Source: Styela clava (Eukaryota > Chordata > Ascidiacea > Stolidobranchia > Styelidae). Taken from it: a stretch of 64,000 nt of DNA. Where the stretch lies: assembly GCF_964204865.1 (NCBI RefSeq), contig NC_135263.1:10957426-11021425 (forward strand), written 5' to 3'. Of the stretch, positions 1 through 64,000 are shown piece after piece. Position numbers and translations under genes: made by a program. Below the pieces are notes generated by a model. It worked only from the letters and a program-made list of their open reading frames with translations. It was not told where the DNA came from and made no database searches. Position 1 is the first letter of the stretch, and every line of letters starts with the position of its first letter.

Positions 1-304
1 TATTTTGGATTTTTAACCGTTAAAAATGTCGCGACTAAAATTAAGTTTTTTAATTAATAAAAGTTTTAAGTAATATTGTGATATAATTTTAAGATTATAA
101 GTTGAAATTCTTTTTTTTTTTTTGACAAAATAAAATTCATCCATTTGGGGAAATTTCTTCCAGCCATGAAGGCAAAGTTTCTTAAAAGCTTCTATGACGT
201 AATAAAAGATATGGTAATTATTTCCAAACAATTAGAATATCGCATCAAAAATAAAATTCAATTAATTTTAAATAAAAATTCACTATATTGGCGAAGTGTT
301 GACG
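1..304. other. Left edge, upstream of HIPK-like kinase
   Basis: AT-rich sequence with no convincing exon. An in-frame stop lies a few codons upstream of the ATG at 305. A possible splice acceptor (gatgcag at 304-310) means more N-terminal exons could lie left of the window. Confidence 0.4.
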
Positions 305-4033
<3,729 letters not shown>

Positions 4034-4286
4034 AATACTTTCCGTTTAATCATAACTACGACCGCGTTCAAGCACCAGAAGCAGCACGATATTTTATATC
4101 CAGTGAATTTTTATCCGGCCATTACAATTTCAATGAACATAAATTTTCAAATAAAATACAAAATGGGGTGTTACTTGTACCAGATTTACGCCGATTGGTA
4201 TTGGATATGACAAATAATGTGTGTCGTAGTTATTTTGGCGAGTGAGTATTATTCGATGTTAATTGCAAGTCCACAAACGTCGGGCC

Positions 4287-4384
4287 TCCAGAAGTATGTG
4301 CACCAAGATGGTACACAACCTGAACATAGTATGTGTACCAGGTTAGGGTTTAGGCTGTGCGCCATATTATACACATACTTCGGA
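4287..4384. mobile_element. Short MITE, GTGCACCAAGATGG family, copy 1
   Basis: Arms CCAGAAGTATGTG (about 4288-4300) and CACATACTTCGG (about 4372-4383) are inverted repeats. Between them are GTGCACCAAGATGG, ACCAGGTTAGGG and TGTGCGCCAT. The same words recur near 50166, 56204 and 59541, and a longer relative lies at 20117 and 33895, so this is a dispersed family. Confidence 0.6.
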
Positions 4385-4729
4385 AACGCCCAAACGTCTA
4401 TGGACAATATACCAGAATAGGGTGTCAAAGATAAATGCGATTAGAACATTCACAACAAAGACATACTAAAACCTCAGTTAGGTTGGAATGTAAAACACCG
4501 GTATGGTTACCTTACTCCTGATTTAAGAGTGGGACTCGCTGTTATTTTTCAACAAAAGATCGGGCTTTGCCATTCCATATTTGCACAATCTGGCAACTCA
4601 AGCTGACCTCTGCACTTACCATGCAATGTTTATTAGGTTGTCGCCTAGAGTCGAAATCTATTAGGTTTCTTGAAATATATCAGTATGAAAAGTAAATTTA
4701 TAATTCTCAGATCAAAAATCTACAGAGAC

Positions 4730-5190
4730 GAACGGTAATTAGTAGAGAAGTGTGGCGATAAAACTTGCCACGGGCGCATGCATCCAACTGTATCTTTAAC
4801 TGCATCGACTTGTTGTTTACTTACTAAACATCAAAGTGACTATTTGCTTAAGATTGGCTAATCAATAAGATGTAAATGTGACGTAACAATGGACATTTTA
4901 GCGGCCTCCCAGACACTTTTGTCACTCAGATAGATTTTCAAGCATGCATGGTTGTAAACATTACCTCGTATTTGCGTTGATGCACGCTATTTGTTAGTTG
5001 TGCATATCTACAAATAGCTGTGATAGACTAGGCTTACTGAAATTTTCTATCGTTGTTTTTAAATGATAGGTTGTTGAATATTGTGAATGAAATTGATCGT
5101 TTGAAACACTCGCGAAACTTCTTTTTAAATGAGCACCAAAAATGTTATGGTAAAGAATAGGTAGAATTTCCCCGAGGTCAAAGATCGTGG
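4730..5190. repeat. Dispersed repeat, copy A (inverted partner at 32.54-33.03 kb)
   Basis: Read on the minus strand this matches 32540-33030 in the same order of blocks: GACCTCGGGGAAATTCT, TTTACCAT, GTTTCAAACGATC, TAGTCTATCACAGCTATTT, GAGGTAATGTTTACAA, GCTTGAAAATCT and CATTGTTACGTCAC. The copies differ by scattered substitutions and indels. Termini were not resolved, so the class is unknown. Confidence 0.6.
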
Positions 5191-6360
5191 AAACATCCAT
5201 TGTAGAGGCACGTTGGTATGTCTCGAAAAAATCTCTGGGCGTACAAGTTTAATTACGATTATGCTTTACTTCTGGAACTCGTTCTTGGCACGTTTCAGGT
5301 TTATCGTTTTAACGTTTTGAACCACGTGTTTTGATTTGCTATTGACCTTTGTACGCACACAACTTTAATGCATTCACTCGTGCTGCTGAGAGGGCTGGTA
5401 CGTTCGAATCTTGTGTAGGCGAGAGAATTGTGGGTACGCTCCTCGCGCAAGTGCTGGTCGGTTACGACCGCCACCCAAATAAAGCGACCAACCAACTTGC
5501 TTTTGCCAAGACTGATGTCGAGAACACGTGACTAGCCGAATGACAACATGTTCTTATAGGCTTTCTCTGCTGAAACGAGTGTGAAAAAATAACCAATCCT
5601 ATTTTAAAAACGGATGAGGAAGTCGTTCTGCAAACACTAGTATTTGGAGACTACAACGAAAGACGGGTGTCCTAAATATCTGGTGTCTATATATGGACAC
5701 ACATTTTAGTGACATCCCCTAAAGACAACAACACATTGATTGTGCCTTTAGTTCCATTCCAATATATAAAATTCTGTGTCATTCCTGGCATAGGGATTTA
5801 CATAACGTGGCACGTGACCTCAAGAGAATTTGTTTATGATAATCAAAGTACACCACAATCAGACCGCACTGTCCGCAGCTAATTGAATAATAGCATTGTT
5901 GCTTATATACTTTTTCTATGGCTGAACTATCAAATAATAGAGTCCAGGCAACCGGAACTGCTGGTTTCTATATCAACATTGGTGAAGCAATTATAAAATG
6001 GATGCAAAATCTCTGCTCCAAGATGCTCTTTAATATCAGAAGCACAGAGGAACTCCTCATATAAAAATAGAAAAACCCCTAGAATATCTCATTATTAAGT
6101 ACAGTACATCCTCCCTAGAGTTTATGTTATGTGACCATTTTACCTGTATGAGAAAAATCTTCTCTTGTATACATCAGTACTTGGTTTCAAACTATTATTT
6201 TGTCTTTACCATCACTCATGCTGTTTTTCAATGATTGCAGTATTAAAATTCATGCAGCCTTCATATAATTTGGACCCCAGACATTTAGAACTGGAACTGA
6301 ACAATCCAGCAAGGCTGCACTTTGCTCTTAATCGATGAAATTTGTTTCATTTATTCATCA

Positions 6361-7022
<662 letters not shown>

Positions 7023-7404
7023 GACAGAAATTTACAAAGAAATTATAAAGTATATAAATATTTTATCTGGATAAATATAAGATATCATCTTCAATGCCAT
7101 TTTGTGGCATAATTTAGGACTTAAATAACTTTATTTCTACAATGGGAAACAAGCATGGCAGAAAAAGGGTTCAATTGGACTAACTATAACACAATCAAGC
7201 ATTTTTCACTGTTCGTCAAGTAAACAAAATTCAAAATAGAAAATCCAATAAAAAATTCTGCATGCAAAAAAATGAATGTAATGTAGTTCTAAACTGATAC
7301 CATACATCTTTCACAAAATTGCTATATTTGTGAGGTAGTTTTCCACTGAGAAGACCTGTCCCACCAGTACTGTAATTTATGAAATATCCAACATGCAGAA
7401 TACT
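7023..7404. other. Short intergenic gap, RDH 3' end to POLR2D 5' end
   Basis: About 380 bp that must hold the POLR2D promoter and the RDH 3' UTR and terminator, since both genes are on the minus strand. No clear TATA box or repeat is seen. Confidence 0.5.
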
Positions 7405-8460
7405 TTAATCGCTTTTTGCAAAATAATCTTCTTCTTTAGTTAATCCAGTCATTTGTTCACATACTTTCCAAAGTTTCAGACCAGTTTCTGAATCTGTTGC
7501 AACTGCTTTTAATTGTCTCATCCTCATATTTGAGAAATACCCTCCACTTTTTTCCTTGAGTCCTTTTTGAAGGCAACAGTACAAAATGGTTTGGCAGCCA
7601 TAAAAAAGTGGACGCATGAAGCAAGCTTTTAGTATCAAGTGGCCAACCTTCATCAAGGTATTATGGATTGCTCCTGTACCAAGTTCACTGGCAATCACAC
7701 CAGGATGAAGAGCATAGGTTGATATAGAACTGTTTTCTGGATCCTCGGATCTCAGTCTTTTATTCAGTTCTGTTGTAAAATATACATTCATCAATTTTGT
7801 ATTTGAATATTGTTGAATTATCTGCTGATAAGGGCTTTCCTTGGTAAGTCCTAAATTTATATTACCAAAGTCAATTTTTCCAATTGTATATAAATCAGCA
7901 CTGACATTTACTATTCGAACATGTTGGGAATCTGATGAACTTTTCAAAAGTGGAATTAAAAGATTAGTTAAAAGAAAAGGTCCGAGTTGATTTGTTGCTA
8001 AAATAATATCATTCCCATCATTTGTCATTCCAGGAACAGCAACACCTGCATTGTTTATTAAAATGTCCAGCCTAGGTTCTGTATCAATGAAATTCCTCAC
8101 AAATCTTCTTACATCCGCAAAATCTGATAAATCCAGCTTCATGTAGTGCACCATATCGTTTCCACTCTGGCTCTTGATATCAAAAATAGCTTCTGACGCA
8201 CGCTGTTCATTTCTACTGGCGATAATTACCCGTGCCTTGCGTTTTGCAAGTTGTAGAGCTGTCTCTTTTCCTATTCCATAACTTCCACCGGTAATAAGGA
8301 CAGTTTTTCCGTCAATTTCCAAATCATTCTTGAATACGGGTCCTGTTTTGACAAACTTCATCCACGCATAAGTTATGATAATGAGTAAACAACTCAGCGC
8401 TACCAATAGACCACCATCCATTGCATTCGGGAATCCATATAGGCCGCGAGCCGAGGCCAT
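7405..8460 (-). CDS. Retinol dehydrogenase-like SDR, membrane-anchored, single exon
   Basis: 351 residues without introns. An N-terminal membrane segment (about residues 17-34) is followed by a short-chain dehydrogenase fold: cofactor motif TGGSYGIG at 57-64, NNAG at 136-139, catalytic Ser187 in RIVNVSAD and YSNTK (Tyr218, Lys222). Arg83 in ASRN after the second strand suggests NADP(H) preference. Spacing and the C-terminal HPGVIASELG block fit the RDH11/12/13/14 group, which interconverts retinal and retinol on ER or mitochondrial membranes; other carbonyl substrates are possible. The exact paralogue cannot be fixed. The start MASARGLYG is supported because this start region is repeated at 10.9 and 16.9 kb. 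Vertebrate RDH11-14 genes have introns, so the intronless state is notable. Confidence 0.9.
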   Translation of the reverse strand: MASARGLYGFPNAMDGGLLVALSCLLIIITYAWMKFVKTGPVFKNDLEIDGKTVLITGGSYGIGKETALQLAKRKARVIIASRNEQRASEAIFDIKSQSGNDMVHYMKLDLSDFADVRRFVRNFIDTEPRLDILINNAGVAVPGMTNDGNDIILATNQLGPFLLTNLLIPLLKSSSDSQHVRIVNVSADLYTIGKIDFGNINLGLTKESPYQQIIQQYSNTKLMNVYFTTELNKRLRSEDPENSSISTYALHPGVIASELGTGAIHNTLMKVGHLILKACFMRPLFYGCQTILYCCLQKGLKEKSGGYFSNMRMRQLKAVATDSETGLKLWKVCEQMTGLTKEEDYFAKSD

Positions 8461-8850
8461 TTATCTTTCAGTTTCGTAGCGCACATCAGGTAACTACCTG
8501 AAAATGATTTTAAAATGTTCCTTAGAAATTTAGTAACAAATATTGCCTTGTTCCCACTTCCAAAAGTTGCACGTTTTACAGAAAAGACGCTTTTACTACA
8601 ATAAATATGTGTTACCATCTGTCCTATTTTCTCTGCTTTTCCGGTATCATGGGCCAATGAACGCAGACTTCTGCACGACGTAACAGTCAAGTTAGTCAGC
8701 TGTAGGTGGATCCCCAGTGGTCGGATGAATATCAGATGTACTCAACTGCTCGCTTTTGCGTTGAGTAGCCTTTCCATAGTTTTTTTCAGTTACCGGTAAT
8801 ATTAGTCCAGTTATTCTAAGGAGGTGTTGAAAAGTATAGGTAAGATATTA
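8461..8850 (-). promoter_or_regulatory. RDH 5' flank and UTR, source of inverted duplicates
   Basis: This is the sequence immediately upstream of the RDH start. It is closely matched, in the opposite orientation, by 11050-11163 joined to 16699-16935, and in part by 10901-10974. Shared words include ACGT(C)GTGCAGAAGT, GTAGTAAAAGCGTCTTTTC and GATGTGCGCTACGAAACT. The ATG is at its end, so it should include promoter and 5' UTR. A frame open from 8690 overlaps the RDH start and is also open in the copy at 16.7 kb, but the copies are too similar for that to show coding selection. Confidence 0.45.
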
Positions 8851-10900
8851 AACACTTGTATATCCTTGCCATAAATAGCAATTTTAGTTGAGCACTAGCT
8901 CATAAGACGTTGTTAAATAGGTACCGTACGGTGCGGTAACTCCAAGGAAGGCTAGACCTAGAATAATATGTCACAAACAACGATATTTTCTGGCTTGCAT
9001 GAAATGTTTATGATTAATTTAATGACTCTTCTTGACTATTCAGCAGACTTATACTACTATATAGGCCACAGCATATTTGGAAATAGAAATGAATGGCTGT
9101 TTCTGTAATGCACGGTTGTGTGAAAGAGAAGAAATTAATCAATTTTACTAATGTCGGTTGGTCTAAATCTAAATTCATAGAGTCGACAAGAACCTGGGAA
9201 GCAATGATAAGTTATGCCGGAGTGGAAAGAAAGGTAGCATTGGAAATGATTGAGAGGTGAGAAATGAAGTTGTAGACAAACAGTTGATGTTTCAAAATAT
9301 AGTCTATAGTCCATACTCATACTGTCATAGGACATTTCAGACTGTGATATATCAAAATTTAGTGTAGATATAGTCTAGTAATGGTATGCAAACACTGCTG
9401 GACTGTAGAACATGCAATGAGCATATATACGCTCATTTAGTACATCAGATAAAATGCATTATGTATTCAAGGTATTAGTTAGTATTTAGGGGTATTTTTA
9501 AAATCATGCTGCTCCAAATATTATTTTCTTCCTTATTTTAGATACTGTACTACAAAAGAAAACGGCAATGTTCCACCAATCCGACCTAACGCAGGCTCTG
9601 ATCCCTGCTGCTATCAGTGCTATAAAATGGATTAAACAAGAAGTCTTGAAGCTTAAAGGTATATGAGAATCATAATAGTTGCAAACAGCTTAGATGGGCT
9701 ATTCATATTGAAATACTTTAGCACTTTTCTGCAATTGGAACTGCCCATCAAATTCATGTTGGAGACTTCATTGAGATTTTCAATTCATTTTTTTCCCTCG
9801 ACTATGAAGATCTTTTGAGGTTAACGAGGTATTAATAAATAAAGCTGAGGAATTTGAAGAGGATATGAAGAATGTAAATGATACCAGGGCACGTCTATTT
9901 AACACTGTCAAACATAAGGATTATACTCTCCACCCAACAATGATTCACTGAAGAAGCATGTGGCCCTCAAATCAGTTCTTGAGTTGGCAAACTGCAAAGA
10001 AAAATAGTCAAAATAATTTATGAAAGTGTGGCAAAATCAACTTAAATTGCACAGATTTTTGTTTTTGTATTGACTGCAGAAATCACAGTACACCTATAGA
10101 GGAAAAGTCGAATTTTGAGATAGTGGATTTCGAAAACAATTCAGAAGAAAGTGAATTAGATATTACAGTTGATTTAATAAGTATCATACATTTGTTTTTT
10201 TTTTCGGACATTTGTTAGTGTCGTAGTCCTGTTTCTAGAAATATTATTGCCTTTGTTCAAATACATAACCACATAAACTAAAAAAAGATTAATTGTAAAT
10301 TGTAATATTTCTGTTCACTATGTTATGTACATATTGTACATTCATTTAATTTTCTTGACTTTTGCGGTAAATTTCTAAGTGAGAAATAACTGATTTATTT
10401 GTGTTTTCGTGCTCACGATGTTAATTTGTGACTTCATTGCTTAAAAATAAATACGTTTGATACTTGATAGCTTCTATAAAATGGATGTAGCTTTTTATGC
10501 TGTTCTTGTTGTAAACTGCTTGTGGTTATTACATAAAATTTATTCTCAAATGTGAATCAGCGTTGTTGGTGTCGCTGCTTTCGAGGTCACTCCCGACTCC
10601 TGTCACACAATTAAAGTATTTTTTGTTGTTGGTTACATGTATGCCATATTTTTCGTAATCTACCTAATAAATTATGATTGACTGAGGAAGTCCGATTTTG
10701 GTCAGGCAAAACATTACAGGAATACATTTGTGTTAGTGTGCTGTAGGGCTCTCGAATTGTATAGTTCTTATGTATGCGTTGTAAACTTATGGTTATTGAA
10801 TTTCCGGGAACCTCTTATATTCAATTTCGCACCAGGATTGTGGAACAAGCTGTAATGCGTTCATTATGTTCGTTTTCACACAAAACTGAAGAATTTATTT
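8851..10900. other. Intergenic, mostly featureless
   Basis: No gene is established. Two exon-like open segments lie on the plus strand: 9542-9659, with a pyrimidine-rich acceptor and an AAAG/gtatat donor, and about 9820-9952, reading a helical stretch NKAEEFEEDMKNVNDTRARL. Their phases do not join cleanly, so they look like decayed gene or transposon remnants. Confidence 0.3.
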
Positions 10901-10974
10901 AGTTACCAGATGTGCGCTACGAAACTCATTTTCTGGGCGTTTTCATGGTTTCGTCTCACGGCCCATATCCGTGG
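10901..10974 (+). pseudogene. RDH start-region fragment, copy 2
   Basis: Matches the RDH 5' UTR and start codon region: TTACC(A/T)GATGTGCGCTACGAAACT, then an ATG reading MVSSHGPYP against MASARGLYG in RDH. It shares CATTTTCT.GGCGTTTT with the copy at 16.9 kb but not with the functional gene, so the two copies are closer to each other. No RDH coding sequence follows; a TGGTAAGG donor-like site comes directly after. Confidence 0.55.
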
Positions 10975-11049
10975 TAAGGATCTACAAGTGTTTAATAATT
11001 TACTTATACATTTTTCAACAACGTCTTAGCATAACTTAACTAATAATAA

Positions 11050-11163
11050 CTAAACAGGGCTATGGAAAGCCTGCCCAACTCAGCGCAAGGTCGAGCAGAA
11101 ATAACTAATATTCATCCGCTCGCTAACAGCTGGTTTAATTCAATTGTTACGTCATGCAGAAGT
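11050..11163 (+). pseudogene. RDH 5'-flank duplicate, left part (cut by retrotransposon)
   Basis: Matches the minus strand of about 8690-8800 in order: GCTATGGAAAGCCTG, TCGAGCAG, ATATTCATCCG, ACAGCTG and GTTACGTCATGCAGAAGT. The match stops exactly at the LTR and resumes at 16699 after it, which shows the pre-insertion allele. Confidence 0.65.
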
Positions 11164-11977
11164 TGTAGAGTTAAGAGGTTCTACAGGTCCTATTTCTGAT
11201 TATTGGGCTGTCTTGTCAATCTACTTCCGTAGCTAACTCTCGACACAGTAGTAACGCACACATAAACACATCCAACTTGTATGAAAGAACTTGTAATGAA
11301 AGTATATTTACAGTATATACAAGTCACAGTCCAGTAAAATTCCACAATCAGGTTAAAAGTTCCACAGTAGATAGATAAATTTCCACAGCAAGTATAACGG
11401 CAGTGTAACACAGTGAATGTCAAAACTTGATGTCTGTATGTAAATGTATTGTATGTGTATTGTATGATGTGTTGTATGATGTGGTTACAATATATTTGTG
11501 TCTCCAGCCCAACAACAGTACTTAAATTTAGCTACAAGACACAAAAACAATAAAAGAGTATAATTAGCCTTCGACATACAACTCAATTAGAACCTATATT
11601 ACTAAATAACCCTAAACATCCTAACAATCCTAAATTAGCATAATCAAAACCCTACAATTTGCAACTCAATGCCGCAAAGTAATCGCAGCTACTAACAAAG
11701 AAATTCATGTGACCAGGCCTCATTGCACTGTCTCCCACACTAATAAATAGGACATTTAGTATAATACAATAAGAAAAACAAGGGCATGAATACAAATCAG
11801 CTGATATAAGAGAGTATTGCACCATCATTGCCAAGACTTCAAACTTTCTCTCGGTCAGTGACGCTTAATATAAATAAACAAATAAATAAACGAGAGCAAG
11901 TCTGAACATGTTTATCGGGACCAGAATAACTAAAACTAATAGGTTAGTTCACGAAAGTTAAATTTCTGCCTGTAACA
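11164..11977 (-). repeat. 3' LTR of BEL/Pao element
   Basis: 814 bp, same as 15885-16698 by eye. Short frames inside it appear at the same offset in both LTRs and are not genes. Confidence 0.95.
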
Positions 11978-12115
11978 TTCCGGCCTCTAAGTAACTCTGG
12001 GAAAACAGAGTTAATTATAAATAATTCAAATTACAGGCAACAGGAAATTTCAACTTCAATATTAAACATAATAAAACATGAAATGTTCACTAGTAATTAA
12101 AATTATTAAACAGCT

Positions 12116-15100
12116 TCAAGATGACACTGTAAATAGGTAACTGCATTGTACAATCACCATATTTGGAGCCCTTGAACCATCTTGGCATAGAAACTCTTTT
12201 TCAGGAAGTTGAACCATCCACTTTTTCCATAAATCAATAGCTTTATCAGGTAACTGTTGATCCCAGGTAAAATTCTCTGCACATAATTGTTGAAGTAATC
12301 TCTTCATAGGTAACAAAAAAGGACCCAAAATACCAAGAGGATCAAAAATCTGTGCTTGCATCGCTAACAATCCACGTCTTGTATATGGTTTTTGCTCAAT
12401 ATTGACTTCGAAACGAAATGCATCAGTAGATACATCCCACAGTAAACCCAATGCCTTCTGTGACATATTTTCTTCAAAATTAAAACTTATTGTAGTAGGT
12501 GATCTATCTGCTTCAGAGATAGTTTCCAAAACTTCAGGTTGAGAACTCAAAAACTTAGTAAGATGAAATCCCGAACCATCAAGAAGACAGGACAAATCCT
12601 TTATACGATGAACTGCATCTTCCACGGTTGGCTCTGACCGAAGCAAATCATCGACGTAAAAATTTTCATTAATTGCACTTAAAGTTTCCTTGTCCATGTG
12701 ATCTCGATTGTCGACAGCAACTTTCCTCAGGGCATAACAGCATACACTAGGAGCCCAAGAGCCACCAAAAATGTGAACATTCCAACGATACTCTGCAACT
12801 GGTTGATTGTAATCTCCATCTTGCCACCAAAGGAACCGCAGAGAATCTCTGTCTTCCGGTGCAACCAAAACTTGATGATACATTGCAGAAATATCACCAA
12901 TGATCAGAACTTTCTCTTCGCGACATCTTGTAAGGACACCAAACAAACTACTTGTTTCCGGTGGTCCGCTTAAAACATTGTCATTCAATGATATATCGTT
13001 ACACTTGGCAGACGCGTCAAAAACAATTCGAAATTTTCCTCCAACCCCATGGTGAGGAATATACCATGTATTTTTCTTGTGTATCAAATCTTGGTCTTCA
13101 ATTTTACTAGCATATCCTTTAGAGATGTATTCATCCATCTTGGCTTTATATTTTTCATAATATCCAGAATCTTTGACACAACGTCTCTGTAAATTCTCAA
13201 ATCTTCTTTCAGCAACTTGCTTATTATCAGGCAACTCGATATCAGATGACCTCCATGGAATCTTGACTTGATATCTTCCATTCACTTTACAAATTGAATC
13301 ATTCATGATCTTTAAAGCCTGTTTGTCTTCAATAGATGGTAAAGTGTCAAATCCACTGACATTAGAATCCTTTAATTCATTCCGAAAAGCTTGCTCCATC
13401 TGAACATGCAATTCTTCATTATCCAAATGAATCCAATCAAGATGTTTTACACTTGGTTGATGAAATTTACCATCCGGCCCGAATAATGCCCATCCAAGAC
13501 CAGTATGTACAGCAAATGGCTCTGAATTACTCCCACGTCGCATTCCATAACACGCATGAGCTTCAGGCACATCTACACCAATCAGGACTTCAACTTTTGC
13601 ATTCTTTGCATTTGGAAAATTGATATCTTTCAAGTATTCGTATTTCGCCATCGCACTATTAGACGGTATGTTGCATTCCAAATCCGAGGGAAGATCGTCC
13701 AACACTCGAACTCCATGCATCTGAATAATCCTAGTTTCATTGAGTCCTTGAATATTCAGTGACACTTCAGGACTTGATTTATGTTCAATTTTTCCACCCA
13801 ACGTCTTAATTACGAGTGGGTCGCTGTTGCCATGTAAACCAAGTTTCTTCATAAGCTCAGTTTTTATAATGCTAACATTACTGCCATCATCAATGAATCC
13901 ATATGTGTCGTATGATTGATTATCGGTTCCCCATACTCGCACAGGAACCACCTTTCTTCTTATAAAGGTGGCAGGTTTAACTTCAGTAGCACACAACTGA
14001 GTCGAAGTTACACCGGCCTCATTGGCGGTCGTAGCTCCGGCCTCATTAGACCTCACATCTTGAGGTGATTGCACATCTGTACTACCATTTGGTTTCACTG
14101 AATCAGGCTTCTTATTAACGTGCAACAGTGTGTGATGTCTTCTATTGCAACCTGGTGCTCTACAATGATAATTTGACTTGCACTGGCTTGCAAAATGATC
14201 TGGAAGCAAACAATTGAAACACAACTTGTTCCTGGAAACAATCTCGAACATCTCTTTGGCTTTCCTTTTCTTAAATTCTTCACACCTCCACAACTGATGA
14301 TCAGATTTGCACACAACGCACTCTCGTAGTGGTTTTCTCAACGTGGCATTACTCAACTTAGGATCAGCTGTGGGTGCTTTAGAAGATGACTCTTCAGAAA
14401 TAAGAAATGATGACACACTGCGGTTGCCCCGCTGACTCGGACTGTCAACATATTTCTTTCCTTTATGTGTCTCAAGTGCAAGCTTACCAAATCCAGATCT
14501 ATTCACATTTGAAACTGTCTCCATAAATGTAAGAAGAGTATCAAAATTGACAATATCTCCATTGGTGTACTTCTCATTAGCAATGTGAGCAAATTTCCAT
14601 AAATGTTGTATTGGAAATCTCTTTACAATCTTTCTTAATGTAGTTAAATCATCCAAACTACATCTGGCATCATATTCCTTGAATACAATGAGGCAATTCC
14701 GTGCCTGGGTGACCAATTCATCCCATGCATTAACATCATTTGCCTTTATTGAGGGACCTTCAGTAAGTAATTGCATATGTGCATCAATTATGAGATGCCT
14801 CTGACCATAATTTCGATGCAAAATACTTCGTGCCAGTTCATAACCTCTTTCTGCAGGTAAAGAACCACATGACAATATTGCTTCTTTAGCAGAACCTTCA
14901 CAATTGGAAATCAAACAATTCAATTTCTGAGCAACATCCAATTGACTCGAACCAATAAAAGTATTGAACTCTCGAACAAACTCTGTATATTTAAGAATTT
15001 CTCCTTTAAATGTTGTCATCTTAATATGAGGGAACATCAAACCTTGCTTAATGATATTTGCTACATTCAGCATTCCTCCCTGTAAAGCTTGCGTCAGCTG

Positions 15101-15835
15101 CGCCATCGCATGAACAGTGTGATCCGGCATACCATATTCCATCTTAGCATGGCTTCTTATAGTACCCGGTGACTCAATCTTAATTTCATGGGCTGCTGAC
15201 CTGTTTACAGGTTCAACATTCGGCACTTCAGTGGGAATCAAGCGAATGAGATGCTGATTTGTACTGGCATCAAATCTATGATCATGCATAATATCACTCA
15301 CCAAATTCTTCGCAGGTGATGGAATTTGATTCTCATTTGATATGAATGGAACGTTCGGATCCAACATACATCCTTTGTCATCCTTTGCCATAGGAGTAAA
15401 AATTTGCCGCAAGATTCTATTTGCTTTCTCTGGATCAAAGTCCGACACATTTGATGGTTTCATAGGAGGCGGAAGTGACGTATCAGCCACATCATCTTGA
15501 CTTAATAACTTCAAATGATCAGTAATCGGAGTTGACTTGACAACTTTCTCAGAACTAGATTGAGCCTCAAATCCATAAAATGTTGACCCGTCAACAACTG
15601 AACCTTGTCTTGAATGGCTAGCACTTGACAGCATATCATACTCAATTTGAGCTTCTTCAGCATCTGCTTCGGCTGCTAAAGTTTGAGAATCTAATTCAAG
15701 TTGCTTACGTTTCAACTCAGCTTGCTTCAGAATTTGTTGCTTTCTCAGATTTGCAAGTCGCAATCTCTTCTCTGCCTTTGCTCTTTCAGACATACATGAC
15801 TTAGTAGTTGATCCAGAAACAGTTGACATCTTCAC
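12116..15835 (-). CDS. BEL/Pao gag-protease-RT polyprotein, truncated
   Basis: 1239 residues, uninterrupted. In order: a charged coiled-coil N terminus (AKAEKRLRLANLRKQQILK); a gag-like DUF1759 region around 250-420; Cys/His knuckles around 490-570 (CVVCKSDHQLWRC, CFNCLLPDHFASQC); a DUF1758 aspartic-protease-like segment with FIDDGSNVSII; reverse transcriptase with FRIVFDASAKCND and the catalytic FYVDDLL; and the start of the Pao-type A17 region (FDPLGILGPFLLPMKRLL). The frame ends soon after KKWMVQLPE in a short unrelated tail. RNase H and integrase, which follow in complete elements, are absent, so it could not integrate by itself. Confidence 0.93.
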   Translation of the reverse strand: MKMSTVSGSTTKSCMSERAKAEKRLRLANLRKQQILKQAELKRKQLELDSQTLAAEADAEEAQIEYDMLSSASHSRQGSVVDGSTFYGFEAQSSSEKVVKSTPITDHLKLLSQDDVADTSLPPPMKPSNVSDFDPEKANRILRQIFTPMAKDDKGCMLDPNVPFISNENQIPSPAKNLVSDIMHDHRFDASTNQHLIRLIPTEVPNVEPVNRSAAHEIKIESPGTIRSHAKMEYGMPDHTVHAMAQLTQALQGGMLNVANIIKQGLMFPHIKMTTFKGEILKYTEFVREFNTFIGSSQLDVAQKLNCLISNCEGSAKEAILSCGSLPAERGYELARSILHRNYGQRHLIIDAHMQLLTEGPSIKANDVNAWDELVTQARNCLIVFKEYDARCSLDDLTTLRKIVKRFPIQHLWKFAHIANEKYTNGDIVNFDTLLTFMETVSNVNRSGFGKLALETHKGKKYVDSPSQRGNRSVSSFLISEESSSKAPTADPKLSNATLRKPLRECVVCKSDHQLWRCEEFKKRKAKEMFEIVSRNKLCFNCLLPDHFASQCKSNYHCRAPGCNRRHHTLLHVNKKPDSVKPNGSTDVQSPQDVRSNEAGATTANEAGVTSTQLCATEVKPATFIRRKVVPVRVWGTDNQSYDTYGFIDDGSNVSIIKTELMKKLGLHGNSDPLVIKTLGGKIEHKSSPEVSLNIQGLNETRIIQMHGVRVLDDLPSDLECNIPSNSAMAKYEYLKDINFPNAKNAKVEVLIGVDVPEAHACYGMRRGSNSEPFAVHTGLGWALFGPDGKFHQPSVKHLDWIHLDNEELHVQMEQAFRNELKDSNVSGFDTLPSIEDKQALKIMNDSICKVNGRYQVKIPWRSSDIELPDNKQVAERRFENLQRRCVKDSGYYEKYKAKMDEYISKGYASKIEDQDLIHKKNTWYIPHHGVGGKFRIVFDASAKCNDISLNDNVLSGPPETSSLFGVLTRCREEKVLIIGDISAMYHQVLVAPEDRDSLRFLWWQDGDYNQPVAEYRWNVHIFGGSWAPSVCCYALRKVAVDNRDHMDKETLSAINENFYVDDLLRSEPTVEDAVHRIKDLSCLLDGSGFHLTKFLSSQPEVLETISEADRSPTTISFNFEENMSQKALGLLWDVSTDAFRFEVNIEQKPYTRRGLLAMQAQIFDPLGILGPFLLPMKRLLQQLCAENFTWDQQLPDKAIDLWKKWMVQLPEKEFLCQDGSRAPNMVIVQCSYLFTVSS

Positions 15836-15884
15836 TTGACTTTAAACTTTCAAGACAACAGTCGAGACATATATTGTAACTTAA

Positions 15885-16698
15885 TGTAGAGTTAAGAGGT
15901 TCTACAGGTCCTATTTCTGATTATTGGGCTGTCTTGTCAATCTACTTCCGTAGCTAACTCTCGACACAGTAGTAACGCACACATAAACACATCCAACTTG
16001 TATGAAAGAACTTGTAATGAAAGTATATTTACAGTATATACAAGTCACAGTCCAGTAAAATTCCACAATCAGGTTAAAAGTTCCACAGTAGATAGATAAA
16101 TTTCCACAGCAAGTATAACGGCAGTGTAACACAGTGAATGTCAAAACTTGATGTCTGTATGTAAATGTATTGTATGTGTATTGTATGATGTGTTGTATGA
16201 TGTGGTTACAATATATTTGTGTCTCCAGCCCAACAACAGTACTTAAATTTAGCTACAAGACACAAAAACAATAAAAGAGTATAATTAGCCTTCGACATAC
16301 AACTCAATTAGAACCTATATTACTAAATAACCCTAAACATCCTAACAATCCTAAATTAGCATAATCAAAACCCTACAATTTGCAACTCAATGCCGCAAAG
16401 TAATCGCAGCTACTAACAAAGAAATTCATGTGACCAGGCCTCATTGCACTGTCTCCCACACTAATAAATAGGACATTTAGTATAATACAATAAGAAAAAC
16501 AAGGGCATGAATACAAATCAGCTGATATAAGAGAGTATTGCACCATCATTGCCAAGACTTCAAACTTTCTCTCGGTCAGTGACGCTTAATATAAATAAAC
16601 AAATAAATAAACGAGAGCAAGTCTGAACATGTTTATCGGGACCAGAATAACTAAAACTAATAGGTTAGTTCACGAAAGTTAAATTTCTGCCTGTAACA
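15885..16698 (-). repeat. 5' LTR of BEL/Pao element
   Basis: 814 bp with TG...CA ends, next to the right copy of the GAAGT target duplication. It should carry the element's promoter. Confidence 0.95.
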
Positions 16699-16935
16699 GA
16701 AGTCATTGTTCAGTGCCGACAATGTAGAGAATATAGGACAGATCGTAGCACATATTTCTTGTAGTAAAAGCGTCTTTTCCGTAAAACGTGCAACTTTTGG
16801 ACGTGGGAACAAGGCAATATTTGTTACTAAATTTTTAAGGAACATTTTAAAATCATTTTCAGGTAGTTACCTGATGTGCGCTACGAAACTCATTTTCTAG
16901 GCGTTTTTCAGGGCCTCGGCTCGCGGCCTAATATG
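16699..16935 (+). pseudogene. RDH 5'-flank and start duplicate, right part
   Basis: Continues the duplicate interrupted at 11163. It matches RDH upstream sequence (minus strand 8440-8680) closely, through GGCCTCGGCTCGCGGCCTA, the bases coding RDH residues 2-7. The start ATG reads CAG here and the match ends a few bases later, so it cannot make RDH. Confidence 0.75.
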
Positions 16936-18267
16936 TTAATGAAGATTGCAACTGGATTGAAAATATTACGCGGAAATAATAAGTGCGCACAGATAGATAG
17001 ATAGATAGTTTATTTCGAAAACTTCATAGCAAACCTAAATTTAAAATGGAGAATTCTGGAGGGCAAGCAAAACCTGCAAAAAAGTTTAAAACATGAAGTA
17101 TCTCATGTGCCTGCCCACCAGCACGCACACAAAAACACAAGCCCAATTAAATGAAGCTTGGGCCAAACTTAAAAAACAAAATACACGATAGTAATAAACT
17201 TTCGGGCTGTTGTACTCTCTTTCAACAATTACGTTGATAATGACCAATACCTACAACCTCATGCAAAGATAATGTGGGGAGTGGAATGTAATAAATTTGC
17301 GACGATAGTCATACTCATGAAGCCATGAAAGCTTTGGGAAAAACCAAGCCACGAAAAACTACACTGATTGCTAGATTGGGCATTGCAGAAAAGGTGATAA
17401 GTGGTTTCATATACAAACAAACGCAAAACCATGGCGGCAAATTCGGTGTGCGGACACTCATAAAAGCAATTATTAGGAAAAACACTAATCACACATGAGC
17501 AGGTCTGTAGCCTAATTGATACATTGACGTGGCCAACATTGTTAAAACAGTACCGGTATACACACAGAGAGAACAAATCAAAAATATGCCACTAAATGAA
17601 TGTTTAAAAATGTTACACTGTAAGTTACACTGCAAACTATTTACACATATATAGTTGAATACTCGGTATTCAAGCGGAATTTCTAGAAATAGCAGTATAT
17701 CATACTCTTTGTCACAAAATAAAATATCTGAATCAATCCCTGTTGTATTCATCTTTCGATTTTGTTATGATGTCCGTATGTTGTCTCAGTTTTCGTATCA
17801 GATTGAAATTTCATATTTATACAGTTGGGAAAGGGAGTTAATAAAACAGCGATAAAGTTGGAGTTTTTATAACATTTATAAAATATTTTTGTTTTTTCTT
17901 CTAATTGATGATTGTTTAAAAACATTAGTTTCAGTTTACAGTATTCGTTCCACAATTTTAACCGCGTAGGATTTGATTTAAAACATGGTACATACAACCT
18001 GACAATTGCGTTTGCTTAAAATTATTTATGTTGGTACGATCAGGTGGTGTTGAAGTATTAAAATAAAGCTAATATTTCAAAAAAACTTCTCTTTACATGC
18101 TATATTTAAATGTTAATAATATAACAGTACTTTACTGTTAAAATTGTAAAAATTATGGTGATTATTATTTTATGTTCTTTTTCCATTAAATAAAATAAAG
18201 CGAATGAAAAATCAAATAGCCTAAGACTGTTTCTGTGTTTCGACTTCTTTAAAAATAGCACTAGCAT
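16936..18267. other. Intergenic with (GATA)n-tailed repeat
   Basis: A (GATA)n run at about 16990-17007 abuts sequence that, on the minus strand, ends AATAAACTATCTATC. This looks like the 3' end of a retroposon on the minus strand extending toward 17300, with no coding remnant recognised. The rest, AT-rich up to the CNOT7/8 start, holds nothing I can identify. Confidence 0.35.
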
Positions 18268-21200
18268 ATGAAGATGCCTGGTCAGAATGCAGATGATCCA
18301 ATCCTCGAAGTTTGGGCATCAAATGTTGACGAAGAATTCAAAAAAATTAGGAAGTTGATTCATCATTATCCTTATGTTTCTATGGTAAGCGTTTTATCAT
18401 ATTGCAACAGGCTGGATGATTACCGGTACAATAATCCATTTTACTGTTATATAATGTTGTATTTTTTATATCCAAGCTTCTGAAAACTAATACCTGGCTA
18501 ACTAACCCCATACCTGACATGAACTGGTCACCGTTCGAGAGGCCGTGGTTTGCCATATGATTAAGCCGTCTTATCGCATTCCCTCTCCCCCGGGATAAAT
18601 ATGAAAATCTTATATAGTTGATTTTCATAAATTTAGACAGAGAAATGGAAACGCGATATTGTTGAAAAACCGAATCGTTGTTTTAGTGGTTTGTCACTTA
18701 ATGTATTTGAACATATAAATACCGGTATAACATCATTTTAACCTGAGAATATGAATTTAATTTCCAGTTCGAATCAGGTAAAAAATATAAATTGAGAAAT
18801 ATAAATTTTTGTACAGTATGGGTTAAATAATGCTGAACTGCTCAGTGTTGAAGTTTTATTCATCTATGTTTTTATTGAAAAATAAGTAAATTTTTTCTCA
18901 TTTTATATATTCTATCATAGTTTGACCCCCAAACCTTAGTCAATGAATAAACCTTTTTTCAACCATTGATGACAAGAATGCGTTCTGAAGACATACTGAA
19001 ATAGTACTTCCTATTGTGTCATAATGAATAGATTTTAAAATATTGGGGTAACTCTCAGACTTCCCTAGTCTGACTGATAGAGGTCAAATGTTGAAGATGA
19101 AAAATTGTCAGATGAAAAATTCTAAATTATTCCTAAAATCAACAAGTAATCATATTGAATATAATCGAATTTAAATGTATCCAAATATTTATTTCATATG
19201 GAAATATCTGTTTGTTCCGATTGTTAAAGTAAAAATATAGGCTTGAGAGTAGGCTTGACCCAGATACTATTACTAATATAAACATTTAATTTAGGACACA
19301 GAATTTCCTGGTGTTGTTGCAAGGCCAATTGGAGAGTTTCGAAGCAATTCAGACTATCAATATCAACTTTTAAAATGTAATGTCGATCTTTTGAAAATAA
19401 TTCAACTAGGATTGACTTTTATGAATGACAAGGGTGAAACTCCACCTGGAATATCAACATGGCAGTTCAACTTTGCTTTCAGTTTGAAGTGAGTTTGTTA
19501 TCAATAAATAGTTCTTTGGTTTATTTTTGTTTTGAAAATTCACCTAAATAGTAAATTGTAAAATAAGGTTTTTATTATAATTCCACCATATTGATTGTGC
19601 CTTTTTTTACATTTTTGAGTAAATATGCCGAAATTGTATTTATACAGTTATATTCAAGACTTTTTATTGCTTAATTTACTGTAATCCTTTCTTGGTATAT
19701 TTTAGAATGTAAATAACTGTTTTTTAACCAGTTTATTTCGACCAGCACTTTTTCTTTTGGTCCAATATTGCATCTATAAATTGGTTCCATTACATTTGAA
19801 CCCATGACAATTGTACCTGTATGCTATTGCACCTATGGAATTTTTTTTGTTTTTCGGATAGTTGAACCCATACTAACCCTAACCCATGGGTTTTAGCACC
19901 TGCATATAGATTGAACCCGTGGATATACACATGGGTTCAAATGTACGTGGGTTCAAATGTACGGTCACCCTATAAATTATATCCAATTGAGCTGAATGCA
20001 TGACTTTAATTTTTCTAATATAGATTTATACATACAAGTTCACTTTTGTGTTTATGCAAAATTTTAGGCATTTTTTATGATTATTATATCCGGTATTTGT
20101 AGGCCTATCTGATTTTTGGGTACTCCCGTAGTGTGAGTACCAGGTTAGGGCATAATTTTATTCCGATTTTCCTTATTTTAGTTCTATTACGAGTTCGGGG
20201 ACTGTCTGTGTTAGCCAAGTGAATATACGCCTTGCCCATAGGTTTTAATCCGTGTTTATACAACTTGTAGAGTAAGCGAACAAAATTAGTTACTTCCATA
20301 TTGGTACACACACTTCTGGACTGGAGCCTCGATTTTTGTATCTAAGTATGCCAGCACAACCCATAAGTACCAAGTTAAAATAAAAGAATGTGTCATAGTA
20401 ATGTATTTGACCCTGTGTAATTTTGAGACGTTTAGATCAAAATATCAATTGAATTAATCATCAAAAAAGTGTAGCGTTAATATTCTTTATGAGTAGGGCC
20501 ACAATTCTGGGAAATATTTTTTCAAATATACTATGCATATTATCATATGGAATGCAATTGGTAACCATATGTTTTATGATTTTATCGTTTCTCTATCTCG
20601 TTAATTTAGCGAGGATATGTACGCCCAAGAATCAATTGATCTACTGCATGAAAGCGGAATTCAATTTAAACAACACGAAGACGAGGGAGTAGAACCTTTA
20701 TATTTCGCAGAGCTGTTAATGACATCAGGCATTGTCCTCATGGATAATGTTAAATGGGTGACATTCCACAGGTTTGTGGTGTTACTGGTAATACCAAAAT
20801 TAAATTCTTTCACAAACGTATATTAAAACAGCACTCTCACACTTTACAACACTTCACAATACCTATATTGAAAAAATTATTCTTTGCTTTAGTGTATGGG
20901 TATTTAAACGGTGCTCATACACTATGCAACTCTCCATAATTTATTAAAAAAATTCACTCCTGTTCCAGTGTATCAGTATTTTTATACAATTAATTGCAAT
21001 TGTAATGGCCATTCACTTGTATTGTAAATGGTTTATTTTTGAGTGTATGACTCTAAATTTTGCGTGTCTTAGTTAATTTTTGTTACCAACTTTATGTCAG
21101 CAAGCATGTATATTGATATACAGGAGTAGGAGTTAGTTTTGAAATATTTTTTTCTGATTGGTATTTTTTGTTAAATAACAAAGTTTTTTTTTTTTGCTTC

Positions 21201-22658
21201 GAGATATTTGAGCATACTGTATAGTTGTGAATGGTATGAATGTATTGTACCTCTTTGATCATGTTTGGTTATGCATTTCTCAAACAGCCAATGTTTGAGT
21301 TTGCATGCCTTCCATACTTATTCATATAAATATTTCTCTTTCATTTACAGTGGATATGACTTTGGATATTTATTGAAGATATTGACTAATAACAACTTGC
21401 CATCTGAAGAAAGCGAATTTTTTGAATTGATTAAAATATTTTTTCCAAATATTTATGATGTTAAATATTTAATGAAAAGCTGCAAAAATTTGAAGGTATG
21501 AAAAACATGATTTTTTTAAAAAGAGAATTATTTTACTTTTGTCTTGGTTAATTTAAAAAATTTTATTTTTCGAGTTTACTTTTCTTTGTACTCAATTATG
21601 TTATCTATTCAACAAAACAAAGCATATACCTATTTCTGTTTTAACAGGTATTGTAGATGAAATGAGACTTATCAAATGCCATTGATAAATGGATTTCTAA
21701 TCTTAATCTAGTATTATATTGGATCATGCTAAATCTTAAGTGTAAGATTTAAAAAAAAATAATGTTTCTATCTCTATGTTCTTATGAGTATCAATTTCAA
21801 ACTTTCATTTCGCTTTCATTTATATGATAGCGTAAATAAATTCCTGAACATAGTTAAAGTTGGTTGAACTGTGGAAACTTCATAAATCACAGCAATAAAA
21901 AAATTTCCATGTTTGATCTCACAGTTGGTGCTCCACTTTAATTACCGGTAATATTAATTGTCCCACATGCGATTTTTTTTCAAGTTATTCAGTGTTTCAC
22001 ACCTTCTTAGTTTCTTCGTCAGAACGCTAATGGCATTCTATCCTATAACAGGGTGGTCTTCAAGAAGTTGCTCAACAGTTAGAAATTGAAAGAACAGGAC
22101 CACAGCATCAAGCTGGGAGTGATAGTCTACTTACAGGACAAACATTTTTCAAGATGAGGGAGGTAATGAAGTTGCTTTGTTAAAAAAAAAGTTGATTTTT
22201 CATGAATTGATAGGGATGTAAGGTTGAAATATAGTTTGGAAACATTGATGCCAAATTATCCAATTTTTTTTGTGACAATTCGCCCTTCGATCAATTTTAT
22301 GATGTGAAATTTTATGGTGTAATAGGTTGTTTGTTTGAAATTGTGGTTAACTGTAAGAAACGTTTTTAAAAAATTTTTTTTTTCAAATTTTATGCAAGAC
22401 TTCTTAGCTAAGGGTAGGTGTCTAGTTTCAACCTCATTGCCAGAGCATCCATAATCATCCCAATTAGGCGTAATTATATTCAGACTCATTTCAATATTGT
22501 CGGTCATTTTTATCTAATTGACTTTCATCCTATATTCACAGATGTTTTTTGAAGACCATATTGATGAGACCAAGTACTGTGGCCATTTATATGGCTTGGG
22601 CAGTAGTTATGTACAGAACGGTAATCCTTATAGTGCAGAAGAATTTAACAAAAGTTGA
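18268..22658 (+). CDS. CNOT7: CCR4-NOT deadenylase subunit CNOT7/8 (CAF1)
   Basis: Exons 18268-18384, 19295-19488, 20610-20771, 21351-21495, 22052-22162 and 22542-22658 give 281 residues; human CNOT7 has 285. It is the DEDD-type 3'-5' exonuclease that shortens mRNA poly(A) tails within the cytoplasmic CCR4-NOT complex. The catalytic set is complete: Asp40 and Glu42 in DTEFPG, Asp161 in GYDFGYL, His225 and Asp230 in [10 protein letters not shown], the last three at human numbering. Also present are [19 protein letters not shown] and [12 protein letters not shown]. The start MKMPGQN fits the family N terminus; a second Met two codons on is an alternative. The ancestor of vertebrate CNOT7 and CNOT8 is equally possible. 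Intron 1 holds a SINE fragment and intron 2 a repeat. Confidence 0.95.
18490..18606 (+). mobile_element. SINE fragment in CNOT7/8 intron 1
   Basis: Contains GAGGCCGTGGTTTGCCATATG, AAGCCGTCTTATCG and CCCCGGGATAAATATG, which match the minus strand of 51830-51945 and 36925-37050. Only the 3' half of the family consensus is present; no B box is seen. Confidence 0.6.
20117..20310 (+). repeat. Dispersed repeat in CNOT7/8 intron 2 (pair at 33.9 kb)
   Basis: Starts TGGGTACTCCCGTAG, has ACCAGGTTAGGG, then GATTTTCCTTA and GGGGACTGTCTGTGTTAGCC. The reverse complement occurs at 33895-34055. The terminal TGGGTACTCC and ACCAGGTTAGGG words link it to the small MITE family at 4.3, 50.2, 56.2 and 59.5 kb. 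Confidence 0.6.
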
Positions 22659-23994
22659 CTGCTAACTGTGGATCACCAACTAAACATTGTTTATCTGCAT
22701 TAAATGCACCTAAGTATAGGGAATGTGTACTGCGCCAAGTGAAACCACATGATGCATTAATATTGAATAATATGGAGAGAGTGCCCATTGCTTTGCAAGA
22801 CATGTTTTAATGTAAATCAAGCCCATATGCTTTAATACGGATAGATTATGGCTTAATAAGGAATTTGTTTAAATGAAAGCCAACATGAAATGAATTATAA
22901 TATCTTGATTTTTGATGAGGATCAATTAATTGTTATTACTCAAATAACAAGGTTAGCTATAGGTGGTGTACTTGTATCTGGACCTGATTTAGCTTTCAAA
23001 CTGGACAAGTTGTATGGCACTTCATTGGAATACTTTACTGAATATTTAGACAAAGGTTACTTGTATATCCACTGAGCTCTCAGTGCGTGCTTGTTATTAC
23101 TCAGCTTATTGCCCTGGCAATTCATATCAATCATATTCTTCGGGATGAAGAAAGAAAATTGCCTATATCGTACATGTTAGCTCCTTTATTCAGTATGTTT
23201 TGCTCCACTCATGCATGAAGAATTTATTTGTTATCTTATGTGAATGTAACCATATTCGCATAAAACGTTTGCGTCAAGTCAATATATGTGCTACCGTATA
23301 TTATATTCAGCCGAGTTGCATCTCTCAACTAAATTTTGAAAATACCACCCAGACTCCCTCTTCGATGCCGGTATTGAAGTATGTAATATGATTGTGAATA
23401 AATAGCCCACGTCTGTGATTTGCATTCTCTGTCATTCTGTGCTATGGAGACAGGTCGATAGCAGGTTTAAAATATATTTCGTATGGTTATAGAGCTTCTT
23501 GGGAATATTACATTTAGCACTCAAAACCATGACGTACATTTATTCTGCGAGTTTTTCAATACTGAAAATAATTATCAAGTATATCTAATAATCAATAGAA
23601 CATAGAAAAAAAAATATTCATAATATAGAAGTTTGAATGCAAAGTGGCAGTTTCAAGTTTTTTAGCTTTTCAACTAAAATTGAATACTACATGGTGGTCG
23701 CTAGGAAAGCAGAAAATTTGAAGGTCTGACAAGATCACGAATAAATGCGTATAGGTCGAATTGGAATGATATCCCACCTTCAAGTTAAGTTAACCTTCAA
23801 AACTCCTGCAAGCTCGTACTCCTAGGTTGAGACATTGCACGGACGACATTTTTCGCATCTATGAGTATAACAGATGCTTTTAAAAAAATCTGTTTTTCTA
23901 GCGACCGCCCTGCTATTGAAACAATAAATTCCTCTTCCCTCGGAATGTAGATGCGTCGGATATTTATAGATTGCAGAAGACGACGAAAAACTAA
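22659..23994. other. Intergenic between convergent CNOT7/8 and atlastin-like genes
   Basis: Should contain both 3' UTRs. Open stretches at 22671-22810 and 22890-23075 (+) match no family I know and are within chance for this base composition. No repeat is identified. Confidence 0.4.
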
Positions 23995-26900
23995 TTATCG
24001 TCCAATACCGCCGCCTGGAAGAAATACTCTTCGAACTGTACGAGTTACTCTTACACCATTGGGGCCCTGTTGTACCTGCTAAAACGATAATTACGAATTT
24101 AAAGTTTTTTTACTGAAAATGGGTATATTTTTGGAAGAATATTTGCAGGTCTCCTCTGTATCTGTATACTTGGAAGAACATCAATAAACTAGTGTAAATA
24201 CATTTGTATTTAGAATTATTGCACGAATATTGAAATAAATGGAATTCAACTTTAAACCAGCTATTTATAAATTGTGAACGCGCAATTACCTGGAACGTGG
24301 CGAGCGAAACCTGAAGTATACACTTGATACCTGACGGGGGTGTTTTTCTCAAATCTTAAATTTTCGCATTAGTAGCGAGGGCTTATTTTGAGTATTGTTT
24401 CATCAACAACACCTGCTGACAGGTAGCATTTGAATGATATCTTACCGTATGTTCCAACACAGCTCCGACTAGATGAGGGCCTTCGGGAGACCCATGGTTT
24501 CCCAACTGCTAAAAATAATAATTTGGATTCAATTAATTGTGCATATATTTCGGGTTGTTGTGAAAATAGTATTTATTTCTGTAAGTATATAAGACTTTAG
24601 ACACCAACATCCCCTATCTGAGTACATTTATATGAAACAATGACCTATGTTAATCATCACCATCTGAATAAATACGATAAGATATGAATAACTTGTGAAA
24701 TTTACTACTTACCATTAACCGTTGCTCGAGACGATTGCGTTCAATTGCAGTTTGCTGAATATGATGAGATTTAGTTAGAATTATGAAAAAAATAAATCGA
24801 AAAGTAAACAAAGCCAGAGACAGAACAAATCTGTCCAGAATTGGTTGTAGATATATATATAAATAAATAAATATGCATTTATACAGCAACTAAAGATGCG
24901 AAAGAAAATTGAAGAAAGTTACATTCCACATTATTAATATTTCACATTTGAGAAAGCAGCCTAAGGCATTAATCTCGAAATTTTCATCCAATTCAAAATG
25001 CTTATATACTATATATATATACGCAACGGTTTTAGGAAGTTCAAGACGGCGGTTTGTATTAAACAATAGTAGAGGTACTACGGTAGTTTTGAGTGTAGAC
25101 AATTAAGCATAAAATGCTACCTGATCCCTCATTGGGCGCATCGGCTTATAAGGCGCACGATCGATTTTTTGAAGGAAAAATGGGATTTTAAGGTGCGTAT
25201 TATGTTTCGTAAAATACGGCACTCTTACCGCCATATTCCTATTCTTGGTACATGCTTCATTGTACATCCTTTCTATAATCTGCATTAGATTTCGTCTGTG
25301 CGTTTCAACCAGATCACTCACAGAAATCGATGATGCTGTAGTATTGAACAGCGATAGGACCGAATGACGAATCTGATTGTATTTTGCCTGTAGTTCATTT
25401 GCATTGATGCCTTTTGCTACCTCCTGTGATAAATGTATATAATTGTAATTTTGAAACTATAGAATTACGCAGATACTGATGAAACGAAAACATAAAATAG
25501 AAGACAAATAGTAAGTTTATGCAAGCTAAAATTATAAAAAATAATCGAGATTGGTGAATGTTTTACTGACGTTAATTTTTTGTTGAAATTGTTTTGCCAT
25601 CTGGTTGACTAATTCTTCCAATTTCTTATTCTGTAAAACGAAAGTGTTGTTGAAGAGAAGCATTAAGTAAATTTTCGCCGAAGTAGGAAAAAGCAAATGT
25701 AAGATCATCATTTGAAGCAACTTTGTCTGCAGAACATTGTCATGTGTAAGTAAAATATAAAATAATACTCTTTAGCGCAACGAATGTACGGTGATTTTTT
25801 GAAAGTATGATTATAATATTATTTACCATATTACACAATGACTATATATTAGGTATATACCTTCACCCTTGCCACATTCCTGTTTTCAGTAAGCGCTTCA
25901 AAATACATTGTTCTGATTCTGTCGTCGAGATTTCCTTTATTCGTTTTCACTAATGCACTTGGCGCGAAAGATGCCTTATCGTTGAATTGAGAACCAACAG
26001 AGGCACAAATTTTGGTATGTTCCTCCTGTAAACTTTTTTCAGCAACTCCCTTTGTTGAATGCTGACAAAACAAAAATTTCGTTTAAGAAATAAACATCTT
26101 CGGTTTGCTTTGGGTAATAAAAAAGACATCTCTGATGTTATGAAATCAACGCACATCGTTTATTCTTTTCCGATATTGGTCAGTCATGTCATTCACCAAT
26201 TTTTGTAACTCTTTCATGTTCCAGTTCTGAAAAAGGTTGTCAAATAAAGTACGGTTTGTCGATATTTGTTTGGTACAAAATAAGCAAGTATGAGTTAAGT
26301 ACACTGTCATTTTTGCTCCTCATTGTTTTAATTCCTGTTAAACAGGAACTGCGCCCATTGATACCTTAACATCAATGCTGCGCCGTTTCGAATGCTGTTT
26401 TGACACTTGACCTCCTGATGGGCATTACATCAGGCTAGTTCGCCATCTTCTCGACAATCCCGCTCTTATTTAATAACTACGACGTCTTACCGGTACAGAT
26501 GTGAATTGCTGTGTTAAACAGGTAGGTCGTTATCTGTACTCTGTAGTTCGATTTAAATCATATACATAACCAGATAACAGATTTACGTTAGTTATTGAGC
26601 TTGTGTCCATATATTTGGGCATTGCTCACTTGATTTAATTTATATTTAATATGTAAATCGATACGTTATATTCTTCAATTTGATATGTAATTTTCCTTAC
26701 CAATGCAATCACAGTTTTAACGCTCAAGTCCTGGGTGAGTAAAAGATGTTAAAAACAGCACATTTTAGACAGCAGTAGAAAATATAACTAAACCTGTTAT
26801 CTGCACTTGTATCGGTATCCCGACAATCATTCAACTTTGTTAAATTTTCATTAAGTTTACCTACCAGAGCTTGAAGGAAGATACTATAAAATACATTTAC

Positions 26901-29900
26901 CTTCTCGTTTTCGTCCTTTAATCCTTTATAATATTCTTTAATATCATTTTGCATCTTTTCATTAAATTTGTTCTTGAGCTTTTCACAGCGTTCAAATATC
27001 GGTGTGGATGTTTTCGATCGGAAAGATTTGATTGCGCCTAAATAATACTGCTGATGACACATATCGAGGTCAGCATCAGATATCTGACCGACTAGTTTCT
27101 GTATTGCAAAATAACGATACTAATCACTTGCGTTTTACGGTGGTAATATGTAACGATACACATACAAACAGTAAGTTATATCTGTTTTTCTCTAGCTGTA
27201 AAGATTGGTTTCAAGGCGTGAATGTTCTAACTAGCGCAATGCTAGACTCATTATAAACAACTAATCGTAGTTACCGAGGAATTCATCAAATACAATAGGG
27301 AACTTGATTTGAATAAATCCAACCACCTGATTATAAGTCCAAAAGAAGATAAATGTATTGATTCAATGATAAAATAATATGCACTACTTACTTTCTCAAT
27401 CTCGGCAATATATTCACACATTTCCCTGTCTGCAATTTCTGTCAACTGTTTTTCTGCTTCTAACTGTAAAATATATAATTAACCGTATTGAGAAAATAAA
27501 CAACTGCACTTAATTAAATCCTACGTAACAATGAAAGCAAGCGTATTGGTAAACGTTCGTAACAGCAAGAGAGTTTAAAAAGTGTGTAAGTATATAAAAT
27601 ATTAATGTAAAATATATTTCATAAATATGATACAGAACTATAGAAAAAGAAAAGTAGCATATTGTTTATTTACTATAAGCAGTGTTTAATTAAAATAAAA
27701 TGCTGATAAAATATCTCAAGACTAGATTTTAGGTATTTTCTATGAATTTTAAATAATTATTGACAATCAAATACGAAATAAACAGAATCTGGTACCAAAA
27801 TGCATGGCTGTTACCAACCATTCGATTATTTGCAGTATCTTCATATTGTCTGTGAAGGTTATTACATTTGTTTGCTAGTTTGTCGCGAAATTCAGTTCTC
27901 AAAGATTCTAGACCGACCCTTGATGACGAGTCAAATTCTTTCAAGGTATTCACAGTAACTTCCCGGTTTATATCCAATATTTCGTCAAACTGAACTCCTT
28001 TTGTACGAACCTGTATCAAATCTTATATTATATATTATGTAGGTTGATTTGAATTATTAGTTACGAAAAAATATGTTGCTAATAATTAATAAATAAATAC
28101 ACGTGAACGACTGCAACGACTTTTCAAATAATGTAATAACGTTTTTGAATGAGTACAAGTGAGTATAAACCATTATGGTAACCATATTCCATAACAGAGA
28201 AAACGTAGAAACGGTCGAAAAATATTGCCTTCAAATTTTCAATTCGAAATAACTTTCCACTGTACTTTTCATGATATTTTTTCAGGTATCTTTTTAGTAT
28301 AATAAATCAATACGCTACATACCCTCATTGTTCGATCATATTTCTTAAAGCATTGTGCACAGACATTTTCATAATGATCCTTGGACGCTTCCTAAATAAG
28401 GTACACCGGTCAAGCAATGCACCTATCCCGTATGTTATAAAAATTGTACTTGATTCTTTAATCGTAAAAACGGTGTAGTAAGCAACGAAAACGGCAATAA
28501 GTTTTATATGTGTATATACAAGAATAAATATATTTTGAAATTGAACGCGTAACAATGTCACGTACATATTCAAGAGAAAACATGTAGTTTACGTTACGTA
28601 TGCACACGCATTTATTGGCATAACTTAATATTATTGATATTCGAAGCATTTTTTGTACATGTAGAACAGTATATATCATGTAAACTTCCCATATGAAGTT
28701 TTATAAATGTAAATCTCTTTTTACCTGCAATAATAGTTTTGGTTCACGTATCACAGGAGAATCGAATAGTTGATCATGAGAGGTCAATAGTTCAAAGATC
28801 TCCATTGGAGCTTTTGAATCCTTGAAGCTCTTTGTTCGATTTAATAAAGTATCTCCGAATGACGACACATATCCACCAAACACCGTTTCTCTGTCTACGG
28901 ATATAAAGTCACAACATGATACACATAAAATACACATTCAAAATAAAAATTACTTCCTATTCCTAACTTGGCCTATGACCATCAAGAATTTTATGAAGTC
29001 ACTTAAGGAAAATCTCAACAATATTTTGAATTTAATTTTTCTTAACCAATGTTACCTCTGTTGTTGTTGTTACAAAATGGATCATTCATGTCCACTGCTT
29101 GTCGATGTGGTAGCAAGAAACATTCCATTTCTGTTTGAGCTGATTTCAGGTTTTTTAACGTCTCTCGTGTTTCACTTTGAGAAGAAAGCTCTTCTAAATA
29201 ACTTTTCCCTCCATCTAATCCAAAACGGTATTTATTTGTTCCCATCCAATCTTGTACCAGAAACATGACTGAATGAAGCTAAAAAAGGATTACATTCTCA
29301 TAAATCCAATGAAACATATACATTACATTATATTCCAGCTATCAATTTTAGTAGATTATTTTTTGAGTAATTTCGTTTCATTGCCTTCAAAAAATAAATA
29401 GAGGAAATGAAAATTTTAGTTCAAACTTGCAAAAAATTGTATTACCCAATTCTCGGCATTTCCTAGTTCGCTTACCTTCAAACTTGTCGCTTTCTTTGCT
29501 GCGACTGCCAAAGCGTAATCCATTGAAATCTGTAAATACAAAGAGCGCAATGAAATACGTAGACATAGTTTATTTTGAACCGTCTGTAAATATTTAAATA
29601 CGGTTTTACTAATACAGATAGGAAGAAAAATACACACGTAAACAACACTTGAAGATTATATTTCATTATATTTATACTCACGCACATACACAGTTTACAC
29701 CAAAAAAAGATTTTTATCAAAAAATAAATATATAAGACTAATGATATGAAAAATTTTCAATGACAAAGTAGTAAATAGATATTGTATATATAGTAGATAT
29801 TGACAAATTGAAAATAGCATCGGATATAACAAATTGGGAATACAGTTTATTTTGTCTTATTTGTCGACTCATATTAGAATATATAAAAAATATATGATTA

Positions 29901-32108
29901 GATACATAAGTTTTAATGATTAATTAAAAACACGGAGTATAGCGTCCAATAATCGAATATTCGGTCTCACCTGCAAATTTTCAAGGTAACATTTTTGCAT
30001 CCTTCGGGAAATATTTACAATCGAAATCGAACTTGCCAACAAGCTCCAGGTAAGTAATTTGACGGAGTTGTGTTCCTTTATCACTTCTTTGTCATCTAAG
30101 GCTACTATGCTCTCCATGATCAACACTCCGATCTACACAGGGAATGAAAAAACGAATGTTTCTTTAAAAGGTTTAATTTCAAATGATAATTTATGGCAAA
30201 ATACGTGCGCATCACATTTGAGTAATACTTGGCCAAACGTGGCACAATCACGCTGTGTAAAAAACTGGAAAACTAACTCTTCAAAAAACATTAGTAAATA
30301 GCGTAAGCAAATAAATTATAAAAATGAAAACAAAGAATACAAACAAAATAATTATGAAAATGATTAAACTCAGATGATATATCTTCTGTATACGTGGACG
30401 ATCGGCTACATCTTAGCAGGCAGCAAATAACTGTAGCGGCAACGTAACTTCATCCAGCAAAAGAAACAATGAAAAAAAAATCGTAGCTTCGAGACCATCA
30501 GTTAGAAATAGCTTTAACCATAGGCGGCAAAAAAATCGACAACATCCAGGCGCACACTATATAATGGCATAGGGTGTAACGAGGCAAATATTGTAGAATG
30601 GATAGTGACAAAATATTAAACTATGACATATTTCATGGGGCATATTTGTCGCTGTTTTGGTTAGGTTTTTTCCATAACAAATTGTTATCTATTAAGTGAT
30701 GTATCGATGCAGAATTGTGTCGATGGTAAAATTAAAATGTAGCTTTTATAATATTCCTCCATGTTCATTTAGCGGAAAGTTAACCCTCAAGCGAAAGACA
30801 GTGAATTCTGTAACTTTATTAAACAATAATCGATTATATTATAATTTATTTTATTTTCGCTCAGATTCACAAAAGCGCCACTGTATAACATAACAGCTTT
30901 GTTATTAATGGATGTATTGGACGGAAATTGGAAGATAGAGAGGCTCAATTTTCGAGATAGTTTGCTGCCCAGATGCTTTACTATCTGACACAAAGATGTC
31001 TTACTCCCACGTGAATAGTAAATGCGCATTTATTTTATAATTGTTACCTTTTCTCCAGATTCAGTGTTTATCATTATCAAGTCATCCCATATTCTTATAA
31101 CAGGTTTGTCGGATTTTCTGTCAATATCTGGTGACTTTCCGATCTCGCTCATCCATCGCTTTCTTTCCCACTAAAATATGGATGTATAACTTAATGCAGG
31201 TATATATAGGCTATATAGGCTTTGACTTGATGTAAATAACAAAAATCAAAAAAGAAAGAGTCGCTCGGCGATTTATAATTTCTTTCAGTGTTCGGTAGTT
31301 TCAGGGCGCTATTCGTGAACGTCATCGGAACGTTTCGAACGAGCCCCTTGTCTGCTGTTTTTGTACGTATTTCCGGCTTCCGTAGTTTGCTTGCAGCTAA
31401 TGCAGAATACGAAATTGACATTTACCGTCACTTTAAGATACAAACCTTCAGATATGGATAATGATTAAAGACGTAAAGGAGCAAAGATTTGACCGACCAG
31501 GCGATGGATTTTCATCACATGGCTCAGCTACTCATTACCGTAATTATTCTCTGGATAAGAAAGAAATTCTCAATTCGGCGAAAATTGTCGACAAAAATAT
31601 ATAAAAAATAACAATGAAAGTTTGGTGCTAACAGGCGATGTAGACTTTTACACTGGTTAATATTTAACAGCGCTGCTCTGTTGCTACATTGCGCTTCGAA
31701 ATTCAGATAATAGCGAACGTAATAGTCAATATTATTGACATCTATGCATCTATGATGTCAATGGTCAGCCAAAAGGCAAAACCGTTTGTTTCATCATGCG
31801 ACCTTTTTTGTAGTGAAAAGATGCTTTTCCGGGTATGGCTAAAGAGAACATCCACGAATAACACATTATATATACACGCTAAAAGACCTTTGTTACAAAG
31901 CAAAACCCAGTAGACTAACCTTTTTAATTTGAAAATATTGATGTAATATATCCGCATTCACATTATTTGATCTGCCATCATGAAAAATGGAAATCACAGC
32001 AATACGATTTTCTTTAATATCTGATCGCAGAGTAATGCTACATAGAGCATTGCGATCAAGTCGAATCTCACCGTCTTTGATGCACGTTATGGATGTTGTT
32101 TTTACCAT
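23995..32108 (-). CDS. Atlastin-like protein with degenerate GTPase motifs and four helical repeats
   Basis: Eighteen exons (minus): 32108-31920, 31170-31048, 30132-29971, 29529-29476, 29278-29056, 28894-28725, 28391-28323, 28010-27819, 27463-27392, 27098-26901, 26226-26155, 26061-25861, 25630-25571, 25423-25229, 24754-24713, 24505-24446, 24310-24290 and 24075-23995. Phases agree and give 727 residues. Residues 1-307 align with the atlastin G domain: KPVIRIWDDLIMINTESGEK, SSISIVNISRRMQ, MFLVQDW, DGGKSYLEEL and ECFLLPH. Nucleotide-binding sites are altered: the Walker A site reads SIFHDGRS at 40-47, the ETTG threonine is missing, DxxG reads ESIV at 111-114 and RD is Gln185-Asp186. Residues 308-660 are four copies of the three-helix-bundle unit, then a short fifth start and a basic tail (TVRRVFLPGGG). 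Atlastins fuse ER tubules using GTP and two membrane segments; no such segments occur here, so a soluble scaffold is the inference. The 5' exon and small 3' exons are least certain. Confidence 0.8.
25229..28391 (-). repeat. Four tandem short-plus-long exon modules (atlastin middle-domain repeats)
   Basis: Short exons of 20-24 codons (28391-28323, 27463-27392, 26226-26155, 25630-25571) alternate with long exons of 64-67 codons (28010-27819, 27098-26901, 26061-25861, 25423-25229), all in phase 0. Long modules share a pattern ending in a heptad helix and an Asn-rich close: YEDTANNRM, YKGLKDENEK, YFEALTENRNVAR and YNEACTKNRNMA. Short modules share forms such as LQKLVNDMTDQYRKRIN and LEELVNQMAKQFQQKIN. 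The unit resembles atlastin's region from about TAKDTYNKKMEEI to its helix ending YIQYIKHNDSKN. Confidence 0.8.
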
Positions 32109-33593
32109 TTTGTATTTGATGCACTGTCGCCTGGTTCGATTTATCAATTGCGAGCTGTACAAATTCGATGCGCATCTAACAACAAAGATTTCTACCTTAA
32201 TTCTTACCCCGCTACACAATTACCTAATGTCGATCAAAATTCAATTCCGCCTGCTATAAAGGCATTTACATCCTATGGAACAATATGATACGCTCCGTCT
32301 ACTTCAAGCCTAGGTATTTGTTCCGGTAATTCCCCAGGTCTTGTGACGAGCCCTATTTGCTTTCAATGTATTACCGAAAACAATTTACAAATACCAGCGC
32401 GCACAACTTGAATCCGCGCGAGGTCGAGGTAATGTTAGCGTTATTAAATCAGAATTTTACTTTGTGTCATTCCATGAGATCTATTTTTTCAACAGTTTTT
32501 AAGCCCTAATATTAAAGTGCACTTCGTAATGGCCCTTTCCCCGACCTTTGACCCTCGGAAAATTCTCCCCCATACTTTACCATTGCAAAATTGTCAAGGC
32601 TATTTTAAGAGTGCTTTTGCGAGTTGGCGTCTGTAAAATGGGGTATGTGTTTCAAACCATCATTAGGATTCATCGCATACAACAATCTGTTTTTTAAAAG
32701 TACAGGTAAAGAATTTCAGGCTAGTCTATCACAGCTATTTCTACACTAATTTTTATTACTGCAATTAAATTAAAACTCCTAGAAAGACAGATTGATCATT
32801 GAATTATCTGATTTTTATTTAAGTTCCCAAAACACAACTGAATACGAACGAATAGAGTTCAAAAACGCGAAAACGAGGTAATGTTTACAATCACGCTTGA
32901 AAATCTGTCTGAGCGGATGCGAAAAGGGGGCATTGTTACATCACTTTTTGCATCTTGCTGATTGGCGAATGTCACGAAGTAAACAAGGAAGTCGATGCTC
33001 GGGGAAAGGTCCATAGTTATCAATCCCAGAGTTGGCATTCATTTTAATAACCAATGTCGGTGTGACTTCTGGACTTGTAAACACGTGAAAATGTGGATTA
33101 TGTTTTATCGGCAGACTGCAGTTGTGAATAATAGATAATAGGTTGGGGTTCTCATATTCATCACGGAGACGAAGGTGGTTAAGACGGCCTAATTATATGG
33201 CGATTAAACTGCCCTTTGTGCGGGGTACATATTCTATTTTGAATAAAAAATTCTAATGTAGACAAGTCAATGTCTGTTCCCCACTAATTGGCCCTACATC
33301 CGTACAACTAGACTCGAAGCGTAGTAACAAGCTCGACTGCTGACTATACTGATAAAGTGCCACCTTGCACAAAAGAAAACAGACTACATTATATGCTGAG
33401 AAAAGTGTGTGAATGCAATATATTTATACGATCTCAACCATCTAAACAAGAATATGTATTAACAATTACGGACTGAAATTGCAACTTTTTAGAATTGGCA
33501 ATATAAAGACCCCGATGGTGCTAAGACAACAAAAACTTCATTTAAATTGACCAAGAGTGGCCATTTTGACAAAAAATAATGAATCAATACAAC
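32109..33593. other. Intergenic, atlastin-like 5' end to DCTD 3' end
   Basis: No gene supported. It carries the second copy of the dispersed repeat (32540-33030) and a short scrap near 33175-33210 (AAGACGGCCTAATTATATGGCG) resembling the SINE 3' half. Since both flanking genes are on the minus strand, the atlastin-like promoter should be at its left end. Confidence 0.45.
32540..33030. repeat. Dispersed repeat, copy B (inverted partner at 4.73-5.19 kb)
   Basis: Same block order as copy A on the opposite strand, including GACTAGCCTGAAATT complement, GAGGTAATGTTTACAA, GCTTGAAAATCTGTCTGAG and CATTGTTACATCAC. Termini and target duplication were not found. Confidence 0.6.
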
Positions 33594-36500
33594 TTAGTTT
33601 CCATTTTGTCCCAAAATCGAAGAACTGTTTTTATCTTGGCTAGGTGTTTGTTCTATGGTATCAAAATCAATAACGAATTTTCTTTGTTTCGGTTGAAATT
33701 TCACGCATTCTATTTTGGCAAGTTCAAACAGTTTTCTTGATGCAATCATTTCTTCTTTTTCATGATGTTTGTCAGACATGTAAATCACTTTCTTTATACC
33801 TGCAAAAACAGGACATTTAACAGCGCCATGAAAGTGTGTGTACCAATATTGAGGTAACTAATTATGTTCGCCTACTTTACATCAAGTTTTGTAAAAGGAC
33901 TGATTACTATGGGCAGGTAAATTCACTTGGCTAACACAGACAGTCCCCGAAATCGTAATAGAATTAAGGAAAATCAGAATTAAGTTAAGGAAAATCAGAA
34001 TAAAATTATGGCCTAACCCAAACCTGGTACACAAACTAAGGGAGTACCCATTTAACACTATTACATGCCTATCTAGAATAACATTCACATATATATTTCT
34101 GAAAGTTTTATGATACGTATATGACTATGAACATGTTGACTTCTGGACATTTCTGGATGTATATCAGTCAAAGAAACACGATTTTCAGTTTGATACACCA
34201 TGCCAAGTGTTAAATTTTTGTTGGGAGTGGGTGGGGCATGTACGGGTGATCAGACCAAGTGTAGACAAATGTTTATTAAAATATCTACAATATAAATGTA
34301 AGAGAGAAAAAATTATTCTGCAGAAAATAGCGGTATAAAGATAAATGATAGAATTCATTAGTATTTTTTGATATATCCTTCCTGTGCACTTCACTACACT
34401 ACACGCCTCGATCTGATTGGAACTTGAATGCACTGGGCACGTGTGGTTTCTTCCGAAATTTTGTCCTAACAACTCATCATTCTATGATTTAGAGCAGTTG
34501 TTCTCAATCTGAGTTGCGCGCACCACTAGTGATACGCGGGAGCTTTTCAAGTGGTACGAAAGCAGCTTTGATTTATTGCAACAATTAACTTTTGTATTCG
34601 CTAAACGGCGTTTATAGCGCTACCAGTTCTTATTTTTCAGAGATTGTTCTCGCCCGTTACTGTCCACCTAAAACGAAACGGGCACGTTTTTGCCATTTTG
34701 CACGTTACTTCACAATACATCTTCATCATAACGACTAAATTATCCGAAACCTCGGACAAATGAATTCTGATCAGTGCTAGCCGCTATCACGCTCCCTTAT
34801 TTTTCCGATGTAATGAAGACGCATTATGACGTAAAACGCAAAACGGCGAGAACATGCCCGTTCGGTTTTTAGTTGACAGTAACGGCGATCTTTAAAGACA
34901 AGAATTGGTAGCGCTATAAACGCTGGTCAGCGAATACAAAAGTTAATTGTTGCAATAATTCAAAGCTGCTTGCGTACCACTAGTGGTTTAACGTACATCA
35001 GGTTGAGAACAACTGCTCTAAATCATAGATTGATGACTTGCTGGGACACAATTTCAGAAGAAACCATATGTGCCAGGTGCAGTCAAAAAAACAATGAAAA
35101 AAAATGAATTCTATTATTTATCTTTATACTGCTATTTTCTGCAACATAATTTTTTTCTCTATTATATCCATATTGTAGATATTTTAATAAACATTTGTTT
35201 ACACTTGGTCTGATCATCCTGCAAGCTGCATCCATGCAAGGCAGTTAGCTCAACTTTATTGGGAACTCATGGTGGAGATTTAGGCATCAAATCTCTATGG
35301 CTAAAGTAGTGACCAGACAAACCTAAAAAAAAAACTTTCAAAAAATAAACTTTCCTGTGGCTTAAAATATAACACAGTGTGGTGTGAACGTCACAAATAA
35401 TGCTAACCATCATACAAAAAAAGAAATTGTGCATATATAAGCAAAAGTATATATATCCCACCTGATTGTATAACCAGTTTTGCACATTCATTACATGGGA
35501 AAAGAGCAACATAGATGGTGCAGCCTTGAACTGATGCCGAATTTTTATTCAATATTGCATTCAGTTCAGCATGACAAACTGAAGAAAGAAACAGTGAATA
35601 AACTGAAGAAAGAAACAGTGAATCATGAAAAATAAAGGGCCAAAAATTTAGCCAAATAGGAAAAAAGTTGTAATTATTATTGGGAAAACTGGCGTACATT
35701 ACCACTACCAAACAGCAATGCAGACTTTCTTTTAAATTTGGGATAGGATTGTTTTTACATTATGTATAACTGGGAGGAGAGGAAAGTTAACAGTATAGAT
35801 TAACCATACAATTATAATCATCTGGAGCAATGGCACACATACTTCTTAGATTAACCATGATGTGCCGACTGTCATTTCTTGAATAGGTTGTCAAGTTTCA
35901 TAAAATAACCCCATAAATATATCTACTTTGGCAGTGAAAATAAATGTATGCCAATACAATAAAGACAAAATTTACTATAATCCACCAGATGGATGCGTAT
36001 CAAGACCAGCATCAATCTGAACAGGCAGTAACTAAATTACCATAAGGATACTTTGTATCCAATATACTATTCGCCTTTCTTCGCCAAGGTAAAATATCAT
36101 CATCACACCCATTCGGCATTCCATTGTATCCAATTCCAACTATCTTCTTTTCATCATTGACTATGCAAGCTCCAACCTTGGATGATGGTTATAAAAATTT
36201 TTTATTCATCTTGAAAAATAATTGCTAAATTTGTATGTATTTTCGATATATTGAACAGATGACCAATTTTAAGTATAAATGCTGAAATGGGTCATGCGAT
36301 CATGGTCAGACCATCATGCTAAGCATTTTCAATATGGTAGCTATTGCAATGCTGATTTACCCTACAATGGGGCCACAGAACAAGTTTATGAACCGGGATA
36401 GTGACAGTAACTGGTAAATTACCTAGTCCCTTACCAGATTCAAAATGGCAATCAAGTAATAAGTCATGGTTGTCCACATGATTCAGTCAGATAAGCCTCA

Positions 36501-37176
36501 TACTTTCCCAAGATAAACATGGAAATCATATTTTATTTGGTAAGTTATGTATTTTATTTATTCTACTTGTGTGCTTGGATCTTTACTCCTTTGAGCCGAT
36601 AAAAAGGCAACTGCCATGAAGTAATCTTCCCATGATATATAATCTTCTCTTTTCTTGTTCAAGTCAGTTCTGCATAAAATTTATTATTTATAATTTGATG
36701 AAAGTATAAGTTTTTTACAAACATTTTCTGTTTCTAATACCAGAATACATTAATGCTGTTAGTATCTTCTATTATCATACAGTATTACAACAAAGCATTT
36801 ACTAGGTACAAATTCTCCATAAAAAAATTCTGCATCATGGACATGGAGACAGAGAGAGAGCTTTTAGAACCTTCAAGCTTTTAGACTACATCCAGACATC
36901 AATTAATGTAGGACAGATTTATAGGATTTACCGGTACATATTTATCCCGGGGAAAGCCGATAAGACGGCTTGATCTTATGGCGTAGGCCTACAACCCTGA
37001 CCACGGTTTTTCGTCCCGGTCCATGTCGGATACCGGTATGGGATTAGATTAGTTAGCACGATGGCCACACCGCCGAGCTGTAATAAATGATAAATATGTA
37101 AATCCTAAATAAACCTAGCCTAATTTCTCGTATGGCTGGAGACTTACTTTGATTCTGTTGTATGATCACCAGTCAT
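33594..37176 (-). CDS. DCTD: Deoxycytidylate (dCMP) deaminase
   Basis: Exons 37176-37148, 36669-36567, 36176-36041, 35578-35462 and 33799-33594 join in frame to 196 residues (human 178). It converts dCMP to dUMP in the cytosol, feeding thymidylate synthase. The zinc site is intact: His92 and Glu94 in CHAELNAIL, Cys118 and Cys121 in FPCNEC. Other family blocks are [46 protein letters not shown] and MSDKHH near the end. The short first exon (MTGDHTTES) is inferred because it gives an ATG, a GTAAGT donor and the right phase. The last intron (33800-35461) contains a repeat and a nearly 1-kb palindrome that would be transcribed in the pre-mRNA. Confidence 0.93.
33895..34055 (-). repeat. Dispersed repeat in DCTD last intron (pair of 20.1 kb)
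   Basis: Reverse complement of the CNOT7/8 intron repeat: GGCTAACACAGACAGTCCCC, AAGGAAAATCAGAAT (duplicated here), AACCTGGTACAC and GGGAGTACCCA. Confidence 0.6.
34248..35215. repeat. Long imperfect palindrome (foldback), about 970 bp
   Basis: The left arm from GATCAGACCAAGTGTAG pairs with the right arm ending CTACAC..GGTCTGATC form (35200-35215), and matching runs almost to the centre near 34732. Other paired blocks: TGTTTATTAAAATATCTAC, AATAGC.GTATAAAGATAAAT, ATCTATGATTTAGAGCAGTT, CACTAGTG, GTTTATAGCGCTACCA and GTTACTGTC. The outer 110 bp differ at about one base in ten. Inside sits a hAT-like terminus pair, CAGTTGTTCTCAA at 34495 and its complement ending near 35015, but the flanks beyond are inverted, not direct, repeats. 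Confidence 0.85.
36920..37065 (-). mobile_element. SINE fragment in DCTD intron 1
   Basis: Contains CATATTTATCCCGGGG, GATAAGACGGCTTGATC, GACCACGG and TCCATGTCGGATACCGGTAT, matching 51830-51945. The tRNA-like part is missing. Confidence 0.6.
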
Positions 37177-38645
37177 GATGCAATCCAATTCTGGAATTCC
37201 GATCTTCCTGCATTCGTGATATATAACAAAGATAGAATGAGCAAGACGACGACCAACGCCCACAATACACCTCCACAATATTATCAACCATGCATAACTC
37301 CCGCCAAAGTGGGTTATTCTAAATCCCGGACACATACGCCCGAAAATTCATTGTGATTTGGTAGTTTTGTTGGGATTTGTTCAGTTAATTAATCATGTTC
37401 TGTATATATTCAATTCAATATTAGTTTACATTTTTGTTTGATCAATTTGGTACTTTCCTACTTTAATGAATAGAGAAGACAATCAACTACGAAGGCAGGT
37501 GAGAAGTGTTGGACATGGGATCGGCAGTGGCAATTTCGTGATGTGAGGGTAACGGGTGAGAGGTCGAGAACTGAAGGGTCTGAACAGGTTTTTGTAATAA
37601 AATAGTCTAGTTAATCTCACTGTTAACAGAATCAGTGAACCATTGAAACCTAAAATAAAGTTTAAGGCGTACAAGTTATGTTGGATATTACGGTATTCAC
37701 AGTATTCAAGGCAGATCGCAGGAGGGAGAATTATTGTTTGGTCAAACAGTCAGCTACAGAACTAGAAAACAGTAAACACTGGGACTCGAAACAGCAAAAT
37801 AATGTATCGGTCGTCCATTATTGACTAGATGTGCCAACAAATCAACCTTTTTTGGTGTAGACTAGGTCATGGAGATCGTATTCTATTATTATTTTTAAGC
37901 AATTTCCAAGGCAAACTGGCAAATGTAAAACAAAATCATAACTCAAACCATCTTCAGATACCGGTATTGGTCAGAAAAGTGTGTAGGGTGGATACTGAAT
38001 TAGTAAATATTGGAGGACTGACTACTTCTATTATCATGCAAAAATATTTTTAGGTCGACTATCTACAGATCTAATGCTTAGAGCATAGCATCCATGTCAG
38101 CATATCCACCACTTTCGGACAACTTCACTTTGGGGGGGGGGGGGGCAATAAGAATAGCAGCCACTTTCAGCTTTTTTACTTATTCATCAGTGATTAGCTG
38201 CCTGGAGCCTTATTCGGGTCAAGGGTGTCTGCATGGAAAATTCATCGAAGGACCACATTATTTATTATTGCATCGATGTGAAAACCTATCCTAAAAATTC
38301 AGAAAGACAAAGATGAATAAATATAGTTAGATGTGAGATTATTTTACTTAACAATTAGCCACAGTATGACAGGGCAAAAGCCTATTTTCTGCAAAGTTAT
38401 CAATAAATACATTCAATTTGAAAGAGAAATTTGCTTTAAAAGACAAAAACAATTCATTTGTCACAGTTATTCAGCTTTGACCAAAGTACTTAAATAGGTA
38501 TTTTGGATGTAAAATTTATGTATAGATAAAATGTTTTTTTTCACGAAAAAAATAATGTACTACTATGACAAATATTATTCTAGGATATTGATTTTTTGTT
38601 TTTAATTTTTATTTTGTGTAATATTACAGAACCAAACATTTTGCG
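37177..38645. other. Intergenic between divergent DCTD and SUZ12
   Basis: Holds both promoters, since the genes point away from each other. A run of 14 G lies at 38132-38145. No other gene or clear element is seen. Confidence 0.5.
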
Positions 38646-41009
38646 ATGCCTAGACAAAAAAAATCTGAGAAAAATAAAAAGAGAGGTGAAACGATTCAAG
38701 ATATACAGCAAGATCATGAACAATTCCTGCTCGCTTTTGAGAAACCAACTCAAATTTATCGCTTTTTGAGAGCAAGACAAATCTTGGCCCCAAGTTTTAT
38801 GCATCGAAATCTTTTGTATATGAATGAAAGATGTTCACGAACAAACGCACGAAGAAATAAATTTGCTGTCAAAGATTTGCTATCGGTAGCATTGAAGAGA
38901 GAATCGGCTTATGAACAAATAAATGGTGAAAGGAATGAAGATTTGCATATTTCTGTTGTTGGCCTTTCACTTGATCCAGCAAAACATGGTTTTCGTTTTG
39001 TGCAACATAACAAAAAATTAAAAAGAGTTGATGTTGAAGTAGTATTGAGTCGTACAATATTGAATAAGCGGAAAGACATGGATTTTTCGGCAAAAGAAAC
39101 ATCTTATGGTGTTATTGAAATACCTGTCAATCCGAGGTTGAATTCTGAAGGGATAAAAGCAGACGAATCAAGTATCATTGAAATCCCTGCTTCTGATTTT
39201 TCTAGGCGAAATGTTTTGGAAGGATCAATAAAGTCTTATTCACTGATTTTTAGAATTCGTGAGGCATCATCCGATTCTGATGAGTCAGATGATAGCGAAA
39301 GTGAAGATTCTGCAGATGGAAGTGACAATGAGCAGGAGGATGAAACATCCAAGGCTAAAAAGAAGAAAATCAATGATTCAGATGAAGAAGAGGATGAAGA
39401 TGACCCTGCTGGAATATCTCTGAAGAATCTCACTTCTGGACCCAGAAAAAGAAAAACCAGAAATGTTGGCTTAAAAAAAGATGGAAAAAAGAAGGATAAA
39501 ACACGTGAATGTAATACGAGGTCTAAAGACATAAAAGCAGAAACGAACAAGACTGAAGTGAAACGAAAAGTTCATTACTTCCGTAATGCTAAACCTCCTA
39601 TTTTGAAGAAATATGCAAATATTTCCAAAGATATTTTATTTGAAACTGAACTTCTCGCATTTAACAGTGACTTGGAGTGTCAGGCTCATGAAGGGGGTTA
39701 TGAACTTATTTTAAATAAGAAAGACATACAAAAACATGATGAATACAGACGAAAGGCGGTTTGGGAATCTTTTGATGGTGGAAAAGAAGTAAAAGTATAC
39801 GGATCATTCAGTTCTCCAACTCTGATGTTGAATCTCAAATGGTCAGCTTGTCTGAATCCTGGTCCGCTTGCATCCAACAATTCAAATGAACAGGAACAGG
39901 AGGTTGAATTGGGTGGTAGGAGGAGAAGAGGAGTGGCTTTGACAAATGGTGACAAAGAAATCAGCACCCTGGCTGTTGATAAAGTAGAATACAGAAAAAG
40001 TAAGTCAGATCAGATAATTCAATCTTCCAATGGTTTTTCCAATGGATTGGAAAATTCTGCTTCAATTAAACGAGTATTCTATCAATTCATGTACAATAAT
40101 AACACACGCCAGCAGACGGAATCAAGAGATGACTTCTATTGCCCTTGGTGCCAATTGAATTGCATGGCACTGTATGGCCTTATGAAGCATCTAAAACTTT
40201 GCCATCCGAGATTTTTATTCAGATATTCACAACAAAATAGAGGTACCAACATAATTGTCACTATCAATGAGTGTTATGATGGGTCTTATGCCGGAAATCC
40301 TCAAACCATATTTTGTCAACCTGGAATGGCTTTCAGCCGCCGCGGACCAGTACGCCGTATACCAGTTACAGATATACTTGTGTATAAACCAGAGAGAAAA
40401 CCAATTGATCTCTCCTGTGGCTTAGCGGAATTGTTAGAAAGAGAAGATGTTGAAGCATTAGAGCCTTCGCAGTTGTCTACCGGACACAGACGTTTGTATT
40501 TCCACAGTTTAACTTCATTACCTGTAAGACCCTGTGAATTTGATATTGATTCCGAAGAAGAGGCTTCTGAGCCTGATTGGCTTTTTGGCCACACCAAACG
40601 AATGATAGATGAGTTCACTGATGTGAATGAAGGTGAAAAAGCATTGATGAAAATATGGAATCTTCACGTCATGAGAATCAGTTGTGAAATACTTTCCGAT
40701 ATTCAAATAGAAGAAGAATGCAAAAGATTCATTGACAAAAACATCACAATCTTGTCAAGGCATTCACTCCGTCGCAATTTACTGCTACATTTTCTCTGCT
40801 TGGTGGATTTTGGAGTTTTCAAGACTTCAAGTGTATTGGCATTGATGGATTACTATGAAGAGGTAGAAGATAATTTCAGGAAATCCAGTGCAAATCAAGA
40901 AAATCAGAATCATGCGAAAGAACTCTTGTCGCCGGATTTTCCTGAGCCGGATTTATTGCCTCGTCTAAAACAGCTGAAAGAAATTGTTTCACAATCTAAT
41001 ACTTTGTGA
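38646..41009 (+). CDS. SUZ12: Polycomb PRC2 subunit SUZ12, intronless
   Basis: 787 residues in a single exon (human 739). SUZ12 is the nuclear PRC2 scaffold that with EED and EZH2 supports H3K27 methylation. N-terminal block: QDHEQFLLAFEKPTQIYRFL then APSFMHRNLLYM. Around 200-270 is an acidic Ser/Asp/Glu run followed by Lys-rich sequence, longer than in human. FYQFMYNNNTRQQTESRDD (about 478-496) leads into a C2H2 finger at about 497-522 (CPWC...HLKLCH), then INECYDGSYAGNP and the VEFS box from about 585 (RLYFHSLTSLPVRP, EFTDVNEGEKALMKIWNLHV, RRNLLLHFLCLVDF). All domains are present and uninterrupted. Vertebrate SUZ12 has many introns, so a retrocopy origin or complete intron loss is implied; only this copy is in view. 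Confidence 0.96.
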   Translation: MPRQKKSEKNKKRGETIQDIQQDHEQFLLAFEKPTQIYRFLRARQILAPSFMHRNLLYMNERCSRTNARRNKFAVKDLLSVALKRESAYEQINGERNEDLHISVVGLSLDPAKHGFRFVQHNKKLKRVDVEVVLSRTILNKRKDMDFSAKETSYGVIEIPVNPRLNSEGIKADESSIIEIPASDFSRRNVLEGSIKSYSLIFRIREASSDSDESDDSESEDSADGSDNEQEDETSKAKKKKINDSDEEEDEDDPAGISLKNLTSGPRKRKTRNVGLKKDGKKKDKTRECNTRSKDIKAETNKTEVKRKVHYFRNAKPPILKKYANISKDILFETELLAFNSDLECQAHEGGYELILNKKDIQKHDEYRRKAVWESFDGGKEVKVYGSFSSPTLMLNLKWSACLNPGPLASNNSNEQEQEVELGGRRRRGVALTNGDKEISTLAVDKVEYRKSKSDQIIQSSNGFSNGLENSASIKRVFYQFMYNNNTRQQTESRDDFYCPWCQLNCMALYGLMKHLKLCHPRFLFRYSQQNRGTNIIVTINECYDGSYAGNPQTIFCQPGMAFSRRGPVRRIPVTDILVYKPERKPIDLSCGLAELLEREDVEALEPSQLSTGHRRLYFHSLTSLPVRPCEFDIDSEEEASEPDWLFGHTKRMIDEFTDVNEGEKALMKIWNLHVMRISCEILSDIQIEEECKRFIDKNITILSRHSLRRNLLLHFLCLVDFGVFKTSSVLALMDYYEEVEDNFRKSSANQENQNHAKELLSPDFPEPDLLPRLKQLKEIVSQSNTL

Positions 41010-42345
41010 ATTATTACAACAGCACACATTAGAACTTTTTTACTTTTTATGCCTCTAAAAATATGTCATGTGATTGATTAAAACGTAATTTTTTAGATCA
41101 TGTAATGTTTAATTATTGCCTTGTATTCCCACATCCCCAGTTTGAATCTTTAGAAACTGGTCAAATGACCTTCCTATTTTCACTGCCTATGTTTTGTATT
41201 CGAGAGTAGAATTGTTTTGGTGTTTGTTTGCCAATGTTATTTTATACAAAAGTCTCGTCAATGCAGATCGAGAAATTATTGTGGAAATACCAATGATGAA
41301 TTATGCTTCTCCAAGTACACTGGTTTGTTTTACCTAGTTGATAATCTGATGCTTTACAATGAGCGTCTACATGTCTTGTCATATGTAGATCTTTAAATTG
41401 AAACTTGAACAACTACTTGCTGCTGTAATTTGGTTCCAACATTAATGCAGTATATTTGTGTCATAAGAATTTTTTTGATAATAATCTGTTTTTGGTTGTT
41501 AATTTCTAATATTTATATTCGGGAATTGGGGATTTTTACAAATCATTTGCTTAAACTTGTTTAATTGGCAATTTTTGTGCCTTGAGAAATCAACTAAACC
41601 AATGCAGCCACGTACATTTAAATATACCTCAGATTTGGTGAGCAAAGGATTGTAATAAATGTTGCAACATAACAGTATCCATTATTATTTTCATCTGTTT
41701 TAGTGTGTAGGCACGGTTGAAATCAAGAATCGTTGTCGTTTGTGACAATATTCCAGAATATATCAAAATAAATGGTACATTGCAGCGCTTCCGAGCTGCT
41801 TGTCCGCGGACTAGTTTTTGTCGGTTCGCGAGAAATATTTCCGGGTCGGGACAAAACTGTGGTAAATGTGAATACATATATATCTATTTTTGAATCCCCG
41901 ATTCAAAATGTTAAAAAGCTTATTGCGAAATCGTAAACAAACTAATTCATTTGTTTGTTAATGGCCTAATTGGCGATGTCAGCATGCCATTCACAACTGT
42001 AGTATGAAGTACAATACAACAGAAGTCGTCCAATAATTTGGAATCCTATTTCTGTTTTTTTTTTCTTTTATAGAGAAACGCTTCCCGATTGTGCGTGTCT
42101 TTTTTTTCATTTTTTTTTATTGGATTTTAATAAAATAAAACAATATTGTGATAAACAATATTAAACGATACCAACAAATGCATCCTAGGTGCTATTTGTT
42201 GCGGAGATATAGCGTCACCTGCCGAATCATAGAAATAAATCGTTATCAATTTCTGCCTCGGCCTTGTAGCTGCGAAAGAGAAACGAAATTGAAAACAATG
42301 AAATATTTTATTTTCATTTTCTTCCCAATATGATATAGAGTGTGG
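41010..42345. other. Intergenic after SUZ12
   Basis: SUZ12 3' UTR and AT-rich sequence with homopolymer T runs near 42050-42120. No gene or element recognised. Confidence 0.4.
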
Positions 42346-42569
42346 CAGTGGCGGCGCGTCAATATGGCCAACCGGGGCAACGGTTTTAAAGACACTTTTT
42401 TATCGTTAAAAATTGTCGCTTTTGCCGATTGGTTGGTACCGATGGAATGGTTTTTATACTCATAAAATGATGGGAGAACTTACAGCGTTCATCCTGTCCC
42501 CGTAGATGGGGGTGACTTGGTCCCGCAGTAGCTTGCCCCGGTTGTCAAAATGACCACGCGCCGCCACTG
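42346..42569. mobile_element. hAT-type MITE, 224 bp
   Basis: Ends CAGTGGCGGCGCGT / ACGCGCCGCCACTG are inverted repeats that continue into AACCGGGGCAA. The 8-bp direct repeat GAGTGTGG flanks it at 42338-42345 and 42570-42577. It has no coding capacity. Confidence 0.92.
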
Positions 42570-43152
42570 GAGTGTGGAGTAAAGAATAGTCATATAGAAT
42601 GATTAGCTGTATGCTTTTGGGCCTGGTGTGGCCTATTCAGCAAGATTTTTAGTGCAGGGTGTTCACTGTTCATAGAGTCCCTTTACAATTTCAATTATGT
42701 TATGAAGCCAGTTCTCAATATATCTTGATCAGGTTTGTTGTTTTTAATCAGTAATTGTTTAGATATTTTTACTCCATTTGATACAATTGTGTGGGCCAAA
42801 ACGATACGGATACATGGTATCGACATATTCCCTTGCAACAAAATTTTAAAGAATTTATGTATACCCTATAATTTGGGAAGTGCTTTGCAAATCCCAGAGT
42901 ATCACTACAGGCAGGTTTCAAGTTCACACGTTCTATCTTTTTGTTACTTGTTTTACGGTGGAATATAATTTATTTGAGTTTTCTATCTCATTTTCAAGTC
43001 AGTGAAACTAACTCAGATATGACGATAGGCTATGGACGGCAGAAACTTTTCGGTCCTTTTTAAAATAGTTGGAAATTTTGGCCATTCGAGTTCTTCCATC
43101 ATTTCCATTTTTCTAACCTTGAGTTTCAACAGTAGGGTGGAAATACACTATA

Positions 43153-43415
43153 CAGGGTCGTAGCCAGAAATTTTTCAAAGGGAGGGGGAGGGGGGTTCTG
43201 AAATTTTTATTTTCCAAGTTAGATCGAAACAGCTGGAAGGTCCGATCGAACGCTGGAATACGCGTGTTTTTATTTAGTCTTGGGGCGCTATAAGGCATTT
43301 TAAGCTACGGAAAATTGCTATCTATGATACAGAAAAATGATTTTATTTTTTTTAAATCTCAAAAGGGGGGGGGGGGGGGTTCTACCCGCAAAACCACCCC
43401 CTGGCTACGCTACTG
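43153..43415. mobile_element. hAT-type MITE, 263 bp, with poly-G tract
   Basis: Inverted ends CAGGGTCGTAGCCAG and CTGGCTACGCTACTG. Flanks are ACACTATA (43145-43152) and ACACTATG (43416-43423), a 7/8 match for an 8-bp target duplication. Purine-rich inside, with 15 G at 43365-43379. Confidence 0.8.
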
Positions 43416-43639
43416 ACACTATGTGCTCTTGCACCCGAATAGGCGATAATTATCCAGCAGAAAACCGCGAGGAAGTTAATAATAAATACGACTATCAAAT
43501 CCAATCAGTGCCTTCAGGAAACAAGCGTCTACAGCCGAAAGAAAATATACATAATATATATAGCCAAATCATATGCATATACAGTCAATTGAATAAAATT
43601 ATGAAGTCAATTCAGATTCATATATCCTGTTAATTCGTT

Positions 43640-44110
43640 ATATATATACAGTGAATCAAGTATGCATATAAGTTCAACTTAGAGTACATATACAGCCAGT
43701 AGTCAAATATGCATATACAGCCAACCAGATATGCATATACATACAGTAGTCAAATATGCATATACAACTATTCGAAAATGCGTATACAGCCATTAGTCAA
43801 ATGTGCTTATACAGCCAGCCAAATATGGCTATACGGCCAGTCAAATAGGCATATACGACCAGTCAAATATGCATATAAAACCAGCCAAATGGGCATATAA
43901 GCTAGTAGTCAAATATACATATACAGCCAGTAGTCTAATACGCATATATATACAGCCAAAATAGGCATTTACAGCCAGTCAAATATTCTTATAGGCTACA
44001 TCCAGCCAAATGTGCATATGCAACCAGTCAAATATGTATGCACAATAAACTTTACATGCATACACAGCCGTCGCAATATGTATACACAACCAACTATAAT
44101 GCACACAGAG
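43640..44110. repeat. Minisatellite, about 22-25 bp unit
   Basis: About twenty degenerate copies of a unit containing GTCAAATATGCATATACAGC, alternating GTCAAAT and GCCAAAT and sometimes AGTAGTCAAAT. Open frames here simply read the repeat. No spacer and repeat alternation, so it is not a CRISPR array. Confidence 0.85.
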
Positions 44111-44242
44111 ACAATTTGGGATGTGACGTTCCTCATTACAATATATTTAAACGAGTAAAGAACGTGATACTTTGTTTCTTAAACTCTAATTATATATACT
44201 CACTGTAAAAATCTGCCTAATCCTGGTGGTGGAGGTCGCAAC

Positions 44243-44590
44243 TAGGGCTGGGCATTTCGAATCGAATAGTAAATTATTCGAATCGGTTTAGAGCAAATTT
44301 TCGAAACGCCGCCATCTTGTTTTACTTTTTCCGCCAATGGTCGAGGTAAATTTCTCAATTTTTTTTCATTGAAGCCATATTTTTTTAACACATTTCTGAC
44401 TTATTGAGGTATTGATGGAAACGTGTTTTTTTTATTGTCATTGATGTATTCTATGTTTTCAGTAAATTATGTGTCTGGAGGGCCTAAAATACTTATACTT
44501 ATAATTTACTTATAACTTACTTATAATTAAAATACTTAATTATTCGATTCGATTCTGAAATCATCAGGTATTCGAAAATGCCCAGCTCTA
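44243..44590. mobile_element. hAT-type MITE, 348 bp
   Basis: Inverted ends TAGGGCTGGGCATTTCGAA and TTCGAAAATGCCCAGCTCTA. The exact 8-bp direct repeat GTCGCAAC is at 44235-44242 and 44591-44598. No coding sequence. Confidence 0.92.
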
Positions 44591-45039
44591 GTCGCAACCA
44601 AGCTATTGTCCCTGCAAAAAGCATCATCGCGACCATCAAATATATCACCAATATTTCATGTCTGCCATTTTATCCTTCTAGAATACAAAAGTTTAAAATC
44701 ACCTAGAAGTCCAAACCGAGTGTCTTGCTCGATAGGCTACTAATAAAATAACAATTTTGTATGAGATTCATTCGAATTCATTCCTCCAACATTCTTGCAT
44801 TATATTTTATCCAAGGCAAAGGATAAAACTCAGATTAAAATTAATGTGGTTTTGAGTTCAGTTCTTAATGTTTTCAACAGCCGTCGTTGATGTGAACGCA
44901 CAGGCATACCGTAAATATATACTGGGCATACTAGAAATATAAAACTTCGATATCCGGTGACCCATGACCCACAAATGAAACTGTAATTATCAATAATTCG
45001 AGCAATTTGTAATAGATTTGTGGCCCACCTGGAAGTGTT

Positions 45040-45156
45040 GCTGTGGCCCATAGCCGTTTTAGTAGGGACATAGCGGACATCGCCATTTTAGTAGGGACCG
45101 GTATGTTAGTCGTTGGTAGGGACATATCGGGATCGCGATTTAAAAAAAGGGACATA
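45040..45156. repeat. Minisatellite with TAGGGACATAGC unit, left part
   Basis: Degenerate copies of TAGTAGGGACATAGC...GCCATTT. The array is interrupted at 45157 by a MITE and continues at 45521. Confidence 0.75.
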
Positions 45157-45518
45157 CCGTGTTTCCCCGAAAATAAGACCTACCCTGAAAATAAGACCTA
45201 GCCTGAATTTTTAAAATGATTTTAATATAATCCCTCCCGTAATTAAAATAAGACCTAGTCAATAACCCATAATATTTTTTTGACCCAGTCGATAGAAGAA
45301 ATCTCTTCTGCATGTTTTAAATAATTAATCTATGTTTTGCAGTTATTTTGAATATAAATGTGTTTTATATTTAGTATTTTGAAAATCTCGTATTTCTCAA
45401 CTTTGTAATTTTGTTTCTGGTAAATGAAAATATAAGACATCCCCAAAAAATAAGCCCTAATGTTATTTTTCGGAGGAAAATTGAAGTAAGACCCAGTCTT
45501 ATTTTCGGGGAAACACGG
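45157..45518. mobile_element. Tc1/mariner-like MITE, 362 bp, inside minisatellite
   Basis: Terminal inverted repeats GTGTTTCCCCGAAAATAAG and CTTATTTTCGGGGAAACAC, flanked by TA at 45155-45156 and 45519-45520. AATAAGACCTA repeats inside both ends. The TA duplication fits Tc1/mariner, but no transposase is present. Confidence 0.85.
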
Positions 45519-45520
45519 TA

Positions 45521-45770
45521 GCCATATTACTAGGGACTATCCATTTCAGTAGAGACATAGCCATTTTAGTAGGGCCATAACCATTTTAGTAGGAATATAG
45601 CGGACATCGCTATTTTTGATAGGACATAGCCATTTTAGTAGTGACATGGCGGACATAGCCATTTTAGTAGGGGCATAGTGAACATCGCCATTTAGGTAGG
45701 GACATAGCCATTTAAGTAGGGACATAGCGGACAATGCCGGACATAGTCATTTTGGTAGGGATCATATAGC
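45521..45770. repeat. Minisatellite with TAGGGACATAGC unit, right part
   Basis: Continues the array of 45040-45156: repeated CATAGCCATTTTAGTAGGG with longer forms that insert GCGGACATCGCC. Ends about 110 bp before LYRM9. Confidence 0.8.
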
Positions 45771-45887
45771 CATTTCATAAAACTACCCGTCAATTTTAAT
45801 TTACTTGTATGATCGCGCCTAGTGGTCGTTAGTGCGTGAGGCCAATCGGGCCTCGGAGGGAGTCGGTCAAGTATATTTCCAACAACA

Positions 45888-46100
45888 ATGACTTCGCATG
45901 TTAAGACGGGACGAAGTTTGTACAAGTACTTGATCAAATGCTGTAATGAACTGCCCCGTGCACCAAAAAATCATTATAAACATTTCATACGACAAGAATT
46001 CAAAAGCTACAAGGACGAGGGAGATCCACAGAGAGTGCAGCAGATTATAAACCGAGCAGTAGAAGATGCTAAGTGGATTGTCAACAAATACAAAAAGTGA
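45888..46100 (+). CDS. LYRM9: LYR-motif protein LYRM9
   Basis: 70 residues, single exon. Aligns end to end with the LYRM9 family: SLYKYLIKCCNELP, HYKHFIRQEFKSYKDE, RVQQIINRAVEDAKWI and NKYKK at the C terminus. LYR proteins are small helical mitochondrial proteins that bind acyl-ACP and support Fe-S delivery or complex assembly; the particular client of LYRM9 is not known to me. The Leu-Tyr-Arg tripeptide here reads Leu-Tyr-Lys. Start chosen as the first ATG giving family length. Confidence 0.9.
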   Translation: MTSHVKTGRSLYKYLIKCCNELPRAPKNHYKHFIRQEFKSYKDEGDPQRVQQIINRAVEDAKWIVNKYKK

Positions 46101-46713
46101 CTGAAATATCTTGCCAAGGAATGTGAGATAGTTTTTACATGTCTTTCAATTACCTTGTAAATAAATGAGTGCTATTAGGAAAAAATGGTAAAATAAAAAG
46201 CACTGTACCGTGCTAAAGCAATACTGAAGTATGGATTATTAAGACACTCATATCATATCATATAGACACTCATAGGTATCATTTCTTGTTTAGGCCCAAA
46301 TTCTGGGCTCATATAAAAGCTATCGTTTTCCGCTGAAATAAATTGTATCGTAAGTTTTAAGTCTAATTGCCAATTACTTTTCATGAAGTTTGATTGTTTT
46401 TTATGTGAAACTATCTAAAAGTGAACTTTTTATTTTTGAAATTCAACAATTTGATCAAATCTATGAATTACATGTTATGTCATAGGGCTGGTGGAGTAAA
46501 GATTCACTGTGCTGCTGTGTGTAACAATTGCATATCGTTTTATTAATTTCTGTTTAGAAAGGTTAACTGTATTTCTTAGCAAGTTTGGCTTGATCAGCAT
46601 TTATAATGCTTGGATCTGTAGATCATGAGTGAGGGGAAATGCTTATTTCTTTTTAACAACATGTTTTCTAACAGATTTTGTTCTGATGACAGTGGTGCAT
46701 TCTAAATAGTGTT
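46101..46713. other. Intergenic, LYRM9 to TBC-like gene
   Basis: About 610 bp of AT-rich sequence with an AATAAA after LYRM9 near 46161, plausibly its poly(A) signal. Nothing else seen. Confidence 0.5.
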
Positions 46714-48333
46714 TTGTGTGTACATATGGCAAACTATCTTAATGATGATTGGCTTGATGCATGCATTAAAGAACTAGATCTTCCAGGAAGTCCATGGTAT
46801 GAAGTGAAAGAATGTATCTCAAAGTATTTGATAGAGAGAATACGTCAAGAAGGACTCACAGATGATGAATTTGCAAAGTTCAGATATTTTTTAGGAACTG
46901 ATTTTACTTCTACTCACAAACTAAAAAGAACTGAAGCGGCAGTGAACAAAACTATAAAAAGACCCAACATTCGAGATGAAAAACTAGAACACTTGTTGAA
47001 GGACTTGACTGTGAAAGCAGCGGGTGATGCAAAATGTACCTTAAAAAATGATATCAGTTCATCTCCCGAATGTTTTCAGGATATGGTCTCCCTCGTTAGA
47101 AAAATATTTGAGTCAAGTTTAGAATCTAAATTGCAAGTTGCCAGAATGTCACAATTAACACAGTTTGGATCTAACACAAGTGTAATTGCATTGAATACAC
47201 TCGTCAGCAAAGATATTGAGATTCTTGGTGAAGCTGTAATGAAAATTCTACAAAAAGAGCCGAGTAGATTAACCAATATCTCACAGCGATTATTGGGCCG
47301 ACTTTTGCCTGTAACTTTACGAAGGTTAATTTATAGACTGGTCCTAATAAAAACGCAAAAATTATCAGGTTATCCAGGATCAAATGTTGGAATTGGGGTA
47401 CTTGCACAGGACAATGAGATAACACAACAGGGTTTGCGTGAAGCTTTTGCTAAAGGTATGAAAGTAGGCATGCGAGAACTCGGTTCCAAGGATCCAACGA
47501 AGTCGCCACTTCAACATTTGATACAAATGGCTGTGATTGAAGTATATGAAACGATCTCTGGATTGCGTCCTCACTCGAAAAACATGGAAATTCAAAGGGA
47601 ATGTGCGAACGTTCTTAATATTCTTTACACTTTCTCAAGAAAATTTCAACGCAGTTACATTCTTTGGGTATTTCCACTTCAGATAACAATAAGTCAAGAT
47701 CGTTATACTAAGGAACATCAATACGAACTTGCTATGTGGTTGAACTGTATTGTCAAATCATGCTTTCCCTCCAACATCAATTCAGTAAATGCTTTAGTTT
47801 TGAATATTTGGAAAAAAATTGTCGATGGCAACTTAGATTCATCACATCTTGGGATTAGTTTCATCAAGCATCTTATGAAAATTGGAATTAAGTACAAGAC
47901 TACAGATGTTAACTCAATCTTGCGAGTAGAATTGCCAGACAATAAAGGTACTGATTCAGATCTACATAGGATATTGTCATCTGCTTCACAAGGCAGTATC
48001 GGCTCGGAATATGAAGGAACTTTATTTGAAAATACTAATTTATGGTCGTTGTCGCACCCAGCGTTATGTCTGCGAAAATGGATAATGGATTTATTTGTTG
48101 GGGTGACAGATTTACCGGTTTTGATGTTTATTTGGGATCAGTTATTTTTGAGTAATTGGGAGTCGACCGCATTGGAAACGGCATGCTTGTCATTACTCCA
48201 TGTCATACAAGTTGACTTGGTTCGTACTTTAAATGTTGACACCTTATGTACTGATATGCTGGAGAAACCAGTCATGGTGAAGTTGTATGAAGTTCAGAGG
48301 TCTTGGAATGAACTTGCCTCGGTTCAAACCTAA
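46714..48333 (+). CDS. Single-exon TBC-like (RabGAP fold) protein, divergent
   Basis: 539 residues, or 535 if translation starts at MANYLND (46726), which looks likelier because the longer form adds only MCVH. I do not recognise a named orthologue. The last 90 residues, HPALCLRKWIMDLF then LPVLMFIWDQLFLSNWES, resemble the final helices of TBC domains, which stimulate Rab GTPases. The preceding 200 residues are helical, with LLPVTLRRLIYRLVL and VLNILYTFSRKFQ in plausible positions. The catalytic fingers (IxxDxxR and YxQ) are not seen, so GAP activity is doubtful. The N-terminal 200 residues have no identified domain. No introns; same strand as its neighbours. Confidence 0.7.
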   Translation: MCVHMANYLNDDWLDACIKELDLPGSPWYEVKECISKYLIERIRQEGLTDDEFAKFRYFLGTDFTSTHKLKRTEAAVNKTIKRPNIRDEKLEHLLKDLTVKAAGDAKCTLKNDISSSPECFQDMVSLVRKIFESSLESKLQVARMSQLTQFGSNTSVIALNTLVSKDIEILGEAVMKILQKEPSRLTNISQRLLGRLLPVTLRRLIYRLVLIKTQKLSGYPGSNVGIGVLAQDNEITQQGLREAFAKGMKVGMRELGSKDPTKSPLQHLIQMAVIEVYETISGLRPHSKNMEIQRECANVLNILYTFSRKFQRSYILWVFPLQITISQDRYTKEHQYELAMWLNCIVKSCFPSNINSVNALVLNIWKKIVDGNLDSSHLGISFIKHLMKIGIKYKTTDVNSILRVELPDNKGTDSDLHRILSSASQGSIGSEYEGTLFENTNLWSLSHPALCLRKWIMDLFVGVTDLPVLMFIWDQLFLSNWESTALETACLSLLHVIQVDLVRTLNVDTLCTDMLEKPVMVKLYEVQRSWNELASVQT

Positions 48334-48885
48334 AATTTATCATAAATACATAACGTCACTGCTTATAAATTATATTGATCACTTAGTTAGAGTATCAGTC
48401 TTAGTTTGATAAAAACTGACAAGTGAATTTTAATTACTTATAACTGATCTATCTATGAAGATGTTTATCATAAGGAATGAAGGCTTAAAAAGTTGCTTAC
48501 TGTGCATATGTTCCATGCAGATTTTAATTTTCATATGTATAATAGCAAAATGTAATTTGTTTGTATTATTATGAAAAACTCATTAAAATAGGAATTTCAA
48601 CCCCTATCAATCTTTCTTGCAGGGGTAGTGATGCATTTTTTACATAAGTATGCATAAGTTTATTTCGATATGACATCCCTTTTCTGTTTTTACTAAGTAG
48701 TAGCATCATACCACTGTTAAAATATAGTTTGCATTTGCACTGTGCTTTGTTATTACCGATTGATTTTATAGTAATATGCACTTTTTAATAATTTGATAAT
48801 TTTTTCTTAGATAAATTTCCATGCAACTGAGTTTGTTATGTATAATATTTTGTGACATTTTCTGAAAAATGTATAAAGAAAAGCA
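48334..48885. other. Intergenic, TBC-like gene to first B3GALT6-like gene
   Basis: About 550 bp, AT-rich; must hold one 3' UTR and the next promoter or 5' UTR. Nothing else identified. Confidence 0.5.
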
Positions 48886-49905
48886 ATGCATTTTCGGAAG
48901 TATCACAGTCTTGGAATATTTCTTGGCATAGCCTTTCTCCTTCTATGGTTTTCGAAAGCTAAAGTCAACGACAAACGAATTCGTGATGAAGCCTTGACTC
49001 TTGATGAACAATTCAATAATGCATTGTCTTTAATTTCCTTAAAAGATGCAGAGACGTTTCTGCTAGTTTTAATCATGACAGCACCAAAAAGTCGTGATCG
49101 AAGAGATGCAATCAGAGAAACGTGGCTCAAATATTCAATACAGCAACACAGCAAAAAAAGTCTTGCAGGCCAGCAAGATATCAGTCATTATTTTGTCCTT
49201 GGCACAGCAGGGTTAGAACAAGATCAAATCGAGGCAATTAAAGAGGAACAAACACAACACAATGATTTAATTTTGCTGGAAGGATTCGTGGATGCGTATG
49301 AGAAACTCACAGAAAAATTAGCTTTAATGTTAATGAATGTTAGAGATCAAATCAATTTCAAATATGTTTTTAAAGCCGATGATGATACATTTGCAAGAAT
49401 TGATATTCTTTACGAGGAACTCAAAAAGAGACATGTGAAATTTCCAACTGAAAAACTATATTATGGATATTTTTATGGAAAAGGAAGAGTCAAAAAGAAA
49501 GGACCTTGGAAAGAAACTGATTGGAAATTATGTGATACATATATTCCTTATGCAAGGGGTGGTGGGTATATCATCTCATCTAATATTGTGGATTATGTTG
49601 CCAATAATTTTCATTTGTTTCAACGATATGTCAGTGAGGATGTATCGCTTGGTGCTTGGCTAGCTCCACTCGCAGTTCAACGGGTGCACGATAAAAGATT
49701 TGACACAGAATACAAGACAAGAGGTTGCAGTAATGCTTATATTGTTAGCCATAAACAGAGTATACTGGACATGAAAACGAAGCAGAAATTTCTTGAAAGT
49801 CATGGTAAATTGTGTGAAAAAGAGTTTTCCAATTTTCCAGGATATGAATATAACTGGGATGTGCCTCCATCTCAGTGTTGTGAAAGGACTAAAGATATAC
49901 CATAG
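48886..49905 (+). CDS. B3GALT6: Beta-1,3-galactosyltransferase 6-like, catalytically complete copy
   Basis: 339 residues, one exon. Type II Golgi protein with a membrane anchor at about residues 8-22 and a GT31 catalytic domain. The family adds the second galactose of the glycosaminoglycan linker tetrasaccharide. Features: RRDAIRETWL, DxD metal site KADDDTF (Asp165-167), YGYFYGKGRVKKKGPW, the SEDVSLGAWLAP block, FDTEYKTRGCSN and the ending PPSQCCERTKDIP, which is characteristic of B3GALT6. Vertebrate B3GALT6 is also intronless. A paralogue lies 3.6 kb downstream on the same strand. Confidence 0.93.
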   Translation: MHFRKYHSLGIFLGIAFLLLWFSKAKVNDKRIRDEALTLDEQFNNALSLISLKDAETFLLVLIMTAPKSRDRRDAIRETWLKYSIQQHSKKSLAGQQDISHYFVLGTAGLEQDQIEAIKEEQTQHNDLILLEGFVDAYEKLTEKLALMLMNVRDQINFKYVFKADDDTFARIDILYEELKKRHVKFPTEKLYYGYFYGKGRVKKKGPWKETDWKLCDTYIPYARGGGYIISSNIVDYVANNFHLFQRYVSEDVSLGAWLAPLAVQRVHDKRFDTEYKTRGCSNAYIVSHKQSILDMKTKQKFLESHGKLCEKEFSNFPGYEYNWDVPPSQCCERTKDIP

Positions 49906-50165
49906 ATTTATTTATTCAGGTGTGTCTCATATTATATTGATACACAAACACATGACAATGCACTTCATTTTAGCTAATTTTTTTAAATTCTGTATATGGG
50001 TTAAATGGAATGTGCTGGCTCACTCTTGATCCAGAAAATACTTTATTAAGTTTTCGTTAACTGTATTAAAATGAAACTGAAACCGGGTGATAAATAATCT
50101 TCATGGCTATGATCTTGGTACACGGTCTAAAAATTATAGGTCACCCAACAATTTAGAAAAAACTC

Positions 50166-50216
50166 TGGGTACTCCTGGAGTATGCGCACCGAGATGTCGC
50201 ATAACCTGGTAACCCT
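50166..50216. mobile_element. Short MITE family, partial copy 2
   Basis: TGGGTACTCCTGGAGTATGCGCACC, broken off after ATAACCTGGTAACC. Shares words with 4287-4384 and 59541-59632. Confidence 0.5.
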
Positions 50217-50574
50217 ATAGCCACTTACCGGTATATTAATTGTGGCTCTTGCCGTAAAATTCATGCAAGAAATCAATGTAAATACAACTATGTAATAATC
50301 ATTGTGGTAACATTACTTTAGAAAACTCTCTCAATGTGGTGTGTAAAAGCAAAATGGTTCAATAGCGTCCTTGTCCAACAATCCAGTTTTTGTATAATAA
50401 GGAGGTTGCAATGCTTTCGTGTCAACATTTCGATTATCTAAGTGTGGGGGCCCAGTGTTAACATGGAGTAGAATTTTTAGAGCAGTTAAAATCGCAAAAT
50501 TTACAAGTACGCGTATCTAGTCTTGTCAATTGAAAAGGCGCGACTCTAAAACCGATGGCTTTGGTTTATCAATT

Positions 50575-51026
50575 AGGTGGTCCAAGGTTGTCGGCTCTGC
50601 GGGCCACAATTATTTTTGCATTGCTCGCGGGCCACAATAGTGCCAAGAATAAGTAAACAGTGCAATACAAAACAAACATCTTTATTGTGCAAACACATAA
50701 ATATCAGGCATAGCCATTCTAGGCTAATAGAATCTACATTAGATTTTTAGTTTTCTATGATGCCTATATTGTTTGCATATATTCCAGACAAAAAAGTTAA
50801 AAAGCCAGATAACAATTTAGACCGCCAAGCACATCATTCAACTTCGCTAGTTTCCCCAGCTATCCATAACACTACCGTATTTGATTCAGTGACAATAGTG
50901 ATGACAATACGTCGAAAGATTTTTCTGATTAATTTCATGACGAAACAACACGAAATGCTATGCGGGCCACAGATAATGAAGCGGCGGGCCACATGTGGCC
51001 CGCGGGCCTGGGTTTCGACCACCCTG
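50575..51026. mobile_element. hAT-like element, about 450 bp, eroded ends
   Basis: Inverted ends AGGTGGTCCAAGG...GCGGGCCACA and TGTGGCCCGCGGGCCTGGG...CGACCACCCT. No clean 8-bp target duplication was found, so it is older than the others. Confidence 0.65.
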
Positions 51027-51579
51027 AATTAGATTGTGGAGAAAATCTGGCGAAACTCTCCTTACAATGAGCACTGACAAACTACATTATAAAAGTGGAA
51101 GCGTCAGTTACCACACTAATATGGGCGTATTCACGATTCAAGAGAAGTCTTTGGATGACTTGTGTAAGTGATGTTTTTCCCAGTTAAAAACTAATCGTTC
51201 GTAGTGGCATCCTCTAGCGGTTTGTTGATGAATATAACATACGTACTGATACGAAACATTTTGTTCTCTGTGACATGATAACAGAGACTGAAACGGTTTA
51301 ATATAAATTTTAAAACTTTGGGTTAGCAAAAACGTACGAATCTGACAAAATATAGAAATACTAGGTACTGCTGCAAATGAAAAGTCAAAAACATGTGGGT
51401 CCAAACAACCAAGACTACCTACATACCAGGTCTATTTGATTTGGGATGTCAAGAATAAAAGATAGCAACCAACTACTAAACTATACTATGACTAAACCAT
51501 CCTCCAAATAAAGATGACCTGAAAGAGATAAAAAAAAAACAGCCTCTCCTGAAGGAAACACAGCACCTTGGAATAATGA

Positions 51580-51827
51580 CTAATACGCACTGGGGGTCAA
51601 TAAGACAGCTTAATCACATGGCCCTTGTTCGCGTACCAGTCCATGTTGGGTATGGGATTAGTTAGCAAGCTTAGTTGTTTCAGATGCATGGGTTTGGTGT
51701 GAGAAGTGGTAAGCGGCGAGGAGTTCAGCAATCTTTTCCTACATAATTATCTCCATGCGATTTGAACCTGCTAACCCACGCAGGGTAATCAGAGTTGCGA
51801 TGGCAAGCGCATTTCTAACGCTTAAGA
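51580..51827 (-). mobile_element. tRNA-like SINE, copy next to 51828-52135
   Basis: Minus strand: a tRNA-like head at about 51755-51825 with B-box-like GGTTCAAATCGCAT, then CTCCTCGCCGC, and the shared body (CCATGTTGGGTATGGGATTA, AAGACAGCTTAATCACATGG on the plus strand). Directly followed by another copy in the same orientation. Confidence 0.7.
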
Positions 51828-52135
51828 TAGGATTTACATATTTATCCCGGGGATGGGGGGGGAAGTCGAGAAGACGACTTAACCATATGGCGAACCACGG
51901 CCTCTCGTCCGGTTACCATTCCATGTCGGGTATGGGATTAGTTATTTTTCGGAAGCAGGGTCTTGATGGTGGAGAAAGCCGTTACCGACCAGCGGTTACG
52001 TGAACCACCCTACGGCGACGAGGAGTCCAGCAATCCTCTCGCACATTATCATCTCCGCATGGGATTCGAACCTACGAAGAGTAATCAGAGGTGCGGTGAC
52101 GAGCGTATTCCTAACGCTTAGCACGCAAAAGGAAC
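51828..52135 (-). mobile_element. tRNA-derived SINE, fullest copy
   Basis: Minus strand begins near 52135 with a tRNA-like head; a perfect Pol III B box GGTTCGAATCC is at about 52062-52072. The body contains CGTCGCCGTAGGGTGGTTC and ends around CCCCGGGATAAATATG near 51840. Related pieces occur at 18.5, 36.9, 51.6 and 59.8 kb. Confidence 0.8.
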
Positions 52136-53544
52136 AAAACGACGCGTTGAGGACCAGAACAACAAATGGACAAAAGCAATCTGCAAAGGTCCCATATAGT
52201 TTTGCCCTGGTCCTCACATATTAACTGCATAATGCGATTATGTCAAACACAGTTGCATGGCCGTAATATGTGCTAACTATTTCAATACAGATAAAACGTA
52301 TATATTATTTGACAGTTTTAAAACAAATACTCTCCGACCAGCGTTATAGGTGTTACAGCTTTTCGTCTTGCGCGACCCTCATTACAGGAATCCATGCCAA
52401 AATGATAACACTATAAAACAAAACTCCATGGGTCAAAAGTACGAAAAATGGAAAAAAATACCTACTACAAATTATTAATTAGAGGGGTAATCTGTTAATT
52501 GCTTGTATGTGTTTGGTGTGATAAATATTTATCTATTTATACGGACTATTAACTGTATTCGTGGTCGAGAAGCTAGTCTCAGAGAAATGAAGTCATTAGA
52601 AATGGTTTTATTTCTGATTGTGTGTGTTTTCAAAGCAAAGTCTGAATATAGTTCAGGCGAGAAACACATAATATGTACGTGTAGACAAATATCAATTAAT
52701 TTACGGGTGATCAGTGTAATTCCAAGGGTTAGTGGAACCGTCGGCACGGAACATCTCGAATTGTGGTGCTGTAGGCTGTTACGCGCTGGTTAATTCTGGT
52801 GAGGTTAGAGACTTGGCGAGTCGAAGTCAATAGCTAGGAACTAAATGAAAATTTCTTAAGAAAATAAGTGTTTTGGTGATTCGTTTACTACTATCTTGGC
52901 AGTAATAACAGTGCTTGATAATGTCTTGTATGTAATAACCCTTTATATTCGTCAGCCCGACGCAGCATTGTCGCATTGTGGTGCTGTTCGATCACTTTTC
53001 GAGGTCCCTGGCGATTACTGCCACACAATTTAAATTAGTTATAAATAGATTATTGATTTATTGAAATATTGATTGTTAGTAACTTTTTTCATGATTACTC
53101 CATATTGCGGTACAAATAAATGATGAATATTAATTGATTGATACAGTAGATATGCAGCAGTGCATCCGGGCTGTGTCCTGAGTAACTCAAGAAGAATTAT
53201 CTATCAACACTAATATTTAAAATTCGTTACCCTGATTATTCCGCGATATACGATAAAAAATATTTTGGTAATACATTTTTATGGGTGATGTGAAATAGAA
53301 TCTCTACCCAAAATATTTCAAAGGCCGAACAAACCGATGTGTTTAGTTTGTTAGTTTTCTGAGAAAAATTATTATGAATCATGAAAATAAAGTTTATATA
53401 TACTGTGCTACACGCCCTTACATCACGTTAAGAAGAAATTGTTATTATAATAGTATGCATTTTGTAATTACACGTTTTTGTCTCAGATACTTCTTAGTGA
53501 TAGTACATTTTTTGTTGTTGAGGCAATCTGGAATATTATGTGCC

Positions 53545-54564
53545 ATGTATCTCAGAAACTATTTCAGTTTCATCCTGTTTTGCAGCATGGCTGTTCTTCT
53601 CTTTTTATGGTTTCCAAAAGCTCTATTGGTGAATAAACAAGTTCACAATGAATTAGCAATTCTAGATGAGAAACTTAATAATGCATTGTTAGTCAATGCA
53701 AACCATGCTGAAATATTTCTACTAGTTATAATTACGACTTCGCCGGAGGGGCGAGACCGAAGAGATGCAATTCGTGAAACTTGGCTCATGAATTCAATTG
53801 AAAAACGCCACAGAAGAGAAGGCCTGGGACAACAATATATCAAACATTATTTCGTTTTTGGTACTGCGAAGCTGGAACCACAACAAATTGAGAAAATCAA
53901 AGAAGAACAAAGGCAACACGATGACCTACTCTTACTGGAAGGATTTGCAGAAACGTATGGGATACGTACGGAAAAGTTGGCTCTCACGCTAATTCATGTC
54001 AGAAATCAGTTTAGATTTAAATATGTTTTTAAAGCGAATGACTTCACGTTTGCCAGAATTGATATTCTATACGAAGAACTCAAAGAGCGACATTTGAAGT
54101 TTCCAACTGAAAGACTTTATTATGGTTATTTTTATGGAAATGATAAAGTTAAAAAGAAAGGACCTCAGCAAGAAAATGATTGGCAACTGTGTGATACCTA
54201 TATTCCTTATGCATTGGGTGGAGTGTATATAATCTCATCAAATATTGTGGATTACGTTGCTAATAACTTTTATCAGTTCAAGCGATATGTCAATGAAGAT
54301 GTATCGCTCGGAGCGTGGCTAGCTCCCCTTGCCGTTCACAGAATCCACGATAAAAGGTTCGATACGGAATACAAATCACGGGGTTGCAGCAATACTTATA
54401 TTGTTAGCCATAAACAAAGTATTCAAGACATGAAAATAAAACAAAAAACACTTGAGACTCACGGCAATTTATGCAGGAAAGAAGTTTCCCTTTTTCGGGG
54501 GTATGAATATAACTGGGATGCTCCATCATCTCAGTGCTGCGAAAGAACAGCAAACATACCCTAA
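53545..54564 (+). CDS. B3GALT6-like paralogue with lost DxD motif
   Basis: Starting at ATG 53545 (MYLRNYFSF) it has 339 residues, the same length as the upstream copy, so I prefer this to the in-frame ATG at 53374. Anchor at about 8-22. Most of the GT31 domain is retained: RRDAIRETWL, RIDILYEELKERH, YGYFYGND, NEDVSLGAWLAP, FDTEYKSRGCSN and SSQCCERTANIP. The metal site reads KANDFTF: Asp165 is Asn, Asp166 is kept and Asp167 is Phe. Known GT31 enzymes need this motif for Mn-UDP-sugar, so catalysis is doubtful. The frame is open and similarity is spread along the full length, so it is not an obvious pseudogene. Confidence 0.9.
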   Translation: MYLRNYFSFILFCSMAVLLFLWFPKALLVNKQVHNELAILDEKLNNALLVNANHAEIFLLVIITTSPEGRDRRDAIRETWLMNSIEKRHRREGLGQQYIKHYFVFGTAKLEPQQIEKIKEEQRQHDDLLLLEGFAETYGIRTEKLALTLIHVRNQFRFKYVFKANDFTFARIDILYEELKERHLKFPTERLYYGYFYGNDKVKKKGPQQENDWQLCDTYIPYALGGVYIISSNIVDYVANNFYQFKRYVNEDVSLGAWLAPLAVHRIHDKRFDTEYKSRGCSNTYIVSHKQSIQDMKIKQKTLETHGNLCRKEVSLFRGYEYNWDAPSSQCCERTANIP

Positions 54565-56280
54565 ATATATTTTTGTAAACTTGAGAAATTTATTTTTTAA
54601 TGAAACAATAATTTATTTATATATAAAATGTCGTTTGTGTATTGTACGCGTAAATTGACAAATAGCCGAAGTGGAGGTCATTATAAATTTCTCAATGATT
54701 CTCGTCAGATGCAAACGTGTCCCGAGCCAAACGTGCTAGTGTGCGACACGGCCTTTGATTCACATAAGAAAATTGATTTGATAGTAATTCTGATACAAGA
54801 TCCATGTAATTTCAGCCTTTAGCTATCTGTCTGTCCATCCCAATAAAACAGTATTTCTTAACAATTTAACGGACCCATTTAAAACCCCTCAAGCAACGGA
54901 CACAAATCAAAACGAATTGCAATACATGGTATCGCGTTTAAATGAATGTAATCATTCTCAAAAATATATTATCAACCCAATGAATTGTTGAAAAAACAAA
55001 CCATCAAAAAAAGATTTCAGTAATTCAGAATCTAAACTTGTTAGGATACCAGGATTTCAAAACCGAACCTTCTTTCAGCGAAAAGAATGGGCATTATTCA
55101 GCGCAGACACAGGATGATTAGGACTGACATGTAGGGTTTTGTTTATTATCAATTCTAATTCGTTCTGGCAGCTGCACACGCTGCTGGGATATAATTTCAA
55201 AAATGTAAGAAGAAATCCTGGTTTGACTTTCCCTTCCATCGCGTAACTTCATCGCCGTGTTAGTACCTGTATCAAAGTCATAAGATTTCAACAGAAGTGT
55301 TTATTTGAGATATCAAGTAGACGCTTTGAGTAAAAAAGGCAAAAAAACAAACATAAAACATAGCTCAAGGACGATTTGGACGATGAGACACCCTGAGGCT
55401 AGGCGGTGCAAATTGTGAAACCCCTCTACAACAATGACGCCACAACTAATCCGTTTAACGTCATAATAGGGATTTCGAGTTTATGTATCATGACACCACA
55501 ATGACAGTTTCAAATTGCTTGGATTACAAAACTTTAGCCTTAGACAAGGTACCGATACATATATACATATAAATTATCATGACACTGAAAAATCCGACAT
55601 CATAATATTTGTTTTCAGTGAGATCTGGCATAGTGAAAATTATATATATATATATATTAATGCTTACATTTTTTGTTGCTTAGAAGAATTAGTATATATA
55701 GCTATATATTGATATTTTTTTCATAAAATAAAGACATTATTACGGTAAAAACTGTTCAGTCAATTCAAATCAGCATACTGCGTTTTTAAGGCTTAAAGAA
55801 TAGAGATTTTCGAAGTTGTACAAATTCATTTATTCGGCCGTGTCTCAATTTTTAATCGTTAATTTCACATGGTAAATATTTGGAATCGGTAACCTGAATT
55901 TTAAACTGACAATATTCTGGAACAAGCCTTTACAACGATTTAAAATGAATAATAGTTCAAAATTGTTTGTCAAGTCCTCGAGGTTTGAGGCCCGTAGGCT
56001 TTAGCCTACCATACCTATTTGTATATCCGGCCGTGCTTAGAATCTCATGAGTTAGTCCGACAGAATCGGGCTTTAACATTGTTTTGGGACATAAAGTTTT
56101 TTTTTAATGTTTAGATATAATGTCAATGACATAAATAAGGATACCCAGGTGGGTGTGGAGTATATAATGTTAAGCAATTTTTTTTAAATGGATTTCAAGT
56201 ATTTGTACCAAGATGACGCACAACTTGGATCCTAACCTGGTACACATGCAATGTTTAGTAGAATAAATGGTAGTTTATTT
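54565..56280. other. Intergenic after the B3GALT6 pair
   Basis: No gene. Dinucleotide AT runs near 55640-55660. A short MITE copy is at 56204-56247, just before the hAT MITE. Confidence 0.45.
56204..56247. mobile_element. Short MITE family, partial copy 3
   Basis: TTGTACCAAGATGACGCACAA and CCTAACCTGGTACAC, sharing words with the copies at 4.3 and 59.5 kb. Confidence 0.5.
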
Positions 56281-57378
56281 CAGGGGTGTCAAACTCGTGA
56301 GTTTTCAAGGGCCGCATTGCATTTTGGGAATTGTGCAAAGGGCCGCAAACAGCTTTTGATATATTATGATAATGTATACTTAACTTAATAGCATATTTTT
56401 AGATATGTGTAGTTTGTGACATATATTGTGATGCAATTAAATAACCGAATAAAGTTTTGGTATTTTCTAAAATATCAAATGGCATTTACATATTAATTTC
56501 TTGGTATTTTACTATTATTGCAAATTTATTTATTATAAAAATCCAAGTTTTTTTTAAATCCAACTACCCGAAACATTTTTGAACAAAGATTTGATAAAAA
56601 AAATAATACATAATAAAAATGACTTTACCTAAATATATACCCCTAAAATACTAACGAATAAACTCAATGTTTTTTCATTACATATGTCCTGACGTTTGGC
56701 ATCTCATTTGTACCACCAGCTTACTAATATCGGACTGAAATGATTTTACAATACCAACTCTAATTAACGGGGTCACATGATTATCGGTTATACTGTTAAC
56801 AAAAGTAATGACTGACTTTTCGGACCATACATTTCCCACCACATTGCCTACCATTGGCACCACGTGGCATATGACTGCTTGGGTTATGATTTATATATAT
56901 TAACTTTTAGTAACTAGGTAGTTGTTTAATTATAATAATATATATATAAACACATAAAAATATTCTATTCCAAGTTGATCTTCAAATTTGTCATATTGAC
57001 TGATGAGCTTATTCTGATATTGTCTACTTATATTGTATTCTTTCATTGTGCTGATGGAAATGCGCCAAATTGAACAATGTGCTTTAGAATTTTAAGAAAT
57101 ACAGAAATATTGCAACCCCCTTTTTTGAAAATGCTACTTTCTTCGTGTTCTTTTTTGCTAGCTTGAAGTGTATCTATAATTGGGTCAAATTGAAAACAAA
57201 CAAAAAAATTAATTTTTCAAAACTACTTTCTGTAAATTGTCCTTTTTTTGTGTGAATAATCAATTAGATGAAAAAAAAAACTTACAAAATATTACAATTA
57301 TTGTTAAGCGTTCGAGGGCCGCATTGGAAATTCTCTGGGGCCGCATGCGGCCCGCGGGCCGCATGTTTGACACCCCTG
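56281..57378. mobile_element. hAT nonautonomous element, 1098 bp
   Basis: Ends CAGGGGTGTCAAACTCG and ATGTTTGACACCCCTG are inverted repeats, followed inward by GGGCCGCATTG on both sides. The exact 8-bp target duplication GTTTATTT is at 56273-56280 and 57379-57386. The interior is AT-rich without a transposase frame. Confidence 0.95.
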
Positions 57379-57549
57379 GTTTATTTCACTAATATAAGCC
57401 AAGATCCATTGACAGCATCTAGCCACTTTCTTTTGCACTCGTCAAACTACAGTTGTGTTGCTGCGGGCATTTCGTTTTTCTGCTTAAAGCTTAGGGACTT
57501 GGGAAATATTTTAGTTGTTGAAATGGATTGGAATATTCGACCTCGTCAT

Positions 57550-57912
57550 TCACTCCGAACAAGGCCATATAAAACCATCCACTGGTATCTGACGATGTGT
57601 AACGTGTTTTCTTTTGGAAGAACCGGAACCTTTCAGGTGCAGCATTGACTTTGGCCAAATTAATATATCCTTGTGGAGATAGAAGGTATGCGTATGCGTA
57701 TGCGTATTTTTGCGAACATGCATCAAATTCCACTTGTTTATTGAGCTATAGGTTTTTGACGAGTATTTGTGTATGATTTCATTCCATAGAATTTGTATAC
57801 TGTTTTGAAGAATACTAGTTTCAGCTGTTTTTTTATCATTCAAACCACGTGTTTGAAGTAAGTTTTGTAATACTGCGTGTTGGTTTTCAAATGGTTTATT
57901 TATCTCCATCAC
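57550..57912 (-). CDS. Possible small coding exon, unassigned
   Basis: A 120-codon open frame beginning MMEINKPFENQHAVLQNLL. The first 65 residues look like a plausible helical protein; the rest runs through a (GCGTAT)n microsatellite at about 57688-57706 and looks non-coding. No family recognised. It may be an exon of an unseen gene or chance. Confidence 0.2.
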   Translation of the reverse strand: MMEINKPFENQHAVLQNLLQTRGLNDKKTAETSILQNSIQILWNEIIHKYSSKTYSSINKWNLMHVRKNTHTHTHTFYLHKDILIWPKSMLHLKGSGSSKRKHVTHRQIPVDGFIWPCSE

Positions 57913-59540
57913 TTGACATCCTTAAATCGGTGATGCCAGTAAATCTTTAATACAAAAAAATCAGTATCATCTGCAATAAAAACAGCTGACTCAAATAAAC
58001 TCAAATGACAGCTGGGGGATGGATACTCAAATTATCTGCTCCATCACGTGCCTCTTACCAGTTTACATGGGTGCCAATTGGTATCTAGGCTCAGCCAGAG
58101 ACAAAAAGTTTCTGGCTGCGATTAGCGTTACGAAATGTTTTTAAATATATATTCCACAATAAAATGATTTGATGCATATTACTGAAAGTTACGCCTGATA
58201 TATCTTTTCCCATTGCACTTTTCCTTTAATGATATTCAATAATATGACGCTCATCTGACATAGTTTTTCAAGTGTGTAGATAGGTATAATCTTTTCCACG
58301 CTGTTCAGATGGGAATGCGCGAATATATCTGAGAATCGCTAATATTTTATTTGTTTGCAATGCGATGAAATCCCATCTTGGCATTTCTGCCTCTCGCAAT
58401 TGCTGCGTATATTTATCGGAGAAGTTCTGTGGCGTGGTTATCAAATGAAGAACTCATGGGAGTATTTTTTCCACGTCTCAACTACTCTCCAACCTTGACA
58501 TTTTGTCAAACCTTTTTTTTCATTCAACCTTTTTTTTTGAACATCCCCAACAACCACAATTAATTCTGTCATTAAACTTCCGAAACAAACAGATAAAATC
58601 ATCAACAGATGCATATCACCAAGTCCTAAGTAGATATTGCTAAATTTATCTTTATTTTACCATTTTTCATGTAATGCTTTTTGGTAAACCTGTTATCTAT
58701 CGTAAATACAGCACATTTGGCTATGTTGCAGTGTAACTTTTTTAGCCTCACATTTTTGATATTTGTATTCAGATCTCTTGGCCTTGGGGCTCTGTCAAAC
58801 AAAGTTACATATAAAATATTGGTTGTAATTTGCAAAACATGACTCCGCATTTTACCACCCGTATATATATCATTCATTGTCGAGAATAATAAAAAAATCA
58901 TAGAATCTAAAACCCAAAAACAAAACAAAAACAAAAATTTTTTTTTGTTGTAGCTGCATTCGGGGGACAGCATGACAACAGGCAAGAGAAGCACGGTAGC
59001 CTCTTATAGTTTATGACGGGGTTTCCTAAAAGGGGACCCCGGCCTCCTTGGAGGCCATTGATCGGTTATCTGGGAGCGCGAACAAACAGATGGAAATGCG
59101 AATATATAATAACAATGTATTTTATAGAAGAGAAGAAGAAAAAGTGTTGAAAGTCTTTGGTAGTTTGAAAAGCATTGGCATGGAACATAAGAATGAACTA
59201 CATTCTTTCCCAGGGATATAGAATAAAATGTAACAATTTTCTCATTCTTGTTCTCGTGATAGCATTATCTTTCCACTGCATCGTCGTGATCATCCCGCTG
59301 CATAACAATCCTTGCTAGCAAATAATTGACTGTTCTCCACCGGGTGTATATCCACTTGAACCACTGCCGACTGCTTTAGCAGGCTTGTATTGTTAATTGC
59401 AACAAAAGCGGGTATTTTGAAATAGTACTCTTTATTTTACGCGTATGTTTCAACAGTATTTCCATATATATGGGTCGCGACCCAAAGCTGGGTTCAAAAA
59501 ATACCTGAAAGTTATTGATTTTAGTTCCTAGTAAATTTGG

Positions 59541-59632
59541 TGCTTGCGTAGTTTGTGCACCAAGATGGCGCACAACCGGAACATAGTATTGTAACAGGTT
59601 AGGTTTCAGGTTGTGCGCCATTATGGTGCACA
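59541..59632. mobile_element. Short MITE, most symmetrical copy (4)
   Basis: GTGCACCAAGATGGCGCACAA on the left faces TTGTGCGCCATTATGGTGCAC on the right, with AACAGGTTAGG between. Related to 4287-4384. Confidence 0.65.
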
Positions 59633-59814
59633 GATTTGATCAAAAACCCTAATACAAATATCAAGCCGTAGAAAAAATTACTCAAGGCTGCATACTCCAC
59701 ACCCATGTAGAAATGATGGGCAATAACCCCAAGATGAATAATCACAGATAAAAAAAAATTTATGTCTGAAAACAAGGTTGGGCCCCAAAAGGCCCCTCAT
59801 CTGCCGGACTAAGT

Positions 59815-59895
59815 GATGTGACAATGTGCAAGGGGATTCCTGGGCTCCTTGTCGTCGCAGGGTGGTTGACGTAATGGCTCATCGGTTGCGTCTTC
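59815..59895 (+). mobile_element. SINE fragment
   Basis: GGGGATTCCTGGGCTCCTTGTCGTCGCAGGGTGGTTGACGTAA region, in pieces, matches the minus strand of 51995-52050. Confidence 0.55.
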
Positions 59896-62471
59896 CCCCG
59901 CCGACGACGTTTGCGGACGCATTGCGCTACAGCTTGGGAAGGCGTGAATAGGCAACTCATCGATAGTTGTGTTGTTTCGAAGGGTTTATTGCGAATTAGA
60001 AGCAATTGGCAAGTTTTTGCACGCATACGCTATTCATGTTTTAGTTTTAACCTACTCAATACAAAAAAATCAAATACTACAGCCCATTTTAAACAAAGCA
60101 GGCAAAAGAACTTGCTAAAAACAATTGTTTTAAACAATTCTTTTCAAACAAATCCCTACGTGACATGCTCTTTCAGTTGCGCAAGCTTTCAACGATTCGA
60201 ATTCGTCATAACTTTGCCACACAGAAAGCACTGCGTCTTGTGAGAGCCATAACGGTCGGAAACAATAATGAAAATAAAAGATAGTTTTATATATACTATC
60301 TCGATTTGGCATTGGGCCTTCGAATTTTTTATTCAACTTGTAATCATCACTTCAGAATTCAATAACTCTGACATTGTATAATTACGATCTGGCAAGAATT
60401 TAGATGGGCAGAATAGTCTTAAAATAAGTTATTGTAGCGGCATACCATGGATTAAAAAAAAAATAACCAACTATCTCTGATAGAGATTTATTAAAATGAT
60501 ATCGATTATTATAACTGAGGATATCATAATTCGAGCGTGACAATCGAATAAAGCATACAAGTAAAAAGTAATTAAAACATTTAGCTCACGTTTTCGTTAC
60601 AACTTCAGGAAGTTTATACTTTATTTCACGCATTATGTGTTAATAATTTCAGATAGTAAATAATAGTAATAATTCTCCAATTTTTTGTTACTACTTTAAT
60701 GGGAATCACCGCCATTACAGAAACGCTTATAGATTTGAATTTTTGTACGGTATTATTAAGTAGACACGTGATAGTCACGGTAATTACGTATGAAGTTATA
60801 TAATTTCATAAACATTACAGCGACTAAAATAACGGTGCAGATTAGTAACACATAAATAGAAAACATGCATCACTTTTAGTTTTAAAAATTGTTGTTCAAT
60901 TAAAAACGATTCGAATCATCGGATTCTGTTTTATTCTGTGCGAATTGAACAAAAGAATAAATCAGAACACTTCAACATTCAGTTATTTGTGCTTTCAACG
61001 TTTCCATATCCCAAATACGCTTCATAATTTATACAGATATGCCAAAATGATCGTACGTCGGAAAGATTAAATTCTACGACTAGGCTTTCCAAAATATATA
61101 TATTATTATATATATAATAAAATGATATCAGAAAATAGATAAAGTAATTTGGTCATATCATCAAGCGGCACACCCATTATAGCCAGTAGCAATCACACCT
61201 TAAAGTGCGCCCACTTCACACACCAAACTCGACACATGAGGTGAAATCAGTGAGAGTCAATCGTAGGTCTCGATACAGACGCGACTGTATGATAAGCCAT
61301 AATATCCAATGTATAATTCTTAGTCGTTTATCTGAACCGGAAGTTAATACAGATACCGACAACAAATGTTTTTTGTGCAATTTATTTCTGCATATATATT
61401 GGCTACATGATCTACATGACGTACAATTGCTCTTGTTTATCACAAACATTTGAAACATTGTAAAACAAGATGTTTTTTGTATACGAACGGTTCTTCTTTA
61501 CCAAATTTCAAAACTGATCAGAATTAAGTTACGCCAGAGGAGATTAATGTATGCACAGCAAAAATATGAAAAAATGTACACATTATTATCAGAAATTGCT
61601 AGCAATATGGGAAGTAAAAATTAGGAAAAATGCATAAACTAATTGTAAATTGAAATGTTCATAATCTGGGCTAAGATCTGCGAAGTTATGCTAAGAAAAT
61701 GCATCATTGAATGAAAAATCTTGAATATCAACTTGGTTGCAATATTTAATGTCAGTAGGCAGTGTTTATGCATCTAGTGTATTCGATAAAAAATGGTATG
61801 AGGAATTCATTTGAAAAAATCAAACTTTTCAATTGACTATTTTCTACAAGACAATTAAAAAAGGACGGAAAAATTTGTTGAAGACAGTAACATGCTGAAA
61901 ATGTCTATAAAATGCATGGTGATTGTCCCTGTTTCATTCTAAAAATTAGTTTGGCATAAATTCAAAATTTGTCAGAATAAAAAATGATTGACGACTACAA
62001 ATTACTTATATACAAATGCTTCTCTGATCAGCAAAAAGATCCACTTACAATAAAAAAGATGTAGAATTACATATGTATTCAAAGATCGATAATCTGGTAT
62101 TTCATGTACTACCATATCAGTTTATAAAACCATGTGAAAAGAGGTTTAGTTTAGACGATTAAACAAAGTGAAAAAATCACCAACTAAAATCGTATAAAAA
62201 TACAAAACGACACAAAACATCTAAATATAAATCCACTGCACGATTAAAAAATCTTGCAGAAGAGACGCTTAGCTCATAACTAGAACGTAGAAAAAAGTCA
62301 GTGTCAGTAACGCAACAAAAAATCGCATCGCGAAAATTCTGTGCCAATTTTTTTTTCATTTCATAAGAATGCACAAAATTTGAGCTCGTATCAAAAACAA
62401 TAAATCAGCTGAAAAAGCTTCTTCTTTTTCTTCCAAAAATCACACCTTTTCCACTAAATTATCGATATCAT

Positions 62472-63162
62472 TCACTTCCCACTTACTGAGAGAGTTATGC
62501 TACCATGCAGACCAGATAGAGATGGGGAAGAATACCCGACAATCACTCTCCTCTCTCCAACTCGACGTGGCTTGACGGTGATCGTTTTTGTAAAGGTAGC
62601 ACCACCTTTAATCTGTGACAAAGAATAACAATAAGTTATTTGGGATGATTTTGGGAATTGCACATCTCTTGACCAGACAAAAAATAGTACTTCATTTCAC
62701 TTCTAAGTACACAAGGATTGCTGCTTATTCACTGTAGGATATCCCCATCATGTATCATGAAGAAAATACCAAGACCTAATATTCATATATGAATAGCTAG
62801 CTACATGACGAAAATAGTCATGAACTCATTCCTATTTTCCCCTTTGCATGTGCAAATACCAGTCATTGCCATATTCATCACAACAATATGGCTCTTCATA
62901 TGATAAAGCCATGCCACCGTATTTTTTCTGACCTTTGCGATAAACATAAAATCATGAGCGCTATAACTATATTACTGTTATTAGTCAATATATTATATAT
63001 CTAATACATAATACATACCGCAGTCACATCAATTTCCATTACACCTACGATTCCGGAACCTTCAGCCCTTAGAACTCCTGGTTTTAAAGTAGTTGACAAC
63101 GGATTCGTGAAACTGATATTGAGAGTGACAGAATCCCCAGGTTTGTAATTTTTCCCAGAAGC
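62472..63162 (-). CDS. Transglutaminase, C-terminal exons only (partial)
   Basis: Two exons, 63162-63019 and 62612-62472 (stop), encode the final 94 residues in phase 0. The blocks YKPGDSVTLNISFTNPL, LRAEGSGIVG, KTITVKPRRVGERRVIVGY and LSGLHGSITLSV match the last beta-barrel domain of animal transglutaminases (TGM/factor XIII family). In that family the catalytic Cys-His-Asp core is far upstream, here beyond the right edge, so neither activity nor subtype can be judged. No further exon was found between 63163 and 64000, which implies a long intron. Confidence 0.85.
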
Positions 63163-64000
63163 CTGAGAACAAGGGAAGTATCTATGAATTTTGTTCAATA
63201 ATAATATAAAATACTTCACTGGTAATGTACTGGTGGCATAAAATAAGTACTAAAAATGTTACAACTTCATTGAGTACTTGGCATATAAATCACGAAAATT
63301 TTATATACAACATAACTGACACTGAACTGACTGAAGAAAAGATATCTTTCACATCTTTCAATGTAAACCGAAATTTTTCTGTAAATTTGTCACTATTGCA
63401 ATGAAACCATGGATAATATTAATTTAAATTTCACATAATATTTGGCATATATTATCATTTAGCTACTTTGTGGATCAATTCAGAATATTCTATTTTGAAC
63501 GTGACATGCAAAATTAAGTTTAAGGCAGTATTCTGTAATGCAGATAATATATCCGGGTTTTCTTGAAAGTTCTTGGTCTAATTTTAGGTTGGTGTTTTAG
63601 CGTTATTATTGTGCTAGGATCAAAACCTTTCTGTCCCCTATTTATAAATTTATATCACCCTTGCCCGGCCAAGCACCACTCCCAAAGCCAAAGTACACTG
63701 AAATTATCACTTCACTATAGAAAAAGAGGGGCAAGATTAGACACTAAATCTCTCTTTGTGTGATAGGAATTATCATCTCGTAGCAGCTACGCCATATTTT
63801 TACACGCATGACCACACAACTGTTCAATAAGAGCCAATCATAGACTATATGTAACAGTTGACGCTATTTGGCCCATGTCTCATTTTCCCGATTTGTCTTT
63901 TTATAATTTAACAGCCCTGCCCTGGGCGACCATCCGAAAAACCCTGGTGGGATAATGATATTGAGCCTACACCAGAATGCATACGGTTATACCACTTAGC
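63163..64000. other. Intron of transglutaminase to the window edge
   Basis: About 840 bp in which no further exon of the family can be recognised. A plus-strand frame at 63563-63763 shows no family features. Confidence 0.4.

Follow-up and report, generated by a model that had tools for sequence, protein, structure and literature searches.

The window, that is, the whole stretch of 64,000 nucleotides analysed here, carries on its minus strand a gene of 15 exons running from 32108 to 24446. Its 14 introns are bounded by GT and AG in 14 of 14 cases, every exon end is in phase 0 with the exception of exon 5, and the spliced frame runs through 672 codons with no stop, compared with 51 and 52 stops in the remaining two frames. 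As far as the sequence can tell, this is a real, constrained and unusual gene. Its exons, with the basis on which each was assigned, are the following.

Exon 1, 31920..32108, minus strand: start Met, beta1 and a degenerate Walker A, SIFHDGRS (P-loop profile E 5e-4, atlastin-1 alignment, frame)
Exon 2, 31048..31170, minus strand: switch I/G2 exon without (E)TTG, reading KPVIRIW (atlastin-1 alignment; own profile E 0.45, not significant)
Exon 3, 29971..30132, minus strand: G3 exon, with DTQG replaced by ESIV (profile E 2.2e-8; borders match paralogues)
Exon 4, 29476..29529, minus strand: short G-domain exon (frame and splice sites; within the atlastin-1 alignment)
Exon 5, 29056..29278, minus strand: G4 exon, with FLVRDW changed to FLVQDW, followed by GGKSYLEEL and CFLLPH (profile E 1.6e-12)
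Exon 6, 28725..28894, minus strand: end of the G domain and linker (frame and splice sites; the Pfam GBP match ends inside it, at residue 265)
Exon 7, 27819..28010, minus strand: middle-domain-like exon 1 (found by the nine-repeat paralogue profile at E 0.0011, against 0.016 for the best shuffle; reverse search 0.019, against 0.3)
Exon 8, 27392..27463, minus strand: short helical linker exon (frame and splice sites only)
Exon 9, 26901..27098, minus strand: repeat-like exon 2, the weakest (exon rhythm only; not significant against neighbours or paralogues)
Exon 10, 26155..26226, minus strand: short helical linker exon (frame and splice sites only)
Exon 11, 25861..26061, minus strand: repeat-like exon 3 (44% identity with exon 13, match 4.4e-8; no paralogue match of its own)
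Exon 12, 25571..25630, minus strand: short helical linker exon (frame and splice sites only)
Exon 13, 25229..25423, minus strand: repeat-like exon 4 (match to exon 11 1.5e-8; no paralogue match of its own)
Exon 14, 24713..24754, minus strand: short helical linker exon (frame and splice sites only)
Exon 15, 24446..24508, minus strand: tail exon (frame and splice sites only; no convincing paralogue match)

The 672-residue model closes at exon 15, and the true 3′ end may lie further on, since by profile search exons 14 and 15 find no convincing match in the paralogues. A candidate sixteenth exon on the same strand, near 24076, was set aside on the same ground. Thus, of the 18 exons and 727 residues given in a preliminary description of this DNA, 15 exons and 672 residues are borne out and the last three exons are not. 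Rfam gives no match.

The first six exons had been described as an atlastin-like G domain, and their coordinates, landmarks, GT-AG borders and frame agree with this, as does a phmmer match of residues 9-238 of the spliced protein to human atlastin-1 (E 4.9e-22). The Pfam GBP family (PF02263) matches with 31.5 bits against a curated cut-off of 21.1, which places the protein in the family. It does not look like a GBP proper, since PF02841, the GBP C-terminal helical domain, is absent among the five Pfam matches of the spliced protein. Profiles made from paralogues of the same genome, with the window gene left out, find the G3 exon at E 2.2e-8, the RD exon at 1.6e-12 and the P-loop exon at 5e-4, while the best E values in five rounds of shuffled window pieces were 0.022, 0.032 and 0.055, respectively. 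The G2 exon alone is not significant (E 0.45, whereas the best shuffle reached 0.091), and its identity is therefore taken from its position between the other exons and from the atlastin-1 alignment. Exon borders are also common to the window gene and the paralogues: the end of the P exon (within 1-2 residues), both ends of the G3 exon and the start of the RD exon, all with phase 0. The sequence evidence thus supports kinship of the gene with atlastins.

How is this family represented in the same genome? Over 376.6 Mb in 379 contigs, an exon-by-exon search with Pfam GBP gave 94 matches, forming about 37 places when grouped by eye. None of the 94 lies on the window's own contig (C18, where the window spans 10957426-11021425), and therefore the window gene is too diverged for such a genome-wide search. 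Twenty of the roughly 37 places were read, and the motif count rests on 18 loci giving all four G-motif exons; L006 and L008 (duplicates of L035 and L036), the partial gene L020, and L044, which is without a P exon, were left out beforehand. It is to be noted that L036 and L037 each carry exons of two genes, so that a row for either may combine different genes. Of the 18 loci, 18 keep RD and all five scored P-loop residues, 16 keep DTQG (L038 has DSQG and L041 YTQG), and 16 keep the T and G of the G2 pair (the exceptions are L030 and L041). In the partial gene L020/L047, DTQG and RD are present, while the stretches read do not show a P-loop exon.

When the whole genome was searched with the window protein, the search returned its own locus and, beyond that, no more than six weak matches of 28-37% identity, and the genome offers no close paralogue for dN/dS. 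Identity to the paralogues is 26-30%, against a median of 43% among the paralogues themselves, and in a protein tree the window gene sits on a branch of 3.72 changes per site, where the median is 0.26; with such a long branch, the tree does not place it firmly. That the gene is a single-copy, fast-evolving paralogue of an expanded atlastin/GBP-like family belongs to a joint reading, as a pseudoGTPase of class (i), which we consider moderately probable.

Could such a gene simply have died recently, its function lost and its stops not yet collected? The very long branch and the want of a close paralogue in the genome are what a pseudogene might look like, and in neutral simulations (substitutions only, starting from the present sequence) a clean frame survives in 7.4% of runs at 0.02 and in 5.8% at 0.03 neutral substitutions per site. 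At 0.05, on the other hand, 0 of 500 runs stayed free of stops. Since about 3.7 changes per site in the protein greatly exceed the neutral drift of less than about 0.05 that is compatible with the frame, the divergence accrued almost wholly under coding constraint. Long neutral decay does not agree with the intact frame, which had already been put forward as an argument against simple decay. GT-AG at all 14 introns and the core hydrophobic residues speak against a dead gene as well: outside the motifs, 50 columns carry a hydrophobic residue in at least 95% of paralogues, and the window gene is hydrophobic at 43 of them, while controls slid by 1 to 4 columns are so at only 16-26 of 44-49, although part of this excess is built in by the earlier fitting of the window sequence to the alignment of the paralogues. 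The earlier proposal that the fold is kept thus agrees with the hydrophobic pattern, and a recently dead gene appears unlikely.

In the atlastin-type family, the nucleotide is handled by the P-loop Lys, the switch I Thr, DTQG and RD. At these places the window gene reads SIFHDGRS for Walker A, KPV for G2, ESIV for G3 (in exon 3) and QD for G4 (FLVQDW, in exon 5), so that the loss of the ETTG site and the replacements of DTQG and RD noticed in the preliminary description are recovered here. Its degenerate Walker A also stands in so far as neither the catalytic Lys nor the first Gly is present in any of three registers, namely ---FHDGRS in the paralogue alignment, HDGRSNNV without gaps, and SIFHDGRS as originally proposed; which of these is the exact register is uncertain. 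Altogether, 3 of 13 motif residues are kept, that is, the P-loop G and S (in one alignment) and the D of RD, while the P-loop Lys and first Gly, the switch I Thr, the whole DTQG and the Arg of RD are lost. The gene thus lacks the set of an active atlastin-type GTPase (a GxxRxGKS P-loop, the switch I Thr, DTQG and RD). Sequencing or assembly error was considered as a cause of these changes and rejected, because four separate exons are changed with neither a frameshift nor a stop. Alternative exons restoring GKS or DTQG, named beforehand as evidence against the reading, are absent from the window: a scan of its whole length with four profiles found no motif-restoring exon, and the literal pattern GxxxxGK[ST] occurs in 0 of 2844 window frame pieces of at least 15 aa.

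Has the nucleotide site been lost more readily than the rest of the domain? Against the 3/13 motif residues, 14/23 other columns conserved at 90% or more are kept (Fisher p 0.041), and with lower thresholds the other columns give 21/37 at 80% (p 0.054) and 32/64 at 70% (p 0.125). The motif columns have thus decayed more than the remaining conserved columns, if weakly. As this contrast is small and changes with the threshold chosen, part of the motif loss is put down to general relaxation; a selective loss of GTP binding is suggested. Since the P-loop Lys, the switch I Thr, DTQG and RD are all changed, turnover of GTP is very unlikely and its binding unlikely; hydrolysis has likely been lost, and binding of guanine nucleotides probably too. 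Residual nucleotide binding is conceivable, with Arg for Lys in the GRS loop and with the Asp of RD kept. In the paralogue alignment, indeed, G45, R46 and S47 stand at the position of GKS. This brings up another possibility, that the protein is a working and highly derived NTPase with a rebuilt pocket, or a slow GTPase. SpoIVA, cited in work on septins as a pseudoGTPase that turned into an ATPase (PMC10731463), gives a precedent, and the aligned GRS and the Asp go in the same direction, but all four motifs have been hit at once, including the Lys, the switch I Thr and the whole of DTQG, and so we hold this explanation to be very improbable.

Behind the G domain, exons 7, 9, 11 and 13 (192-201 nt) alternate with the short exons 8, 10, 12 and 14 (42-72 nt). 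Two of the longer ones, exons 11 and 13, form a duplicate pair, with 44% identity and matches of 1.5e-8 and 4.4e-8. A profile of nine paralogue repeats, free of the window, finds exon 7 (0.0011 against a best shuffle of 0.016) and finds none of exons 9, 11 and 13; in reverse, when window exons are searched against the paralogue repeats, exon 7 reaches 0.019 against 0.3 for the best shuffle, but neither exons 9, 11 and 13 taken one by one nor the last two jointly exceed shuffles. Taken as a set, the four window exons give a profile that matches the middle-domain exons of the paralogues at 0.0009 (best shuffle 0.29) and whose best match in the PDB, a weak one, is an atlastin middle domain (E 0.017). 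In separate PDB searches, exons 11 and 13 found no match and exon 7 alone found no atlastin. A mixed profile of four window and nine paralogue exons matches the middle domain of atlastin-1, at residues 384-439, with 8e-7. In the paralogues, too, middle-domain-like exons lie behind the G domain, and some have more than one, with three in L031 (two of them weak) and two in L029 (one weak). The case for four certain copies of a middle domain is weakened, for exons 9, 11 and 13 match the paralogue repeats no better than shuffles do; as a set, the arm looks like a repeated middle domain, with single support for exon 7 only. An atlastin acting as an ER fusogen has a three-helix middle domain followed by a membrane hairpin. 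No transmembrane-like stretch is found in the 672 residues of the model, which ends at exon 15, and the top hydropathy over 19 residues, 1.36, falls inside the G domain.

It may be asked whether the helical part carries the function, the G domain being tolerated as a remnant with no task other than to help folding. In favour of this, the part behind the G domain makes up the larger half of the 672 residues, and motif columns and remaining conserved columns both decay. Against this, the G domain has its hydrophobic pattern well preserved, and no other part of the gene is as easily recognised as the RD exon, which makes such a division very improbable. The reading to which we give moderate preference is that of a fast-evolving paralogue with the signature of the fold, a candidate pseudoGTPase of class (i) in the atlastin family. 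What could such a protein do? Atlastin G domains need GTP in order to pair. An empty G domain would serve as a fixed surface for docking and pair with active paralogues loaded with GTP or with another partner, and the helical exons would make a soluble arm behind it; the protein would then regulate or cap assemblies of active GTPases rather than fuse membranes itself. We put forward this role tentatively, as one that may well turn out otherwise.

Compared with atlastins (human atlastin-1 and -3, and L027, an atlastin-like copy in the same genome with GAFRKGKS, DTQG and RDW), the window gene has the G-domain sequence and the motif positions in common, but all four motifs are altered, four repeat-like helical exons follow and no membrane-like segment is seen in the 672 residues. 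With paralogues of its own genome (such as L029/L031, L032 and L045) it shares G-domain exon borders and middle-domain-like exons, whereas in them the nucleotide motifs are retained. Another protein to compare is RNF112, a RING protein; the Pfam scan of the window model lists no RING domain. RNF112 is an atlastin relative with an arginine finger, and its human and mouse proteins are weakly active, which the authors link to missing key residues in G2 and G3 (PMC12012479); in this, and in being atlastin-like, it resembles the window gene.

PseudoGTPases, whose definition and classes have been set out (PMC5593906), are a known kind of protein. In the quasi-IRG proteins (IRGQ/FKSG27 and zebrafish irgq1-3), the GTP-binding motifs are gone and homology is kept elsewhere (PMC1297648). 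They resemble the window gene as members of an expanded GTPase family that lost the motifs with the rest remaining homologous, but they belong to another G-protein family, and IRGQ is conserved between man and mouse (PMC1297648), while for the window gene the comparison covers its own genome. Septin Spn7, a class I pseudoGTPase (PMC10731463), and pG1 and pG2 of p190RhoGAP (PMC5593906) likewise have a GTPase fold without several G motifs and roles in assembly or structure; they are also of other families, and for pG1 the absence of binding was measured (PMC5593906), while the window protein is judged by its sequence. No pseudoGTPase atlastin was found among the matches listed in the open-access literature, judged by title and abstract opening, and no example of the kind on the atlastin branch is thus found there. 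Nor was a description of the large atlastin-like set of such a genome found among these open-access matches, and PMC13172515 gave nothing for GTPase terms.

On a wider scale, a tunicate-type lineage might have built up a large atlastin-like set with helical arms of middle-domain type, which may serve in cell-autonomous defence or in work on membranes, and one member of the set might have become a GTP-free regulator pairing with the active members; this regulator could be to the atlastins what the quasi-IRG proteins and the septin pseudoGTPases are to their own families. As a whole, this scenario seems to us rather unlikely. A family member that has the fold but no nucleotide would be a natural test of the roles of G domains apart from hydrolysis, and also of whether families of large GTPases repeatedly yield inactive regulators, as the IRG and septin families did. 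A review asks whether atlastins took over GBP-like defence in invertebrates (PMC9005921). A genome with a large atlastin-like set is a place where this takeover can be tested. Apart from these matters, one exon in the genome matches glycosyl hydrolase family 6 above the cut-off, a lead that would suit a tunicate, as animal GH6 is, to our knowledge, known from tunicates.

Atlastin/GBP-like genes form a large family in the Styela clava genome: when the genome was searched exon by exon with the Pfam GBP family, 94 exon matches were obtained, and these lie on contigs C1, C2, C3, C4, C6, C8, C9, C14, C16 and C17. The genes are partly arranged in local clusters, and on C2 one pair of gene places is repeated, occurring three times, around 9.01-9.02, 9.11-9.12 and 9.24-9.25 Mb. 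Exons resembling the atlastin middle domain follow 3′ of the G domain in the paralogue loci L031, L029, L045 and L032 as well as in other paralogues; L029 and L031 have more than one copy of such an exon, the extra copies being weak matches. No description of this architecture was found in the literature searched.

How are the nucleotide-binding motifs kept among these paralogues? Individual loci differ as follows:

C2:9238500-9246900, L041: YTQG replaces DTQG, and R stands at the G2 Thr
C16:16009500-16019490, L030: G2 Gly changed to D
C17:2136700-2139500 and about 2139960-2143190, gene comprising L047 and L020: DTQG and RD intact

It is possible that the partial changes in L041 and L030 represent early steps toward further inactive family members. 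A P-loop exon was not found within the two C17 stretches, and the L047/L020 gene may be partial. Elsewhere in the genome, one exon on C9 (16179895-16180164) matches glycosyl hydrolase family 6, which hints at a tunicate genome.

The window also holds other features:

7405-8460, minus strand: unbroken short-chain dehydrogenase frame of 351 aa (Pfam adh_short)
11175-16585, minus strand: BEL/Pao-type retrotransposon with a Pao peptidase domain
18265-22660, plus strand: gene for a deadenylase of the CNOT7/CAF1 type, the first exons matching Pfam CAF1

The BEL/Pao element is bounded by repeats at about 11175-11864 and 15896-16585, spaced 4721 bases, and its insertion is probably recent since translated pieces of both repeats are identical. 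The CNOT7/CAF1-type gene is convergent with the minus-strand atlastin-like pseudoGTPase candidate.
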